A stretch of DNA of 64,000 bases, from assembly GCF_003789055.1 (NCBI RefSeq), contig NZ_ML119086.1:62001-126000 (forward strand), read 5' to 3'. The position numbers and the translations under genes are program-made. The stretch comes from Histidinibacterium lentulum (GTDB lineage: Bacteria; Pseudomonadota; Alphaproteobacteria; Rhodobacterales; Rhodobacteraceae). The notes beneath the pieces were generated by a model that did no database searches, had not been told where the DNA came from, and saw only the letters and a list, made by a program, of their open reading frames with translations. Positions 1 through 64,000 of this stretch are shown here, piece after piece (the stretch's first letter is position 1; each line of letters opens with the position of its first letter).

Positions 1-262
1 CGCGGAGCTGGCCGACATGGAGGAAATTGGGGCTGACGATCACCACCGCGTCGAGCGGCTCGTGGGTCAGCAGCGCATCGAGATCCTCGGCCACCACCGT
101 CTCCTGCCGCGCGAGCGCCGCCGCGCTTTCGGCAAGTTCACGCACGGGGTCGCACACCACCGCCACCCGTGCGTCCGGCAGGAGCGCGATGTTCCGGATA
201 TGCTCCCGCCCCATCATGCCGCAGCCGACGATGCCGTAGTTGATCACCCGTCCCATTCTCAT
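1..262 (-). CDS. Gfo/Idh/MocA-family oxidoreductase, N-terminal part (cut by window edge)
   Basis: The visible 87 residues start MRMGRVINYGIVGCGMMGRE, a Rossmann NAD(P)-binding loop of the form GxxGxGxxG, and continue into the DAVVIVSPNFLH segment that follows beta strand 4 in the Gfo/Idh/MocA family. These enzymes oxidise or reduce sugars, inositols and related polyols with a nicotinamide cofactor in the cytoplasm. The start at 262 overlaps the stop of the upstream GntR gene by ATGA, so the two are probably translationally coupled and the regulator may control it. A second in-frame ATG lies at 256. The substrate cannot be told from this fragment. Confidence 0.85.
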   Translation of the reverse strand, partial: MRMGRVINYGIVGCGMMGREHIRNIALLPDARVAVVCDPVRELAESAAALARQETVVAEDLDALLTHEPLDAVVIVSPNFLHVGQLR

Positions 263-987
263 CCCTTCCCGAGCCGCGCCACGTAGCGGCAGACATTGGT
301 GTCGAACCATGTGCGGCTGACCTCGGCGCGGGCGCCGTCCCCGGCCCAGCCCACGCGCTCCGCCATCCCGACCAGCGCCCCCGGCGCGGGGCCGAACATC
401 GCGGGCGCCCAGGACGGCACGGTCCCCGTGCCCACCCGGTCCTCGACCCGCGCGATCACAAGGCCAAGCGCCTGCCGGTAATGCAGGTAAAGCGATTCCG
501 AGAGGTCCGCCGCCGTCAGGCAGTCTGCCCGCGCGCCGTCGAGCCAGATCTCCTCGAGCGCCGCCGCCTGCCCGTCGAGCCGCCGCAGCCTGCGGATGCG
601 CCAGCCATGCGCGGACGGCCCGCCGTCGGGCAGACTGCCGGGCTTCGCCAGCCGCGCCACGTCCAACACCTCCGCGGTGGGCAGGCCGCCGCCCCCGATC
701 CGCTCCAGCCGGAAGAAGCCGTAGACGCCCAGCGGCCCAGGCCGCGCGCGCACGTAGTTCCCGGACCCCTGCTTCCGCTCCAGCAGCCCGTCCTCGGCCA
801 GCCGCTCCAGTGCCTTCCTGAGCGTGCCCACCGCCACGCCGAGCCCCGCCGCCATCTCGCGTTCGGGCGGCAGGCGCGCACCGTCCGCAAGGCGGCCAGC
901 CGCGATGTCGCGGATCAGCAGTTCCGCGATCTGGACATAGCGCGGCAGCGCCGGACCTTCGGGCATGCGGGCGGCCATGGTGGCCAT
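259..987 (-). CDS. GntR-family (HutC/UTRA type) transcriptional regulator
   Basis: 242 residues. An N-terminal winged helix-turn-helix (about residues 10-75, with the typical RLADGARLPPEREMAAGLGV and TLRKALERLAEDGLLERKQG segments) is followed by a UTRA ligand-binding domain (about 95-240). Such proteins are small-molecule-responsive repressors of neighbouring catabolic genes. The start at 987 was chosen over 978 and 966 because a GGGAAGGGAG ribosome site lies just upstream; the open frame extends further upstream without support. It shares its promoter region with the divergent monooxygenase gene and is followed, with a four-base overlap, by a Gfo/Idh oxidoreductase. Ligand unknown. Confidence 0.9.
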   Translation of the reverse strand: MATMAARMPEGPALPRYVQIAELLIRDIAAGRLADGARLPPEREMAAGLGVAVGTLRKALERLAEDGLLERKQGSGNYVRARPGPLGVYGFFRLERIGGGGLPTAEVLDVARLAKPGSLPDGGPSAHGWRIRRLRRLDGQAAALEEIWLDGARADCLTAADLSESLYLHYRQALGLVIARVEDRVGTGTVPSWAPAMFGPAPGALVGMAERVGWAGDGARAEVSRTWFDTNVCRYVARLGKG

Positions 988-1001
988 GGGGCTCCCTTCC
1001 C

Positions 1002-1026
1002 TGCAAATTGATGCACGATTGATGCA
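1002..1026. promoter_or_regulatory. Candidate GntR operator in divergent promoter region
   Basis: The nonamer ATTGATGCA occurs at 1007-1015 and again at 1018-1026, an 11-base period, and a further TGCA lies at 1002-1005. The repeats sit between the divergent starts of the GntR regulator (987) and the monooxygenase (1091), where an operator for both would be expected. That they bind this regulator is inference. Confidence 0.5.
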
Positions 1027-1090
1027 GTCATTGCCCCGTGCTACGCAAGCCCTGCCAAGCGACCGAATGCACCCTATCGAAAGGCCCCGG

Positions 1091-2245
1091 ATGACCATCG
1101 TTCCCGTCACCTCGGCCGATCTCGACGCGGCCGAGATCTCATGGTTCGCGGCGCTCTGCTCGGACGATTACCGCTTTCTCGGCATGCCCGAGGGGGACCT
1201 CAGGTCCTCTTTCGCCCATTGCCGGGACATCGCCCTCGCGGCAGAGCGGCTGGGCTTCCGCAACATCCTCTGCCCCTCCTCCTATCAGGTGGGACAGGAC
1301 ACGCTCAGCTTCGTGGCGGGCATGGCACCGCTGACGGAGCGGATGAACTTCCTTGCCGCGATCCGCTGCGGAGAGATGCAGCCGATCATGCTGGCGCGCA
1401 CCGTGGCCACGCTCGACCACATGCTCGAGGGGCGGCTCACGCTGAACGTCATCTCCTCGGACTTCCCCGGGGAGACGGCGGACAGCGCCCACCGCTACCA
1501 GCGCAGCCGCGAGGTGGTGGAGATCCTGAAACAGGCCTGGACCCGGGACCGGATCGACTACGACGGAGAGATCTACCGCTTCGAGAACGTCTGGACCGAC
1601 CCCGCCAAGCCCTGGCAGACCGGCGGACCGCTCCTGTATTTCGGCGGCTATTCCCCGCCCGCGCTGGAGCTCTGCGGCCAGCACTGCGACGTCTACCTGA
1701 TGTGGCCGGAACCCAAGGAACAGCTCGCAGAGCGGATGCGCGCGGTGAACGCGGTGGCCGAGCGGTATGGGCGGACGCTGGACTACGGCCTGCGCGTCCA
1801 TGTCATCGTCCGTGACACCGAGGCCGAGGCGCGGGACTACGCCGAGCACCTCGTCTCGAAGCTCGACGACGAGCTGGGCAAGCTGATCCGCGATCGGGCG
1901 CATGACGCCAGCTCCCTCGGCGTGTCCCACCAGGCCCGCGCGCGTGAGCTTGCAGACCGGTTCGGTTACGTGGAGCGGCACCTCTGGACCGGGATCGGCC
2001 GGGCCAGGTCGGGCTGCGGTGCGGCCATCGTGGGATCGGCGGACCAGGTCCTGTCGGAGCTCGAGGCCTACCGCGCCATGGGCATCCGCGCCTTCATCCT
2101 CTCCGGTTATCCGCATCTCGAGGAGGCCGAACACTTCGGCCGTCTCGTCATGCCGGAGTTGACAACCTGCTCCTTGCCCCATGTCTACGGCAGGGTGCCC
2201 GAGGGCACGCCCGCGACACCCCTCGGAACCGGAGTCCGCCGCTGA
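1091..2245 (+). CDS. SsuD-like FMNH2-dependent (luciferase-family) monooxygenase
   Basis: 384 residues with the bacterial luciferase-like TIM barrel. Closest recognisable relative is alkanesulfonate monooxygenase SsuD: the segments LHVIVRDTEAEA, LWTGIGRARSGCGAAIVG and FILSGYPHLEEAEHFG parallel SsuD positions late in the barrel. These enzymes use reduced FMN and oxygen to cleave C-S bonds of sulfonates or to oxidise other small substrates. ATG 1091 (MTIVPVTSADL) was preferred to 1067 and 965 because homology begins there and an AAAGG precedes it. A flavin reductase follows 43 bases downstream, the usual partner supplying FMNH2. No sulfonate transporter is visible nearby, so the substrate may not be a sulfonate. 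Confidence 0.87.
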   Translation: MTIVPVTSADLDAAEISWFAALCSDDYRFLGMPEGDLRSSFAHCRDIALAAERLGFRNILCPSSYQVGQDTLSFVAGMAPLTERMNFLAAIRCGEMQPIMLARTVATLDHMLEGRLTLNVISSDFPGETADSAHRYQRSREVVEILKQAWTRDRIDYDGEIYRFENVWTDPAKPWQTGGPLLYFGGYSPPALELCGQHCDVYLMWPEPKEQLAERMRAVNAVAERYGRTLDYGLRVHVIVRDTEAEARDYAEHLVSKLDDELGKLIRDRAHDASSLGVSHQARARELADRFGYVERHLWTGIGRARSGCGAAIVGSADQVLSELEAYRAMGIRAFILSGYPHLEEAEHFGRLVMPELTTCSLPHVYGRVPEGTPATPLGTGVRR

Positions 2246-2288
2246 TGATGCGCCGCCACCCTGACGCCAGAACCCGGCCCGCCCTCTG

Positions 2289-2798
2289 ATGGACGGGGCG
2301 AGCGAGATGACCGGGCCGGATTTCGATCCCGCGGAGGACGCCCGCGGCTTTCGCGACGCGCTGGGGCGGTTCGCCACCGGCGTCACCGTGGTGACCGTCC
2401 CCTCGGAAGACGGACCCGTGGGGATCACCGCCAACAGCTTCGCCAGCGTCAGCCTCGATCCGCCCCTGGTCCTGTGGTCGCCCGCCAGGGCGGCGCGGCG
2501 CCACCGCTATTTCGCCGGGGCGCCACGCTACGCGATCCATGTGCTGGGCGCCCATCAGCAGGCGGTGGCGGACGGGTTTACCCGGGGCAGGAACGGGTTC
2601 GACGGACTCGACTGGCAGGAGGACTCGTCGGGCGTGCCGCTCATCGCCGGCTGCCTCGCACGGTTCGACTGCCGGCTCGAGGCGGCCCATGACGGGGGGG
2701 ACCACACGATCCTCGTGGGGCGGGTGCTGCGCGCCGCCTTCCGCGACGGGTTGCCGTTGCTGTTCCAGGCCGGACGCTACGTGTCGCTGAAGGGCTGA
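2289..2798 (+). CDS. Flavin reductase (HpaC/RutF-like) partner of the monooxygenase
   Basis: 169 residues of the flavin-reductase-like split-barrel family: the segments FRDALGRFATGVTVVTVP, GITANSFASVSLDPPLVLWS and the closing PLLFQAGRYVSLKG are characteristic. It reduces FMN or FAD with NAD(P)H and passes the free reduced flavin to a two-component monooxygenase, here presumably the SsuD-like enzyme immediately upstream. The first ATG (2289) has no good ribosome site; ATG 2307 (MTGPDFDP) is preceded by GGGGCGAG, so the protein may be six residues shorter. Its stop codon and that of the convergent gene lie inside one palindrome, CTGAGGCCTCAG, at 2795-2806. Confidence 0.9.
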   Translation: MDGASEMTGPDFDPAEDARGFRDALGRFATGVTVVTVPSEDGPVGITANSFASVSLDPPLVLWSPARAARRHRYFAGAPRYAIHVLGAHQQAVADGFTRGRNGFDGLDWQEDSSGVPLIAGCLARFDCRLEAAHDGGDHTILVGRVLRAAFRDGLPLLFQAGRYVSLKG

Positions 2799-2802
2799 GG
2801 CC

Positions 2803-3282
2803 TCAGTGCATAAGGCGCGCCGGGACCGGACGCTCCCCGGCCGGGTCGAGGCGGGGCGCGCGCAGAACCAGCCGCTGCAGGGACAGGCCCAGCACCGCGG
2901 CGTCGGCCACGACCATGGGAGACATGTCCGGGCGCACCACGAGACAGGCCATCAGCAGGGCATCCTCCCGCGCGCCTTCCGAGGCCGCCTCCACCAGGGT
3001 GGCAAGGCAGGCCTCGTCGGCCCCGAGACAGCTGCAGCCGGGTCCGTGCCGCATCAGGGGACGCCGCCCGTGGACGGCGATCTGGCGCCAGAACGCGTCG
3101 AAGGCGGCGATGACGCGGAGCGCCATCTCCGGGCCGGCACGCTGCTGAAGGAGCGTCTCCGCGGCCGCCCGCGCGGCGGAGCCGGCGGTGAGACCGCGCA
3201 GGAGGCCCACGAGCTCGACACCTGCGGGATCGAGGTCCTCGATCCGACCCACGGGTCGTGCGCCTTTCGGACAGTGTGACAT
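2803..3282 (-). CDS. Conserved hypothetical protein, paralogue of the next gene
   Basis: 159 residues, no recognised domain. It is mostly helical, with a small-residue-rich C-terminal half (ADEACLATLVEAASEGARED, then LLMACLVVRPDMSPMVV) and a Cys pair in HGPGCSCLG. ATG 3282 (MSHCPKGARPVG) has a GGAGG eight bases upstream and is preferred to the longer frame. The protein encoded just upstream at 3376-3849 has the same layout, with matching xDLDP near the N-terminus and ADExxLxTLVxAAxxGARxxAxLLAxLxVR near the C-terminus, so the two arose by duplication. No transmembrane segment or signal peptide is evident. Function unknown. Confidence 0.75.
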   Translation of the reverse strand: MSHCPKGARPVGRIEDLDPAGVELVGLLRGLTAGSAARAAAETLLQQRAGPEMALRVIAAFDAFWRQIAVHGRRPLMRHGPGCSCLGADEACLATLVEAASEGAREDALLMACLVVRPDMSPMVVADAAVLGLSLQRLVLRAPRLDPAGERPVPARLMH

Positions 3283-3375
3283 GTGCCGCCTCCGCTTGGG
3301 GGTCTCCGGACGGAGCCGACCGCCGGGCGACCCCGCCTCAAAGACTGAGCAAAACACTCGGACATGTCAAGGCGG

Positions 3376-3849
3376 TCACGGAGAGGCCGCGGCCCCTGCC
3401 CCGTCCATCCGTGCGAGCGCCGTGCCGAAGCTCTCGGCCGCTGCGACGAGATCGGCCGCGGCCTCCGCCCGCACCATGAGAGCGGCGAGCAGCATCGCCT
3501 CGGCGCGCGCCCCACCCGCCGCCGCAGCGACAAGGGTCCCGAGCCAGACCTCGTCCGCCGACAGCCGCGTATCGCCCGGCGGGTTCAGATGGAGTCGCCG
3601 CCGGCCGACCCAGGCGAGCAGCACCCAGATCGAGCCCAAGGCCTCCACCGCCTGCTCCGCCGCGGCTGGCGACAGGCTTTCGGCGATTTCCGTGGTGGTG
3701 TGGTCGCGTCCCGAATCGCCGCTTTGCCAGAGCCGCGCCAGACGCAGGACCCGGTGCCGCAGCGGATCGAGGTCCGCCACCTGTCCCAGGATCACGTCCC
3801 CGCGCGGTAGCCCCGCGCCGGTCTCCGTCCTCGCCCCGTCCGGCCCCAT
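3376..3849 (-). CDS. Conserved hypothetical protein, paralogue of the downstream gene
   Basis: 157 residues, unrecognised. It shares with the gene at 2803-3282 an N-terminal GQVADLDP motif and a C-terminal block starting ADEVWLGTLVAAAAGGARAE. It lacks the GCSC cysteine motif of its sister. The start is placed at 3849 because GAGGGG lies about five bases upstream; an ATG at 3885 would add twelve residues but has no ribosome site. The two sisters are 93 bases apart in the same direction and probably form one transcript. They may act together, for instance as a heteromer, but nothing in the sequence names a function. Confidence 0.7.
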   Translation of the reverse strand: MGPDGARTETGAGLPRGDVILGQVADLDPLRHRVLRLARLWQSGDSGRDHTTTEIAESLSPAAAEQAVEALGSIWVLLAWVGRRRLHLNPPGDTRLSADEVWLGTLVAAAAGGARAEAMLLAALMVRAEAAADLVAAAESFGTALARMDGAGAAASP

Positions 3850-4173
3850 CGTCCCCTCAGACCCAGGCTCTGCACACATCGGCATACCATGGATGGACCG
3901 GGACAGCCCGCCGCGTCAATCCTCCACCCGCCCTGATGCAACCCGCGACCCTGGCCTCCCCGCGACGAACACCTCGACAATGCAGGGCGCACGCAGCGGG
4001 GAGCGCAGAGCGCGGGTCATGCCGGAACGGGCCAGATCCTCACGCTCGGCCGGTGCGGCGATGGTGGCGAATGCCCCCGACCTCGGCACCGGCTTTCAAC
4101 GGAACGCGCGAGCCAGCGCCTGCCCTGTCACTGAAGCCTTGCACCGCTTGTGACGATCGGATGTCCTGACGCC
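3850..4173. other. Intergenic region upstream of the antiporter operon
   Basis: A 324-base divergent gap between the hypothetical pair and the antiporter operon. It presumably holds promoters for both sides, but no clear -35/-10 pair, operator or RNA gene could be recognised. Confidence 0.4.
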
Positions 4174-4668
4174 ATGCAGGGATTTGCCTTCCGACATCTG
4201 CTTGGCCGCATCGCCTTTCTCGGGGCGCTGTGGGTCGTTCTGTCCGGGCTCGAACCCAAGGCGCTTGCCGTTGGGACAGTTGCCGTCCCTGCCGCCGTCT
4301 GGCTCAGTCTGCGGCTTCTGCCGGGACCGCGCCATCTCGCGGTGTGGAGGGCCTTGCGCCACCTGCCGGCGTTCCTCGGCGCGTCCCTTCTCGGCGGACT
4401 CGACGTGGCGCGGCGCGCGCTGTCTCCGCGCATGCCGCTGGCGCCGGGCTGGGTCGAAGTGCCTGTGCATCTGCCCGATGGCGGACGCGTCGCGTTGGGG
4501 GCGGAACTGTCGCTCATGCCGGGCACGCTGGCGGCAGGCACGCGGAACGACCGGTTGCTGATCCACCTGCTCGACGTGAACGCGGGCTTCGAGGACGCGA
4601 TCCCTCGGGAAGAAGCAGCCATCGCCGCGATGATCGACGGCGAGCCGGCGCCAAGGGAGGGCGGATGA
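4174..4668 (+). CDS. mnhE: Mrp/Mnh-type cation:proton antiporter subunit E
   Basis: 164-residue membrane protein of the MnhE/MrpE family: two N-terminal transmembrane segments (about 12-60), then a soluble domain with GALAVGTVAVPAAVW-like and ALGAELSLMPGTLAAGTRND segments; the family motif of SLTPGT type is seen here as SLMPGT. It is an accessory, assembly-related subunit of the multisubunit Na+(K+)/H+ antiporter. ATG 4174 is used; a GTG at 4150 in the same frame is an alternative, and neither has a convincing ribosome site. First of eight genes that all overlap end to start. Confidence 0.88.
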   Translation: MQGFAFRHLLGRIAFLGALWVVLSGLEPKALAVGTVAVPAAVWLSLRLLPGPRHLAVWRALRHLPAFLGASLLGGLDVARRALSPRMPLAPGWVEVPVHLPDGGRVALGAELSLMPGTLAAGTRNDRLLIHLLDVNAGFEDAIPREEAAIAAMIDGEPAPREGG

Positions 4669-4979
4669 CCGTCTGGCTGACCTTCATGGCCATGGGCGTG
4701 CTCGTGAGCCTCGCCGGGGCGCTGGTGCGGGTCTGGCGCGGACCCGGGCGTGCCGACCGCATGACCGGAGCACAGCTGGCCGGCACGAGCGGCGTTGCGG
4801 TCCTCATGCTTCTTGCCCCAATCGAGGGCTGGGCCACGCTCGACGTGGCGGCGATCCTCGCGCTGTTCGGGGCGCTGGCGGCGGTGGGCTTCGTCAAGGC
4901 GCTGAGCGCCGATGGCGGCGGCGACCCCGAGGAGGAGGACGGCGATCCCGTGCCGTTGGCCGGAGACCGGAATGACTGA
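4665..4979 (+). CDS. mnhF: Mrp/Mnh-type antiporter subunit F
   Basis: 104 residues with three transmembrane segments, of the MnhF/MrpF family. The segment RVWRGPGRADRMTGAQLAGT is the family hallmark (RVxxGPxxxDRxxAxxxxGT in MrpF). The start overlaps the mnhE stop by ATGA and follows an AAGGGAGG ribosome site. The C-terminus carries an extra acidic tail (DGGGDPEEEDGDP). It works as a small membrane subunit of the antiporter complex encoded here. Confidence 0.88.
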   Translation: MTVWLTFMAMGVLVSLAGALVRVWRGPGRADRMTGAQLAGTSGVAVLMLLAPIEGWATLDVAAILALFGALAAVGFVKALSADGGGDPEEEDGDPVPLAGDRND

Positions 4980-5256
4980 CCTCGCGACCCATGTCTTCAC
5001 CGGCCTCGGCGTCCTGTTCTTCCTCGCGGGCTCGGTGGGGTTCCTTCGGTTCCCCGACATCTTCAGCCGCCTTCACGCGCTGACCAAGGCGGATAATCTC
5101 GGCCTTGGCTTCATCGCGCTGGGCGTCGCCTTCCAGGCCGGGAGCTGGCGTCAGGTGGCGCTTCTGGCGCTGATCTGGGCGCTGGTCCTGCTGGCCGCCG
5201 GCACGGTCTCGCAGCTCGTGGCGCGCCATGCGCTGCGCGAGCGGGACGGCCGATGA
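4972..5256 (+). CDS. mnhG: Mrp/Mnh-type antiporter subunit G
   Basis: 94 residues, three transmembrane segments, MnhG/MrpG family (PhaG_MnhG_YufB). The segment GSVGFLRFPDIFSRLHALTK corresponds to the family signature around G-R-xPD-x-x-R-x-HA-x-TK. The ATG overlaps the end of mnhF by eight bases. Small structural subunit of the antiporter complex. Confidence 0.9.
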   Translation: MTDLATHVFTGLGVLFFLAGSVGFLRFPDIFSRLHALTKADNLGLGFIALGVAFQAGSWRQVALLALIWALVLLAAGTVSQLVARHALRERDGR

Positions 5257-6188
5257 CCTGGGCCCTCGACGCCACGCTCTGCGCCATGATCCTCGCCGTG
5301 GCGCTGGCGACGGTGCTGGGGCGTGGTGTATTCCGCGCCATCGTCTTTTTCGTGGTCTACGGTCTCCTGCTGGCGCTGGCCTGGGTCCGTCTGGACGCCG
5401 TCGACGTGGCGCTGGCCGAGGCCGCGATCGGGGCGGGCCTGACCGGCGTCCTGTTCCTGGCCGCCTTCGGGCGACTTGCACGCAGCGGGGCGGATGCGGA
5501 GCCGCCGCCGGGCCGTGTCAACATCGCCGCAGCACTCGCGTCCGCCGCTCTGACCGGGGCGCTCGTCTGGGCGTGGGTCGCCCTGCCGCTCCCCGGGCGG
5601 CCGGGGCCGGAGCTTGCCGAGGCCCTGCCGCGTGCCGGTGTCGAGAACCCGGTCACGGCGGTACTCCTCAACTTCCGCGCCTGGGACACGCTGCTCGAGA
5701 GCGTCGTGCTGCTCGCGGCGTTGGTGGGCCTGTGGATGCTGGCCCGCGACGAGGCCTGGACGGAACCGCTGGGGCTGCCGCAGCATGTCAGGCCGGGTGG
5801 GGTCATGGCCAGTTTCGGGCGGATCCTGCCCCCCGTGGGCGTACTCGTTGGGGCCTATGTGGTCTATGTCGGCGCTGACCGGCCCGGCGGGGCGTTCCAG
5901 GGCGGCACCGTACTTGCCGCGGTCGGGATCGTCGCGGCACTTGCCGGACTGGTCCGCCCGCCGCGGGTGACCCGGCGGGCCTGGCGCGCCGCGCTGGTCG
6001 CGGGACCGGCGGTCTTTCTGGCAGCAGGACTTGGGGGCGCGGCGCTCGGCGCGGGGTTCCTGACCCTCCCGGAGCGCATTGCCGGCAGCGCAATCTTCGC
6101 CATCGAGATCGCCCTCGCCCTGTCCATAGCGGTTACGCTCGCCTTCCTCGTCATCGGCCCGCCCGAAACCGGACTGGAGGACCAATGA
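5253..6188 (+). CDS. mnhB: MbhD/MbhE-MnhB fusion subunit of the antiporter
   Basis: 311 residues, about nine transmembrane segments. Residues about 1-80 look like the MbhD (DUF4040) module that in classical Mrp systems forms part of the C-terminal extension of MrpA. A middle stretch (85-165) fits an MbhE-like helix region ending in RAWDTLLES, and residues 170-311 are an MnhB domain (LPPVGVLVGAYVVYVGADRP, then GGAFQGGTVLAA). So the tail of MrpA appears here joined to MrpB instead of to an ND5-like unit. The start overlaps the mnhG stop by ATGA. Confidence 0.85.
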   Translation: MTWALDATLCAMILAVALATVLGRGVFRAIVFFVVYGLLLALAWVRLDAVDVALAEAAIGAGLTGVLFLAAFGRLARSGADAEPPPGRVNIAAALASAALTGALVWAWVALPLPGRPGPELAEALPRAGVENPVTAVLLNFRAWDTLLESVVLLAALVGLWMLARDEAWTEPLGLPQHVRPGGVMASFGRILPPVGVLVGAYVVYVGADRPGGAFQGGTVLAAVGIVAALAGLVRPPRVTRRAWRAALVAGPAVFLAAGLGGAALGAGFLTLPERIAGSAIFAIEIALALSIAVTLAFLVIGPPETGLEDQ

Positions 6189-6490
6189 GCGGTGTCACGC
6201 TCTATGCACTGACAGGCGCGGCGCTGGTGGGGACCGGCTTCTTCGGGCTGATCGCGGCGCGGCATCTGTTGCGGCGGGTGCTCGCCTTCAATCTCATCGG
6301 CTCGGGGCTGTTCGTCTATCTCGGTGCGGCCGGCGCGCGTGGCGGCGAGGCCGATCCGGTGCCGCAGGCCCTGATCATAACCGGGATCGTGGTTGCCCTT
6401 TCGGCGAGCGCGCTGGCGGTGGGGCTGATCGTGGCGCTTGCCCGCGCCCGAGGCCGGGCCATGCTTCCAGAGGAAGACGTGGGCGGGTGA
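6185..6490 (+). CDS. mnhC: Mrp/Mnh-type antiporter subunit C (NuoK-like)
   Basis: 101 residues, three transmembrane segments, of the NuoK/MnhC family. The conserved end, DPVPQALIITGIVVALSASA, with the polar PQALxLTxIVI-type stretch, is clear. Overlaps mnhB by ATGA. It links the ND-like channel subunits to the rest of the antiporter membrane arm. Confidence 0.92.
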   Translation: MSGVTLYALTGAALVGTGFFGLIAARHLLRRVLAFNLIGSGLFVYLGAAGARGGEADPVPQALIITGIVVALSASALAVGLIVALARARGRAMLPEEDVGG

Positions 6491-7959
6491 CAGCCCTGGT
6501 AGCCCTGCTCGCGCTACCGCTCGCCGGGGCGCTGGCTGCCGTGGTTCTGCCCCACGGCGCGGTTCGGGGCATGGTCCCGGCCCTGAGCGTTGCGATGCTG
6601 GCGGCAACGGCCGTTCTGGTGGCGGGCCTTTCGGCACAGGCGCCGACGCGGCTCAAACTGGGGCAATGGCCGCCGCCCGTCGGCATCGTGCTGGAGGTCG
6701 ATGGCCTTGCAGCGGCGTTGATCGCGATGACCGCACTGGTGATGACGGCGGCTGCACTGGCCGCGCTTCGATCTGAGCAACCCGCCGCTGCGGGCGCGCG
6801 CGCGGCCTTCGGGTTCTGGCCGCTGATGCTGCTGCTCTGGGCCGCGCTGAACGCGGTGTTCGTCTCGCGCGACCTCTTCAACCTCTATGTCGGGCTCGAG
6901 CTTCTGAGCCTCGCCTCGGTCGGGCTCGTGGCCATCGGAGGCAAGCCCGAGGCGCTCGCCGCCGCGATGCGCTACATGCTCTTCGCGCTCGTGGGCTCGC
7001 TGCTCTATCTCGCCGGGGTGGTTCTGGTCTATGCCGCGCACGGCACGCTCGACATCGGCCTGCTTGCGGACCGGACCCCGGCGAAACCCGACGCGCTGGC
7101 GCTGGCGCTGATGACCGCGGGGCTGATGGCCAAGACCGCTCTCTTCCCCTTCCACGTCTGGCTGCCGCCGGCCCACGGCTCCGCGCCGGCTCCGGCCTCG
7201 GCGATGCTGTCGGCGCTCGTGCCGAAGGCGTCCTTCGTGATCCTGCTGCGGCTCTGGTTCGAGGCGATGCCCGACCGCGCGCAGGATGGGGCGCTCGTCC
7301 TGCTGGCCGTGCTGGGAACCGCGGCCGTGATCTGGGGCAGTCTGCGGGCGCTCCTCCAAACCCGGCTGAAGCTCGTCGTCGCCTATTCCACCGTCGCGCA
7401 GATCGGTTACCTGTTCCTGGTCTTTCCGCTTGCGGGCGGAGGGTCCGCCGAGATGCCCTGGTCGGCCGGCGCCTGGACCGGCGTCCTGTTCCTTGCCCTC
7501 GCGCACGGGCTGGCCAAGGCGGCGATGTTCCTCGCCGTGGGGCAGTGGATGGCCGTGACGGGCAGCGACCGGCTGGACGCGATGCGCGGCCTCGCCACCG
7601 CCATGCCGATGACGTCCTTCGCCTTCGCACTCGCCGCCGTCACGCTGGTGGGCCTGCCCCCCTCGGGCGGCTTCACCGGCAAGTACCTGCTCATGACCTC
7701 GGCCTTCGCCGCTGGGCAGTGGATGTGGGCGCTGGTGCTGGCGGGCGGCGGGCTTCTGGCGGCGGCCTATCTCTATCGTCCGCTTGCCATCCTTTTCGCG
7801 CGCGCGGATGCGCCGGGCCCGGCCACGCTGCCCACCCGCGGGATGCAGGCCATTCCGCTCTGCCTTGCCGGGGCGGCGATCGCACTCGGCATCGCATCCG
7901 AGACGCCGTTCGAGCTCCTATCCATCGGCCGGCCCGCCGCGGCGGAGGACGGGTCATGA
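6487..7959 (+). CDS. mnhD: ND2/4/5-like proton-translocating subunit, first copy (MnhD type)
   Basis: 490 residues, about 14 transmembrane segments, of the NADH-quinone oxidoreductase/Mrp antiporter membrane subunit family. The channel glutamate is present (E138 in NLYVGLELLSLAS) and so is the channel lysine (K216 in GLMAKTALFPFHVWLPPAH). The start codon is GTG, overlapping the mnhC stop as GTGA. It is the first of three tandem, divergent copies of this family in the operon and is most like MrpD. Confidence 0.9.
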   Translation: MTALVALLALPLAGALAAVVLPHGAVRGMVPALSVAMLAATAVLVAGLSAQAPTRLKLGQWPPPVGIVLEVDGLAAALIAMTALVMTAAALAALRSEQPAAAGARAAFGFWPLMLLLWAALNAVFVSRDLFNLYVGLELLSLASVGLVAIGGKPEALAAAMRYMLFALVGSLLYLAGVVLVYAAHGTLDIGLLADRTPAKPDALALALMTAGLMAKTALFPFHVWLPPAHGSAPAPASAMLSALVPKASFVILLRLWFEAMPDRAQDGALVLLAVLGTAAVIWGSLRALLQTRLKLVVAYSTVAQIGYLFLVFPLAGGGSAEMPWSAGAWTGVLFLALAHGLAKAAMFLAVGQWMAVTGSDRLDAMRGLATAMPMTSFAFALAAVTLVGLPPSGGFTGKYLLMTSAFAAGQWMWALVLAGGGLLAAAYLYRPLAILFARADAPGPATLPTRGMQAIPLCLAGAAIALGIASETPFELLSIGRPAAAEDGS

Positions 7960-9419
7960 CGGCGCTGCTGCCGCTCCTGCTGTTGCTGACTTCGCTCGTG
8001 CCGGCGGCGATCAGCTTCTTTCTCGCGCAGGACAGCTACGGCCTGCGCAATGCGCTGAACCTCGGCGGCGCTCTGCTGAAAGCCGGGCTGATCGTCGCGA
8101 TGCTGTTCGCCGTCGCCGGCGGGGCCGTCTACGAGACGACGATCCCGCTCGCCCCCGGCCTCGTGCTGCTCCTGAAGATCGACGCGCTCGCGTTGCTGTT
8201 CGTCTCCCTTTCGGCGGCGCTGTGGCTGCTGACAACGATCTACGCCATCGCCTATTTCGGCACCAAGCCGCAACAATCGCGCTTCTTCGGGTTCTTCAGC
8301 CTCTGCGTCTTCGCAACGACCGGGATCGCGCTGTCCGGCTCGCTGATCTCGTTCTTCATCTTCTTCGAGCTTCTGACGCTCAGCACCTGGCCGCTGGTCT
8401 CGCACAAGCAGGACGCGGCTTCGCTCCGGGCGGCGCGCAGCTACCTGCTCTACGCGCTGCCGTGCAGCACGCTGCTGCTCGTGGCGATCGTCTGGCTCGA
8501 GAGCGCCACGGGACCGGTCCTGTTCGACGAGACGCCCGACCTCGACGCCCTCGACAGGAGCAGCCAGCAGGCGATCTTCGCGCTTTTCATCGTGGGAGTC
8601 GGCATGAAGGCGGCCATCGTGCCGCTGCATGGCTGGCTGCCGTCGGCGATGGCTGCCCCGGCGCCGGTCTCGGCCCTCCTGCATGCCGTCGCGGTGGTGA
8701 AGGCCGGAGCCTTCGGGGTGGTCCGGGTGGTCTACGACGTCTTCGGCGTCGCTCGGGTGACCGATCTCGGCGTGGGCATGCCGCTGGCGGTGCTGGCCTC
8801 CGCAACCATCCTGTGGGGGTCGATCCGGGCGCTGCAGCAGACCGAGATCAAGAAGCGCCTCGCCTATTCGACGGTCAGCCAGGTCAGCTGCATCGTGCTG
8901 GGCGCCGCGCTGGCCAGCCCCTACGCGGTGATCGGCGGACTGGCCCACCTGGTGCACCAGGGCCTGATGAAGATCACGCTGTTTTTCTGCGCGGGCATAT
9001 ATGACGAACGCGCCGGTGTGCGCGACATCGCGGGGCTGGACGGGCTGGGCTGGCGGATGCCCTGGACCTCCGCCTGCTTTTCGCTGGGGGCCCTGGGCAT
9101 GATCGGCCTGCCGCCCCTGGCCGGGTTCGTGACCAAGATCTATCTCGGGATCGGCGCCCTGCAGGCCGAGGCCGCCTGGGTGCTGGCCGTGCTCGGCGCA
9201 TCGACGCTGCTGAACGCGGCGTATTTCCTGCCCCTTCTCGCGCGACTGTGGTTCCGCGAGGCCGCCCCCGACGCCCGCGGCGACGAGCGCGTCCCGGCGC
9301 TGGTCGTGCCGGCCGTCGTCGCGGCGCTGGCCGCGCTCGGCGCCGGTCTTCTTGCCGCCTCGCCGCTGAGCCCGCTCGGCTGGGCGACCCTGATCACCGA
9401 GCGGGAGTACCTGAGATGA
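7956..9419 (+). CDS. ND2/4/5-like proton-translocating subunit, second copy
   Basis: 487 residues, about 14 transmembrane segments, same superfamily as its neighbours. Channel residues are intact: E138 in SFFIFFELLTLSTWPLV and K218 in VGMKAAIVPLHGWLPSAM. The start overlaps the preceding stop by ATGA, so the true protein is much shorter than the open frame, which runs back into the previous gene. It may take the place of the ND5-like half of MrpA, which is otherwise missing from the operon, but it lacks the long C-terminal extension of MrpA. Confidence 0.88.
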   Translation: MTALLPLLLLLTSLVPAAISFFLAQDSYGLRNALNLGGALLKAGLIVAMLFAVAGGAVYETTIPLAPGLVLLLKIDALALLFVSLSAALWLLTTIYAIAYFGTKPQQSRFFGFFSLCVFATTGIALSGSLISFFIFFELLTLSTWPLVSHKQDAASLRAARSYLLYALPCSTLLLVAIVWLESATGPVLFDETPDLDALDRSSQQAIFALFIVGVGMKAAIVPLHGWLPSAMAAPAPVSALLHAVAVVKAGAFGVVRVVYDVFGVARVTDLGVGMPLAVLASATILWGSIRALQQTEIKKRLAYSTVSQVSCIVLGAALASPYAVIGGLAHLVHQGLMKITLFFCAGIYDERAGVRDIAGLDGLGWRMPWTSACFSLGALGMIGLPPLAGFVTKIYLGIGALQAEAAWVLAVLGASTLLNAAYFLPLLARLWFREAAPDARGDERVPALVVPAVVAALAALGAGLLAASPLSPLGWATLITEREYLR

Positions 9420-11041
9420 CGCTGATCGCAGGCCCGCTCCTGCCGCTCGCGGCACTGGTCTGGCCGCTTCTGCTGGCCGGTCTGAGCGTGCTGCCGGCGG
9501 TCCGGCACAATGCCATACGGCTTCTGCCGCTCGCTCCCCTGCCCGGGCTCTGGCTGGCGCTGAGTGGCGTGGACGGCGTGACAAGTGCCCCTGACCTGCT
9601 TCTCGGCGTGACCCTCGCGCTTGAGCCCGGGGGGCGTATCCTGCTCGGCATGACAGCGGTGCTGTGGTGCATCGCCGGGCTGGCGGCCCAGCCGATGGCC
9701 CGCCGGCCGAACGCGGCGCTCTTCGCGGGCTTCTGGTGCCTGACGCTCGCCGGCAATCTCGGCGTGTTCCTCGCCCGGGACGTCGCGACCTTCTATGTCG
9801 CCTTCGCGGCGGTGTCGCTGACCTCGTGGTTCCTGATCGTGCACGACAGGACGGCGGAGGCGTTCCGGGCCGGCCGCGTCTACATCGTCATCGCGATCCT
9901 GGGCGAGGTGGCGCTGCTCCTGGGCCTCATCCTCGGTGCGCAAGCCGCGGGCAGCCTCGCCATTGCGGAGGTGGCGGCGGCGATCGAGACGCCGGCCATG
10001 GGCCTTCTCGTGGCGGGCTTCGGAATCAAGGCGGGGCTCGTGCCGCTGCATGTCTGGCTGCCGCTGGCGCATCCGGCGGCACCAGTGCCCGGCTCGGCCG
10101 TGCTGTCGGGCGCCATCGTCAAGGCCGGGCTGATCGGGCTCCTGCTGTTTCTGCCTCCGGTCAGCGCGCTCGGTCCCATTCTGACGGGCCTTGGGCTGGC
10201 GGGGGCCTTCGGCGCGGCCGTCTGGGGTCTGACGCAGGCCAACCCAAAGGCGGTGCTCGCCTATTCGACGGTCAGCCAGATGGGCCTCATGGTGATGCTG
10301 GTCGCCGCCGGCGGCGCCACGCGCGAGGCAGTGCCCTATTTCGCCATGCATCACGGGCTGGCGAAGGGTGCGCTGTTCCTGCTCGTGGGCGTTGCGCTGA
10401 TCTCGCGGACCCGATGGCAGCGGGCGCTCTGCCTTGTTCTGGGAACGGTCACGGCGGCCTCGGTGGCGGGCGCGCCGCTGACGGGCGGGGCGCTCTCGAA
10501 GGCGGCTGTCAAGCAGGGACTGGAGCCTTGGGCAAGCCATCTCTTGAGCCTTAGCTCGGTCTTCACCGGCCTCTTGCTCGCGTGGTTCATGTTCCGTCTC
10601 GCGCGGCTGGAGCCATCCGGCACCGGGCCGGGCTGGACCGCGCGCTTCTTGCTTCCGGCGCTTCTTGCCGCGCTTGCGCTCCTGGCGCCCTGGGCCTTGT
10701 GGCAGGACTGGACCGGCCTCGAACAGGGCTATCCGGCCAAGGCGGACAGCCTGCGCGACGCGTTCTGGCCGGTCGCCGTCGTTGTCGTGCTCGCGCCGTT
10801 CCTGGCAAGATGGCCGATGCCGACGCAACCGCCGGGTGACGTCCTGTCCGCTCTTGTCCGGCTCGGACGGCGCATCGCCTCCGCGCGGCCGAGACCACCC
10901 GGGAAGATCGCGCCGCAATTCCGGTTGCCCGCCCGCCAGATCGCTCCCTCCGCCCTGGAAGCGGCTTTTGGCCGCTGGAGTAACGCCGGAACCGTCCTCC
11001 TTCTGCTGATCCCGCTGATCCTCGTGCTGCTCCTCGTCTGA
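9416..11041 (+). CDS. ND2/4/5-like subunit, third copy, lacking the channel glutamate
   Basis: 541 residues of the same family, with a longer C-terminal region ending in a strongly hydrophobic helix (LLLLIPLILVLLLV). The channel lysine is kept (K205 in GFGIKAGLVPLHVWLPLAHP). The glutamate that precedes it in functional subunits is replaced by alanine: the segment reads YVAFAAVSLTSW (A131) where the sister genes read FELLTLSTW and LELLSLAS. The copy may thus be a structural or specialised subunit. It ends the operon; a GC-rich hairpin follows at 11044-11061. Confidence 0.87.
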   Translation: MTLIAGPLLPLAALVWPLLLAGLSVLPAVRHNAIRLLPLAPLPGLWLALSGVDGVTSAPDLLLGVTLALEPGGRILLGMTAVLWCIAGLAAQPMARRPNAALFAGFWCLTLAGNLGVFLARDVATFYVAFAAVSLTSWFLIVHDRTAEAFRAGRVYIVIAILGEVALLLGLILGAQAAGSLAIAEVAAAIETPAMGLLVAGFGIKAGLVPLHVWLPLAHPAAPVPGSAVLSGAIVKAGLIGLLLFLPPVSALGPILTGLGLAGAFGAAVWGLTQANPKAVLAYSTVSQMGLMVMLVAAGGATREAVPYFAMHHGLAKGALFLLVGVALISRTRWQRALCLVLGTVTAASVAGAPLTGGALSKAAVKQGLEPWASHLLSLSSVFTGLLLAWFMFRLARLEPSGTGPGWTARFLLPALLAALALLAPWALWQDWTGLEQGYPAKADSLRDAFWPVAVVVVLAPFLARWPMPTQPPGDVLSALVRLGRRIASARPRPPGKIAPQFRLPARQIAPSALEAAFGRWSNAGTVLLLLIPLILVLLLV

Positions 11042-11043
11042 AC

Positions 11044-11061
11044 CGGGCAGCACCGTGCCCG
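11044..11061. terminator. Hairpin between convergent operons
   Basis: CGGGCA and TGCCCG form a six-base-pair stem around a six-base loop directly after the last antiporter gene, facing the convergent phosphotransferase gene. There is no T-tract, so a role as terminator is only likely, not certain. Confidence 0.35.
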
Positions 11062-11098
11062 ATGCCGCGGATCGAGCCTTGCGGGGCGGTGCGAGCCG

Positions 11099-13207
11099 CT
11101 AGGCATCCTCAAGACCGCGGGCGCAGGCCTCGCCCGTCGACAGGATCGCCGCTGTGGCATGGCTTCGGTCTGGCATCCGCTGGCTGATCGCGACGTGGCG
11201 GATGAACGAGACCCATTCCAGAACGGCGAGGCGATCGCGATCGACGGGACCACGGAATTCCTCGTAGCCCGTCAGGAACGCGTCGGCACCGGCACGAAAG
11301 CCGTCCGCCCGCCCGTGAAGGCGCAGGCTCAGCTCGGTCAGATGCGCGCGGAGGTTGCCAAGGTCGAGCAGCGGGTCGCCGCGGGCGAAAAGGTCGAGGT
11401 CCACAAGCCAGGCGGTCCTTCCGTCGATCAGCACCTGGTCGGGGTGAAAATCGCGGTGGATGCCGGTCGCGGCCGCGGGCGGGAGCGCGCCGAGCAATCT
11501 TTCGGCGATGCCAAGGAGCCGCTCTGCACGGGCGCGCAGGCTAGGCTCTGGCAGAGCGGCAAAGGCGGCGCGCAGGACGGCGAGTTCGTCGTCCATCGTC
11601 CAGCTCCGATCCGCCGCCGCGTCCGCGGCGTGCAGAATGCCGAGGGCCTTCCCTGCGGAGCGCAGGGCGTCGGTCGTCAGAATATCTCCGAGCGGCCGAC
11701 CCGAGACCACCTCCTGGAGCCAGAGCGCTCCGATCTGGCCCAGGGGTTCGGGTACGCCGACATGGTGTGGCCCCCGGCCGTCGAGGCCGGCGGCGCGGAG
11801 CGCCTGGTGCAGCCTGGGCGTGCGGCGGTCGGGACCCTTGGCCCGCAGTTTGCCCAGCATGGGCGGCCTGCCAGGCAGGTCGTAGCGGATCAGCGCCCGG
11901 CGTCCGGGCTTGTGGCGCAGGAGCGTGACAGCGGGCGTCGCGCCGAGAGTCGGCCCCATACGCGCCGGGTCGAGAGCGCCGGAGAGGCCCGGCGTGGGCT
12001 CCCGCGCTGCCGCCCTCCGCCCGTCGAGACGGTCGGAGATCAGCGCGAGCACCGCCCGCGCTTCCGCATCCCAGGCAGGGCGCCGGGTGCGGAACCCCTC
12101 CCCCGCGATGGCGAGCAGGGCCGCGGCGCGGTGTTCCTCCACCCCTTCGGGCACGGCCCCGGCCGTGGCGGCGTAGCCGTCGCACAGCGCGGTGGCCGCC
12201 GCCTCTGCCTCGGACGCCGCCAGGATGCCCTCGATCACGTCGGCGTCGAGCCGTGCGAGGAAGGTGCCGAGGTCCTGCGCCGGGGCGCCGACGCCCATTC
12301 GGTCCCAGTCGATCACCACCGGCGCTCCGTCCCGCAGCAGCACCTGGTCGGCAGTGAAGTCGCCGTGGATGCGGCAGGGAGTGGCGGCGATGGCGCGCAG
12401 CGCCGTGTCCAGCCGGGCGGCGAGCGCGGCGGCCTTCTCGGCCTCGTCGGGAAGGAGCGCGGCAACGGTCCCGGCCGCGGTCTGCGCGTCGGGCAGCGCG
12501 ACGGGCTCGCCCGGACGCGGGGCGGCGCCGTGGAGCCGAGCCAGTTCCGCGCCGGTCAGCCGATGGGCGGCGGTTCCGCTCGCGCCGGCCATCGGGCTGC
12601 CCTCGATCCACCCGGAGACGACGCTGCGCCGCCGCTTCCTGATCCCCAGCAGCGGTACGCCGGCCACCCGCGCAGCATGGCGCGCGCCCGCGAAAGCGGC
12701 GCGGAAGGCCTCGTCCGCATGGGCCTTGATCAGGGCGCGGGGGCCCTCCGCCCCGTCCGCCCTCAGCACCAGGCGCCGGCCGGGCTTGTAGCGCAGGAGC
12801 CGGAGGGTCGTGTCCTCGAGGCCGAAATGGGCGAGGAAGGCACGGCGCCCGTCGGAGTACTGTAGCACCCGTGCCGCTGCGATCTCCCGGTCGAGGCCGA
12901 GCGGCGTGACGGCGATGCAGTGCTCGTCCACGAAATGCGCCCGCAGCGGCCCGGTCCGCCATTCCTCGCGCTCACGCACCTCCGCGTAGCGGCCGGGCGG
13001 ATAGGCCATCGCGGCCCAGGCACGCAGCGACCCTGTCGGAGAGGTGAGCGCGACGACGCAGCTCGTTCCCGGCTTGTAGCGCAGGTAGGTGGGCTGCATG
13101 TCGGCAAGCCCGACCTGTGCCGCCATGCCCCGCGCGTCCAGCAACGCGGCAAGGCCCGGCAGGTCCGGGTCGCGGGCGGCAAGCGCCGCGTCAGCTGGCG
13201 AGAGCAT
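11099..13207 (-). CDS. Multi-domain aminoglycoside-phosphotransferase-like protein
   Basis: 702 residues with two kinase-like (APH/choline kinase fold) units. Catalytic-loop motifs are IHGDFTADQVLL (H281, D283) followed by VVIDWD (D300), and IHRDFHPDQVLI (H584, D586) followed by LVDLD. In both loops the usual Mg-binding Asn is Gln. A short N-lobe motif LRxKPG occurs three times (about residues 42, 139, 430), so a third, incomplete unit probably sits at the N-terminus. Expected role: ATP-dependent phosphorylation of a sugar or lipid-linked hydroxyl. ATG 13207 overlaps the end of the ABC exporter gene by 17 bases. Last gene of the glycosyltransferase cluster. Confidence 0.8.
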   Translation of the reverse strand: MLSPADAALAARDPDLPGLAALLDARGMAAQVGLADMQPTYLRYKPGTSCVVALTSPTGSLRAWAAMAYPPGRYAEVREREEWRTGPLRAHFVDEHCIAVTPLGLDREIAAARVLQYSDGRRAFLAHFGLEDTTLRLLRYKPGRRLVLRADGAEGPRALIKAHADEAFRAAFAGARHAARVAGVPLLGIRKRRRSVVSGWIEGSPMAGASGTAAHRLTGAELARLHGAAPRPGEPVALPDAQTAAGTVAALLPDEAEKAAALAARLDTALRAIAATPCRIHGDFTADQVLLRDGAPVVIDWDRMGVGAPAQDLGTFLARLDADVIEGILAASEAEAAATALCDGYAATAGAVPEGVEEHRAAALLAIAGEGFRTRRPAWDAEARAVLALISDRLDGRRAAAREPTPGLSGALDPARMGPTLGATPAVTLLRHKPGRRALIRYDLPGRPPMLGKLRAKGPDRRTPRLHQALRAAGLDGRGPHHVGVPEPLGQIGALWLQEVVSGRPLGDILTTDALRSAGKALGILHAADAAADRSWTMDDELAVLRAAFAALPEPSLRARAERLLGIAERLLGALPPAAATGIHRDFHPDQVLIDGRTAWLVDLDLFARGDPLLDLGNLRAHLTELSLRLHGRADGFRAGADAFLTGYEEFRGPVDRDRLAVLEWVSFIRHVAISQRMPDRSHATAAILSTGEACARGLEDA

Positions 13208-15005
13208 GGGCTCCCGCGCCCCGCAGCATCTCCGCGAACCGTCCGCCCCGGCGCAGCAGATCGGCCGGCGCGCCGTCCTCCGCCACGCGACCGCCGTCGA
13301 GCAGCAGGACGCGATCGGCCGTCGCCGCGAGTTCGAGGTCGTGCGTGACAAGCAGAACCGTACGCCCCTCCGCAAGCTGCCGCAGCGCATCGGCCACGAT
13401 CGCCCCGCTGTCCCGGTCTAGGCCCGCGGTCGGCTCGTCGAGGATCAGGATCCGGCTGTCGCGGAGTGCCGCCCTGGCGATGGCGATTCGCTGCCGCTGC
13501 CCGGCCGATAGCGTCGAACCGCGCTCGGCGATCTCGGCGTCGTAGCCCTCGGGCAGCGCGCGGATGAAGCTGTCGGCATGGGCGAGGCGTGCGGCGGCCT
13601 CGATCTCGTCCCGTTCGACGTCGCGTCCCGATCCCAGCGCGATGTTCTCCGCGATGGTGCCGCGGATCATCAGCGGGTCCTGCGGCACGAGTCCGATTTG
13701 GGCCCGGAGCGAGCGCAACGTGACGGTGCGGATATCGGTCCCGTCGATCAGGACCCGACCCGCGGTGGGGTCGTAGAGGCGCAGGACGAGGCTGGTGAGC
13801 GTCGACTTTCCGGCACCGGAGGGACCGGTGATCGCCACCGTGGTTCCTGCCTCGATCACGAAGCCCGCACGATCGAGCACCGGCGCGCCGTCCCCACCAT
13901 AGCGGAAGCTCACTTCCTCGAAGGCGATGCGGCCGTCGAAACGCGGCGCGACCTTCGCATCCGGCCTGTCCGTGACGGTGGGGCTCTGGTCCAGCAGGCT
14001 CACGACCCGCTCGCCGGCCGCGACCGCCTTGGCGAGTCTGGCGGTGTACTTAGCGTAGTGCCTCACTGGACGGAAAGTCTGCTTGAGGTAGGTGACGAAG
14101 ATCAGGAGGTCTCCCGGCGTGATCCGCCCGGCCAGCACCTGCAGCGTGCCGTACCACAGCACCAGAGCGAGCCCGAGGCCCGACAGCAGGTCGACGGAAC
14201 GCTCCAGCCCGGCGGCGAGCCGTTTGCCCTTCACGCCCTCGCGCATGTCCTTGTCGTTGGCGCCCTCGAACTGGGTGGAGACCTCGTCCTCGAGCCCGAG
14301 GGCCTGGACGGAACGGATGCCCGCCATGGTCTCGGCGCTGGTCGCGGCGAGTTCTCCCTGCCGCTTGCGCTGCTTGCGGCTGACGTTGCGGATGCGGGTG
14401 CCGAGCCGGCGCGACAGCAGCCAGAGGAGCGGCAGGGGCGACAGGGCCACGAGCGCGAGCCGCCAGTCGAGCCAGAACATCACGCCGATCATGCCGGCGA
14501 AGACGAAGACGTTGGCCAGCAGCGGCAGCGCCGCGGTCACCAGCGTCTCCTTCAGCATGCCGACATCGCCTATGAGCCGCATGGTCAGGTCGCCGGCCCG
14601 GGCGCGGGCATGGAAGCCGAGCGGCAGGATCTGCAGGTGTCGGAAGAGATCGGCGCGAACCTTCGTCAGCACCCGATTGCCCACCAGGGCGAAACCCAGA
14701 GTCGAGACGTATTGAAAGAGCGCCTTCAACGCGACCACGGCCAGGAGCCCCAAGGCGCAGAGGGTAAGAAGGGTCATCGGGTCGAGGGAGGCGGCGATAT
14801 CGGCCTCTCCCGCGGCGCTTGGCACCACGCGGTCGATAATGAACTTGAGGGGCCACGGCTCGAGCAGTTTCATCGCCGTCGCAGCGAGGAGTGCCGCCAC
14901 CGACCCGCCGAGGAGCGCGGCGTGGGGCCGCGCATAGGGCGCGAGCCGGCCGAAGACCTGCCGGAGGGACGGCAGGATTTCCGTCAGGCTCTCCTTGCGG
15001 CTCAT
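13191..15005 (-). CDS. ABC exporter, fused membrane and ATPase domains (MsbA-like)
   Basis: 604-residue half-transporter. Six transmembrane helices span about residues 25-330. The nucleotide-binding domain has Walker A GPSGAGKST, signature LSAGQRQR, Walker B ILILDEP and the H-loop in LLVTHDLEL. Homodimers of this type export lipids, glycolipids or peptides across the inner membrane. It overlaps the upstream glycosyltransferase by ATGA and lies between the glycosyltransferases and a phosphotransferase, so its cargo is probably the product of those enzymes. The substrate cannot be read from the sequence. Confidence 0.9.
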   Translation of the reverse strand: MSRKESLTEILPSLRQVFGRLAPYARPHAALLGGSVAALLAATAMKLLEPWPLKFIIDRVVPSAAGEADIAASLDPMTLLTLCALGLLAVVALKALFQYVSTLGFALVGNRVLTKVRADLFRHLQILPLGFHARARAGDLTMRLIGDVGMLKETLVTAALPLLANVFVFAGMIGVMFWLDWRLALVALSPLPLLWLLSRRLGTRIRNVSRKQRKRQGELAATSAETMAGIRSVQALGLEDEVSTQFEGANDKDMREGVKGKRLAAGLERSVDLLSGLGLALVLWYGTLQVLAGRITPGDLLIFVTYLKQTFRPVRHYAKYTARLAKAVAAGERVVSLLDQSPTVTDRPDAKVAPRFDGRIAFEEVSFRYGGDGAPVLDRAGFVIEAGTTVAITGPSGAGKSTLTSLVLRLYDPTAGRVLIDGTDIRTVTLRSLRAQIGLVPQDPLMIRGTIAENIALGSGRDVERDEIEAAARLAHADSFIRALPEGYDAEIAERGSTLSAGQRQRIAIARAALRDSRILILDEPTAGLDRDSGAIVADALRQLAEGRTVLLVTHDLELAATADRVLLLDGGRVAEDGAPADLLRRGGRFAEMLRGAGAHALAS

Positions 15006-16150
15006 GCAGCGCTCCTCTTGCCGATGCCTGCGAGGGCGAGGACTCGGGAGGCGACCCCGTCCCAGGTCCGCGTGGCGAGGACCTCGGCGCGTGCCTCCCG
15101 GCCGAGCGCCTCCCGCCGGGCCGGGTCGCGCGCGAGGTCTGCCAGCGCGGCGGCGAGGGCGCGGCGATCGCCGGGGGCGGTCAGGAGACCGGTGCGGCCG
15201 TGATCCACGACCTCTGGCAGGTGACCCGAACGGCTCGTCACGACGGCAAGACCCGCGGCCATGTATTCGTAGATCTTGAGCGGCGAGAAGTAGAAGTTCT
15301 CGCTGGCGGGATAGGGCGCCAGCCCGACATGCAGGCGCGCGAGCTGCCCCGGCACCGAGTCCGGGGCGACGGCCCCGGTGAACTCTACCGCATCTGCCAC
15401 GCCGAGGTCGGCGGCCAGCGTGACCAGGCGGTCCCGCTCCGGCCCATCGCCGATGATGACGAGCCGGGCGTCGGGGACCTCCTCGCGCAGGATCGCCAGA
15501 GCGGCGATCGCAGAATCGACGTCGTGCCAGGGCTTGAGGCTGCCGAGGAAGCCGACGGTAAAGGCGCCCTCGGGCCGCGCCACTTCCGGGAACCGGTCGG
15601 GGGAAATCGCGTTCGGCACCACCTCCACGATGCGGCCTCCGAGGCTCCGGCAATGGGCCGCGACGGCGGGCGAGACGGCGGTGATGGCATGAGCCGCCTC
15701 CATCGCGCGCCGGGCGCTGGCTTCCGCAGCCTCGGGCCGTGCGAGGGTCCGGTGACGGGCCTGCTCCTCGCTCAGGGGGGCATTTACCTCAAGCAGGCCG
15801 GGGACGCTCAGGTCCCGGGCCGTCTCCATCGCCGCATGGGCATAGAGCGCATGGCGTTCGTAGATCATGTCGAGGGGGCCGGCGGCCCTCAGCGACGACA
15901 CCACCTCGGCGTTGAGGGCGAGCGCGTCGCGGGCCCGATCCTCCGCGTTTCCTTTCCGCGGAAGGGGCAGAGGCGCCGTCGCCACCCGCGCGAGGTCTCC
16001 GGGGGGCGTCCCCTCCAGCCTGGGCGAGAGCAGCGTGACCTCCGCGCCGAGAGAGACGAAGGCCCGAAGCATCTCCTGGACGTGGATCGACGCGCCCTTC
16101 GTGCCGAAGACCGGGATACCGGGATCGGTGCAGACATAGGCGATGCGCAT
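15002..16150 (-). CDS. GT4-family glycosyltransferase
   Basis: 382 residues, GT-B fold. The N-terminal acceptor half begins MRIAYVCTDPGIPVFGTKGA. The C-terminal donor half has GFLGSLKPWHDVD, RLVIIGDGPER and the E-x7-E-type PLKIYEYMAAGLAVV loop of retaining GT4 enzymes. It transfers a sugar from a nucleotide donor to a glycan or lipid acceptor in the cytoplasm. The start and the stop of the preceding gene share one base (TGATG), and its own stop overlaps the ABC exporter start. Confidence 0.9.
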   Translation of the reverse strand: MRIAYVCTDPGIPVFGTKGASIHVQEMLRAFVSLGAEVTLLSPRLEGTPPGDLARVATAPLPLPRKGNAEDRARDALALNAEVVSSLRAAGPLDMIYERHALYAHAAMETARDLSVPGLLEVNAPLSEEQARHRTLARPEAAEASARRAMEAAHAITAVSPAVAAHCRSLGGRIVEVVPNAISPDRFPEVARPEGAFTVGFLGSLKPWHDVDSAIAALAILREEVPDARLVIIGDGPERDRLVTLAADLGVADAVEFTGAVAPDSVPGQLARLHVGLAPYPASENFYFSPLKIYEYMAAGLAVVTSRSGHLPEVVDHGRTGLLTAPGDRRALAAALADLARDPARREALGREARAEVLATRTWDGVASRVLALAGIGKRSAA

Positions 16151-17379
16151 CAGGCCACCCCCCGCAGGTCCGCGCCGGCCGTGCCCATGGCCTCCGAGAA
16201 GACTGCACGCAGGGTGGCGGCATTCCGGACCACGTCGAAGTCGCGCTCGATCCGGGCCCGGCCGCGGCGCGACATCTCTTCACGCAGCCCAGGGTCGTCA
16301 AGGGCGCGCGCAAGACCCGATGCCAGCCCCTCGGGATCCGCCTCCGGGACCAGGAGGCCGGTCTCGCCATCCGAGATGAGCTCCGGGATTCCGGTCACGG
16401 GGGTCGCCACGCAGGGCAGCCCCAGCGCCATCGCCTCCAGCAGAACCGTGGGCAGCCCATCGCGGTTGCCGTCGCCGCCCACGACGCAGGGACAGGCGAA
16501 GACGGCGGCGCGGCGCATCTCCGCGACCACTTCGGCCTGGGCCATCGGACCGGCGAGGGTGACGGCATCTCCGAGGCCGGCAACGTCGATCTGCGCGGCG
16601 AGGTTCTCCCGCTCGTCCCCGCTGCCGACGATGCGGCAGGTCACGTCGCGGCCTGAGGCCCGCATCAGCCGGATGGCTTCGACGAGGATGTGGAAACCCT
16701 TCTTCTCCACCAGCCGTCCGACGGCGAGGACCTCCCGTGCGCCGGGCTCCGGCGGGACGTAGGGAAACCGGGTCAGGTCGAGCCCGTTGTAGATGCGCAG
16801 CACGTTGCCGGGCGCCGCGCCGAAACGGTCCTGAAGAAAGCCGACATTGTAGTCGGAAACGGTGACCACCGCCTTCGCATCGGCGATCTTTCGGTCGAGA
16901 TGCTGGGGCGCCTCGTAGTCGTAGTAGATGTCCTTGGCGTGCGCGGTGAAGCTGTAACCGATCCCTGCGAGGGCGGCCGCGAGCCGGGCGACGGCGGTCG
17001 AGACGGTGCCGAAATGGGCGTGCAGATGGCCGACCCCGCGATCCCGGCAGGCCAGCGCCACGACGATCGCCTGGGCGACGTCGCGCCCGTCCGTGTCGGC
17101 CATGCGGGCGAAGGCGCGAGCGGCATCGGGTAGCCGGGCATGGGCCTCGGCGATCAGTTGCCAGAGAGCGTCGGCGCCGCGGAACGCATGGGGCACGAAG
17201 GTCACGGGGGCCCGCACCTGGCCGAGATTGTCCTGGAAATGCGTCTCGGCCACGGGCCGCAGGGCGAAAATCTCGATCTCCTGGCCCGCGGCCTCGTGCG
17301 CGAGGATCTCTCCCACCACGAAGGTCTCGGAGAAACGCGGATAGCGCTTGAGGACGTAGCCTACCTTGAGGTCGGTCAT
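16150..17379 (-). CDS. GT4-family glycosyltransferase
   Basis: 409 residues, GT-B fold, beginning MTDLKVGYVLKRYPRFSETF, a start typical of colanic-acid/exopolysaccharide GT4 enzymes with the FSETF motif. Other landmarks are HLHAHFGTVS, VLAVGRLVEKKGFHILVEA and the donor loop GLPTVLLEAMALGLPCVAT. ATG 17379 is used; the frame extends 57 codons upstream with no support. It follows the COG4671-type transferase by 19 bases and overlaps the next GT4 gene, so three sugar transferases are co-transcribed. Confidence 0.9.
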   Translation of the reverse strand: MTDLKVGYVLKRYPRFSETFVVGEILAHEAAGQEIEIFALRPVAETHFQDNLGQVRAPVTFVPHAFRGADALWQLIAEAHARLPDAARAFARMADTDGRDVAQAIVVALACRDRGVGHLHAHFGTVSTAVARLAAALAGIGYSFTAHAKDIYYDYEAPQHLDRKIADAKAVVTVSDYNVGFLQDRFGAAPGNVLRIYNGLDLTRFPYVPPEPGAREVLAVGRLVEKKGFHILVEAIRLMRASGRDVTCRIVGSGDERENLAAQIDVAGLGDAVTLAGPMAQAEVVAEMRRAAVFACPCVVGGDGNRDGLPTVLLEAMALGLPCVATPVTGIPELISDGETGLLVPEADPEGLASGLARALDDPGLREEMSRRGRARIERDFDVVRNAATLRAVFSEAMGTAGADLRGVA

Positions 17380-17398
17380 CACGGGGCTCCTTTCGGGG

Positions 17399-18631
17399 TC
17401 AGGACGCGCGCAGCGGTAGCGCGCCCGCGCCGAGCATCTCCGCAGCAAGCGCCCGGACCCGGTCGAGTCCGCCCATGTCGAGGGCGGGGCCGGTCGGACG
17501 GGGCGGCGGAGAGGCGAGCCAGGCGCCGAGGGCCGCGGGACTGAGGCCATCGGGATGCAGCATGTCGGCGAAGCCGCGCGCCGCCAGCCGCTCGGCCCGG
17601 ATCAGCTGTTCCTCCCGCGGGCGGACCCGCGGCACGATCAGGGCGGGCCGGTTCAGTGACAGGACTTCGCAGGTGGTGTTGTAGCCGCCCATCGCGACGA
17701 TGCGCGAAGCGCCGGCCATCAGCTCGATGGGCTCCTGCAGGAAGGGCAGAATCGTGATCTCCGGCCGCCGCGCGCCGAGGTCGCGGATGCGGTCGCGCAG
17801 GGCGCCCGGCATCTGCGTGCCGGTCACGAGGATGCCCCGATGCCCGGGCGGCAGAGGCGTTCGCACGAAGGCTTCGCAAAGGCTGGCGCCGTCGCGGCCG
17901 CCGCCCACGGTGCAGAACACATAGGGCGATGGATCGTCACCCAGCACGGTGCGCGCCTCGGTGATGGCAAGGTCGGAGCCGCACCGGACGGAATGGTCCA
18001 GGTAGCCCACATGCTGAGCACGCCCGGCAAAGGCGCCGCCCAGCTCGCAATCTGCGGCGACGTCGTAGAGGGCGGGGTCGCCGTAGATCCAGATCGCGTC
18101 GAAATGCCGGCGCACGGTCTCGAAGTTGCGCTGGCGCAGCCATTGCCGCCGCACGGCCGCGGGCCGGTCGATCACGTCCCGCAGGCCGAGCACGATCCGC
18201 GCCCGGTTCCGGGACCGCAGCGCCTCGAGCGTTGCGTCGAGTTCGAAGAGGGCCCCCCGGGGCACGTTGTCGACAATCATCAGGTCGGGATCGAAGACGC
18301 GCACTGCGGCCTTGATCGCCTGGCTCCGAAGAGCAGTGAGCGCGCCCAGGTCCTGGCCCAGATCCCGCGGACGATAGCCGCCGTCTCCCTGCTTGGCATA
18401 GGCCGGCAACGTCAGGACGTCGACGCCCTCCGGCAGGTCGAAGGCCCCGGCCTCGCGCATGCCGCCGATCAACAGGATCTCGGGCGTGGGCTCGATATCC
18501 CTCAGCGCACGGGCCAGCAGGAGGTTGCGGCGCAGATGCCCGAAGCCAAGCGTGTCGTGGGAATAGAGCACGATCCGAGGGGCCGTTGCCCCGCGACCGA
18601 AGCGTTCTCCTGCGTGGTTTCCATCTGCCAT
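17399..18631 (-). CDS. MurG-like (COG4671-type) predicted glycosyltransferase
   Basis: 410 residues. The N-terminus carries LYSHDTLGFGHLRRNLLLAR and the C-terminal half the GT28-like donor site, with MGGYNTTCEVLSLNRPALIV and VPRVRPREEQLIRAE. This layout fits the family of predicted glycosyltransferases related to MurG. ATG 18631 has a GGAGGG seven bases upstream. First gene of the five-gene minus-strand cluster; it diverges from a two-component system, and the 249-base region between them carries a triple direct repeat. Confidence 0.85.
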   Translation of the reverse strand: MADGNHAGERFGRGATAPRIVLYSHDTLGFGHLRRNLLLARALRDIEPTPEILLIGGMREAGAFDLPEGVDVLTLPAYAKQGDGGYRPRDLGQDLGALTALRSQAIKAAVRVFDPDLMIVDNVPRGALFELDATLEALRSRNRARIVLGLRDVIDRPAAVRRQWLRQRNFETVRRHFDAIWIYGDPALYDVAADCELGGAFAGRAQHVGYLDHSVRCGSDLAITEARTVLGDDPSPYVFCTVGGGRDGASLCEAFVRTPLPPGHRGILVTGTQMPGALRDRIRDLGARRPEITILPFLQEPIELMAGASRIVAMGGYNTTCEVLSLNRPALIVPRVRPREEQLIRAERLAARGFADMLHPDGLSPAALGAWLASPPPRPTGPALDMGGLDRVRALAAEMLGAGALPLRAS

Positions 18632-18701
18632 TCGCACCCTCCGGGTCGACGGGCAGTGTGAGCGGATCACCGTGCATCGAGGCACGGGCGGCACGCCCCC
18701 A

Positions 18702-18730
18702 CTGTCATGCGGCTGTCATCTACAGGTCAT
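18702..18730 (+). promoter_or_regulatory. Pho-box-like triple direct repeat
   Basis: CTGTCAT at 18702-18708, CTGTCAT at 18713-18719 and AGGTCAT at 18724-18730 lie with an exact 11-base period (seven bases plus four). This is the arrangement of PhoB boxes and of OmpR-family sites in general. An AT-richer stretch follows on the plus strand (GGTTATTTC near 18736), so the site better fits a promoter for the sensor kinase gene. It could also affect the divergent glycosyltransferase operon. Binding by PhoB or by the neighbouring response regulator is inference. Confidence 0.6.
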
Positions 18731-18880
18731 ACGTGAGGTTATTTCGTCGTCTTCAAATTAGAATCCCACGAGAGGCTCCGGCGTCCGGTTTTGCCGCGCC
18801 ATCGGCGGCGTTATTCTGCCGACATCCGCGGCCAACCGCCGATTTCCCGACCGCCTGTCGGATCTCCCGGGACTGTTGAG

Positions 18881-20500
18881 ATGAAGATCAGGACCAAGCT
18901 CTTTGCCAGCCACGCCACGATGTCGGGGTTGGCCGTCGTCGTCGCGCTGGCGATCATCGCGATCCTGCGGGTCAGCGACGCCAACGTGCGCGAGCTGCAA
19001 TCCTCCTACGAACAGATCCGCGCGATCAACCTCATCGATTCCCGGGCGAACCGCTACTCGGAGCAGGTGGCCGAACTCTTCATACTCGGCACCGACCCTG
19101 CCGAGATCGAGGAGGCGCATGCCGGGCTCTTCGCCGCCCTCGCCCACAAGGAGCTCCTCGTGCGCATGGAACAGGACGAGCTGTCCGACGCGGCGGAGCT
19201 CGACCGCGGGCGGGAGGAGATCGGACGGCTCGAGGCGATGCGCGACGCGGTCGCCAATCTGGAACTCGGGTGGCAGGAGGCCGGGCGCCTTCTCGAGGCG
19301 GGCCGCCGCGCGGAGGCGGAGCGGCTCTATCGTGAGCGGATCGAGGACGGGTTCGACAGCGCCCTCGGCCAGCTGATCGAGACCGCGACCCTTGGCGAGC
19401 GTGAGGATGTCGAGAGGGCGATCGCGGCCTCGGCTGTCCTGTCGGACCGGCTGAGGATGCTCGCCCTTGCGATGGTCGCCGCGACCGCCCTGCTGGTGCT
19501 GGCGAACGCCGTCATCGTCCACCGGACGATCTCGCGGCCGATCGCGGCGCTCGCCGCAGGCGCCGATGCCGTCGGCCGCGGGGACCTCGACCATGTCCTC
19601 CACCTGCGTCGCCGGGACGAGCTGGGCCACCTCGCGACGCGCTTCAACGAGATGACGGCGCAGATCCGGGCGCAGCGCGAACGGCTGATGGGAGCCAAGC
19701 GCAACCTCGAGGCGCAGGTGGCCGAACGCACGAGCGAACTGCGTGAGCGCAGCGACGAGCTCGAGGCGGCCGTGTCGCGGCTGCGCCGGCTCGACTCGGA
19801 CCGCGCGCAGTTCTTCGCAGACATCAGCCACGAACTGCGTACCCCGCTCACGATCATCCGCGGCACGGCGGAGGTCGCGCTGCGCTCCCAGGACGGAGGC
19901 GCGGACCGGCTGCGCGAGGCGCTGGCGCAGGTGGTGCGCAAGACCGATCAGATGGGCAGGCTGGCCGAGGACCTGCTATTTCTGTCCCGGTCGGAGGCCG
20001 GGGCAATCCAGGTCGAGCGCGTGCCGATCGACCTCCAGGACGTCTTTGCCGACGTGGTGCTGGACAGTCATGGCCTTACGGGGCGGGCCGGGATCACCCT
20101 GTCGCCGCGCCAGACATCGGAGCCGGTGGTGGTCGAGGGCGATGCCGACAGGCTGCGCCAGGCGATCCTGATACCGCTCGACAACGCGATCCGCCTCGCG
20201 CCCGCAGGCTCCACCGTCCGGTTGGAACTGGCGCGACACGACGGGCGGGCGAAGGTCACGGTCTCCGACGAGGGGCCGGGGTTCACCCCTGACGAGTTGG
20301 AGAATGCCTTTCGCCGCTACTTTCGCGGCGAAGGCGGCGGCGGTCGGTCGGGGCGCAGCACCGGGCTCGGCCTCGCCATCGCGCAATGGATCGTCGGCGA
20401 ACACGACGGGTCCATCACCATCGACAGCGCACCGGAGAAGGGCGCGACGGTACGGATCGACCTGCCGCTCGCGGAGACCAGGACGGAGACGGCAGCATGA
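18881..20500 (+). CDS. Membrane sensor histidine kinase
   Basis: 539 residues: transmembrane helix about 13-30, a helical periplasmic sensor region (31-190, rich in Glu/Arg, four-helix-bundle-like), second transmembrane helix about 193-214, HAMP domain about 215-262, coiled coil to 300. The HisKA domain has H317 in ADISHELRTPLTII, and an HATPase domain follows (PLDNAIRLAP, DEGPGF, TGLGLAIAQWI). The start is ATG 18881. It autophosphorylates on H317 and passes phosphate to the response regulator, whose gene overlaps by ATGA. The signal is unknown. The kinase gene comes before the regulator gene, the reverse of the commoner order. Confidence 0.92.
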   Translation: MKIRTKLFASHATMSGLAVVVALAIIAILRVSDANVRELQSSYEQIRAINLIDSRANRYSEQVAELFILGTDPAEIEEAHAGLFAALAHKELLVRMEQDELSDAAELDRGREEIGRLEAMRDAVANLELGWQEAGRLLEAGRRAEAERLYRERIEDGFDSALGQLIETATLGEREDVERAIAASAVLSDRLRMLALAMVAATALLVLANAVIVHRTISRPIAALAAGADAVGRGDLDHVLHLRRRDELGHLATRFNEMTAQIRAQRERLMGAKRNLEAQVAERTSELRERSDELEAAVSRLRRLDSDRAQFFADISHELRTPLTIIRGTAEVALRSQDGGADRLREALAQVVRKTDQMGRLAEDLLFLSRSEAGAIQVERVPIDLQDVFADVVLDSHGLTGRAGITLSPRQTSEPVVVEGDADRLRQAILIPLDNAIRLAPAGSTVRLELARHDGRAKVTVSDEGPGFTPDELENAFRRYFRGEGGGGRSGRSTGLGLAIAQWIVGEHDGSITIDSAPEKGATVRIDLPLAETRTETAA

Positions 20501-21231
20501 GCGACACCCGAATCCTGATCGTCGAGGACGATACCGAGATTGCCGAGTTCATGAGCCGCGGCCTGTCGGCCGAAGGCTACGAGGTCGTCGTCGCGCCCAA
20601 CGGAGCGGGTCTCTTCGACAACCTGCGGGACGGCGACGTGGACCTCGTGATCCTCGACCGGATGCTGCCCGATGCCGAGGGGATCGACCTCTGCCGCCGG
20701 CTGCGCGCGACGGGGGACGGCGTCCTCGTCGTGATGCTGACCGCCCGCGACGCGCTGGAGGAAAAGCTTGAGGGCCTGCGCTCGGGCGCCGACGACTACC
20801 TGACGAAGCCCTTCGCCTTCGAGGAACTGCTCGCACGGATCGAAATCCTTCTGCGGCGCAGTCGCGGCACCCAGGCCGTTCTGCCCGCAGGCTATGCCGA
20901 CCTCATCATAGACCGGGCGCGCAAGGTCGCGCGGCGCGGCGGTCGCGACCTCGGGCTGACCGCGACGGAGTTCAACCTGCTCGAGTATTTCGTCGACAAT
21001 GCCGAAATCGTCGTGAGCCGGATGGACATCCTCAACAACGTCTGGGGCTACGATTTCGACCCGAACACCAACATCGTGGAAGTCTACATAGCATATCTGC
21101 GCAAGAAGATGGAGGGGCCGCTGGGTCCCCGACTGATCCGCAACGTCCGCGGCTTCGGCTACATTCTCGATGCCGACAGCGTCAATGCGGCGGCGCCGGC
21201 CCCCGGCAGGACCGAGCGACACGGCACTTGA
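20497..21231 (+). CDS. OmpR/PhoB-family response regulator
   Basis: 244 residues: receiver domain (residues 1-120) with acidic pocket EDD, phospho-acceptor D54 in LVILDRMLPD and K in DDYLTKPF. The winged-helix output domain (about 130-230) has LTATEFNLLEYF and the recognition-helix region NTNIVEVYIAYLRKKM. The recognition helix is closer to CusR/PmrA-type regulators than to PhoB itself. ATG 20497 overlaps the kinase stop. A triple 11-base direct repeat in front of the kinase gene may be its own binding site. Confidence 0.93.
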   Translation: MSDTRILIVEDDTEIAEFMSRGLSAEGYEVVVAPNGAGLFDNLRDGDVDLVILDRMLPDAEGIDLCRRLRATGDGVLVVMLTARDALEEKLEGLRSGADDYLTKPFAFEELLARIEILLRRSRGTQAVLPAGYADLIIDRARKVARRGGRDLGLTATEFNLLEYFVDNAEIVVSRMDILNNVWGYDFDPNTNIVEVYIAYLRKKMEGPLGPRLIRNVRGFGYILDADSVNAAAPAPGRTERHGT

Positions 21232-21425
21232 AGCCTGTCCGGCAACCTGCCTTGCCGTTCGTGACACGGGCGCATGTTCCCGCGGGCGGCCATCGACGCC
21301 TCTCCAGCGGCGGGCTCGGGCCCGATCCCGACCGATCGGAACGCTTCGGCCATGGCCATGGCCCGCCCGCGCCCCGACTTTCGACCATCGCCAAGCCTGC
21401 CGGGAGCAGGACACGGAGCATGGAT

Positions 21426-21737
21426 TCAGATCTCGATCTCGATCCGCCCCTCCCGGATCCGGGCCGGGAAGGTTCTCAAGTCGACGGTGACCGGCGCGCG
21501 CTGTGCTGCGCCCGTGCGGATGTTGAAGCGTCCGTTGTGCTTCGGGCATTCGATCTCGTCGCCCAGGACGAGGCCGTCGCACAGATGCACTTTCTCGTGC
21601 GTGCAGAGCCCCTCGGTCGCGTGAGGCGAGCCGTCCTCCGCGCGGTAGACGGCAAAGGTCCGGTCGTCGTGATCGAACCGGATCACGTCCTCGGGATCCA
21701 GCTCCTCCAGAGAGCAGACATCTACCCAGTCGGCCAT
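21426..21737 (-). CDS. MocE-like Rieske [2Fe-2S] ferredoxin
   Basis: 103 residues, a single Rieske domain with the two ligand motifs CTHEKVHL (C45, H47) and CPKHNGRF (C64, H67). Small stand-alone Rieske ferredoxins of this length feed electrons to oxygenases; in the rhizopine (moc) locus of rhizobia, MocE does this for the desaturase-like oxygenase MocD. Here a MocD-like gene is encoded 3 kb upstream on the same strand. ATG 21737 has AAGGAG eight bases upstream; the GTG two codons earlier is less likely. A dedicated ferredoxin reductase (MocF) is not visible in the window. Confidence 0.85.
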   Translation of the reverse strand: MADWVDVCSLEELDPEDVIRFDHDDRTFAVYRAEDGSPHATEGLCTHEKVHLCDGLVLGDEIECPKHNGRFNIRTGAAQRAPVTVDLRTFPARIREGRIEIEI

Positions 21738-22007
21738 AACCACATCTCCTTAGTCTCCATGTCTCGATGCACAGTCATCGCGACCGGACATCCGGAAGGG
21801 GCCCTGCCCTGTCACCGGAGTTCCGCACACCGTCACGCCGGGTCCCCGGCCTGTGGTCCTGCGCAGAGCGCTTTGCGGGTCGCGGCCGGCCGGCGGACCG
21901 ACCGCGTGCATCTCGTGCAGACGCCAGGAGGCACGTCGATCCGGCCCCCGGCCATCGGTTCGGCTCGTCGTGGCCGTCCGGCCTGCCGCCAGCCCCGCTC
22001 CGGCCCA
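21738..22007. other. Degenerate spacer in the moc-like cluster
   Basis: A 270-base stretch between the composite ORF and the Rieske gene, without a recognisable gene in any frame. Given the gene scars immediately upstream, it may be the remains of deleted genes. Apart from the ribosome site of the Rieske gene, nothing specific could be identified. Confidence 0.4.
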
Positions 22008-22343
22008 TCAGCTGAGCAGTCCGCCGTCCACGGCGAAGGCCTTCGCCGTCACGTAGCGCGCGCCGGACGATGCCGGGAAGAGATAGGCCGGCACCATGTC
22101 TTCGGCCTCCGGCGCCGGATCGGCCGCAAGCAGTCGCGTATCCGGCAGGTGCCGCGCAGCCGCGGCGTGGTGGTGCGCGATGGCCCCGGCGCCGATGATC
22201 AGGACGCGGCGCGGCCCGGTCATGCTGCAAGGTGCCCACAGCCCCGCGGCCCGCGCATCCGCCATGGCCCGCGCGCGGTCGTAGTCCCGCCCCTCGCGGC
22301 GCGCGATCTGGGTCCAGCCGTAGACATTCGTTGCGATGAACAT
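22008..22343 (-). pseudogene. Composite ORF made of three gene fragments (deletion scar)
   Basis: 111 residues in one open frame. Residues 1-20 (MFIATNVYGWTQIARREGRD) resemble the N-terminus of a sugar phosphate isomerase/epimerase of MocC/IolE type. Residues about 41-78 (GPRRVLIIGAGAIAHHHAAA) are the Rossmann start of a Gfo/Idh/MocA dehydrogenase. Residues 79-111 (from EDMVPAYLF, ending ARYVTAKAFAVDGGLLS) are the last part of a short-chain dehydrogenase. No single known protein has this order, so internal deletions in a former catabolic gene series are the likeliest cause. An AAAGG lies ahead of ATG 22343, so it may still be translated, but a function is doubtful. Confidence 0.6.
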
Positions 22344-22354
22344 GCAGGTGCCTT

Positions 22355-24391
22355 TCAGGCGACGAGCGCCGCCGGGGCGCTGTCGGTCTCGAGGTTGAGC
22401 CAGGCGCGCTCCTCGGGCGACAGCCCGAGAGTGAGCGCAGGCAGTGTGGACGCGAGTTCACCGGGGCTGCGCGGCCCGATCAGCGCGAACGAGGGAAACG
22501 GCTGGTACAGGACCCAGGATGCAGCGACGTGGTTGGCCTCCACCCCGCGGGCCCGGGCGAGCGTTTCGGCCCGGCGGCGCCGCTCCTCGTTCCGGGCGCT
22601 GCCGAAGCAGGACTCGGGTGCTGTCTCCACCGGGAGGCGGTGGCGCAGGGGTTCGGGCAGGAAATAGCCTCGGGCCTGGCTGGACCAGCTCAGATGGACG
22701 ATGTCATTCTCGGCAAGGAAGGCGAGGCTGGCGGGATCGTTTGACGAGATGCAGCCGAACCAGACCGGCCGCTCCATGACGGCGAGGGAGAGGTTGTTGT
22801 TCAGGATGCGCGGCCCGGGCTTGCCGCTGCGCCGGCCGGCCTCGCGTGCCGCGGCGAACCGCCCCGTGCTCCAGTTCGACCCGCCCCAGATACCCACCCG
22901 CCCCGAGTTGCGCAGGCGGTCGAAGAGATCGACGAACTCGTCGACGGGTACATCGGGATTGTCGCGATGCAGTATGTAGATCGGCGCCCGGTCGAGGCCG
23001 AGCCGCGCCAGCGAAATGTCGAGCTGCGCCTCGATCGCGTCGGGCGTGCAGTAGGGCGTGACGCCGCCCTTCACCACCACGACGATTTCGTCCGCGACCT
23101 TCCGCGAGGCGATCCACTGACCCAGCACCTCCTCGTGCTGCCCCCCGCCATAGACGAAGGCCGTGTCGAAGGCATTTCCCCCCGCCTCCATCCAGGCGTC
23201 CCAGATCACTGCGCCTTCCGCGGGCGTGTTGCGGTTGTCGCAGCCGATCACGAACTGGCTGAGGGGAAGATCGACGCCGTCGATCGCGCGGCGCGGCACT
23301 TCGGGAAGCCCCTTGGGAAGGGAGCCCGCAAGGCGGCGCACCACTCCCGGTGACTCCGCGAAGGTGCGATATCCCACCTCGCGCCGCCAGAGGTCGAGGA
23401 CAGCCGCGGTCGCGATGCTCTCGGCATGGGAGACGCAGGGCGCGGGAGGCTCTGTCAGGCCCTCGGCAATAGCCCGGCTCGCCACGTCCGCCTCGAAGGC
23501 GAAGAGCTGCCACGGATGGCGGATGACCTCTTCCTCCTCGCCCGCGGCGGTCGTGATGCGGATCGTCGTGTCCGAGGGGCCTTCGTTCCGGCCCGGAACC
23601 CAGGGGTTCGTCAGCAGGAGGCTGCCCTCGCTTCCGTCGACGCGGAACGTGTTCTCCATCACCCGGCAGATCGCGCAGGCAAGTTCCGCCGTGATGTCGC
23701 CCGGAAAGACGGCCGAGGCATGGGAGATTTCGTCCACCCCGGTCGCGCCGAGGCGGCCTGTGGCCCTCAGGCTCTCGGGCGCGGCGAAGCGCTGTCCGAT
23801 GGCGGCACCGGCCACCAGGCCCGCCCCGGTCAGCGGGTAGCCGCCCACGTCGATGATGCCGCCGCCGGCCAGATGGTAGGCATGGACCCGGGACTGCGGA
23901 TTGGCGCGGGCGTCGAAGCCGAAGGAGGCCCGGATGTGCTCGACGCGGCCGATCCGCCCCGACCCGATCACCTCGATCAGGCGGGCGATCTGGGGATGGC
24001 AGCGGTACATGTACGCCTCCATAAAGAAGACGCCCTCCTGCCGCGACGCCTCGACCAGGACCGTAACCTCCGCCTCGTTGAGGCCCGCCGGCTTTTCCAC
24101 GAGGACGGGCTTCCCGGCACGCAGGGCGAGAAGGCCCAGCTCCGCGTGCCATGGATGCGGTGTGGCGACGTAGACGGCATCCACCTCGGGGTCGGCGACG
24201 AGCTCGGCATAGGTCTCGAACCGCTTGCCAACCGCGACGCCGTGCCTGTCACCGAAGGCCGCACGGCGGTCAGCGCTGCGGCTGGCGATGGCGTGAAGCC
24301 GCCCCGTCCCGATCTGGGACAGACCGACCGCGAAGTTCTCGGCGATGGTGCCGGGGCCGATGATGCCCCATCTGATCGGTGTGGTCGCCAT
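22355..24391 (-). CDS. Gfo/Idh/MocA dehydrogenase fused to aldo/keto reductase
   Basis: 678 residues in two enzymes. Residues about 1-345 are a Gfo/Idh/MocA oxidoreductase: nucleotide loop GIIGPGTIAENF, the EKPAGLN motif with the catalytic Lys, and a C-terminal sheet domain with GGGIIDVGGYP. Residues about 360-678 are an aldo/keto reductase barrel: FDTAFVYGGG carries the Asp and Tyr, VVVVKGG the Lys, and YILHRDNPD the His. Both halves keep their catalytic residues, which suggests two successive redox steps on a polyol or amino-polyol, as for rhizopine. No frame break was found at the junction. It lies 50 bases from the desaturase gene and 12 from the composite ORF. Confidence 0.88.
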   Translation of the reverse strand: MATTPIRWGIIGPGTIAENFAVGLSQIGTGRLHAIASRSADRRAAFGDRHGVAVGKRFETYAELVADPEVDAVYVATPHPWHAELGLLALRAGKPVLVEKPAGLNEAEVTVLVEASRQEGVFFMEAYMYRCHPQIARLIEVIGSGRIGRVEHIRASFGFDARANPQSRVHAYHLAGGGIIDVGGYPLTGAGLVAGAAIGQRFAAPESLRATGRLGATGVDEISHASAVFPGDITAELACAICRVMENTFRVDGSEGSLLLTNPWVPGRNEGPSDTTIRITTAAGEEEEVIRHPWQLFAFEADVASRAIAEGLTEPPAPCVSHAESIATAAVLDLWRREVGYRTFAESPGVVRRLAGSLPKGLPEVPRRAIDGVDLPLSQFVIGCDNRNTPAEGAVIWDAWMEAGGNAFDTAFVYGGGQHEEVLGQWIASRKVADEIVVVVKGGVTPYCTPDAIEAQLDISLARLGLDRAPIYILHRDNPDVPVDEFVDLFDRLRNSGRVGIWGGSNWSTGRFAAAREAGRRSGKPGPRILNNNLSLAVMERPVWFGCISSNDPASLAFLAENDIVHLSWSSQARGYFLPEPLRHRLPVETAPESCFGSARNEERRRRAETLARARGVEANHVAASWVLYQPFPSFALIGPRSPGELASTLPALTLGLSPEERAWLNLETDSAPAALVA

Positions 24392-24440
24392 CTGTCAGTC
24401 TTCCTGGTGTCTGAAGTGTTTCCTCGCCGCCCGATCCCGG

Positions 24441-25577
24441 TCAGGCGCGGCGGATGTCGAGGCTGTGGAACTCGTCCCGGTAGGGCTGCGCGCCGGGCGG
24501 CAGGGACTTGCGGATGTAGTGATCCGGCTCCCGCCGCTGCCGCCAGAGCGCGCGCAGAAGCTCGCCGTAAGCCTGCGGGATCGACGGGTTCGCCGGCGGC
24601 AGGTCGTGCTTGATCAGCTCGTGCAGGCGGGGCAACGCGTGGTATGGGACCATGGGGAATATGTGGTGCTCGACGTGGTAGTTCATGTTCCAGTAGATCC
24701 AGCGGCTGACCGGGTTCATGTAGACCGTCCTGGTGTTGAGCCGGTGGTCCGGGACGTCCTCCGCAAGTCCGCCATGCTGCAGGAAGGCGGTCATCAGGAC
24801 GTGCCAGGACCCGTAGAGACGCGGCCCGCCCACCAGCAGCAGCGGCAGGATCGACCAGGTTGCGAACGCCAGACCGATGGTCGCCGCATAGATCGCCACA
24901 TGGACCCGCGCCCAGAACACCGCTTTCGGCCACTCCGAGGCGGGGATGTAGTCGCGCTCCGCCGGGCTAAGATTGCCGAAGGCGTTCCGCACAAGGGTGG
25001 CGAATCCGAGAAAGACGTGCGGGAGGCCCACGAAGGCCAAGGTCTTCGCAAGGATGTTCGGCGGCCGCATGAGCAGGATTTCCGGGTCGCGGCCCACGAT
25101 GATCGTGTCGGTGTGGTGCCGGGCGTGGCTCCAGCGCCAGTTCACCGGATTGCGCATCAGCAGGAACGAGGTGAAGTGATAGACCGCGTCGTTCATCCAG
25201 TCAGTCCGGAACGCCGTGCCATGGCCGCATTCGTGCCAACGGGAATCCGCCACCGAGGCGTAGAGAAGCCCGTAGACAAGGAACACGGGAAGCGCCCACC
25301 ACGACCCCCAGAGCGCGACCGCTGCCGACCCGGTCCCGACCAGCAGGACGAGCCAGAGGACCGTATCCCGGATCGCCGGACCATCGGTGCGGCGCATCAG
25401 GTCCTTCATCACCTTCCTTGGAACGTCGGAATGATACCACTCCGCCGACGCGAGACCGATCTCTACGGCACGGCGCGCCTCGGGTCCGGTCAGGCTGTAG
25501 TCGCGGCCCCTTGTCGAGGCGGGCCCTCCGGCCGTGCCGCGCGGGTGCAGACTTCCTTCGATGGATCGATCGGTCAT
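24441..25577 (-). CDS. MocD-like membrane fatty-acid-desaturase-family oxygenase
   Basis: 378 residues with four or more membrane segments and the three di-iron histidine boxes: HECGH (115-119), HARHH (151-155) and HVEHH (about 300-305). It belongs to the fatty acid desaturase/hydroxylase superfamily. In the rhizopine locus the related MocD works with the Rieske ferredoxin MocE to oxidise 3-O-methyl-scyllo-inosamine; the presence here of MocE-like and MocA-like genes supports a similar role rather than lipid desaturation. The start at 25577 overlaps the stop of the ABC ATPase gene, tying the enzyme to the sugar importer. Confidence 0.87.
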   Translation of the reverse strand: MTDRSIEGSLHPRGTAGGPASTRGRDYSLTGPEARRAVEIGLASAEWYHSDVPRKVMKDLMRRTDGPAIRDTVLWLVLLVGTGSAAVALWGSWWALPVFLVYGLLYASVADSRWHECGHGTAFRTDWMNDAVYHFTSFLLMRNPVNWRWSHARHHTDTIIVGRDPEILLMRPPNILAKTLAFVGLPHVFLGFATLVRNAFGNLSPAERDYIPASEWPKAVFWARVHVAIYAATIGLAFATWSILPLLLVGGPRLYGSWHVLMTAFLQHGGLAEDVPDHRLNTRTVYMNPVSRWIYWNMNYHVEHHIFPMVPYHALPRLHELIKHDLPPANPSIPQAYGELLRALWRQRREPDHYIRKSLPPGAQPYRDEFHSLDIRRA

Positions 25578-26677
25578 CTCGGTCCTCCGGTCGCTCGGTC
25601 GAGCGGCGCGAGCGCGCGGCCCTCGCTGTCGAAAAAGTGCAGTTTCGAGGGCTCGATGAAGAGGTCGATCTCCTCACCGATCCCCGGCGCGACACGGTCC
25701 CGGACCACCGCGACCACCTCCACTCCGCCAAGTCGGGTCGACAGAAGTGTCTCTGCGCCCGTCGGCTCCACCACCTCGACCCGGGTGCGGAGCGTCGGCA
25801 GGCTGGACGATCCGAGCGAAAGGTGCTCCGGCCGGATCCCCAGCGTCACCTTTACCGCCCCGGGCAGCCGGGACGCCATCGCGCCGAGCGGAAACCGGGC
25901 GCCCGGACCGCCGTTCTCGACGACCGCCGCGTCGCCCTCGATCCGCGCCGGGACGAAGTTCATCGAGGGGCTGCCGATGAAGCCCGCGACGAAAATGTCC
26001 GACGGCCGGTCGTAAAGTTCGAGCGGAGACCCGACCTGGACGACGCGTCCCCCGTTCATCACCACGATGCGGTCTGCCATGGTCATGGCCTCGATCTGGT
26101 CATGGGTGACGTAGATCGTGGTCGCCCCCAGCCGACGGTGCAGCGCCCGGATTTCCGTCCGCATCTGGACCCGCAGCTTTGCGTCGAGGTTCGACAGCGG
26201 TTCGTCGAAGAGAAAGACCTTCGGATCCCGGACGATGGCCCGCCCCATGGCGACCCGCTGACGCTGTCCGCCGGACAGCTCCCTCGGCTTTCGCTTGAGA
26301 TAGTCGAGCAGGTTCAGCACACCGGCCGCCTTGTCGACTTCCTCGGCGATCCGGGGTTTCGGGGCGCGGCGGAGCCTCAGCGAGAAGCCCATGTTCTCGG
26401 CCGCGGTCATGTGCGGATAGAGCGCGTAGGACTGGAACACCATCGCGATGTTCCTGTCGCGAGGCAGGACCTCGGTCACGTCCGCGCCCCCGATCCAGAT
26501 CTCGCCGCTCGAGACGGTCTCGAGCCCCGCGATCATCCGCAGGAGGGTGGACTTGCCGCAGCCCGAGGGCCCCACGAGCACGAGGAACTCTCCTTCCGCA
26601 ATTTCCAGATCTACGGCTTGCAGCACGTCGAGCGCGCCGAAGCTCTTTCGCAGGTCCCGGATCGTCACCGCGCCCAT
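25574..26677 (-). CDS. Carbohydrate ABC importer ATPase (UgpC/MalK type)
   Basis: 367 residues. ATPase domain: Walker A GPSGCGKST, signature LSGGQRQRV, Walker B VFLFDEPLSNLD, and H-loop TIYVTHDQIEAM. The C-terminal TOBE/regulatory domain is of CUT1 type (GIRPEHLSL). It energises uptake through the two permeases encoded just upstream. ATG 26677 (MGAVTIRDLRKSFG) has AAGGAGAAG upstream; the open frame extends 17 codons further without support. Its last codons overlap the desaturase start by ATGA. Confidence 0.92.
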   Translation of the reverse strand: MGAVTIRDLRKSFGALDVLQAVDLEIAEGEFLVLVGPSGCGKSTLLRMIAGLETVSSGEIWIGGADVTEVLPRDRNIAMVFQSYALYPHMTAAENMGFSLRLRRAPKPRIAEEVDKAAGVLNLLDYLKRKPRELSGGQRQRVAMGRAIVRDPKVFLFDEPLSNLDAKLRVQMRTEIRALHRRLGATTIYVTHDQIEAMTMADRIVVMNGGRVVQVGSPLELYDRPSDIFVAGFIGSPSMNFVPARIEGDAAVVENGGPGARFPLGAMASRLPGAVKVTLGIRPEHLSLGSSSLPTLRTRVEVVEPTGAETLLSTRLGGVEVVAVVRDRVAPGIGEEIDLFIEPSKLHFFDSEGRALAPLDRATGGPR

Positions 26678-26705
26678 GGCCGCCACTTCTCCTTCGATTC
26701 GCGGG

Positions 26706-27584
26706 TCACTTGACGCTCCCAGTCGCAAGACCGCCTTGCCAGAACCTCTGAAGCAGCAGGAACATGGCGATCACGGGCAGAACGCCCACGAGCGCGCCGG
26801 CGATGACGATGGAGAACAGCGCCTGCCCGCCGCTTCCCGCGCTGGCGAGAGCGTTCCACTGGGCGAGGCCCACCGTCATCGGCATCAGTTCGGGGCTCGA
26901 CAGCATCACGAGGGGCAGGAAGTAGTTGTTCCAGGTCGTCGTGAAGGCCAGGAGAAGCACGGTGACGATCCCCGGCATCGCCAGGCGCACGACAATCGAG
27001 GCAAAGATGCCGGCCTCGCTCGCACCGTCGATCCGCGCCGCGTCCAGCAGTTCGTCCGGCACGGCCTGGTCGATATAGACCTTCATCAGGTAGACCCCGA
27101 GGGGAAACACGACAGAGGGCAGGATCACCGCGCCCCAGGTGTCGGTGATCCCGAGGTTCGCGAAGAGCAGGAACAGCGGGATCACCAGCGCGGTATTCGG
27201 GACCATCACCGCCCCGAGGATCGCCGCATACATCACCCGGCGCCCCGGAAAGCGGAACTTCGACAGCGCGTAACCCGCGGCGGTGCAGATGGCGGCCGCT
27301 CCGAAACCGGACGCCAGGGCATAGACCACCGAGTTCCGCATCCAGAGCAGAAAGACTCCGTCGTCATGGCCGAAGAGCGCACGGAGGTTCGCGCCGAGAT
27401 TCAGATCCTCCGCGAACCAGAGCCCAAAGCTGGAGAAGAGCTGGGTGTTGGTCTTGGTCGCGGAGACGGCGAGATAGTAGAGCGGCAGCAGGGAATAGAG
27501 CAGGAACAGCGTGAGCAGCGCATAGGCCGCAATGCGCTCGCGCCGGTAGCCGTTGGCCACCGCCCGGGGGGCGAGCCCGGCCAT
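26706..27584 (-). CDS. Carbohydrate ABC importer permease (MalG type)
   Basis: 292 residues, six transmembrane helices. The permease-ATPase contact loop (EAA motif) is at ELLDAARIDGASEAGIF, followed by RLAMPGIVTVLLLAFTTTWN. It forms the inner-membrane channel with the MalF-type partner, whose stop shares one base with this start (TGATG). CUT1 family by sequence and gene order. Confidence 0.92.
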   Translation of the reverse strand: MAGLAPRAVANGYRRERIAAYALLTLFLLYSLLPLYYLAVSATKTNTQLFSSFGLWFAEDLNLGANLRALFGHDDGVFLLWMRNSVVYALASGFGAAAICTAAGYALSKFRFPGRRVMYAAILGAVMVPNTALVIPLFLLFANLGITDTWGAVILPSVVFPLGVYLMKVYIDQAVPDELLDAARIDGASEAGIFASIVVRLAMPGIVTVLLLAFTTTWNNYFLPLVMLSSPELMPMTVGLAQWNALASAGSGGQALFSIVIAGALVGVLPVIAMFLLLQRFWQGGLATGSVK

Positions 27585-28540
27585 CAGAAACTCGCCCCGA
27601 AGCGGGAGGTGAGCCGGATGAAGACATAGGAGACCACGGCGAGGATCGCCGCGAGCACGAAGGACACCGCCGCCGCGAGATTGTACTGTATGCTCGTGAA
27701 GGCGAGCGAGTAGGCGTAGACATTGGGCGTGTAGTCGGTGCGGATCACCTGCGGCGCAAGGGATTGCAGGATCTGCGGCTCGTTGAAGAGCTGGAACGTC
27801 CCGATGATCGAGAAGATCGCGCAGAGCATCAGTGCCGGCACGATGAGCGGCAGCTTGATGTGGAGGGCAAAGGCCACCGGCCCCGCGCCGTCCAGAGAGG
27901 CGGCCTCTTCGAGGTCCCTGGGCACGGCCTGGAGCGCCGCGAACAGGATGATCATGTTGTAGCCGGTATATTCCCATGTCACGATATTGCCGATCGACCA
28001 GAGCATCCCGCGCTCCGTCAGGAAGGCGGGCCGGCTCCACCCCATCGCGTCCGCGAGCTGCGTGAAGGGTCCGTAGCTCGGTCCGTACAGGTAGCCCCAG
28101 ATCAGCGCAGCGATCACCGTGGGCACCGCGTAGGGCATGTAGAACACCGCCCGGAACAGTCCCCGCGCACGGACGAGGGAACTGTCGAGGATCAGTGCGA
28201 GAACCAGGGCGAGCGACAGCATGACCGGGATCTGCACCATCCCGAACCAGAGCACGTTCTGGATGCCGCGCCAGAACTTCGGGTCGGCTATGACGAAGGC
28301 ATAGTTGGCCAGCCCGACGAAGATCGTGCCTCCCACCATGCGTTCCTGGAAGAGCGACAGCCAGGCCGCGTAGCCCATCGGGAAGATGACCATCGCGAGG
28401 AAGGCAAGGACGAAGGGCAGGCAGAAGAGGTAGGGCGCCAGCGGCACGCGCGCGAGCCGCCGGCGCCGCGTCGCGCGGGCCGGCGCGACGCGCGCGGAGG
28501 CCGTGAGCGTCGCGCCATCTGTCCTCGGGCCCGGTGCCAT
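27584..28540 (-). CDS. Carbohydrate ABC importer permease (MalF type)
   Basis: 318 residues, six transmembrane helices after an Arg-rich N-terminus (ARATRRRRLARVPLAPYLF). The EAA loop reads DLEEAASLDGAGPVAFALHI followed by KLPLIVPALML. Gene order substrate-binding protein, MalF type, MalG type, ATPase is the standard CUT1 arrangement. Eight bases separate it from the binding-protein gene. Confidence 0.92.
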   Translation of the reverse strand: MAPGPRTDGATLTASARVAPARATRRRRLARVPLAPYLFCLPFVLAFLAMVIFPMGYAAWLSLFQERMVGGTIFVGLANYAFVIADPKFWRGIQNVLWFGMVQIPVMLSLALVLALILDSSLVRARGLFRAVFYMPYAVPTVIAALIWGYLYGPSYGPFTQLADAMGWSRPAFLTERGMLWSIGNIVTWEYTGYNMIILFAALQAVPRDLEEAASLDGAGPVAFALHIKLPLIVPALMLCAIFSIIGTFQLFNEPQILQSLAPQVIRTDYTPNVYAYSLAFTSIQYNLAAAVSFVLAAILAVVSYVFIRLTSRFGASF

Positions 28541-28548
28541 TCGAGTCC

Positions 28549-29874
28549 CTATTCGACGACCGTGAAGCCCTGGGCGCGGGCATAGGTCACCAGCTCCTCC
28601 TGGACCCGGTCGAGGGCTTCGGACAGGTCGCCGCCGTTCGCCGCCGCCGCACTCAGCTCAGAGGAAAGCACCTGGTAGACATGATCGTTGAAGGGGCTCC
28701 ACTCGAAGCTCGTGTCGATCAGTTCGGACGCCGAGGCGAACACCTGGTTGTAGGAAACGCCGCCATAGAACTCCATCGTCGCGTCCAGGAAGCTGTCGCT
28801 GGCCAGCCTCTCCTTCAGCACCGGGAAGAGGCCCTGCCGCTCGATGAACATCTGCGCCGCGTCGGTGTCCGCCCCGAGAAACAGCGCGAGCCGGGCAGCC
28901 GCCTCGGGGTGCTCTGTCGATCCCATGACCGCGATCGTGGAGCCGCCCCAGTTCGACGCGGCGGGGGCCGCGGCATCCCATTGCGGCAGCGGCATCGCCC
29001 GCCAGCTTCCCATGCTGTCGGAGGTGAACTGCGACAGCAGCGAGGGTCCCCAGGCCGCGGTGATCCACGAGGCGATGCGCCCGCGGTCGAGAGAACTGTA
29101 CCAGTCGGTGTTGAAGATCGCGCTGGTATCCACGAGATCGTCGGCGATCAGTCCGGTCCAGTAGTCTGCGACCTGCCGGGCCTCGGGCGAATTCATGGTG
29201 ATCCGGATCGTGGTCTCGTCGATCATCTCGAACGGACGGGCGCCGGCCTGCCAGAAGAGGGCAATGGTCCACGCCCCGGCGCTGAAGGCGGCCGTCGTGA
29301 TGTAGGCGTCCGGCCGCTCGGCGCGGAGCGTCTCCGCCGCGGCGCGGAACTCGTCCCAGGTCGCGGGCTCGGCGATCCCGACCTCGTCGAAGATGTCGCC
29401 CCGGTAGATGATGCCCATCGGGCCGCTGTCCCACGGGATCCCGTAGACCGCCCCGCCGGCGGACACCTGCGCCCAGGCCCATTCGACGAAATCGTCGGCA
29501 ACCTCGTTTGCGCCCAGCAGGCCGATGTCCAGCAGCGCACCGGTGATCTGGAAGGTCGGCTGCGTATCGAGGGCGATCTGTACGACGTCGGGCGCGCCTC
29601 GGCCCGCGCGGATCGCGTTGCGGAGCTCCATGTACTGCGCCGCCCCCTGCCCCGCGTTCACGAGATTCACGTCGATGTCCGGATTGCGCTCCTCGAAGAG
29701 GTCGATCTGCTCCTGCAGGTTCGGCACCCAGGACCACATGGTGATCTCCACGGGTGCCGACTGGGCCAGGCCCGAGGTCGTGAGCGCGACGGCCATCGCC
29801 GTGCCCCCCGCCAGTGCCAGGGCCGCGCGGCGCGATCCGCCCCGGTCATCGGCCAAACGAGTCATTGCCGGCAT
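28549..29874 (-). CDS. Carbohydrate ABC importer substrate-binding protein
   Basis: 441 residues. The N-terminus has a twin-arginine-like motif (GGSRRAALALAGG) and a hydrophobic stretch ending TTSGLAQS, so export to the periplasm, perhaps folded, is likely. The mature part starts VEITMWSWVPNLQEQIDLFE, an extracellular solute-binding protein family 1 start. ATG 29874 follows GGGAGGAAC; the frame extends 15 codons upstream. First gene of the importer/catabolism operon. The ligand, perhaps an inositol or amino-inositol derivative, is inferred from the neighbouring moc-like enzymes only. Confidence 0.9.
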   Translation of the reverse strand: MPAMTRLADDRGGSRRAALALAGGTAMAVALTTSGLAQSAPVEITMWSWVPNLQEQIDLFEERNPDIDVNLVNAGQGAAQYMELRNAIRAGRGAPDVVQIALDTQPTFQITGALLDIGLLGANEVADDFVEWAWAQVSAGGAVYGIPWDSGPMGIIYRGDIFDEVGIAEPATWDEFRAAAETLRAERPDAYITTAAFSAGAWTIALFWQAGARPFEMIDETTIRITMNSPEARQVADYWTGLIADDLVDTSAIFNTDWYSSLDRGRIASWITAAWGPSLLSQFTSDSMGSWRAMPLPQWDAAAPAASNWGGSTIAVMGSTEHPEAAARLALFLGADTDAAQMFIERQGLFPVLKERLASDSFLDATMEFYGGVSYNQVFASASELIDTSFEWSPFNDHVYQVLSSELSAAAANGGDLSEALDRVQEELVTYARAQGFTVVE

Positions 29875-30431
29875 GTCGTGTTCCTCCCCTCGACACGGCC
29901 GCGCAGGTGCGCGCTCCATCCTGACAGCCAGAATGCCGGGGCGAGGCTCAGAGCTGTCAACGACGCCCCGGCCAGACCGGCGAAGAATGGATGACTACCG
30001 GTCGATATCGAAGGACAACGGGATCGGATCACCCGTCAGGATCGCACGCCACGCCGCAAATGCCGCGAATCGCAGCACGATCTCACAGCATCCGACCGCG
30101 GTACCTCGAAGCGCGGCCGTGGCCCGTCGAGGCGCCCGGGGATGAGGACAACTGCCCTGGACCCGACTGCTCCTGCTGCGACGCAGCGTATCGCGACAAT
30201 GGAGGACACCCCTCCGCGCGCGGTTCGGCGTGCGGAGCGGGCGTCGCGGCGGTGTCTGCCGACACCGGAAAGCGGACAATATCGAAGGCCCTGCCTCCAT
30301 TCGCTGATGGACAGCCCGGACAGGGGGGCCCTACAATCCCGCAGCATCTTCAGAACGACCCGCAGGATCGGGAATGACGCGCCGAAGAGGTTTCAGACCG
30401 GGGAACGCAGCAAGGCAGGGATATCTTCCGC
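29875..30431. other. Divergent regulatory region, importer operon / araC
   Basis: A 557-base gap between the importer operon and the divergent AraC gene, with no convincing ORF. GGACAA recurs at 30013-30018, 30146-30151 and 30274-30279, and TATCGAAGG occurs near 30006 and 30281. These are possible AraC half-sites, but no clear pair of direct repeats or promoter could be fixed. Confidence 0.4.
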
Positions 30432-31268
30432 GTGCTTGAGAGGCCCTCGAAAGCGCCCCTGTCGTCACCGATCATCGCCGGGCAGCTTCCGAACGACCGC
30501 ATGACCAACCGGGCGGTTCGACCCAACGGGACCGAGGACTGGCTTCTCGTCTTCACCCTCCACGGTCACGGCCGCGTCCGTCTTCCGGATCGGACGGTCC
30601 GGACCCTCGACAAGGGCGACCTTCTGCTGTTTTCGCCGCGCACACCCCAGGACTACGGTTACGCCCGGCATGCCTCAGACTGGTGGAACATCTGGGTCCA
30701 TTTTCGACCCCGGCCGCATTGGATCGGGTGGATGTCCTGGCCGCTGCTGTCGCCCGGGATCGGCATCCTGCAGGCCTCCGACACCCATGCCGAGATCGAG
30801 GCGGAACTGCGGCGAATGATCGAGGTCGCCAACGGTCCCGGGCGATTGCGCCTCGACGCGGCCATGAATGCGCTTGAACGGGTCCTGATCCTTGCCGATC
30901 CGCTCAATCCACGGTTCGGCCAGACCTCGACGGACGAGCGCATCCACAAGGCTCTCGTCATCGTCGGCGAGCGTGTGTCCGAACCGCTCGACGTGGAAAG
31001 CCTCGGAAACGAGGTCGGCCTGTCCCGGTCGCACTTCACCCTGCTCTTCCGGCGCCAGATGCAGGTCACACCGCAAACCTATATCGAGAGCGTGAAACTC
31101 ACCCGCGCTGCCCAGATGCTCCAGTCGTCGAACTGGACCGTCTCGCAGGTCGCCGCGGCGAATGGCTTCTCGAGCCCCTACTACTTCTCCACGAGGTTCA
31201 GGAAGTTCTTCGGAACCTCGCCCTCTGCCTATCGAACCGCCGGCCAGAAGGGCGCGGGCGATCCGTGA
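30432..31268 (+). CDS. AraC-family transcriptional regulator
   Basis: 278 residues. A cupin-like N-terminal ligand domain (about 15-150, with GHGRVRLPDRTVRTLDKGDL) is followed by the two helix-turn-helix AraC domain (about 180-270): LDVESLGNEVGLSRSHFTLL and TVSQVAAANGFSSPYYFSTR. The start is a GTG at 30432 with GCAGGGA about ten bases upstream. It diverges from the carbohydrate importer/moc-like operon and is its probable activator, responding to the transported compound. Confidence 0.9.
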   Translation: MLERPSKAPLSSPIIAGQLPNDRMTNRAVRPNGTEDWLLVFTLHGHGRVRLPDRTVRTLDKGDLLLFSPRTPQDYGYARHASDWWNIWVHFRPRPHWIGWMSWPLLSPGIGILQASDTHAEIEAELRRMIEVANGPGRLRLDAAMNALERVLILADPLNPRFGQTSTDERIHKALVIVGERVSEPLDVESLGNEVGLSRSHFTLLFRRQMQVTPQTYIESVKLTRAAQMLQSSNWTVSQVAAANGFSSPYYFSTRFRKFFGTSPSAYRTAGQKGAGDP

Positions 31269-31343
31269 CCGCGATCCACACTTCGGCGGCCAGACCATCC
31301 TGTCGGCTGGAATCGACGGGCGCGATCGGCAGAAGAGCACGGC

Positions 31344-31463
31344 TCATCGCAAAGGCATCCAGACCAGGACGATGGAGAGAACGAGCAGGACGGACATGAC
31401 CGCGTAGGCTTCGAACTCCGCGTCTGTCGGGCCGGGGCGCAACATGAATGCGGCCTGAAACAT
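31344..31463 (-). CDS. Small single-helix membrane protein
   Basis: 39 residues: MFQAAFMLRPGPTDAEFEAY followed by one hydrophobic helix (AVMSVLLVLSIVLVW) and a short basic end. The ATG lies 8 bases after the MFS gene stop with GAGG six bases upstream, so it could be the third gene of the tetR-MFS operon. It is too short for family assignment; a regulatory or stabilising partner of the transporter is conceivable. Confidence 0.5.
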   Translation of the reverse strand: MFQAAFMLRPGPTDAEFEAYAVMSVLLVLSIVLVWMPLR

Positions 31464-31471
31464 GATGCGCC

Positions 31472-32671
31472 TCAAGCTCCTTCGACGATGGGCCGGGTCG
31501 CCAATGGACACTGCAGGGCGGCCAGTGCGGCTCCGGTAATCAGGACGAGACCTGCCGCTCCCATTCCGTGAGCGACCGACCCGGTCAGATCCGAGACAGA
31601 TCCGGCAAGAACCGGCCCGAGGATCTGGCCGAGCGCGAAAACGGCCGTGAACATGCCGACGGCTCGCCCCCATGCCGACTGATCGAGGTTCTTGCGTGCG
31701 AAGCTGGTCACCGCCGTCGGCGCGATGAAGAACGAGAGCCCGAAGATCACGACGGACGCGACGAGGGCCGGAACCGAGCCGGGTAGACCGATCGGCAGCA
31801 GCGTGGCCGCCCCGGTCGCAAGGCAGGCCAGTGCGAGCGGTCCGCCACCCGCACTCCGGGCCACGACATCCCGCCAGGCGAACGGCGCCGCGATCACGCC
31901 GAGGCCGAGCAGCGTCCAGCACGCCGCGATCAACCCGGCCCTCGTTGCGCCTTCGTGCATCAAGGCCACGAGGAAGGTCAGGTAGACGATGTAGCCGACA
32001 GCAAACAGGAAATAGCCGAGCACTGCCGGGATCATCCTCATGACCGGCAGTCGCTGGGCGACCAGGAAGTGGACGCGGGCCGGCTCGGGGCATTCTCTCG
32101 CCGCCCGGAGCGCCGGCCAGACGGCAAGCGCGGACAGGCCTGCGAGGATCAGCCACGCCGTTGGCCAGGCACCGACGCCGTACCGGTCGAACAGGACAGG
32201 GAGTACCGCGCCACTCGCGATCATCCCAAGACCGCCGCCGCCGAAATAGAGACTGATCGCAAGGGCATTCCGGGTTGGTTCGCCGCGGAACAGCGTCGCG
32301 GCCATCGCGCCGCCGGATATGAAGATCCCGGCGCCTGCGATCCCCGCGGCGACCCGGAACACCGATTGCATCCAGAGATCCGCGAAGACCGCGGACCCGA
32401 CCAGCGCGACCGGCGTCGCGGCAACGCCGATGGACAGAATGCGCCTGGGGCCGACGCGGTCGATCAAGGCAAGGGTCGACACGGCGCCCAGCAGATAGCC
32501 GACCGCATTCGCCGTGTTGAGCCAGCCTGCTTCCGTGAAGCTCCAGGAAAGGTCGGCCTGCATGGCGGGCAGGATCAGGCCATAGGAAAAGCGGGAAAGG
32601 CCGTTGCTGACCGCGGGGCCGAGCGACAGGCCTGCGACGACGAGCCAGGCTGTCGCATCCTTCGACATCAT
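31472..32671 (-). CDS. MFS transporter of the YbfB/YjiJ type
   Basis: 399 residues, twelve predicted transmembrane segments. The early NGLSRFSYGLILPAMQADL and TEAGWLNTANAVGYLLGA segments fit the YbfB/YjiJ group of major facilitator permeases. The start at 32671 overlaps the tetR stop by ATGA (a second ATG follows at once). Co-expression with a TetR regulator suggests an efflux or uptake pump induced by its substrate, which is unknown. Confidence 0.88.
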   Translation of the reverse strand: MMSKDATAWLVVAGLSLGPAVSNGLSRFSYGLILPAMQADLSWSFTEAGWLNTANAVGYLLGAVSTLALIDRVGPRRILSIGVAATPVALVGSAVFADLWMQSVFRVAAGIAGAGIFISGGAMAATLFRGEPTRNALAISLYFGGGGLGMIASGAVLPVLFDRYGVGAWPTAWLILAGLSALAVWPALRAARECPEPARVHFLVAQRLPVMRMIPAVLGYFLFAVGYIVYLTFLVALMHEGATRAGLIAACWTLLGLGVIAAPFAWRDVVARSAGGGPLALACLATGAATLLPIGLPGSVPALVASVVIFGLSFFIAPTAVTSFARKNLDQSAWGRAVGMFTAVFALGQILGPVLAGSVSDLTGSVAHGMGAAGLVLITGAALAALQCPLATRPIVEGA

Positions 32672-33225
32672 TTGCCTTGGCTCAGGAGATGCTCGGCTGC
32701 GCAACGCGCCGCCGAAACGGGCGCTGCGTCGCCTTCGATGAAGGCATCTGTCAGGGATCCGTCCCAGAGCGCGAGAAGCTGCCTCGCGGTCTTCTCCGGA
32801 TCGGCTACCCCGGCCCGCTCAGCGAGGCGTGAGAACCGGCCGCGAAGCGCCGATTTGTGACGGCGCACGAGGTCGATCAGACGCGCGTCGTCCACCGCGG
32901 CGTGAGCCGCGAGGTCGATGAAGGCACACCCCCGGAACGACGCCCCGCCTGCCAGGTCGGCGGCAAGGTCGAAAATGGCGAGGATCGCCGCTTCGGGCCC
33001 GTCCGATGCTGCGATGGCAGCATCGACCGCGTCCTGGCGGCTCTTCGAAACGGCCCCATAGGCCGCGAGCGCCAGATCCTCCTTGGATTTGAAGTTGTTG
33101 TAGAGGGACATCCGCGCAACGTCCGCCTCTCGGATGATCTCGTTGATGCCGACACGGTTCAGGCCGCGTTCCTGAAACAGGCGCGCTGCGGTCACGGTCA
33201 GTCGTTCGGTCGCTGATTCTCGCAT
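32668..33225 (-). CDS. TetR-family transcriptional regulator
   Basis: 185 residues. The N-terminal helix-turn-helix (residues about 6-50) reads RLTVTAARLFQERGLNRVG then DVARMSLYNNFKSKEDLAL. The C-terminal ligand domain contains GCAFIDLAAH, as in the LmrA/YxaF-related group. ATG 33225 (MRESATER) is used; the open frame runs far upstream through the promoter. It overlaps the MFS gene it probably represses and faces the hydrolase gene across a palindromic operator. Confidence 0.9.
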   Translation of the reverse strand: MRESATERLTVTAARLFQERGLNRVGINEIIREADVARMSLYNNFKSKEDLALAAYGAVSKSRQDAVDAAIAASDGPEAAILAIFDLAADLAGGASFRGCAFIDLAAHAAVDDARLIDLVRRHKSALRGRFSRLAERAGVADPEKTARQLLALWDGSLTDAFIEGDAAPVSAARCAAEHLLSQGK

Positions 33226-33234
33226 GATGCTGAT

Positions 33235-33250
33235 TAGACCGACTTGTCTA
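33235..33250. promoter_or_regulatory. Palindromic TetR-type operator
   Basis: TAGAC-N6-GTCTA, with TAGACC on the left arm, lies 10 bases upstream of the tetR start and about 90 before the divergent hydrolase. TAGACC...GTCTA palindromes are typical operators of this TetR branch (LmrA/YxaF and NemR types), so autoregulation and control of both sides is likely. Confidence 0.65.
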
Positions 33251-33339
33251 TCTAGCGCAAGCCGGCTATACGTCGGCTGCTGCGGGCCGAGGCGGGCTCC
33301 GCGACGGCTGCGAGCAAACGGCAGAAACGGAGTCAGAGG

Positions 33340-34176
33340 ATGCAGGACAGGCGCCGCGAACCGACCGGGCACTGGAACCTCGATGCCGCCGCTTCCACAT
33401 CGGCCGGGAAAGTCGCCTGCGGCGTCGCGGGAGACGGACCGCCGCTTGTCCTCGCCCACGGCTGGCCATGGTCTTCCTTCTCATGGCATCGGATCATTCC
33501 CGCGCTCTCGACGCAATTCCGGGTCCACTGGTATGACATGCCGGGGTTCGGACGCTCGGAGCTTTCTCCCCGTCGTCCGCCATCGCTTGTGGTTCAGGGC
33601 GAAGTGTTCGCCGAGATGCTGGAGCACTGGCGACTGGACGCTCCGACGGTAGTCGCCCATGACTTCGGCGGCACGGTGACGCTTCGGGCACATCTCCTGC
33701 ATGGCAGGGACTTCGCCAGCCTCGTCCTGATGAATGTCGTGGCAATGAGACCCTGGGGGTCCGCGTTCTTCGAGCATGTGAAGTCCCATCTCCCGGCGTT
33801 CACGGGGCTTCCTCCGCACATCCATGCCGCGATCGTCCGCGCATACATCGACAGCGCGCTGGTGCATGCCCTCCCGGCCGATGGGCTCGAGGCGCCATGG
33901 CTTGCACCCGCAGGACGAGCGGCGTTCTGGCGTCAGTTCGAGCTCGCGGACGAGGTGTTCACGGCGGAGATGGAGCCGCAATATGGCGCGCTCCGGTGTC
34001 CTGCCGCGATCCTGTGGGGAGCCGATGACCCGTGGATCCCGATGTCCCGCGGGATGGCGCTCGCCGAGCGGGTCGGTGTGGCTCTGACTCCCCTGCGGGG
34101 CCTCGGTCACCTCCCTCAGCTGGAGGCACCGGATGCCGTGCTGCAGGAGCTATCCGCGCACCTTTCCCGACAATGA
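33340..34176 (+). CDS. Alpha/beta hydrolase, haloalkane dehalogenase/epoxide hydrolase-like
   Basis: 278 residues. Oxyanion loop HGWPWSSFSW, nucleophile elbow AHDFGGTV with Asp in place of Ser, acid in WGADDPWIP, and catalytic His in GLGHLPQLEAP. An Asp nucleophile marks the epoxide hydrolase, haloalkane dehalogenase and haloacetate dehalogenase group. The halide-binding Trp next to the nucleophile (DW) is absent (DF), which favours epoxide or fluoroacetate-type chemistry over haloalkane. Divergent from tetR-MFS and probably under the same regulator. Confidence 0.85.
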   Translation: MQDRRREPTGHWNLDAAASTSAGKVACGVAGDGPPLVLAHGWPWSSFSWHRIIPALSTQFRVHWYDMPGFGRSELSPRRPPSLVVQGEVFAEMLEHWRLDAPTVVAHDFGGTVTLRAHLLHGRDFASLVLMNVVAMRPWGSAFFEHVKSHLPAFTGLPPHIHAAIVRAYIDSALVHALPADGLEAPWLAPAGRAAFWRQFELADEVFTAEMEPQYGALRCPAAILWGADDPWIPMSRGMALAERVGVALTPLRGLGHLPQLEAPDAVLQELSAHLSRQ

Positions 34177-34270
34177 AGCGCCGGTCCCAACGAAGGTGAG
34201 CGTCGATCGGAACTGACGTGCCGGCGTGTCCGGGGATCCCCTGATATCCTCGACTTGCGGAGTTCGGAAA

Positions 34271-34681
34271 ATGACACAGACGACGCGACCCGGACCAGAA
34301 CGGGACGATCATGACCTTCAGCATCTCGTCTCGGATCTCTTCGGCGTGTCATCGGACATAAGGTACGTTTCGCTGCTCAGGGCTGGCCGACTGCACTCAC
34401 GTCAGCGAGACGGCATTTCGGAGTCCTCGTCGGTCGAGAGCGACAGGTATGAGGAACTGTTCGTGAACCCTGCCCTGCTCAACCTCGCGGCCAACAGGGG
34501 AAACCTCGATTGCGGGGGGCTTGCCTGGCTCGTCGTGCGCTACGGACATTTCCAGCAGTTCATTCTTCCGATCAGGGACGGTCATCTCTCCGTCTGCCTC
34601 GAACTCCGTGCCCGCCCGGAAGAGCACGCGGAACCGATCAGACAGCTATTGGCCGCCCACCTTCTCGAGGCGCAGGCCTGA
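34271..34681 (+). CDS. Conserved hypothetical protein (possible roadblock/LC7-like fold)
   Basis: 136 residues, not confidently assigned. The order of secondary-structure-like segments (helix, VSLLRAGRLHSRQRDG, helix with NLAANRG, WLVVRYGHFQQFILPIRDG, HLSVCLE, final helix) is reminiscent of roadblock/LC7-type sensing domains, but this is only a pattern resemblance. ATG 34271 has GGAG about ten bases upstream; an in-frame GTG at 34226 is less likely. It stands alone, 94 bases after the hydrolase. Confidence 0.6.
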   Translation: MTQTTRPGPERDDHDLQHLVSDLFGVSSDIRYVSLLRAGRLHSRQRDGISESSSVESDRYEELFVNPALLNLAANRGNLDCGGLAWLVVRYGHFQQFILPIRDGHLSVCLELRARPEEHAEPIRQLLAAHLLEAQA

Positions 34682-34847
34682 TGGCCCCGTGCCGCGACCA
34701 GCATCCACAGCAGGCGGCGATATCGGTGGTGTCCGAAACGCGCGCCCGTCCACGTCCTCGGCCAGGGCAGTCGCGCGCGCTGTGCAAGTTGACAGGGCTC
34801 TCGCCGCAGGCGGTCCGGCGCGGCAATCCGCGCCGGCTCCCGGAAGC

Positions 34848-36152
34848 TCAGAGATAGCGGTTGACGAGGTTCTCCAGCCGCTCCTGCCGGCCCGAGCGCG
34901 GCTCGGGCTCCACGCCGCCGGCCTCGACCCGGGCCGCGGCTCCCGCAAGATCGCCGTCAAGCATGGCCTTGGCCTCCGCGCTTTCCCAGCCGGCGTAGCG
35001 CTCGGCGCGCGCAGCCTCGAGCCTGCCGTCCTCGAGCATCCGGGCCGCGGCCTTCAGCCCCGCGGCGCAGGTGTCCATGCCGCCCACATGGGCCGCGATC
35101 AGGTCCACGGGATCGAGCGACTGGCGCCGGAGCTTCGCGTCGAAATTCGTGCCGCCGGTGGTGAAGCCGCCCGCGCGCAGGATCTCGTAATAGGCCAGCG
35201 TCACCTCCGGGACGTTGTTGGGAAACTGGTCCGTATCCCAGCCGGACTGGTAGTCGTTGCGGTTCATGTCGATGGAGCCGAGGATGCCCAGCTCCCGCGC
35301 CAGCGCCAGCTCATGCTCGAACGAGTGGCCCGCGAGGATCGCGTGGCCTTGCTCGATGTTGACCTTCACGCGGGTTTCCAGCCCGAAGTCCTTGAGGAAG
35401 CCGTAGACCGTGGCGACATCGTAGTCGTACTGGTGCTTGGTCGGTTCCTGCGGCTTCGGCTCGATCAGGATGGTGCCGTCGAAGCCGATCCTGTCGGCAT
35501 GGTCGCAGACCATCTGCAGGAAACGGCCCGCCTGCCGACGTTCGCGGCCCATGTCGGTGTTCAGGAGCGTCTCGTAGCCCTCACGCCCGCCCCAGAGGAC
35601 GTAGTTCTGTCCACCCAGCCGGTGCGTAGCCTCCATGCAGGCCTTCACCGTGGCCGCGGCATAGGCAAAGATGTCCGGGTCGGGGTTCGTCGCGGCGCCC
35701 GACATCCAGCGGCGGTGCGAGAAGAGGTTCGCCGTGCCCCAGAGGAGCTTGACACCGGTCTCCTCCATCTTCGGGCCGAAATAGTCGACAATCTCGAAGA
35801 GGTTGTCCCGGCTCTCGGCAAAGGTCGCCCCCTCGGGGCGCACGTCGGCGTCGTGAAAACAGAAGAAGGGCACGCCGAGGATGCGGAACATCTCGAAGGC
35901 CGCGTCGGCCTTGATCTTCGCGCGGCCCATGTCGTCCTGGGGGTGCCAGGGCCGGAGGAAGGTCTGCCCGCCGAAGGGATCGCCCCCCTCCCAGGCGAAG
36001 GAGTGCCAGTAGGCCGCGGCGAAGCGCAGGTGGTCCTTGAGCGGTTTGCCCAGCACGACCTCCTCGGGGTCGTAGTGGCGGAAGGCAAGGTCGCCGTCGG
36101 CCTCGGGACCGCCGTAACGGACGGGGTCGATGCCTGCGAAGAAGTCGGTCAT
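34848..36152 (-). CDS. xylA: Xylose isomerase
   Basis: 434 residues, the usual length of class II xylose isomerases. Landmarks: [13 protein letters not shown], catalytic-His region [10 protein letters not shown], metal ligands in [36 protein letters not shown] and GSIDMNRND. It converts D-xylose to D-xylulose using two divalent metals in the cytoplasm. It lies downstream of xylB on the same strand; the 116-base gap holds a hairpin repeat. Confidence 0.97.
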
Positions 36153-36199
36153 GGGTCTGTGTCCTTTCCGGTCAGGGGCGGCACGGGCCCCGGGCGCGG

Positions 36200-36247
36200 C
36201 CGGGGGGCCAGCCCCCCGGTCCCCCCGGGATATCTCCGGCCAGATAC
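36200..36247. repeat. Intergenic hairpin repeat (CCCGGGATAT...GGCCAGA family), copy 1
   Basis: A perfect inverted repeat CCGGGGGG / CCCCCCGG with a four-base loop (36200-36219) is followed by CCCCCCGGGATATCT and GGCCAGATA. The same core appears twice more at 48.9 and 49.1 kb. It sits between xylB and xylA. Confidence 0.7.
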
Positions 36248-36268
36248 GTGAGAGGCGAAGCGCGCCAT

Positions 36269-37702
36269 TCAGAGGTCCTTCAGGGCCGCATAGGCGGCGC
36301 GGTAGCGGGCGAGCCCTTCGGCGAAGGCATCAGCAAGGGCGGGGTCGGGATCGTGGCTGCGGGCCACGGGCGGTCGGGTCGCGATCTCCGCGCCGTCGCC
36401 GGTGGCGGCCATGCGGCCGAGGCGGGCGGCGCCGAGCGCCGCGCCGAATTCCCCCGCCTCCGGCAGATCGAGCGGGAAGCCCAGCACGCTGGCGAGAAGA
36501 TCGAGCCAGTAGGCCGACCGGGAGCCGCCCCCCAGCGCCAGCGCCCGGTCGATGCGCGTGCCCGTGGCGGCGAGCGCGTCGCGGCTGTCGGCGAAGGCAT
36601 AGGCCACGCCTTCGAGCACGGCGCGGGCGGCCTCGGTGGCGTCGGTGGCATGGTCCAGATGCAGGAACTGGCCGCGGACGTGGGCGTCGTTGTGTGGCGT
36701 CCGCTCGCCACCGAGATAGGGCAGGAACAGCGTCCGGCCGGGGGCGCGGAGCGGGCCGAGACCGGCCGTCAGGTCGGACGAGGATCGCCCCGTGAGACGC
36801 GAGAGCCAGGCCAGCGCGTCGGCCGCGGCGAGGATCACCCCCATCTGGTGCCAGGTCCCGGGCACGGCGTGGCAGAAGCTGTGAACCGCTGTCGCGGGAT
36901 CGGGCCGGTATCCCCCGTTGGCGGCGAAAAGCACGCCCGAGGTGCCCAGGGACAGAAAGGCCTCGCCGTCCCGCACGACGCCCGCGCCGATGGCTGCCGC
37001 CGCGTTGTCCCCTGCCCCCCCAGCCACCACGAGGTCCGGCAGGTCGAGCTCGATGCCGAGCTTGTCGCGGAGGTCGCCTGACGGCGCGCTGCCCTCGACC
37101 AGCGCGGGCATGTGGTCGCGGGTGAGCCCGCAGGCCGACAGCAGATCGTTCGACCAGTCCCGCGCGCCGGTGTCGAGCCAGGCGGTGCCTGCCGCGTCCG
37201 ACATCTCGGAGACATGGGCGCCGGTCAGCGCATAGCGCAGGTAGTCCTTGGGAAGGAGCACCTTGGCGATCCGGGCGAAGACCTCCGGCTCGTGGCGGCG
37301 GACCCATTCGACCTTGGGCGCGGTGAACCCCGGGAAGACGATGTTGCCCGTCACCTTGCGGAACCGGGGATCGGCGTCCATCTCGGCCGCTTCCGCCGCC
37401 GCGCGGGTGTCATTCCAGAGCATGCAGGGCCTGAGCACGTCTCCCTCGGCGTCGATCAGCGTCGCGCCATGCATGTGGCCCGAAAGTCCGACACCTCTCA
37501 GACCCCGGCAGTCGTGCTGCTCCCGGATCGCCCGCAGCGCGACGCGGGCCGCCGAGACCCAGGCAGCGGGGTCCTGCTCCACCCAGCCATCATGGGGCCG
37601 CGACACCTCCAGCGGCACCGAATGCTCGGCGAGGATGCGCTCGTCGTCATCGACGAGGATCGCCTTCAGCGCCGAAGTTCCCAGATCGAGACCGATGTAC
37701 AT
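36269..37702 (-). CDS. xylB: Xylulokinase
   Basis: 477 residues of the FGGY kinase family. N-terminal phosphate loop [20 protein letters not shown], substrate loop [22 protein letters not shown], adenosine-binding LGTSGVLF and [19 protein letters not shown]. It phosphorylates D-xylulose for entry into the pentose phosphate pathway. ATG 37702 has GGGGGAG upstream; an upstream TTG-started extension of five codons is not supported. Between xylG and xylA in the xylose cluster. Confidence 0.95.
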
Positions 37703-37877
37703 CGCAGGCTCCCCCAAATCGTCCTGTGGATCACGTCAGATGAGCCCGACGGCGCTCCGGATCACGGCCCGGCGCGACGGTCGACCTCGCCGGGTCGCCC
37801 AAGTTTCGGCCGGCAAGGACCAGCACGGCCACGACGCTCCCGGCCGGCACGGTTGACGCGCACGGACCCATTCCCCG

Positions 37878-38642
37878 TCATGCCGCGAGATGTTCGGGCG
37901 TCTTGCCGAGGATGATCATGCCAAGCAGATCGTCCTCGCTGACCTCGTCCACGTTCACCACGCCCACAAGCTGCCCGTTCTTCATCACCGCCGCCCGATC
38001 GCAAAGCTGTTTGACCTGGTGGATGTCGTGGTCGATGAGAAAGATGCCGAGGTTCTGGCGCTTCAGCTCGTCGATCAGCTCGGCCACCATCTGCGTCTCC
38101 TGCGGGCCGAGCGCCGCGGTCGGCTCGTCCATGATCAGGATCTGGGCATTGAAATAGACCGCCCGCGCGATCGCCACGGATTGCCGCTGCCCGCCCGACA
38201 GGGCCGAGACCGGGGCGTTGAACTTCTTGAAGTTGGGGTTGAGGCGGCCCATGATCCGGCGCGTTTCCGCCTCCATCGCCGCGTCGTCCACCATGCCCAG
38301 CGCGTTCACCAGCTCGCGGCCCAGGAAGAGGTTCGCCGCGGCGTCGAGATTGTCCGCCAGAGCCAGCGTCTGGTAGATCGTCTCGATATGGTGGCTGCGC
38401 GCGTCGCGCGGATTGTTGATCGTGACCGGCTGGCCCTTGATGCGGATCTCGCCCTTGTCCATGCGGTAGGCGCCCGAGAGGCACTTGATCAGCGTGGACT
38501 TGCCCGCGCCGTTGTGCCCGAGAAGGCCCACGACCTCGCCGGGGTAGAGATCGACGCTGACGTCGTCGACCGCCTGGATACCGCCGAAGGCGATGGAAAT
38601 GTTGTTGAGCTCCACAAGGGGCGTGCCGCGTGCGTCCGCCAT
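37878..38642 (-). CDS. xylG: Xylose/pentose ABC importer ATPase, single domain
   Basis: 254 residues with one ABC domain: Walker [10 protein letters not shown], signature SALSGGQRQ, Walker [13 protein letters not shown], and H-loop [11 protein letters not shown]. Classical XylG/RbsA proteins are about 500 residues with two ABC halves; this is the single-domain type known from FrcA-like alphaproteobacterial systems, so it presumably works as a homodimer. The start at 38642 comes two bases after the permease stop. Confidence 0.9.
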
Positions 38643-38644
38643 GG

Positions 38645-39934
38645 TCAGTCTCCCGTCCGGCGCCGGTAGAGGATGTCGACGAAGACCGCGACCACAAGGA
38701 CCGCGCCCACGACGATGTTCTGATAGGGCGCGTCCACGCCCACCATCGCCATCCCCGATTGCAGCGACTGCATGATGAGCGCGCCGAGGATGGCACCGTA
38801 GATCGTGCCCACCCCGCCCGAGAGCGCGGTGCCGCCGATGACCGCAGCGGCGATCACCCGCAGCTCGTCCAGCGTGCCGATGTCGTTGGAATGGAATGAC
38901 AGGCGCGCGGAGGCCACGACCGCGGAGAGCGCGCAGAGAAAGCCCATGACGGCGAAAACCTTCACGGTCAGCAGCCGGGTGTTGATGCCCGACAGCTCCG
39001 CCGCGTCCGGGTTGCCGCCGGTGGCGAAGATGTAGCGGCCGAGGCGGGTGCGCTGGGCCACGACAGTCATGACGACAGCCACCGCGATCAAGAGCAGCAC
39101 CGAGATCGGCAGGCCGTAGGCGGCGGTGAAGCCCTCGGGCAGCACCTCTCCGCGGGCCTCGAACTCCCGCTCGAGCACGCGCCCGGGGATCTCGTAGGAA
39201 TTCAGGATCCAGATGAAGCCCATGATGCCGCCGGCGATGATCGCTGCCACCACGGCCTCGGCCCAAAGCGGCTTCACGGGAAAATCGTGGCTGATCTTGG
39301 TGCGCCGCGACCGCCAGAGGCCCCAGAGCGCCGCGAGGGTGGCGAGCCCGCCCACGATCCAGGACCACTGTTCGCCCAACGTGCCCGAGATGCCGCCGAA
39401 GGCCTGGAAGGTCTCGTCGAGGGGCCCGATGGTCTGCCCGTTGGTCAGGAACCAAGCCACGTTGCGCCACACAAGAAGCCCGCCCAGCGTCACGATGAAA
39501 GCCGGAATCGTCAGGTAGCCCACGAGCCAGCCGTGAAAGGCGCCGATGGCCACGCCCACGCAGAGCCCGCCCGCGATCGCGAGCCAGGGAAGCGCGGGAT
39601 GGCCCAGCGGCAGGAGGCCGCCCACCAGCCAGTCGGTCTGCAGCATCGCCATGACCGCCGAACAGGTGGCGAGAAGCGAGCCCACGGAAAGGTCGATGTG
39701 GCGGGTCACGATGATGAACACCATGCCGGTGGCCATGATCGCCACCGAAACCGTCTGGATCGTCAGGTTGAAAATGTTGCGCGGCGTCAGAAAACGCCCG
39801 TCCGTGAGCACGTTGAACACCAGCGCCACGATGATGAAGGCGCCGATCATGCCCAGGAGCCGGGTATCGATCTCCAGGCTCTGGATCAGGTTCCGCCGGG
39901 GCGCGGCGGCGGGCGCTTGGGTGGACTCGGCCAT
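38645..39934 (-). CDS. xylH: Xylose ABC importer permease
   Basis: 429 residues, ten or more transmembrane segments, of the RbsC/XylH family. Typical segments are [31 protein letters not shown] and [20 protein letters not shown]. It forms the membrane channel for the periplasmic binding protein encoded 193 bases upstream. ATG 39934 ([10 protein letters not shown]) has GGAGAA ahead of it; the open frame continues 46 codons upstream into the intergenic repeat. Confidence 0.93.
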
Positions 39935-40059
39935 GGCGGGAGCATTCTCCGTGAAAGTGGCGGCGGAACGGTGCCGCCGGTCGGTGGATGACGCGGGCCG
40001 TCCCGTGTGAGAGCCGGAGCGTACGGTGCGTATGGGCCCTACCCTGCAAACCTGTGCAG

Positions 40060-40120
40060 GGCGGGTTCTCAACCCGCCGCTACGTCAACGTGGCGGGCCG
40101 GACTCGCGTCCGACCCGCCG
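40060..40120. repeat. Paired hairpins between xylF and xylH (CGGGTT...AACCCG repeat)
   Basis: GGCGGGTT / AACCCGCC with a three-base loop (40060-40078) is followed by a longer imperfect hairpin GGCGGG...CCCGCC with GGAC/GTCC inside (about 40092-40119). The first resembles the GGTGGGTT/AACCCACC hairpin found inside dnaE2. In this position it may stabilise the xylF message or attenuate read-through, letting the binding protein be made in excess. Confidence 0.6.
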
Positions 40121-40127
40121 CCGGTCG

Positions 40128-41153
40128 TCAGTTGCAGGGCGAGGGGCCGTTGGTGACGCCCTGGCAGAGCGCCTCCTGGGAAATCCAGCCCGCATCGACC
40201 ACGACGTCGAGGTTGTCCGCGGTGATCGGCTGGGGGGCCAGGAACTGCGCCCAGAGCTCGACGCCATCGGGCGAGGTCCACTGCTCGGCGCCCTCGATCT
40301 CGCTCATCTCGGTGCCGCCGGCGAGCGCCACGGCGATCTCGCCCGCGCGCTGGCCGAGGTCCCGCGCGTCCTTCCAGACGCTGACGGTCTGGGTGCCCTG
40401 GGCCACCCGGTTCAGCGCCGCATGGTCGCCGTCCTGGCCCGAGACCGGGATGCCTTCCATACCCTGTGCCGTCAGCGCCGCCACGACGCCGCCCGCGGTG
40501 CCGTCGTTGGAGGCCACGACCGCATCGACGTTGTTGTCGTTCTGGGTCAGGATCTGCTCCATGTTGCGCTGGGCGTTGGCCGGCAGCCAGCCGTCGGTAT
40601 AGGCCTCGCCGACGATGGTGATGGCGCCGCTGTCGATGGCATCCTGCAGGACCTCCTGCTGGCCGCCGCGCAGGAAGTCGGCGTTGGGATCGGTGGGCGA
40701 GCCCTTGATCATGACGTAGTTGCCCTCGGGCGCGGCCTCGAGCACGGCGCGGGCCTGCATCCGGCCGACCTCGACGTTGTCGAAGGTCAGGTAGAAGGCG
40801 CGCGGATCGGCGATCAGCCGGTCATAGCCCACGACCGGAATGCCCTCGTTCGCCGCCGCCTCGACCGCCGGGCCGATGGCCTGGGCATCCTGGGCGAGGA
40901 TGATGAGCGCGTCGACGCCCTGGGCGATGAGGCTTTCCACGTCGGAAATCTGCTTCGAGGACGAGGATTGCGCGTCCGCGGAGATGTACTGGGCGCCGGC
41001 GGCCTCGAGCGCGGCCTGGATCGCGGCCTCGTCGGTCTTCCAGCGCTCTTCCTGGAAGTTGGACCAGCTCACGCCGACGGTCAGGTCCTGGGCCAGCGCG
41101 GCCGAGCTGAAGCCGACCGTGGCGACCACGGCGGCGAGAAGTGCCTTGTGCAT
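40128..41153 (-). CDS. xylF: Xylose-binding periplasmic protein
   Basis: 341 residues. Signal peptide [21 protein letters not shown], then mature [20 protein letters not shown], typical of XylF (the DxKIGxSxxxxxxERW start). Other family segments are [20 protein letters not shown] and SGQDGD. It captures D-xylose in the periplasm for XylGH. ATG 41153 has AAGGGAGG eight bases upstream. Divergent from xylR. Confidence 0.95.
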
Positions 41154-41255
41154 TGCATACCTCCCTTGCAACGAACCCGCCGCACCGATGTCCGGTCCGG
41201 GGGAAGACGAGTCAGGCGACCCGGTGCGCGACAGGATGCGCGGATAAATTCAGAA

Positions 41256-41272
41256 GTCAAAATAAATTTGAC
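41256..41272. promoter_or_regulatory. Candidate XylR operator
   Basis: GTCAAA-N5-TTTGAC is a perfect inverted repeat with AT-rich centre, in an otherwise GC-rich region between xylF (start 41153) and xylR (start 41375). It is the natural candidate for the ROK repressor site controlling the xylose operon and xylR. Confidence 0.55.
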
Positions 41273-41374
41273 ATGAGGCGGCCCTGAACGGCAGGATCGC
41301 CTTCGTTCAGCCCCGATCTGCTGCGCTGCACTGCAGAAAATGTTTCGCGACTGAACTTAATGTGACGGAATCTG

Positions 41375-42655
41375 ATGGCCGAAGGACCTCCCGACCTGTC
41401 TGTCGCCCCCGCCTTCGAGCCCCTGTCGGGACCCGGGGCCGGACCGCTGCTGCCGCTGTCCGCGGCGGAGGACCGGTCCCTGCGCGCGCTGGCCTTCGAG
41501 CATGTCCGCGCCGCGGGCCAGGCCGCCCGCACCGATATCGCCCGGGCACTCGGGATCAGCGCGGGGTCGGTCACCGCGCTCACCGCGGCGCTGATCGAGG
41601 GCGGCTTCCTGCGCCAGGTCGAGGGGCGACCCCGCGAGCCTGCGCGCGACGGCGGGCGGGGACGGCCACCCGTCGCGCTCGAAGTGGTGCCCGAGGCCGC
41701 GCGGGTGATCGGGGTGAAGCTGGGCGACGACCGGATCTCCGCGGTCCTGGCGGATTTCGCAGGCCAGACCGTGGCCCGGCTCGACCGGCCCGTCGTATCG
41801 CGGCGGCTGAACCCGGACGAGATCGTCGGAGAGATCGCGGCGCTGGCCGAGGATCTCGCCCGGAGTGCCGGCCATGCCCCCGAGGCGGTGGCCGCGGTGG
41901 GTCTCGGGCTTTCGGGGATCATCGATCACGAGGCGGGTGTCGTGGCCTGGTCGCCGGTGCTGGCGGGGCGAGACCTGCCGCTTGCCGGGGCCGTTTCGGA
42001 CCGGCTGGGATGCCCCGCCTTCATCGACAACGACGCCAACATGCTGACGCTTGCGGAACTCTGGTACGGCGCCGGACGCGAGAGCACGGATTTCGCCGTC
42101 GTGACCGTGGAACAGGGCGTCGGCATGGGGCTCGTTCTGGGCTCGAAGCTGTTTCGCGGCAGCCGCGGCATGGGGCTCGAACTGGGGCACACGAAGGTGC
42201 ATCTCGACGGCGCGCTCTGCCGCTGCGGGCGGCGCGGCTGTCTCGAGGCCTATCTTGCCGACTACGCCCTCGCGCGGGAGGCGGCGACGGCGCTGGAGCG
42301 ACTGCCGCAGGCCCAGGGCGGGGCGCACAGCCTGCTCGACCCGCTCTATGCCCGCGCCACTGCGGGCGACGCCGTGGCGGCGGCGATCTTCCGCCGCGCG
42401 GGTCGCTATCTGGCCCTCGGCCTCTCGAACGTCGCTCAGCTCATCGACCCGCCGTTGATCCTGCTGTCGGGGGCGCGGATGCGCTATCACTACCTTTACG
42501 CCGAGGAGATGCTGGCGGAGATGGAGCGCCTGTTGCTGCTGGAGGGCCGGTCGGCCCCGAGGGTGGAGGTGCGCCAGTGGGACGACGGGGTCTGGGCGCG
42601 CGGGGCGGCCGCGCTGGCGCTCTCGGCGGTGACGGCGCGGGTGCTCACGGGATGA
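41375..42655 (+). CDS. xylR: ROK-family repressor of xylose genes
   Basis: 426 residues. N-terminal winged helix-turn-helix (about 35-85: TDIARALGISAGSVTALTAA) joined to a ROK sugar-kinase-like domain with VGLGLSGIID, FIDNDANMLTLAE and the zinc motif CRCGRRGCLEAY. ROK proteins of this build repress xylose genes until xylose binds. It faces xylF, so it probably controls the xylose importer and the kinase/isomerase genes. Start ATG 41375. Confidence 0.9.
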   Translation: MAEGPPDLSVAPAFEPLSGPGAGPLLPLSAAEDRSLRALAFEHVRAAGQAARTDIARALGISAGSVTALTAALIEGGFLRQVEGRPREPARDGGRGRPPVALEVVPEAARVIGVKLGDDRISAVLADFAGQTVARLDRPVVSRRLNPDEIVGEIAALAEDLARSAGHAPEAVAAVGLGLSGIIDHEAGVVAWSPVLAGRDLPLAGAVSDRLGCPAFIDNDANMLTLAELWYGAGRESTDFAVVTVEQGVGMGLVLGSKLFRGSRGMGLELGHTKVHLDGALCRCGRRGCLEAYLADYALAREAATALERLPQAQGGAHSLLDPLYARATAGDAVAAAIFRRAGRYLALGLSNVAQLIDPPLILLSGARMRYHYLYAEEMLAEMERLLLLEGRSAPRVEVRQWDDGVWARGAAALALSAVTARVLTG

Positions 42656-42939
42656 GACTGCGCGGGCGCGGGGCCGCGGGGGATCGTGGCGAAGCCGCGG
42701 GTCGGGATCCGCGGGGATCGATGCAGACAGGGCCGGGGATGCGACGCCGCGCGGGACGCGATCGCGCGGCGCAGCGGGCAGCCGCCCTTGCCCGGAACGT
42801 GGCGCAGGCATCGGCCCCGGCGCCAGACTCGGCGGGCACGGAGACATCCGGACGCGCGCGCGCCGTCGCGGCGACGTCTGCCTGCTGGCCGGCTCGGGTT
42901 CGGGAGCGGGCCCTGGCCGCGATTTCGGCATTTGCCGGA

Positions 42940-44463
42940 ATGCGGGAGGCACTACGGGGGCAACACCTCGCGCTCACGGCGGCGCTGGTGCTGGCCTCCG
43001 GCGCCGCCTCGGCGGAGATCCGGTTCGAGGACCGCTCGGACGCCCTGCCGCCCCATGCCTATTCCGGCGGTTGGGAGCATTTCGTGGGCGGCGGGCTGGC
43101 CGTGCTCGACTGCAACGATGACGCCCTGCCCGACCTCGTGGCCGCGGGCGGCACGGAGCCGCTGCGGCTCTTCGTGAACGAGGGCGCGTTCCGCTTCGCG
43201 GAGGGCGCCCTGCCCGACCTAGGAGGGACGACGGGCGCCTACCCGCTGGATCTCGACGCGGACGGCATTCTCGATCTTTACGTCATGCGGGCCGGGACGG
43301 ACGTGGCGCTGCGTGGTCTCGGGGACTGCCGGTTCGAGGAGGCGACGGAGGCGCTCGGTCTGCCGGTGACCGACCGTTGGACCACCGCCTTCACCGCCTG
43401 GTGGGCAGAGGGCGACACGGCTCCGACACTGGCGGTGGGGCATTATGTGGACCGCGGTGACCCCGAGGGCCCCTTCGAGGCCTGCGACGACAACGAAATC
43501 CTGTACCCCGAACCCGGAGGCGGCTGGCGGGCGGAAACCCTCTCCCCCGGTTTCTGTCCCCTGTCCATGCTGGCCGCCCGGGATGCGCGCGGCCGGCCGA
43601 CCCTGCGGCTGTCGAACGACCGTCATTACTATGTGCGCGAAGGCTCCGAGCAGATGTGGGACATCGGCGAGGCGCGCTTTCTCGGGCCCGAGGATGGCTG
43701 GCGCGGACCCCAGCTCTGGGGCATGGGCATTGCCAGCCGCGACATCACGGGCGACGGGCGGGCGGAGGTGATGCTGACTTCCATGGGCGACCAGCTCCTG
43801 CAGATCGCGAAGGAGGATGGCAGCTATGTCGCGGCGCCGTTCGAGATGGGCACGACGGCGCACCGGCCCCATGTGGGCGACGACGGGCGTCCGTCCACGG
43901 GCTGGCATGCGGAATGGGGCGACGTGGACAACGACGGGCGGGCCGATCTCTTCATCGCCAAGGGCAACGTGGACCAGATGCCCGATCTGGCGATGGAGGA
44001 CCCCAACAGCCTGCTCCGGCAGGAGGCCGACAGGACGTTTTCCGAGGTCGCGGCGGCGGCGGGGGTGGCCGCAACGGAGCGCTCCCGGGGCGCGGCGCTG
44101 GCCGATCTCGACGGCGACGGGCGGCTCGATCTCGTCGTGGTGAACCGGCGCGCGCCGATGGAGCTCTACCGCAACGTGACCGAAGGCGCGGGCAGCTGGC
44201 TCACCGTGGCGCTGCGCCAGCCGGGGCCGAACCGCTTTGCCATCGGCGCGCGGGTGACCGTTGCGGCAGAGACGATGCGCGAGGAGCAGGAGATCACCGT
44301 GGGTGGCGGCCATGCCGGGGGCGAGGCGCTGCCGCTGCATTTCGGGCTGGGGTCCGCGACGGAGGCCATGGTGACGGTGACATGGCCTGACGGGACCGTC
44401 TCCGGCCCCCAGGTCGCCATCCCGGGCGAGAGTCTGACGATCGAGCGCGGCGACAGCCGCTGA
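42940..44463 (+). CDS. Secreted FG-GAP/VCBS repeat protein with UnbV (CRTAC1-like) domain
   Basis: 507 residues. A signal peptide (MREALRGQHLALTAALVLAS then GAASA) precedes FG-GAP-type repeats with Ca-binding DxDxDGxxD loops: LDADGILDL, GDVDNDGRADL and ADLDGDGRLDL. An ASPIC/UnbV domain follows (NRFAIGARVTV to LHFGLGSA and VTWPDG). It is probably a periplasmic or extracellular beta-propeller binding protein. The frame is open far upstream, including an ATG at 42652 overlapping the xylR stop, but ATG 42940 gives a proper signal peptide; the ribosome site is weak. A di-haem peroxidase gene lies convergent to it. Confidence 0.8.
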   Translation: MREALRGQHLALTAALVLASGAASAEIRFEDRSDALPPHAYSGGWEHFVGGGLAVLDCNDDALPDLVAAGGTEPLRLFVNEGAFRFAEGALPDLGGTTGAYPLDLDADGILDLYVMRAGTDVALRGLGDCRFEEATEALGLPVTDRWTTAFTAWWAEGDTAPTLAVGHYVDRGDPEGPFEACDDNEILYPEPGGGWRAETLSPGFCPLSMLAARDARGRPTLRLSNDRHYYVREGSEQMWDIGEARFLGPEDGWRGPQLWGMGIASRDITGDGRAEVMLTSMGDQLLQIAKEDGSYVAAPFEMGTTAHRPHVGDDGRPSTGWHAEWGDVDNDGRADLFIAKGNVDQMPDLAMEDPNSLLRQEADRTFSEVAAAAGVAATERSRGAALADLDGDGRLDLVVVNRRAPMELYRNVTEGAGSWLTVALRQPGPNRFAIGARVTVAAETMREEQEITVGGGHAGGEALPLHFGLGSATEAMVTVTWPDGTVSGPQVAIPGESLTIERGDSR

Positions 44464-44769
44464 CCCCCTGAGCCACCCGGTCGCTGCCCCCGGAGGCCGG
44501 CGCCGGCTGCGTCCCGCCGGGCCCCTTTGCCTGCCGCCGAGGCGGACCAGCCAGAGGAGCAGCCAGCGCAGGGAGCCGGTGCCGACGCGGGGCGGGTGCC
44601 CGGCAGGACGACGCCGGAGCGGCAGGCAGAAGGGGAAGGAAATCGGGCTCATGGCGTCATCTTCGGGGATTCGGATTGACGCATCGTGAAGATCGGGCCG
44701 CCGCCGGCTGAAATCGCCGGCGCTGGCCGGGCGGGCGGGGGCCGCCGAAGGCGCAGGCGCCAGCCCGGC
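44464..44769. other. Intergenic region between convergent genes
   Basis: 306 GC-rich bases between the UnbV protein and the peroxidase. No supported ORF; the minus-strand frame starting near 44652 is Arg/Pro-rich and looks like a composition artefact. Several GC-rich inverted repeats are present (for example CCGGCGCCGG near 44502), but no clear terminator with a T-tract. Confidence 0.4.
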
Positions 44770-46110
44770 TCAGGGCCGCGCGACGGGGAGGCCGCTGGGC
44801 ACCTCGGCGGGAATCCCCAGGCGGCCCCCGAGGGCCACTGGATCGGTCAGCGTGTCGAGAAACGCCACGAGCGCCGCGATGCGGTCATCGTCGAGCGGCG
44901 CCGCCTCGCGGCGGACGGCGGCGGCGATGGCCTGCCGTTCCGCATCGTCATCCATGATACGCCAGTCCTCCACCGCGAGGTCGGGCAGCACCGCCTGCCC
45001 CGGATCGTAACCCGCCAGCCCCGCCAGCGGGTCGGCGTGGTGCGCGAGATAGGCGCCGAGGTCGCTATAGGCGCCGGCATGGCCATAGGGCGCCGTCGCC
45101 GCCACGTTGCGCAGCGAGGGCGTGCGGAATGCGTAGGCATCCTCCTGTCGGCCCGTCACCCGCATGCGCCCGATGTCCCGGGCATGCCGCTCGAACCGTG
45201 CCGCCTTGCCGGGGCCGAGCTGCACCTCGCCCATGGCGTGAAAGCGGTGGTCGGTGAGGAACGGGCCCGCGTGGCATTCGGCGCAGCCCGCCTCGCCGTA
45301 GAACAGCGCCGCCCCCTCGGCCGCGAGCGGCGGCAGCTCCGCCTCGCCGCGCAGCCAGGCGTCGAAGGGCGCGCTGTGGGAGCGCCATTCGACATCGACA
45401 AAGACGGCGATGGCGTCGGAGATATGGGTAAAGCCGATCTCCTCGGGGGCAAGACCGTAGACCGTCCCGAACATCTCGGCATAGGCCGGGATCGCCGCGA
45501 CCCGCCGCGACAGCAGGTCCCAGGCCCCGCCCGGCCCGGTGATCAGACCCTGCCGCACGGCCTGGGCGACCTCGTTCTCGGAATAATGCCCCGCCATCTC
45601 GTCGGCGGAGAGCACGGGAAACATGGTCTGCGCCGACAGCAGGCTGGCGAATCCCTGTTCCATCTCCGTGCCCATGGGCGTGCGCAGGCCCGAGGGGCGC
45701 GAGGGTTCGACCTCGATCCGTCCATCGTGAAAGAGGACGGTGAACTCTTTCGCGCCGAGGTTGAAGAGCGCCGGCGAATTGCGGGGAATCCGCTGTTCCG
45801 GCGGATTGTCCGGGTCAACGACCCGGTCCGGCCCCAGACCGGCCCCGCCGTCGCCGAGCCCGAGGCTGAGCCCGTCCGACGTACCGAAATCGGGGTGGTG
45901 GCAGGTGGCGCAGGACACCTCGCGGTTGCCCGACAGGATCGGATCGTAGAACAGCAGCTGCCCCAGCGCGGCCTCGGCGAGGTCGGCGGTGGGATAATCC
46001 GCCTCGGAGACCGGCGCGGGCAGGCCCGCGGGCCGTGCGGCCCCCTCGGCCGAGGCCAGTCCGGCCCAGCCGCAGATCAGTCCCAGAAAGGCCAGGCGGA
46101 TCGCCCGCAT
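44770..46110 (-). CDS. Di-haem cytochrome c peroxidase (CcpA/MauG family)
   Basis: 446 residues. Signal peptide MRAIRLAFLGLICGWAGLASA, then two haem c sites: CATCHH (electron-accepting region, about residue 70) and CAECH (about residue 285). DRVVDPDNPPEQRIPRNSPALFN and FRTPSLRNVAATAPYGHAG are family segments. It acts in the periplasm, reducing H2O2 or oxidising a protein or small substrate. ATG 46110 is chosen because AGGGA lies nine bases upstream; ATG 46119 is directly abutted by that sequence. Convergent with the FG-GAP/UnbV protein, with which it may work. Confidence 0.9.
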   Translation of the reverse strand: MRAIRLAFLGLICGWAGLASAEGAARPAGLPAPVSEADYPTADLAEAALGQLLFYDPILSGNREVSCATCHHPDFGTSDGLSLGLGDGGAGLGPDRVVDPDNPPEQRIPRNSPALFNLGAKEFTVLFHDGRIEVEPSRPSGLRTPMGTEMEQGFASLLSAQTMFPVLSADEMAGHYSENEVAQAVRQGLITGPGGAWDLLSRRVAAIPAYAEMFGTVYGLAPEEIGFTHISDAIAVFVDVEWRSHSAPFDAWLRGEAELPPLAAEGAALFYGEAGCAECHAGPFLTDHRFHAMGEVQLGPGKAARFERHARDIGRMRVTGRQEDAYAFRTPSLRNVAATAPYGHAGAYSDLGAYLAHHADPLAGLAGYDPGQAVLPDLAVEDWRIMDDDAERQAIAAAVRREAAPLDDDRIAALVAFLDTLTDPVALGGRLGIPAEVPSGLPVARP

Positions 46111-46216
46111 CGCTGTCATTCCCTGTCTGTCCACCCTGCGCCGAAGGCTCTCCCAAGGGCGGGCGGGGCGCAAGGGATTTGACGAATCCCCCCGCGCTTC
46201 CTAGAACCTGACATGA

Positions 46217-46231
46217 GAACATTACCGGAAC
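46217..46231 (+). promoter_or_regulatory. LexA (SOS) box upstream of imuA
   Basis: GAAC-ATTACCG-GAAC exactly matches the alphaproteobacterial LexA operator GAAC-N7-GAAC (equivalently GTTC-N7-GTTC). A third GAAC lies at 46204-46207. The box ends 26 bases before the GTG start of imuA, as expected for a repressor site over the promoter, and puts imuA-imuB (and probably dnaE2) under SOS control. Confidence 0.85.
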
Positions 46232-46257
46232 ATTTCCAGCCCACGAAAGGACGCCCC

Positions 46258-46926
46258 GTGCCGCCCAAGCCCGCCTCCGCGACCGGTCCGTTGCGCGCCC
46301 GTGCGTCCTCGGGCCGGCCTGCGGCGACGCTCTCGGAGGTCTTTGCCGACAGCGCCGCCGATGCCGCGCCGACGGGCTTTGCCCTCGCGCAGCTGGAGCC
46401 TGCGCGGGGGCCGCTCCTGTGGGTCTCGGACCGGGTCACGCGCAAGGAGGCGGGGATTCCCTATCTGTCGGGGTTTCCTGCCGGATTCGAGGTGATCCGG
46501 GTCGATGTCGCGCGGCCCGTCGATGTGCTCTGGGCCGCCGAACAGGGGCTGGGCTGCCCCTCTCTCGGCGGCGTGATGGCCGAGATCTGGGGCGATCCGC
46601 CCGTGCTCGATTTCACCGCGACGAAGCGGCTCGCCCTGCGCGCCGAAACCCATGGCGTGGCCTGCTGGCTGATGCGCCGCGCCGCCACGCCCGCCCTCGG
46701 CGCGGCGCGGGAACGCTGGCGCGTGGGGGCCCTGCCCTCGGGGCGGCATCCCTGGGACGCCCGCGCCCCCGGCCAGCCGCACTGGCGGGTGGAACTCTTC
46801 CGCTCGCGCTACCGGGCGCCGGGGACCTGGGTGGCGCGCTACGACCGCGCGGCGCACCGGCTGGAGCTGGAGCACCCCATGGCGCTGCGCGGGACGGAGG
46901 CCGCAGGCGCAGGCGCGGGCGGCTGA
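46258..46926 (+). CDS. imuA: ImuA, SOS mutagenesis cassette protein
   Basis: 222 residues, RecA-like ImuA family: RAAATLSEVFADSAADAAPT-like start, LLWVSDRVTRKEAGIPYLSG, and ACWLMRRAATPALGAARERW. It works with ImuB and DnaE2 in damage-induced mutagenesis. The ATG at 46213 is unlikely to be the start because it would place the LexA box inside the gene; GTG 46258 has AAAGGA eight bases upstream and is used here. imuB follows one base after the stop. Confidence 0.88.
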   Translation: MPPKPASATGPLRARASSGRPAATLSEVFADSAADAAPTGFALAQLEPARGPLLWVSDRVTRKEAGIPYLSGFPAGFEVIRVDVARPVDVLWAAEQGLGCPSLGGVMAEIWGDPPVLDFTATKRLALRAETHGVACWLMRRAATPALGAARERWRVGALPSGRHPWDARAPGQPHWRVELFRSRYRAPGTWVARYDRAAHRLELEHPMALRGTEAAGAGAGG

Positions 46927-46927
46927 G

Positions 46928-48793
46928 ATGACGGAGCGGGGCACGACGGCGAGGCGCGCGCCGGGGCGGCAGGCCGTGCTGCCCTTTCCCGCCCGGCGGC
47001 CCGACCCGCCCGGCCCGGCCCGAGCAGAGCCGGACGAGCTTGCCCGCGCCATGGCGGCCCTCGCCCGGGCCATGGCGACCGAAGCAGCCCCCGCATCCGC
47101 CCGTGCCGGGACATATGCCCGGCAGGAGAGCTTCTCCCCCGTGGGCCGCCCCCGCGCGCGGCCGGCCTGGCGAGCGGGTCGCGACGGCGATGCCCCGGAC
47201 CTGCGTGCGGGCGCCCTCGAGACCCGGGGCCGCGCCGCCGCGCCCCCGGCCGAACGCGACCCGCTGGCGCGGCGGATCACCTGCCTGCACCTGCCGCGCC
47301 TTTCGGTGGAACGCTGGCAGCGCTGCCTCGAGCGGCTGGGCGAGCCCCTGCCCGACGACCTGCCCGCGGCGCTGGCGGTGGACGGCCCCCACGGCCCGGT
47401 GATCCACGCGACCACCCGGGCGGCGGAGCAGGCGGGCGTGCGGCGCGGCGCGCGCGTGGTGGACATGCGCGCGCTCTGCCCCGACCTGCGCGTGGAGCAT
47501 GCCGATACCCAGGGGGACCGGATGGCGCTCCAGCGGCTGATGCTCTGGTGCCGGCGCTGGTGTCCCTGGACGGCGGTCTCGGGCGAGGACAGGATCGTGA
47601 TGGACACCACGGGATCCGATCACCTCCACGGCGGGGAGGCCGCGATGCTGCGCGCCATCGAGGAGGCGCTGTCGCACCTGGGGCTTTCGGCGGACCTCGC
47701 CACCGCGCCCACGCAGGGCGCGGCCTGGGCGCTGGCGCAGCTGGGCGGGGTGCGCGAGACCCTCGCGCCCGGTACGCTCGCGGCGCGAATGGCGCCGTTT
47801 CCGGTGCGGGCCCTGCGGCTCGAGGGCGAGACGGTGCTGACGCTGCAGCGGCTGGGGCTGAAGACCGTGGGCGATCTTGCCGTCGTGCCGCGCCTGTCGC
47901 TGGCGCGGCGCTTCTCGCGCGAGGCACCCTGGCGCAACCCGCTCCTGCGCCTCGACCAGATGCTGGGCCGCAGCCCCGAGCCCGTGGAGGCGCCGGACGA
48001 CCCGCCGCGCTTCGCCGTGGAGACGCGCCTCGCCGAGCCGGTGGAGGACCCGACGCCGCACCTGCCGGCCCTCGCCGAGGCGCTCTGCGCGGGGCTCGCC
48101 GAGGCGGGCTTCGGCGCGCGGCGGGTGCGGCTGACGGTGTACCGCACCGATGGCGAGGTCTCCTCGGTGGAGGTGGCGCTGGCCCGGCCGAGCCGCGATT
48201 TCCGGCACATCTCTCGGCTCTTCGACGGCAAGCTCGAGCGGATCGACCCGGGCTACGGTTTCGATCTGGTGACGCTGGGCGCGGTCCATGCCGAGGACCT
48301 CTCCGAGGTGCAGACCCGGCTCGACGGGGCTGCCGAGGACGGCGCGGAGCTGGCCCGCCTCACCGACCGGCTGACGGCCCGCTTCGGCCCCGCCGTGGTG
48401 CGGCGGGCGGCGCTGCGCGAAAGTCATGTCCCCGAGCGGCGCGAGGACTGGCACGGCGCCCCGGACGCGCCATGGCCGTCCCGCCCCGGCACCGGCCCCG
48501 CCCGGCCGATGCGGCTCCTCGCGCCGGCAGAGGAGATCCGCGTGCTCTATGCCGTGCCCGAGGGCCCGCCCGCGCAGTTCGTCTGGCGCCGCCTGACCTG
48601 CCGCGTGGTGCGCTTCGCGGGACCCGAGCGGATCGCCCCCGAATGGTGGCGCGACCGCCCGGGCACGCGGCTGCGCGACTATTACCATGTGGAGGACCAC
48701 GCCGGCCGCCGCATCTGGCTCTACCGGGACGGCGTGCTCGACGACGGCCGCGGGGAGACGCCGCGCTGGTTCGTGCACGGGGTCTCGGAGTGA
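46928..48793 (+). CDS. imuB: ImuB, Y-family polymerase homologue
   Basis: 621 residues. After a Pro/Ala/Arg-rich N-terminal extension (about 1-115) the Y-family fold starts at ITCLHLPRLSVERWQRC. The catalytic acidic residues of active Y-family polymerases (DxDxFFASVE) are missing there, as usual for ImuB, which acts as an adaptor between DnaE2 and the sliding clamp. The palm/finger-like region includes TRAAEQAGVRRGARVVDMRA, and a helix-hairpin segment reads LQRLGLKTVGDLAVVPR. The extension is longer than in most homologues. Co-transcribed with imuA. Confidence 0.9.
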   Translation: MTERGTTARRAPGRQAVLPFPARRPDPPGPARAEPDELARAMAALARAMATEAAPASARAGTYARQESFSPVGRPRARPAWRAGRDGDAPDLRAGALETRGRAAAPPAERDPLARRITCLHLPRLSVERWQRCLERLGEPLPDDLPAALAVDGPHGPVIHATTRAAEQAGVRRGARVVDMRALCPDLRVEHADTQGDRMALQRLMLWCRRWCPWTAVSGEDRIVMDTTGSDHLHGGEAAMLRAIEEALSHLGLSADLATAPTQGAAWALAQLGGVRETLAPGTLAARMAPFPVRALRLEGETVLTLQRLGLKTVGDLAVVPRLSLARRFSREAPWRNPLLRLDQMLGRSPEPVEAPDDPPRFAVETRLAEPVEDPTPHLPALAEALCAGLAEAGFGARRVRLTVYRTDGEVSSVEVALARPSRDFRHISRLFDGKLERIDPGYGFDLVTLGAVHAEDLSEVQTRLDGAAEDGAELARLTDRLTARFGPAVVRRAALRESHVPERREDWHGAPDAPWPSRPGTGPARPMRLLAPAEEIRVLYAVPEGPPAQFVWRRLTCRVVRFAGPERIAPEWWRDRPGTRLRDYYHVEDHAGRRIWLYRDGVLDDGRGETPRWFVHGVSE

Positions 48794-48863
48794 GGCGGGC
48801 GATCCATCGGAGTGCCTGCGGCACCCATGATGCGCCCGGCCCCGCCTGCGGCGGGCCCGGGCA

Positions 48864-48936
48864 GGAGGGGGGCGCTGCCCCCTCCGTCGAAAGCCGATGG
48901 CTTTCGACGCCCCCGGGATATTTCAGGCCAGAAAAA
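48864..48936 (+). repeat. Intergenic hairpin repeat, copy 2
   Basis: Two hairpins, GGAGGGGG/CCCCCTCC (48864-48885) and GTCGAAAGCC-GAT-GGCTTTCGAC (48886-48908), followed by the core CCCCCGGGATATTT and GGCCAGAAAAA. The whole unit recurs in inverted orientation 140 bases downstream. Confidence 0.75.
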
Positions 48937-49075
48937 CGCCATGGGTGGACATCCTTTGTTAACCTCGCGCGGTCAGTCTGGCGGGGCGGTACAGGCGGGG
49001 ACGCCGATGACCGCGCCAGGAAAAGGTCCCCCGGCGGTCATTGCGCCGCCGGGGGGCTTCGCGCCGCGCCCCTGC
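48937..49075. other. Spacer between inverted repeat copies
   Basis: About 139 bases enclosed by the inverted repeat units between imuB and dnaE2. No ORF with gene-like composition. It contains a GC-rich hairpin (CCCCCGGCGG ... CCGCCGGGGG, about 49028-49053). Confidence 0.4.
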
Positions 49076-49157
49076 TTTTTCTGGCCTCAAATATTCCCGG
49101 GGGGAGCGGCGAAAGCGCCCTGCGCTTTCGTCGTGGGGGGCAGCGCCCCCCCACGCT
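49076..49157 (-). repeat. Intergenic hairpin repeat, copy 3 (inverted)
   Basis: Read on the minus strand, this has GGGGGGCGCTGCCCCCC, a GAAAGCGC/GCGCTTTC hairpin, CCCCGGGAATATTT and GGCCAGAAAAA. It matches copy 2 in order and spacing but lies in the opposite direction. Together the copies separate imuB and dnaE2 by 437 bases, although these genes usually lie close together. Confidence 0.75.
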
Positions 49158-49230
49158 GCCCGCAGTCCGCCGCAGGCGGATGCGGGCGTCTCGTGGGCGC
49201 CGCAGGCGCTCCGCATCCTAGGCCGCCGCC

Positions 49231-52200
49231 ATGCCGGAGACCGATCATCAGCACCCGAGGCGGACGCTGCCCGAAGACGGCGAGTTCCGGCCCAACCCCC
49301 GCGCGGGCTTCGTCGAGCTCGGCCTCGCCTCCTGCTTCTCCTTCCTGCGCGGCGCCTCGGACGCGGTCGACCTCGCCCGGGAGGCCTGGGCGCTCGGCTA
49401 CGACGCGCTGGGGATCGCCGATCTCAATTCCTTCGCCGGTGTCGTGCGGCTCCATACCGAGGCGAAGAAGGCCAGGCTGCGCCCGGTGATCGGCACCCGG
49501 CTCGAGCTTGTCTCGGGGGAGGTCTTCCTCGCCTATCCGCGCGACCGGGAGGCCTATGGCCGGCTTGCGCGGCTGATCTCGAAGGGACGGATGCAGGACC
49601 CCGAGGGGCGCTGGCAGCAGAAGGGCCTGTGCCAGATCACCCTCGGGGATCTCGCGGCCCATGCCGAGGGCTCGATCCTGATCGCGGTTCCCCCCGCCGA
49701 TCTGGAGACTTTCGCGCGCGCCCTGCCGGGGATGGTGCGGCGCCTGCCGCAGCTCTCCCATCTGGCGGCGAGCCATCTCTACCGCGGAGATGACCGGGCG
49801 CGGATCAACCGGCTCGACGCGCTCGCCGGGCGGCACGGGCTTGCCATCCTCGCCACCAACGATGTGCTCTACCACACCCGCGCGCGCAGGCCGCTGCAGG
49901 ACGTGATGACCTGCATCCGCGAAAGGACCAAGCTCGATCGCGCGGGGGTCCTTCTGGAGCAGAATGCCGAGCGGCATCTGAAAGGCCCCGCCGAGATGGC
50001 GCGGCTCTTCACCGAATGGCCCCATGCGCTCGCCGCCGCCCGCGCCGTTGCCGATGCCTGCTCCTTCGATCTGACCGAGCTGGCCTATGAATACCCGCGC
50101 GAGGTGATCCCCGAGGACCGCAGCCCGCAGGCCCATCTCGAGGCGCTGACCTGGGAGGGCGCGGCCTGGCGTTATCCCCAGGGCATTCCCGGGGAAACCC
50201 GCGCGGTACTGGAAAAGGAGCTGGCGATGATCGAGAAGCTCGACATCGCGCGCTATTTCCTGACGATCCACGACATCATCCGCTACGCGCGGCACGAGGC
50301 CTCCCCGCCGATCCTCTGCCAGGGGCGCGGCTCGGCCGCCAATTCGGCCGTCTGCTACGTCCTCGGGATCACCGCCGTGGACCCGGCGAAGCACCAGCTT
50401 CTCTTCGAGCGCTTCGTCTCGGAAGAGCGGAAGGAGCCGCCCGACATCGACGTCGATTTCGAGCACGAGCGGCGCGAGGAGGTGATCCAGCACATCTACG
50501 CCAAATACGGGCGGGAGCGCGCGGGGCTCTGCGCCACCGTCATCCATTACCGCCCCCGCTCGGCGATCCGGGAGGTGGGCAAGGTCATGGGCCTGTCCGA
50601 GGACGTCACCGGCGCGCTCGCGAAGACCGTCTGGGGGTCCTGGGGCAAGACCGTCGGCGATGCCCATGCCGCCGAGGCCGGCGTCGATCTGTCGGACCCG
50701 CTCCTGAGGAAAACGATCCTGCTCGCGCAGCAGCTCATCGGAATGCCGCGGCACCTCTCCCAGCACGTGGGCGGCTTCATCCTCACCGAACGCCCGCTGA
50801 TCGAGACCGTGCCCATCGGCAACGGCGCCATGCCGGACCGCTCCTTCATCGAATGGGACAAGGACGACATCGACGCGCTGGGCATCCTCAAGGTCGATAT
50901 CCTCGCGCTCGGGATGCTGACCTGCATCCGCAAGTGCTTCGATCTCATAGAGGCGCATTACGGGCAGCGCTGGACGCTGGCCACCGTGCCGAAGGAGGAC
51001 GCGCGGGTCTACGACATGCTCTGCAAGGGCGACAGCGTCGGCGTCTTCCAGGTGGAGAGCCGCGCGCAGATGAACATGCTGCCGCGGCTGCGCCCCCGCG
51101 AATTCTACGATCTCGTCATCGAGGTGGCCATCGTCCGGCCCGGCCCGATCCAGGGCGACATGGTGCATCCCTACCTGCGCCGCCGGTCGGGCGAGGAGGC
51201 GGTGGAGTATCCCTCCCCCGCCCCGCCCCACGATCCGCAGGAGCTGAAGCATATCCTCGGCCGGACGCTGGGCGTGCCGATCTTTCAGGAGCAGGCGATG
51301 AAGATCGCCATCGACGCGGCCAAGTTCTCTCCCGCCGAGGCCAACGAGTTGAGAAAGGCCATGGCGACCTTCCGCTCCAAGGGCACGATCGGGGCGCTGG
51401 AGGAGAAGATGGTCGGCCGCATGGTGGCGCGCGGCTATGACGAGGACTTCGCCCGGCGCTGTTTCGACCAGATCAAGGGGTTCGGGGAATACGGCTTTCC
51501 CGAAAGCCACGCGGCGAGCTTCGCGCTGCTGGTCTATGTGTCTTCCTGGCTGAAGTGCCATTTCCCGGACGTGTTCTGCGCGGCGCTGCTGAATTCCCAG
51601 CCCATGGGCTTCTATGCCCCCGCCCAGATCGTGCGGGACGCGCGCGAACATGGCGTGGAGGTCCGCGCGCCGGACGTGAACTTCTCGGACTGGGACAGCG
51701 GGCTCGAGCCGGCGGTGCGGGGTTATGGGCCGCCTTCGACCGAAGCAGCGGATGTGCCCTCCGTAGGGTGGGTTTCCAACCCACCCGGCTCCCGGACGAA
51801 CAGTGACGCCCCCGCCACCTTCGCCGTGCGTCTCGGCCTGCGGCAGGTCTCTGGGCTCAGGGAGGAGGACATCCGCCGGATGCTCTCCGTCCGCGACGCG
51901 CCCTTCCCGGACCTCGAGGCGCTGCAGCGCCTCGGCGGGCTCAAGGCGGGGCAGATCCGCAGGCTCGCGGAGGCCGACGCCATGCGCTCGATGTTCCTCG
52001 AACGCCGGCAGGCGCTCTGGGAGGCGCGGGGGCTGAGGGACGCGCCCGACCTGCCGCTCTTCCGCGACATGCGCGACGAGGGCGCCGAAAGGCCTGTCCC
52101 CCTTCCCGCCATGCCGGTCTGCGAGCAGGTGGTCGCCGACTACCAGACCCTGCGTCTGAGCCTGAAGGCCCATCCCATGGCCTTCCTGCGCAAATCCCTG

Positions 52201-52650
52201 ACCCGGCAGGGCTATACCTCGACGAAGACCCTTCAGCAGAGCCGCAACCGCCAGTCCGTGAAGCTCGCCGGGCTCGTGCTGATCCGCCAGCGGCCGGGCA
52301 GCGCCAAGGGCGTCTGCTTCGTCACGCTGGAGGATGAGTTCGGCACCGCGAACCTCGTGATCTGGCCCAAGGTGCTGGAGACCTTCCGCAAGGTGGTGAT
52401 GCAGGCGCGGCTGATGGTGATCCACGGCTACGTGCAGCGCGACGTGGAGATCATCCACGTCGTGGCCCGCAGGCTCGAGGACCGCTCCGACGCGCTCTTG
52501 CGGCTGGCGCCGGACGGGCTGGCGCCTGCGATGGCGCGGGCGGACGAGGTCAACCGTCCCGTGCAGGGCAGCGCCCGCTCGCCCGAGCCGCCGACGCTGG
52601 GTCATCCACGGGACGTGCGGATCATCCCGAAGAGCCGCGACTTTCACTGA
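49231..52650 (+). CDS. dnaE2: Error-prone DNA polymerase III alpha subunit DnaE2/ImuC
   Basis: 1139 residues. PHP domain at the N-terminus (ELGLASCFSFLRGASDAVDL; the first metal-ligand His seen in active PHP domains is not kept), polymerase core with CQGRGSAANSAVCYVLG and catalytic PDIDVDFEHERREEV, fingers with FIEWDKDDIDALGILKVD, then a helix-hairpin and OB-fold region (KLAGLVLIRQRPGSAKGVCF). It extends lesion-blocked primers with ImuA/ImuB during SOS. About 38 extra residues between GLEPAVR and FAVRLGLRQV include SVGWVSNPPG, which is encoded by a palindromic repeat. Start ATG 49231, ribosome site weak. Confidence 0.95.
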   Translation: MPETDHQHPRRTLPEDGEFRPNPRAGFVELGLASCFSFLRGASDAVDLAREAWALGYDALGIADLNSFAGVVRLHTEAKKARLRPVIGTRLELVSGEVFLAYPRDREAYGRLARLISKGRMQDPEGRWQQKGLCQITLGDLAAHAEGSILIAVPPADLETFARALPGMVRRLPQLSHLAASHLYRGDDRARINRLDALAGRHGLAILATNDVLYHTRARRPLQDVMTCIRERTKLDRAGVLLEQNAERHLKGPAEMARLFTEWPHALAAARAVADACSFDLTELAYEYPREVIPEDRSPQAHLEALTWEGAAWRYPQGIPGETRAVLEKELAMIEKLDIARYFLTIHDIIRYARHEASPPILCQGRGSAANSAVCYVLGITAVDPAKHQLLFERFVSEERKEPPDIDVDFEHERREEVIQHIYAKYGRERAGLCATVIHYRPRSAIREVGKVMGLSEDVTGALAKTVWGSWGKTVGDAHAAEAGVDLSDPLLRKTILLAQQLIGMPRHLSQHVGGFILTERPLIETVPIGNGAMPDRSFIEWDKDDIDALGILKVDILALGMLTCIRKCFDLIEAHYGQRWTLATVPKEDARVYDMLCKGDSVGVFQVESRAQMNMLPRLRPREFYDLVIEVAIVRPGPIQGDMVHPYLRRRSGEEAVEYPSPAPPHDPQELKHILGRTLGVPIFQEQAMKIAIDAAKFSPAEANELRKAMATFRSKGTIGALEEKMVGRMVARGYDEDFARRCFDQIKGFGEYGFPESHAASFALLVYVSSWLKCHFPDVFCAALLNSQPMGFYAPAQIVRDAREHGVEVRAPDVNFSDWDSGLEPAVRGYGPPSTEAADVPSVGWVSNPPGSRTNSDAPATFAVRLGLRQVSGLREEDIRRMLSVRDAPFPDLEALQRLGGLKAGQIRRLAEADAMRSMFLERRQALWEARGLRDAPDLPLFRDMRDEGAERPVPLPAMPVCEQVVADYQTLRLSLKAHPMAFLRKSLTRQGYTSTKTLQQSRNRQSVKLAGLVLIRQRPGSAKGVCFVTLEDEFGTANLVIWPKVLETFRKVVMQARLMVIHGYVQRDVEIIHVVARRLEDRSDALLRLAPDGLAPAMARADEVNRPVQGSARSPEPPTLGHPRDVRIIPKSRDFH
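51763..51787 (+). repeat. GTAGGGTGGGTT hairpin repeat inside dnaE2
   Basis: GGGTGGGTT-TCC-AACCCACCC (51766-51786) is a perfect nine-base-pair inverted repeat with a three-base loop, preceded by GTA. It lies in frame within dnaE2 at about residues 845-852 and encodes VGWVSNPPG. It resembles the intergenic GGCGGGTT/AACCCGCC hairpin at 40060. Confidence 0.8.
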
Positions 52651-52854
52651 AGGCGAGAACTGTGAAGCGGGATTACACCTCCGATCGTACAACCTCTGGT
52701 CGAACAATACACGCACTGATTGACTATCTTTTAGGTTAGGTGCCGCCATGCAACCGTTGCGTGTCCACCGGCAATCTGGTGCACCTGTTGATCAGCACGC
52801 GCCCGTTGCCGTGCCGGTTGGCCCGGCGGGGCGTTGCAGGGAAAGGTTCAGGTC
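52651..52854. other. Promoter region of the XRE regulator
   Basis: 204 bases, with a markedly AT-rich part around 52670-52740 (TTGACTATCTTTTAGG near 52720) that probably holds a promoter for the XRE gene. No ORF or RNA gene was recognised. Confidence 0.4.
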
Positions 52855-53217
52855 ATGAAACACCCCATTGATGTACATGTGGGCAAGCGCATCCGGCATC
52901 GTCGCTGGATGGTCGGCACCACGCAGCAGCAGCTGGCCGAGAAGGTCGGGATCAAGTTCCAGCAGATCCAGAAATACGAGACCGGAATGAACCGGGTCAG
53001 CGCGTCCCGGCTGTGGGACATCGCCCATGCGCTCGGCGTGCCGGTGTCCTTCTTCTTCGACGGGATCGAGGACGCACCGGTCCCGGCCTCGGACATGCCC
53101 GGCGATCTTCTGAGCGACCGCGAGGCGCTGGAGCTGCTGCGGTCCTATTACGCGATGCCTGAGAATCAGCGCAAACAGCTCTTCGAACTGGCCCGCGTCC
53201 TCAGCCAGGCGGCCTGA
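52855..53217 (+). CDS. XRE-family helix-turn-helix regulator
   Basis: 120 residues. Cro/C1-type helix-turn-helix at about residues 10-65 (QQQLAEKVGIKFQQIQKYET, then SASRLWDIAHALGV) and a short C-terminal helical part (REALELLRSYYAMPENQRKQ) likely for dimerisation. ATG 52855 is used; an ATG seven codons earlier is possible. It stands alone, followed by hisN after 89 bases. It resembles a chromosomal housekeeping regulator rather than a phage repressor, since no phage genes are nearby. Confidence 0.88.
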   Translation: MKHPIDVHVGKRIRHRRWMVGTTQQQLAEKVGIKFQQIQKYETGMNRVSASRLWDIAHALGVPVSFFFDGIEDAPVPASDMPGDLLSDREALELLRSYYAMPENQRKQLFELARVLSQAA

Positions 53218-53306
53218 CGACCCCTGCGCCTTTCCCATCGCGGCAGGCCGCGCTATCCGGGGCCGGCGGTCCGATGCGAGGCCGCCCGAACGCGAAGGGA
53301 AGAGGC

Positions 53307-54119
53307 ATGGCACGGCTGACCGAGGCCGAAGCACGGCAGATCATCGACACGGCGCGGGCCTGCGCCGAGGCCGCACGGGCGGAGACCCTGGCCCACTTCC
53401 GCACCGCGATGTCCGGGGACGAAACGAAATCCGCCACCGCCTATGATCCGGTCACAGAGGCCGACCGCGCCGCCGAGCGGGCGATGCGCGCCATCCTCGC
53501 GAATGAACGCCCGAACGACGCGATCATGGGCGAGGAATACGGCCGGGAGACGGGCATCTCAGGGCTGACGTGGGTGCTCGACCCGATCGACGGCACACGC
53601 GGCTTTCTCGCCGGCACGCCCACCTGGGGCGTGTTGATCTCGGTCGCGGATGCGGGCGGCCCGCTATTCGGGATCATCGACCAGCCCTATATCGGAGAGC
53701 GGTTTGAGGGCGGGCTGGGGCTCGCACGGCTTCTTGGGCCCCACGGCGAGAGCCGCCTTGCCACCCGCGCGCCACGCCCCCTTTCGGAGGCGACGCTGTT
53801 CTCCACCTTTCCCGAGGTCGGCAGCCCGGCGGAGGCGCGGGCCTTTCACGCGGTCGCGGGCGCCGCGCGGCTGACGCGCTACGGGATGGACTGCTACGCT
53901 TACGGGCTGGTGGCCCTGGGACAGGCCGACCTCGTGATCGAGGCAGGGCTTCAGGCCTATGATATCCATGCCCCCGTCGCGGTGATCGAGGCCGCGGGCG
54001 GGATCGTCACCGACTGGCAGGGAGAGCCCGCGCAGGACGGCGGGCAGGTGATCGCCGCGGCCAATGCCGCCATCCATGCCGAGGCGCTGGAGCGGCTTCA
54101 GGCGGCGCTCGATGACTGA
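53307..54119 (+). CDS. hisN: Histidinol-phosphatase, inositol-monophosphatase family
   Basis: 270 residues. Metal and phosphate motifs: GEEYG, LDPIDGTRGFLAGTPTWG and the C-terminal YDIHAPVAVIEAAGGIVTDW. The inositol monophosphatase fold with GTRxF and the IHAP motif points to HisN, which dephosphorylates L-histidinol phosphate in histidine synthesis in actinobacteria and many alphaproteobacteria. ATG 53307 has GGGAAGAGG upstream. It overlaps the following deaminase gene by eight bases. Confidence 0.88.
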   Translation: MARLTEAEARQIIDTARACAEAARAETLAHFRTAMSGDETKSATAYDPVTEADRAAERAMRAILANERPNDAIMGEEYGRETGISGLTWVLDPIDGTRGFLAGTPTWGVLISVADAGGPLFGIIDQPYIGERFEGGLGLARLLGPHGESRLATRAPRPLSEATLFSTFPEVGSPAEARAFHAVAGAARLTRYGMDCYAYGLVALGQADLVIEAGLQAYDIHAPVAVIEAAGGIVTDWQGEPAQDGGQVIAAANAAIHAEALERLQAALDD

Positions 54120-55461
54120 GCGTCTGATCCGGGGCGGCCACGTCCTGACCATGGATGACGGCCCCGGAGAGGCGGGCCGCGAGGGCGTGCTCGACATCCT
54201 GATCCGGGACGGCGTCATCGCGGAGGTCGCGGAGGGCATTGCCCCGCCCGAAGGCGCGGAGGTTCTGGAGGCGGCGGGCTCCATCGTCACGCCGGGCCTC
54301 GTGAACACCCATCACCACCTCTACCAGACCCTGACCCGCGCCGTGCCCGGGGCGCAGGACGCGCTCCTCTTCGGCTGGCTCCGGACGCTCTACCCGATCT
54401 GGGCGCGCTTCGGCCCCGAGGAGATGCATGTCGCGACGCTGACGGGCCTCGCGGAGCTGGCGCTCTCGGGCTGCACGCTGTCGGCGGATCATCTCTATCT
54501 CTACCCGAACGGCGCGCGGCTCGACGACACGATCGCCGCGGCGCAGGAGATCGGCCTCAGGTTCCACCCCACACGAGGCGCCATGTCCATCGGCGAGAGC
54601 GCAGGGGGCCTGCCTCCGGACCGCCTCGTTCAGCCCGAGGCCGCGATCCTCGACGACATGATCCGGGTGGTCGACCGCTTCCACGACCCCTCCCCCGGCG
54701 CAATGGTGCGTGTGGGCCTCGCTCCATGTTCGCCCTTTTCCGTCAGCCGCGAGCTGATGCGCGACACGGCCCTGCTGGCGCGGGACAAGGGCGTTATGCT
54801 GCACACGCATCTGGCCGAGAACGACGAGGACGTGGCCTTTTCGCTGGAAAGGTTCGGCTGCCGGCCCGGGACCTATGCCGAGGAGCTGGGCTGGACCGGC
54901 GCGGATGTCTGGCACGCCCATTGCGTGAAGCTCGACGCGGCCGAGATCGATCTCTTCGCCGCCACGCGGACGGGCGTCGCGCATTGCCCCTGTTCCAACT
55001 GCCGTCTCGGCTCGGGCATCGCGCCCCTGCGTGCGATGCTGGATGCGGGCGTGTCCGTCGGGCTCGGCGTGGACGGCTCGGCCTCCAACGACCGGGCGAG
55101 CCTGATCGGCGAAGCGCGGCAGGCCATGCTGCTGCAGCGCGTCGCGCGCGGGGCGGACGCGCTCTCCGCGCGCGCGGCGCTGCGGCTCGCAACCCGCGGC
55201 GGCGCGGAGGTGCTGGGCCGGGGCACCGAGTGCGGCCGCATCGCGCCCGGCTGGCGCGCCGATATCGCGGTCTGGGACGGCTCGTCCCTCTCCGGCGCGG
55301 GAAGCTGGGACCCCGCCGCGATTCCCCTCGCCGGCCCGGACCGGGTTCGTGACCTTTTCGTGGACGGCCGCCCGATTGTGGCCGGCGGCGAGATCAAAAC
55401 CATCGACCTCGCCGCAACCGTTTCCAGGGCGGGAACCCTCGCCCGCAATCTTGCCCGCTAA
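54112..55461 (+). CDS. 8-oxoguanine deaminase-like amidohydrolase
   Basis: 449 residues of the amidohydrolase (ATZ/TRZ) family. Metal site NTHHHLYQTLTRAVP, HTHLAEND, HCVKLD and DGSASND. The run from HHHLYQTLTRAVP to GWLRTLYPIWARF is the pattern of 8-oxoguanine deaminases, which turn 8-oxoguanine into urate. The start ATG 54112 overlaps hisN. A guanine deaminase gene lies 1.7 kb away, so purine salvage or catabolism is a shared theme. Confidence 0.88.
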   Translation: MTERLIRGGHVLTMDDGPGEAGREGVLDILIRDGVIAEVAEGIAPPEGAEVLEAAGSIVTPGLVNTHHHLYQTLTRAVPGAQDALLFGWLRTLYPIWARFGPEEMHVATLTGLAELALSGCTLSADHLYLYPNGARLDDTIAAAQEIGLRFHPTRGAMSIGESAGGLPPDRLVQPEAAILDDMIRVVDRFHDPSPGAMVRVGLAPCSPFSVSRELMRDTALLARDKGVMLHTHLAENDEDVAFSLERFGCRPGTYAEELGWTGADVWHAHCVKLDAAEIDLFAATRTGVAHCPCSNCRLGSGIAPLRAMLDAGVSVGLGVDGSASNDRASLIGEARQAMLLQRVARGADALSARAALRLATRGGAEVLGRGTECGRIAPGWRADIAVWDGSSLSGAGSWDPAAIPLAGPDRVRDLFVDGRPIVAGGEIKTIDLAATVSRAGTLARNLAR

Positions 55462-55535
55462 CCATCCCCGGCACGGCCCATTCGTGTCGCATTGGAATGG
55501 TCGAAAGGTCCCGTAGCAAATGGGGATCTGCTCAC

Positions 55536-56075
55536 ATGAGACTGCCACTCTTCGCAGCCGCCCTCGCCGTATCCGCCTGCAGCTCCGGCTCAGGCACTGG
55601 CGGCGGGGCAGGCGACACCCTCGCCGCCGACGCCCTCGCGCAGGCGGCCAGCCGGCCCGATGTCCAGTCGAGCTTCGCCACCGCCATCACCGAAGTCGAA
55701 CGGACCGAGTTCGGCATGCTGCTCAACGATGTGCGCGGCGAGCTGCAACTGGTGACGGCCCATGACATCCTCAACGACGTGGCGCAGTCCTACACCGCCG
55801 ACATCGTGGGGAACGGCCGGACCATCGCCTCCGGCGACAACCTGCACATCGGACTCGACGGCAGCACCATCGCCACGCGCGCACTGGGCGCCGGCTACGA
55901 TTACTCGTGGATCGGCGAGAACATCGCGCAGGGCTACGATACCGGCGACGAGGCGATGGAGGCCTGGCTCGACAGCAGGAGCCACCGTGCGGTGATCCTC
56001 GCGCCCCAGGCCGAGGACTTCGGCATCGGGCGCACCGACGATACCTGGGTGCTGATCATGGGCGCCGAACGCTGA
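55536..56075 (+). CDS. CAP/SCP-domain lipoprotein
   Basis: 179 residues. Lipoprotein signal MRLPLFAAALAVSAC with the lipobox VSAC, a Gly/Ser linker, then a CAP (cysteine-rich secretory protein-like) domain with MLLNDVRGELQLVTAHDILN, WIGENIAQGYDTGDEAMEAW and SRSHRAVILA. Bacterial CAP proteins are envelope proteins of mostly unknown activity. A second, divergent CAP lipoprotein follows 109 bases downstream. Confidence 0.82.
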   Translation: MRLPLFAAALAVSACSSGSGTGGGAGDTLAADALAQAASRPDVQSSFATAITEVERTEFGMLLNDVRGELQLVTAHDILNDVAQSYTADIVGNGRTIASGDNLHIGLDGSTIATRALGAGYDYSWIGENIAQGYDTGDEAMEAWLDSRSHRAVILAPQAEDFGIGRTDDTWVLIMGAER

Positions 56076-56184
56076 GCCTTCCCGGCGCGGGGTGGCGGGC
56101 GACCGCCGATTCGTCCGGAGCGGGGCTGCGCCCGCGCTCCGGATCGGGTTAGACCGCCTCGAACCGGAGGGGACCCTGGTCACC

Positions 56185-56661
56185 ATGCGCCTTGTCTTGC
56201 CCGCCCTCATCGCGAGCCTCGCCCTGACCGCCTGCGCGCCCGCGCCGGCGCCTGGCGGAGGCGCGCCCGCATCCGCCGTCACGGCCCCCGGCCGAACCGC
56301 CTCCGCCCTGCCGCCGGAGCTGACCGCCGCCCGGGCGCGCACCGGAGCCCCGCCGCTGCGCCGCGCCCCGGTGCTCGATGCGGTCGCGCGCCGCCATGCC
56401 GACTGGATCGCGGCCACCGGCGCTTACGGACACCGCGGCGCGGGCGGCAGCCGGGCGGCGGACCGCGTCTCGGCCGCGGGCTATTGCTGGGGCGCCCTCG
56501 GGGAGAACATCGCCTACGGCATCCCGTCCAGAGAGGCGGCTTTCGCGGGCTGGCTCGCCTCCCCCGCGCACCGGCGCAACCTGCTGATGCCGGGCTTCAC
56601 CGACTACGGCCTCGCCGGGGCGGAAGGCTACTGGGTCATGGTCCTCGCGCGGCCCTGCTGA
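56185..56661 (+). CDS. CAP/SCP-domain lipoprotein
   Basis: 158 residues. Lipoprotein signal MRLVLPALIASLALTAC with lipobox LTAC, a Pro/Ala linker, then a CAP domain with VARRHADWIA, ALGENIAYGIPSREAAFAGW and SPAHRRNLLMPGFTDYGLA. The conserved HxxN-like SPAHRRNLL motif is better kept here than in the first copy. Tandem duplication followed by divergence is likely. Confidence 0.85.
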   Translation: MRLVLPALIASLALTACAPAPAPGGGAPASAVTAPGRTASALPPELTAARARTGAPPLRRAPVLDAVARRHADWIAATGAYGHRGAGGSRAADRVSAAGYCWGALGENIAYGIPSREAAFAGWLASPAHRRNLLMPGFTDYGLAGAEGYWVMVLARPC

Positions 56662-56667
56662 GCCTCG

Positions 56668-57117
56668 TCAGCCCCTGTAGCGCTGCGGCGTGGTCGCGGC
56701 CACGACCATCAGCAGCACACCCGCCCCGAGATAGATCCAGACGCCGACACCCATGAGTTCCCTCAGCTGACCCGCCTCTCCCGGCACCCGGCCGAGAAGC
56801 TCCACCACCCGGTCCCGCGCAGTGAACACCGCCCCGCCCATCGCCACCGGGGGCATCAGGCCGGCAAGGATCGCCACCGGCCGCACGAGGCCCCCGAGGT
56901 TCAGCAGCGTGGAGACCGCCGCCACCGGAAAGCTGAGCACGAAGACCCAGAGGCTCCAGTGCAGGTCGCCGCCCCGGAGCGCGTCCCAGACCGCCGCGGA
57001 ATTGCGCTCGAAGAGGTCCCACAGCGTGACCTGGTAGATCACCGGGATATCGACCCAGTAGAAGAAGGCGCTGGCGAGGATGCCCGCGCTCAGGACCGCC
57101 GCCGGGATGCCGCTCAT
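56668..57117 (-). CDS. Hypothetical integral membrane protein
   Basis: 149 residues with four hydrophobic segments (about 5-30, 52-70, 78-98, 124-142). No recognised family. It starts within the stop of guanine deaminase (ATGA), so the two are co-transcribed. It could be a membrane partner in purine uptake or an unrelated protein; the sequence does not decide. Confidence 0.75.
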   Translation of the reverse strand: MSGIPAAVLSAGILASAFFYWVDIPVIYQVTLWDLFERNSAAVWDALRGGDLHWSLWVFVLSFPVAAVSTLLNLGGLVRPVAILAGLMPPVAMGGAVFTARDRVVELLGRVPGEAGQLRELMGVGVWIYLGAGVLLMVVAATTPQRYRG

Positions 57118-58409
57118 GGTCTCTCCTCCTCCACCTCGCGCCCGCCGATCCAGACCGACAGGACCGCGCGGTCGTCGCCCATCATGATCGTGGGAAAGAG
57201 CATGTCCCAGAAACTCTCCGCCCGCGCCGCCCGCTGCGCGATGGCGGGGGTGGAGGCCAGATCGAGCACCACGAGATCGGCCTCCGCGCCCTCGGCGAGG
57301 CGGCCCACGACGCCGCCGAGATGCAGCGCGCGCGCCGATCCCTCGGTGGCGAGCCACATCAGCTCGGCGGGATGGAGCGCGGCGCCCCTCAGCTGGGCGA
57401 TCTCGTAGGCCGCCGCCATGGTGCGCAGCATGGAAAAGGACGACCCGCCCCCCGTGTCCGTGGCGAGGCCGACCGCCAGGCGGCGGGCAAGGCCCATGTC
57501 GAAGAGCCCCGATCCGATGAAGGCGTTCGAGGTCGGGCAATGCACCACCGCCGCGCCGACTTCGGCGAGCCGGTCGATCTCCCTCGGCTCGAGGTGGATC
57601 GCATGGCCATAGACCCCCCTCTCCCCAAGGAGACCGTACCGCTCGTAGGTGTCGAGATAGTCCCGCGCGTCGGGGAAAAGCTCCCGGACCCAGGCCACCT
57701 CGTCGGTCTGCTCGCTCAGGTGGGTCTGCATCAGGCAGGTGGGGTTGGCGGCCCAGAGCGCGCCCAGCGCCTCGAGCTGCTCGGGGCTCGAGGTCGGCGA
57801 GAAGCGCGGCGTGATCGCATAGGTGGCCCGGCCCCTGCCGTGCCACTTGGTGATCAGCGTGTGGCTCTCGTCATGGGCCGAGCGCGGATCGTCGCGCAGA
57901 TCGCCGGGCGCGTTGCGGTCCATGCAGGTGCGCCCCGCCACGACGCGCATCCCCCGCGCGGCGGCCGCCTCGAAGAAGATATCCGCCGAATGCAGATGGA
58001 TCGTGCAGAAGGAGGCCAGCGTCGTGGTGCCGTGGGCCACGGCCAGATCGAGCGTCATCTCCGCCGCCTCGCCCGCCACCGCCGGATTGGCGAGCCGCGC
58101 CTCCTGCGGAAAGGTATAGCCGTTGAGCCAGTCGATCAGCCGCTTGCCCCAGGAGGCGACGATGGGCGTCTGCGGATAATGCATGTGCGCATCGACGAAT
58201 CCCGGAGAGATCAGCGCCTGCCCGTAGTCATGGACCCGCGCCTGCGGATGGGCGGCGCGCAGCGCGTCCGCCTCGCCCACCGCGCGGATGCGGCCCCGAT
58301 CCACCAGCACCCCGCCGCGGCGACGATGCACCGCCACCTCCTCCCAGGGCGCCGCGAAGGGATCGCCGGTGAAGCCGAGGGTCTGACCCAGAAGGAGATC
58401 GCCAGTCAT
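57114..58409 (-). CDS. guaD: Guanine deaminase
   Basis: 431 residues, amidohydrolase fold. Zinc-site motifs: FVDAHMHYPQTPIVASWGK, QTHLSEQTDEVAWV, GHAIHLEP, ATDTGGG. The PQTPIVASWGKRLIDWLN run and the CTIHLHSADIFFEAA segment identify guanine deaminase, which converts guanine to xanthine. ATG 58409 (MTGDLLLGQTLGFTG) is used; the frame extends 16 codons upstream. Operon with a small membrane protein; divergent from mgtE. Confidence 0.92.
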   Translation of the reverse strand: MTGDLLLGQTLGFTGDPFAAPWEEVAVHRRRGGVLVDRGRIRAVGEADALRAAHPQARVHDYGQALISPGFVDAHMHYPQTPIVASWGKRLIDWLNGYTFPQEARLANPAVAGEAAEMTLDLAVAHGTTTLASFCTIHLHSADIFFEAAAARGMRVVAGRTCMDRNAPGDLRDDPRSAHDESHTLITKWHGRGRATYAITPRFSPTSSPEQLEALGALWAANPTCLMQTHLSEQTDEVAWVRELFPDARDYLDTYERYGLLGERGVYGHAIHLEPREIDRLAEVGAAVVHCPTSNAFIGSGLFDMGLARRLAVGLATDTGGGSSFSMLRTMAAAYEIAQLRGAALHPAELMWLATEGSARALHLGGVVGRLAEGAEADLVVLDLASTPAIAQRAARAESFWDMLFPTIMMGDDRAVLSVWIGGREVEEERP

Positions 58410-58492
58410 GGGGCGGACCCTATGGCGGGACGGATGCCGCGTAAATCGGGCTTTCACTTGTGGACCGGGCTGACCGGCCTATGGTGCCGGTC

Positions 58493-59875
58493 ATGGAACC
58501 GGAAGTCCTTCTCGACCCCCAGGGCGACGACGCCTACGCGCTCCGCCCGCAGCTCTTCATCGAGCTCCGCGCGGCGCTCGAGGCGCGGGACGCCGCGACC
58601 ATCGACCGGCTCATGGAGCCGCTGCACGCCGCCGATATCGCCGATCTCCTCGAACAGATCGAGAGCCACGAGCGCCGGACGCTGATCGAGATCTGGCACG
58701 GCGGCATCGACGGCGAGATCCTCAGCGAGATAGCCGACACGATCCGCGAGGAAGTGCTGGGCTATCTCTCCCCCGAGCAGCTCACCCAGGCGGTTCGCGA
58801 GCTCGAGTCCGACGACGTGGTCGATCTCGTCGAGTACCTCGACGAGGAGAGCCAGGAGGCGGTGCTCGACACGCTCAGCCCGCTCGACCGGGTCGCGGTG
58901 GAAAAGGCGCTCTCCTGGCCCGAGGAAAGCGCCGGCCGGCTGATGCAGGTGGAGGTGGTGCGCGCGCCGCAGCACTGGACCGTGGGCGAGATGATCGACT
59001 TCCTGCGCGCCCATCCCGACGAACTGCCGGACCAGTTCTACCACGTCATCCTCGTCGATCCGCGGATGAAGCCGGTGGGCAACGTCACGCTCGGGCGGAT
59101 GATGTCCTCGCGCCGCTATGTGAAACTCTGGGACATCCGCGAGGAGACCTTCCGTACCATCCCCGCGAGCCAGGACGAGGGCGAGGTGGCCTATGCGTTC
59201 AACCAGTATCACCTGATCTCGGCGCCCGTCGTGGATGACGACGGGCGGCTCGTCGGCGTCATCACCATCGACGACGCGATGATCGTCCTGTCCGAGGAAC
59301 ACGAGGAGGACATCCTGCGCCTGGCCGGCGTGGGCGAGACCACCGTCGCGGACAAGGTCTGGCCCACGACGAAACGCCGCCTGCCCTGGCTTGCGGTGAA
59401 CCTCGCCACGGCGATCCTCGCGAGCCTCGTGATCTCTCTCTTCGAGGAGGCGATCGCGGGCTATGTGGCGCTCGCCGTGCTGATGCCCATCGTGGCCTCG
59501 ATGGGCGGCAACGCGGGCACCCAGACCCTGACCGTGGCGGTGCGCGCCATCGCCACGAAGGACCTCACCGGCTCCAACGCCTGGCGGGTGATCCGGCGCG
59601 AGGTTCTCGTGGGCCTGCTCAACGGCATCGCCTTCGGGCTGGTGATGGGGGTCATCGGCGTGCTGTGGTTCGGCGGGCCGATGCTGGGCGTCGTGATCGC
59701 GGTGGCCATGGTGGCGAACCTGCTGGTGGCGGGCCTCGCAGGGACCGTGGTGCCGCTCGCGCTGGAGAAGGCGGGGGTGGACCCGGCGCTCGCCTCGGGA
59801 ACCTTCGTGACCACGGTGACCGACGTGGTGGGCTTCTTCGTCTTCCTCGGCCTCGGCGCGGCGATCCTGCTGTGA
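58493..59875 (+). CDS. mgtE: Magnesium transporter MgtE
   Basis: 460 residues. N-terminal helical MgtE_N domain (about 15-125), a pair of CBS domains (about 130-250, with HVILVDPRMKPVGNVTLGRM and SAPVVDDDGRLVGVITIDD), then a five-helix membrane pore (about 280-460) with MPIVASMGGNAGTQTL, the MgtE pore signature. Mg2+ channel gated by cytoplasmic Mg2+. Possible starts are ATG 58481, ATG 58493 and GTG 58460; none has a strong ribosome site. Confidence 0.95.
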   Translation: MEPEVLLDPQGDDAYALRPQLFIELRAALEARDAATIDRLMEPLHAADIADLLEQIESHERRTLIEIWHGGIDGEILSEIADTIREEVLGYLSPEQLTQAVRELESDDVVDLVEYLDEESQEAVLDTLSPLDRVAVEKALSWPEESAGRLMQVEVVRAPQHWTVGEMIDFLRAHPDELPDQFYHVILVDPRMKPVGNVTLGRMMSSRRYVKLWDIREETFRTIPASQDEGEVAYAFNQYHLISAPVVDDDGRLVGVITIDDAMIVLSEEHEEDILRLAGVGETTVADKVWPTTKRRLPWLAVNLATAILASLVISLFEEAIAGYVALAVLMPIVASMGGNAGTQTLTVAVRAIATKDLTGSNAWRVIRREVLVGLLNGIAFGLVMGVIGVLWFGGPMLGVVIAVAMVANLLVAGLAGTVVPLALEKAGVDPALASGTFVTTVTDVVGFFVFLGLGAAILL

Positions 59876-60483
59876 GCGGGGAGGAGGAGCCCGGACCTCC
59901 GGCGAGCAGTGCGACGCCGGACGCGGTCCGCGCCGCCAAGACGGCTGCCCGCCGCGCCGCCTTCGCCCGCCGCGCCGCGGCCCATGCCGAGGCTCCGGAC
60001 GATGCCTGCGCGCCGCTGATCGAAGCGTTGGCCGCCCATCGCGGCCGGCCGCTCTCCGGCTACATGCCGATCCGCACCGAGATCGACCCCCGCCCCGCCA
60101 TGGCCCTCGCCGCCCGCCACGGTTCGGTCGGCGTCCCGGTGATCCGCGCGAAGGGCGCTCCGCTCGACTTCCATCTCTGGACCCCGGACACGCCCATGGT
60201 CCCCGGCCCCTTCGGCGCCATGGTCCCCAGAGAGCCCCGGCCCATGACCCCAGAGGTCCTGATCGTCCCGCTCGCGGCCTTCACCCGCGCAGGCTTCCGC
60301 CTGGGCTACGGCGGCGGCTTCTACGACCGCACCCTCGCCGCGCTCCGCGCCCGCGGCCCGGTCCTCGCCATCGGCTTCGCCTATGCCGCCCAGGAAACCG
60401 AGACGCTGCCGCTCGAGCCCTTCGACGCCCCCCTCGACCTTGTCGTCACCGAAACCGAGGTCATCCTGCCCTCCCCCTCCTGA
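59872..60483 (+). CDS. 5-formyltetrahydrofolate cyclo-ligase
   Basis: 203 residues. Family motifs: early RAAKTAARRAAFARR (basic ATP-contact region), SGYMPIRTEIDP, and the folate/phosphate loop GFRLGYGGGFYDRTL. It converts 5-formyl-THF to 5,10-methenyl-THF with ATP. The start is a GTG overlapping the mgtE stop as GTGA, so the long upstream open frame is a shadow of mgtE. Confidence 0.92.
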   Translation: MSGEEEPGPPASSATPDAVRAAKTAARRAAFARRAAAHAEAPDDACAPLIEALAAHRGRPLSGYMPIRTEIDPRPAMALAARHGSVGVPVIRAKGAPLDFHLWTPDTPMVPGPFGAMVPREPRPMTPEVLIVPLAAFTRAGFRLGYGGGFYDRTLAALRARGPVLAIGFAYAAQETETLPLEPFDAPLDLVVTETEVILPSPS

Positions 60484-60602
60484 ACTCGCCCACGGGCGCC
60501 GGGCCGCACCCCCGGGCCACCCCTCCGCGCCATTGGTCCGAGAGGCGATGGCGACGGGGCAGAGCCCCCGGCGGGTCGCCGTGCAGAGCGCGGCGCCCCG
60601 CA

Positions 60603-61349
60603 CTACCCTGCCAGCGCCCGCAGCGCCCTCGCCCGCGTGGGGGGCACGGCCGCGATCTCCAGCCCGGTGAAGACGTGGAGCGTGTTCATGTCCCGGTCCA
60701 CCACCGCATGGTCCGACACCCAGCCCCCCATGGCGAGGTAGGTCTTCAGGAGCGGCGGCATCCGCCGCAACCCCTCGCGCCGGTCCGCGGTCTGCCGCCC
60801 CAGCCTGCGGAACCGCTCGGCAAAGCGCACAACGTCGGCCATCTTGACCCGCGGCAGCCAGCGCCTTGGCGCGAGATGCCGTTCGGCCAGCATGTCGAAG
60901 GCGTCGAGATAGGCCTCCGCCTCCACCCCGCGGAAAGAGGCGCAGCCGAAGAGCAGCTCCACCCCCCGGGCATCGACCCAGGAGGTCATCGCGCCCCAAG
61001 CCACGCGCAGGATGTCGGCATCCCGCGCCTCGGGGTGGATGCAGAACCGGCCCATCTCCGCCATCGGCCCCTCGAAGCGCTCCAGCCGCTCGAGCCCGTA
61101 GAACTGCGCCGAATAGCTCCCGCCGATTTCCGCCCCGCCGCTCAGCGGCAGCAGTCGGTAGCAGCACACCAGCCGCCCGCCCGCCCGCTCCTCGATCAGA
61201 ACATGGGTGCAGCGGTCGTCGAACGGATCGGCGTCGAGCCCCTCGCCGCCGCGAAAGCACAGGTGCCGCAGCGCCTGCGCCGCGCGCAGATCCTCCGCGG
61301 TCTCGGCGATGCGGGACCGGTAGCGTCCCTCGCGCAGCCCAGGGCCCAT
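60603..61349 (-). CDS. olsB: Ornithine N-acyltransferase OlsB-like (GNAT family)
   Basis: 248 residues. QALRHLCFRG, DRCTHVLIEERAGGRLVCCY, YSAQFYGL, EMGRFCIHPEARDADILRVA and FGCASFRGVE are the landmarks of OlsB, which adds a 3-hydroxyacyl chain to ornithine to form lyso-ornithine lipid. A partner OlsA acyltransferase is not in the window. ATG 61349 has GGGAGG eight bases upstream; the open frame continues upstream without support. Ornithine lipids are phosphorus-free membrane lipids often raised on phosphate limitation. Confidence 0.88.
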   Translation of the reverse strand: MGPGLREGRYRSRIAETAEDLRAAQALRHLCFRGGEGLDADPFDDRCTHVLIEERAGGRLVCCYRLLPLSGGAEIGGSYSAQFYGLERLERFEGPMAEMGRFCIHPEARDADILRVAWGAMTSWVDARGVELLFGCASFRGVEAEAYLDAFDMLAERHLAPRRWLPRVKMADVVRFAERFRRLGRQTADRREGLRRMPPLLKTYLAMGGWVSDHAVVDRDMNTLHVFTGLEIAAVPPTRARALRALAG

Positions 61350-61425
61350 CCGGCTGCCTCCCTGTGAACCCGACCATTCCGCACCATATAAAGCGGGACT
61401 GTGACGAAAGGATACTCCGTTGCCC

Positions 61426-61842
<417 letters not shown>

Positions 61843-61942
61843 GGCCACCGGTGAGGTTCCGACCTGCCTTGCCCGGGAGCGTCGCGGCCAGTGTCATGCC
61901 GCAGGCCTGCCCCGTCCGGGCAGGCCTCCGAGATCCTGTGCC

Positions 61943-62425
61943 TCAGTCCTCGTCGCCGATGAACCGGGTCGCGTCGAAATTGCCCAAGTTGCCCATGAGC
62001 TGGCGCAGGAAGGTCGTGTCGCGCAACCCGGCGTCGGTCACCCTGCGTTCGAGCGGCACCGCGCGGCCGTCCTCGAGACCGTAGCGTTCGATGTTGCGCA
62101 GGATGCCCTCCGCGTCGAAGGCCATGGCCACGATCTGCCGCTCGACCTCCTGGGGCTGGAACGGGCCGACCGTGCGGAACCGGCTCTGGACATAATATAA
62201 TCCGCGCTCGTCGAGCACCCCGCCGGCAGTCGGCTGGCCCAAGGTCTCGGTCACGCTGTCTCGCGTGTCGATGCCGGGCTCCAGCATCATCAGCTCAGAC
62301 TGGGACGGCACGAACCCATGGGTGCGGTAGAGCGGCGTGCAACCGGTGGCCGCGGCCAGCGCAAGCGCCAGCCCCAGACCGCGGGCCCCGCGCTCCAGCG
62401 CCGTCCTGACCCTCCGCTCGGCCAT
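61943..62425 (-). CDS. bamE: Outer-membrane assembly lipoprotein BamE
   Basis: 160 residues. Lipoprotein signal with hydrophobic core LGLALALAAATGC (lipobox ATGC), then a BamE/SmpA domain: THGFVPSQSELMMLEPGIDT, RDSVTETLGQPT, and LYYVQSRFRT. It belongs to the beta-barrel assembly machine in the outer membrane. The C-terminal 50 residues are an alphaproteobacterial-type extension. Divergent from yceD, the usual arrangement in Rhodobacterales. Confidence 0.92.
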   Translation of the reverse strand: MAERRVRTALERGARGLGLALALAAATGCTPLYRTHGFVPSQSELMMLEPGIDTRDSVTETLGQPTAGGVLDERGLYYVQSRFRTVGPFQPQEVERQIVAMAFDAEGILRNIERYGLEDGRAVPLERRVTDAGLRDTTFLRQLMGNLGNFDATRFIGDED

Positions 62426-62634
62426 GCCTGCCCGTCTCCCGTCCGTCGTCTCTGCCCGCGGACGCGTCCGCGCACCGCTGTCGCCCCTGCGGACCCCGTT
62501 TCGCCGGGGCTCACCCTCTTGACCGGGCCTGACCCTCGTTCAGCCGATGCGCCTTGGACCGGCACCTTGCGTCCGGGTCCCCGGCCATCTAGGCCAAGTA
62601 CACCCGAAAGCTGTGTCATGACAAGGAGCGATCC

Positions 62635-63249
62635 ATGACCGCCCCGCTTCCCACACACCCGGTGCGGCTTCGGGACCTGCCCGTCCGGGCCCCGACCGAG
62701 ATTCGGCTGGAGCCCGACGCCGACGGGCGCGCGGCCCTCGCCGAGGCGCTGGAGCTCGACGCCCTGCGCAAGTTCCGTTTCGAGGCGCGCCTGTCCCCCT
62801 CGGGCGAGGCCGACTGGGTGCTGACCGGCTTGCTGGGCGCCACCGTGGTGCAGCCCTGCGTGGTCACGCTCGAGCCGGTCACCACCCGGATCGACGAACC
62901 GGTCGAGCGGCGCTATCTCGCCCGCTGGTTCGAACCGGAGGGCGGTTCGGAGGTGGAGATGCCCGAGGACGACCGCTCCGAACCGCTCCCCGAGACGCTC
63001 GACCTCTACGCGGTGGCGCGCGAGGCGCTGGCGCTGGCGCTGCCGGACTGGCCCCGGGCCGAGGGCGCGGCGATTGGCTCGGCGGTCTTCGCCGGGCCGG
63101 GCCTCGAGCCCATGACAGACGACGACGCGAGGCCCTTCGCCGCCCTGAAGGCCCTGCGCCCCGGGCCGGGGGGCGATCCGGACGGGGGTGCGGCGGACGG
63201 CGCGGATGCCGGTCCCGAGGAGGGAACCGGGAGCGGAGACGAAAAGTAG
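62635..63249 (+). CDS. YceD/DUF177-family protein
   Basis: 204 residues. The family core is in the middle, with GATVVQPCVVTLEPVTTRID and EPLPETLDLYAVAREALALA, ending in a Gly/Asp-rich tail. DUF177 proteins are linked to ribosomal RNA processing and almost always precede rpmF, as here. ATG 62635 has AAGGAG upstream. The fourth Cys-like ligand set seen in some homologues is reduced to one Cys. Confidence 0.9.
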   Translation: MTAPLPTHPVRLRDLPVRAPTEIRLEPDADGRAALAEALELDALRKFRFEARLSPSGEADWVLTGLLGATVVQPCVVTLEPVTTRIDEPVERRYLARWFEPEGGSEVEMPEDDRSEPLPETLDLYAVAREALALALPDWPRAEGAAIGSAVFAGPGLEPMTDDDARPFAALKALRPGPGGDPDGGAADGADAGPEEGTGSGDEK

Positions 63250-63419
63250 CGGCTGACGCGGCAGCGCCCCTTGCGCGGCCCCGAGAAGCGATCTATGCCC
63301 CCGCTCTCTGCGGATGCCGGCTCGACAAACGGGCGCGGGCGGGCTATGGCGCCCCATTCTCCGCACCGAGATACATGACGACACAGGGCCATGACGCGCC
63401 CGGAACGAGAGGTTGAGAC

Positions 63420-63626
63420 ATGGCTGTTCCCCAGAACAAGGTCTCGAAGGCCCGCCGCAACTGGCGCCGCGCGCACGACTCGCTGACGGCCGACAATCCG
63501 AACGAGTGCTCCAACTGCGGCGAGCTGAAGCGCCCGCATCACGTTTGCCCCTCCTGCGGCCATTACAACGATCGCGCCGTCGTCGCGATGGCCGACGAGG
63601 TCGATCTGGACGACGACGCCGCGTAA
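63420..63626 (+). CDS. rpmF: 50S ribosomal protein L32
   Basis: 68 residues: [20 protein letters not shown], then a zinc-ribbon [20 protein letters not shown] with four Cys (C+ form), and an acidic tail. The conserved yceD-rpmF-plsX order supports it. Confidence 0.97.
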
Positions 63627-63642
63627 GCGGCGCCCGTCGGCC

Positions 63643-64000
63643 ATGACCCTCCCGGCCCCGACCGCCCCATCGCGCGACGCGGTAGAGCCTGCGGCGTCCC
63701 CGAAGGACGTGGTCATCTCCGTGGATGCCATGGGCGGCGACAGCGGGCCGGCCACCGTGGTGGCGGGCCTCGCGGAGTTTCTCGACAAGACGCCCGGCGC
63801 GCGGATCGTGCTGCATGGCCGCGCCTCGGAGCTTGCCCCCCTGATCGCCCGGAGGCGGATCGGCGACCGGGTGGAGCTGATGGACGCCGCCGACGTGGTG
63901 GCCATGTCCGACAAGCCCTCCCACGTCATGCGTCACGGCAAGGACACCTCCATGTGGTCCGCAATCGAGACGGTGCGCGAGGGCCGCGCGCAGGTCTGCG
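63643..64000 (+). CDS. plsX: Phosphate acyltransferase PlsX, N-terminal part (cut by window edge)
   Basis: 119 residues visible. After a 20-residue Ala/Pro-rich extension the family start VVISVDAMGGDSGPATVVAG is clear, followed by MSDKPSHVMRHGKDTSMWSA, which corresponds to the MxDxPxxAxRxKKxSSM motif. PlsX makes acyl-phosphate from acyl-ACP for phospholipid synthesis. ATG 63643 lies 17 bases after rpmF. Confidence 0.93.
   Translation, partial: MTLPAPTAPSRDAVEPAASPKDVVISVDAMGGDSGPATVVAGLAEFLDKTPGARIVLHGRASELAPLIARRRIGDRVELMDAADVVAMSDKPSHVMRHGKDTSMWSAIETVREGRAQVC

Follow-up and report, generated by a model that had tools for sequence, protein, structure and literature searches.

The Pho box is described as a run of CTGTCAT-like 7-bp half-sites with 4-bp separation (PMC4415409), and in the PhoB-DNA complex a guanine is contacted by Arg201 and thymines by Thr194 and Val197 (PMC3973317). 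In Bacillus subtilis, PhoP~P represses tagAB, the teichoic acid operon (PMC6232261). In S. meliloti, where galactoglucan is under the control of PhoB, WggR and MucR, a surface polysaccharide cluster has a PhoB box near the site bound by its local regulator (PMC3233446), and a similar arrangement is proposed for the locus analysed here. This locus is found in a 64-kb stretch of Histidinibacterium lentulum DNA (hereafter the window), with a sugar operon and a two-component operon diverging from a common control region (Table 1). The original prediction had described a triple repeat with an exact 11-base period, a kinase and an OmpR-type regulator on the plus strand, and three glycosyltransferases, an ABC exporter and a kinase-like protein on the minus strand; the repeat, with its coordinates, and the neighbours were both borne out. 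Among the literature matches listed on Pho control and on the sugar cluster (titles and abstract openings, with few subscription papers), the arrangement is undescribed.

Table 1 Features of the divergent locus, in window coordinates; all -10 and -35 elements are predictions from sequence
Feature	Position	Strand	Details
Protein with two APH-type kinase domains	11099..13207	-	Pfam APH, two stretches
ABC exporter, MsbA-like	13191..15005	-	ABC_membrane, ABC_tran
GT4-type glycosyltransferase	15002..16150	-	Pfam Glyco_trans_1_4
GT4-type glycosyltransferase	16150..17379	-	Pfam Glycos_transf_1
GT28-like glycosyltransferase (GT1), first sugar-operon gene	17399..18631	-	Glyco_tran_28_C 22.1 bits, cut-off 22
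Pho-box-type triple direct repeat	18702..18730	+	Three 7-bp half-sites, 11-bp period
Half-sites of the triple repeat	18702-18708, 18713-18719, 18724-18730	+	CTGTCAT, CTGTCAT, AGGTCAT
Predicted -10 of glycosyltransferase operon	18726..18731	-	TATGAC; overlaps third Pho half-site
Candidate PhoB-dependent -10	18740..18745	+	TATTTC; 9 bp past triple repeat
Predicted operator of adjacent regulator	18756..18774	+	AATTAGAA, then CACGAGAG 11 bp further
Candidate -35 of two-component operon	18790..18795	+	TTTGCC; 16 bp ahead of -10; weak match, tentative
Predicted -10 of two-component operon	18812..18817	+	TATTCT
HAMP-domain sensor histidine kinase	18881..20500	+	Pfam HAMP, HisKA, HATPase_c
OmpR/PhoB-type response regulator, not PhoB	20497..21231	+	Response_reg, Trans_reg_C

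The repeat has the layout CTGTCAT-N4-CTGTCAT-N4-AGGTCAT with a period of exactly 11 bp, and 18702-18730 falls within the definition of two or more CTGTCAT-like 7-bp half-sites set 4 bp apart. At up to three mismatches, the triple pattern occurs at one place in the 4,353,039-base genome and nowhere in the reversed control. The two-half-site pattern, at up to two mismatches, was found at 12 places compared to 4 in the reversed control. The two overlapping pairs of the triple repeat are included in these 12, and the first pair is the sole exact match. For NTGTCATNNNNCTGTTAC the genome count was 23 compared to 18 in the control, an enrichment that is not clear. A Pho-type dimer, CTGTCATGCACCTGTAAC, was also observed at G000:C5:42682-42699 (L011), ~50 bp ahead of a gene whose product is predicted to be secreted and gave weak matches of the choice-of-anchor and phytase-like types.

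Of 24 genomes searched, 22 contained PstS, and a half-site matrix was fitted to triples in the 22 pstS upstream regions, with a hand-typed E. coli-like consensus as seed. The matrix converged on half-sites resembling CTGTCAC, CTGTTAC and CTGTCAT. A typical pstS site approximates CTGTCAT-N4-CTGTTAC-N4-CTGTCAC and starts 98-121 bp ahead of the gene in 20 of the 22 cases; the pstS box of Histidinibacterium lentulum itself reads ATGTCATCAAACTTTTACATGAATGTCAC. Scored with this matrix, 18702-18730 reaches 22.5 and represents the top place in the window, the runner-up being found at 9.0. The training sites score 16.7-30.6, three of the 22 falling below 22.5 (on a background slightly different from that of the window scan). 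None of 8,000 null windows (250 nt each, mostly coding DNA of related loci with site-bearing stretches removed) matched the score of 18702-18730 with either two or three half-sites, and for 3,000 Markov shuffles of intergenic DNA the p value was printed as 0.000 in both cases. The genome's own PhoB scores 348 bits with its family model, compared to a curated cut-off of 296, and retains the E. coli PhoB residues Thr194, Val197, Arg201 and Arg219 (numbering via alignment). By order and sequence, the genes ahead of phoB look like phoR, pstS, two permease genes, pstB and phoU, PhoB being the one member of this phosphate gene set that was checked by family model. A search for the same 7+4 repeat in front of pst genes had been proposed together with the Pho-box layout, and CTGTCAT-like triples are present in 22 pstS promoters. 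As judged from these sequence comparisons, the Pho-box reading was tested against pstS promoters of the same bacterial family and held: the layout matches their triple repeat and PhoB lies above its curated cut-off. Binding of PhoB to 18702-18730 is considered probable.

The repeat was then compared across a set of 17 loci, i.e. 14 with the two-component system and three sugar clusters without it. GT1 is divergent beside the kinase gene in 13 of the 14 distinct system loci, G094 being the one without; L122, L123, L125 and L126 are short loci containing only GT1 of the sugar operon. Duplicates, judged by identical genome place or equal match figures, were removed (L104 and L118 equal the window, L003 equals L111, L119 equals L098, L120 equals L020, L124 equals L018; L112-L115 and L121 repeat L105-L108; L109/L116 are one locus, as are L110/L117). 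L028, the contig of which begins inside GT1, was excluded, and L004 and L005, with 47% regulator identity and neither a kinase nor a GT match >80 bits within their 3.7 kb, were not treated as orthologues. The 14 loci do not represent independent lineages.

Either PhoB or the adjacent OmpR-type regulator had been named in the original prediction as a possible reader of the triple repeat. The PhoB-type site stood, whereas the adjacent regulator (186 bits with the PhoB model, cut-off 296) has a repeat of its own. If the triple repeat were its autoregulatory operator, the site would be well placed, adjoining the regulator's operon, and of conventional design, as OmpR-family operators usually take the form of 11-bp direct repeats (PMC4832192). 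However, an ATTAGAA-N4-ATTAGAA-type 11-bp direct repeat is found instead in all 14 loci, while the CTGTCAT triple is seen in the window only (1/14); the triple repeat is not conserved wherever the two-component system occurs. Moreover, in the recognition helix of the local regulator the PhoB Arg201 position is occupied by Tyr in 14/14 loci (alignment numbering). The adjacent regulator was ruled out as reader on the basis of its ATTAGAA box and this Tyr, and an autoregulatory role of the triple repeat is regarded as extremely unlikely.

In the window, the ATTAGAA box begins 25 bp past the end of the triple repeat, and its second half is degenerate (first half-site, then ACGAG, as in L125 and L126). 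Leave-one-out analysis gave p <=0.0009 in every locus, with nine of the 14 exceeding all 8,000 null windows. The value of 0.0009 in five loci is due to top null windows scoring 24.6, equal to a second Loktanella box, and we infer that these are one place. This second box (L020:15619-15637) lies past the end of the sugar operon, ahead of a gene for a small protein with RTX calcium-binding repeats. Scores range from 12.5 to 30.6 in the 14 system loci and are <=4.8 in all three alphaproteobacterial sugar clusters without an adjoining system (G341, G035 and Pseudorhodobacter turbinis). Outside the alphaproteobacteria, one of 19 other cluster upstream regions (L032, Nostoc) scores 16.6, within the range of true boxes, and the rest <=9.3. 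The box is the sole place at <=2 mismatches in its own genome, with three more at 3 mismatches and 11 places in the reversed control. In G094 (L111) the box is kept with the system though the sugar cluster does not adjoin. There (L111:6385-8351) the system is divergent from a small glycine-rich gene, which by eye reads like a lipoprotein gene, and from a gene for a surface lipoprotein assembly modifier (SlipAM). The ATTAGAA box is taken as the predicted operator of the local regulator, and the system as having one target or a small number of them. The two-component operon is likely autoregulated, as originally claimed, albeit through the ATTAGAA box and not through the triple repeat.

A different OmpR-type regulator, linked to a PepSY protein (C7:95872), retains Arg at the Arg201 position and was weighed as reader of the triple repeat; a relative of it adjoins the sugar cluster in Pseudorhodobacter turbinis. 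Its promoter contains CTGTCAG-N4-CTGTCAG (CTGTCAGCTTGCTGTCAG at G000:C7:95497-95514, L136:3498, ahead of the PepSY protein and the regulator), and TGTCAG recurs at an 11-bp repeat before its two closest relatives seen, L180 (74% identity) and L100 (69%). These repeats are likely an autoregulatory box. The seventh half-site base is G in six of six PepSY-linked half-sites as compared to T in three of three in the triple repeat, and the pstS matrix has almost always C or T at this base; the window half-sites TGTCAT, TGTCAT and GGTCAT are not of the TGTCAG type. Furthermore, at E 1e-60 no match to the PepSY-linked regulator was obtained in G585, G357 and G356, three genomes that have Pho-type repeats at the sugar/two-component promoter, and its more distant relatives L181-L183 showed no TGTCAG-type box within 650 nt. 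It was rejected as general reader on account of the seventh base and the missing matches, and recognition of the window repeat by this protein appears very unlikely. Because of the DNA-contacting residues retained in the genome's own PhoB, the local regulator's Tyr, the TGTCAG boxes of the PepSY-linked regulator and the lack of a match to the latter at E 1e-60 in three genomes, PhoB is the best candidate reader of the triple repeat. The approach offers a means of distinguishing putative PhoB sites from the similar TGTCAG sites that a different regulator has in the same genome.

Across the 17 loci, two half-sites with a period of 11 were found at p <=0.005 in six (window, L019 from Palleronia, L020, L105, L108 and L116), compared to 0, 0, 0 and 2 loci for periods of 9, 10, 12 and 13. 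With three half-sites the count is five of 17, including L100, whose TGTCAG site belongs to another regulator; as the other periods gave 0, 0, 1 and 4, period 11 is not separated from 13. In two of 60 trials, permuted-column matrices picked up 5 and 7 of the 17 loci (p 0.005), compared to 4 for the real matrix, this null being drawn from loci containing the sites themselves; the high trials probably reflect capture of the ATTAGAA box. In four of the 14 system loci (window, L019, L020 and L106), TGTCA[TC] is present on the plus strand at a distance of 36-55 bp to the left of the ATTAGAA box; sliding windows elsewhere contain it in at most one of 14. The recurrence has P 5e-7, or 2e-5 after 44 windows, for a motif and place that were picked after viewing the sequences. 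As the flanking DNA is only 32-40% identical in the ten locus pairs compared, common descent of unselected DNA is an improbable source of the TGTCAT recurrence. The Pho-type site looks to be under selection. L108 has the match nearest to the CTGTCAT triple, with three half-sites on the opposite strand (19.3). In L106, TGTCAT is present with no 11-bp pair (p 0.048) and the partner half-site is inverted. Eight of the 14 system loci have no Pho-type pair at p <=0.02 and period 11; they include that of Paracoccus aestuarii, whose GT1 is the most similar (76% identity). The conservation put forward as a check on the original prediction is partial, and a CTGTCAT triple common to all orthologous promoters was rejected. 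From the comparison, the Pho-type site seems to have been gained and lost among relatives.

The promoter elements were examined relative to the regulator box. On the minus strand, TA is found at offsets 22-26 to its left in 10/14 loci, and on the plus strand at offset 36-37 to its right in 9/14. The left hexamers are poor -10s, with a mean TATAAT-matrix score that is negative at all offsets (best -1.1). The last Pho half-site falls on the predicted sugar-operon -10 in the window, L019, L020 and L105 (relatives by eye), and because of this coincidence part of the Pho match could be promoter sequence. The overlap, together with the lack of the site in many relatives, would suit a chance or promoter-derived similarity devoid of function. 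Such an origin is unlikely, as it has to be set against a triple that is unique in the genome, is not equalled in the null windows and recurs at one place in relatives. As to the consequence of binding, placement over the predicted sugar-operon -10 fits repression better than activation. Because the Pho-type repeat sits on the left -10, bound protein should block the sugar operon, and we infer repression of this operon rather than activation of something.

The main rival proposes that PhoB activates the two-component operon via the triple repeat, using the -10 TATTTC at 18740, and that this system in turn drives the sugar operon. At four loci (window, L019, L020 and L105) the Pho-type repeat is oriented towards the kinase gene, and in the window TATTTC stands 9 bp past it. 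A precedent exists in S. meliloti, where PhoB activates wggR, the gene of the local galactoglucan regulator, and acts together with WggR (PMC3233446). However, the -10 shared by the two-component operons is ~80 bp away from the triple repeat, and by eye L019 and L020 have no good -10 at the proper distance past the repeat. In many pstS promoters, TA as a possible -10 is found ~21 bp past the third half-site (by eye) and not 9 bp. We consider activation of the two-component operon by PhoB rather doubtful. The same observations qualify the earlier claim that the plus-strand side has the better -10 candidate: TATTTC may have been meant, yet no -10 of this type was seen by eye in L019 or L020, and the shared position is 18812-18817.

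The sugar operon has a patchy distribution, with GT1 in seven of 394 family genomes at E 1e-90. The sensor kinase was found in 9/390 and the regulator in 4/100 (E 1e-60) family genomes, and the genus neighbour G065 gave no match to GT1, sensor kinase or regulator. In five of the seven GT1 genomes the two-component system adjoins GT1. The related sets inspected, from cyanobacteria, Lautropia and an Escherichia plasmid, showed a regulator of only 35-42% identity or, within the stretch, none of this kind. Ten Escherichia plasmid records carry a GT1 relative, from sources including cattle, food, a crow and people. In one of these (L099, NZ_AP025748.1) it heads a glycosyltransferase-ABC-kinase set in which the double kinase is split into two genes; an alginate-export-family protein and a nucleotide sugar dehydrogenase are encoded after this set. 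On the Ruegeria sp. TM1040 megaplasmid (L102), a distant GT1-GT2 pair is located a few kb from phosphonate (phn) genes. The ABC exporter of the window scores 417 bits with the MsbA model, under the equivalog cut-off of 602, and the double kinase has the loops HGDFTADQ and HRDFHPDQ (from translation). That the operon product contains phosphate is a weak guess from the two kinase domains. In PlcP-type phosphate-starvation glycolipid operons, a PlcP-type phosphodiesterase and a glycosyltransferase are encoded in one operon. Family models detected no PlcP-type enzyme among the five sugar-operon proteins, and the triple repeat overlaps the operon's predicted -10; the earlier idea of a phospholipid-to-glycolipid swap is without direct support.

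In summary, the triple repeat is interpreted as a putative PhoB site in a divergent control region, beside an independent ATTAGAA operator of a dedicated two-component system. The local regulator, positioned between the two promoters, most likely activates the sugar operon as well as its own. When phosphate is scarce, PhoB~P would occupy the half-sites, cover the sugar operon's -10 and start region and lower its transcription; the product may hold phosphate. We assign a probability of roughly 0.4 to PhoB binding and repression of the sugar operon jointly. The arrangement suggests that the cell tunes its surface coat to phosphate supply. If true, an uncharacterised surface-sugar gene set with relatives in cyanobacteria, Lautropia and Escherichia plasmids would be tied to phosphate supply. 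For the two-component system, of which no description was found, the ATTAGAA box provides a predicted operator that can be tested. A broader view is decidedly speculative: PhoB sites would arise repeatedly on the -10 of a patchy sugar-export cluster with a private ATTAGAA operator in some alphaproteobacteria, and starvation would shut off a phosphate-containing surface polymer, like the teichoic-acid switch of Bacillus.

Compared to the known systems, the window site is most similar to the pstS Pho boxes, with three CTGTCAT-like 7-bp half-sites at an 11-bp period within the same bacterial family. It differs from them in its position over the predicted sugar-operon -10, in a divergent region, and in its GC-rich spacers; furthermore, its half-sites all end in T, to which the pstS matrix gives 0.29 compared to 0.70 for C. 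The ATTAGAA repeat is similar to the PmrA and RstA boxes in having tandem half-sites ~10-11 bp apart and OmpR-family readers, albeit with a different base sequence, recognition residues and targets (PMC3973317, PMC4117788). PhoB acts as an activator in S. meliloti, with a local regulator, WggR, that belongs to the Mar family (PMC3233446), whereas the window has an OmpR-type two-component system and a putative PhoB site that is repressor-like in placement. A phosphate-starvation regulator switching off a surface polymer operon, as PhoP~P does with tagAB, is a proposal in the present case; the B. subtilis product is a Gram-positive wall polymer known to hold phosphate, and phosphate in the product of the window operon is a guess (PMC6232261). 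Pho boxes at polysaccharide clusters are already known, and in the window a putative one is accompanied by a predicted operator of the local system.
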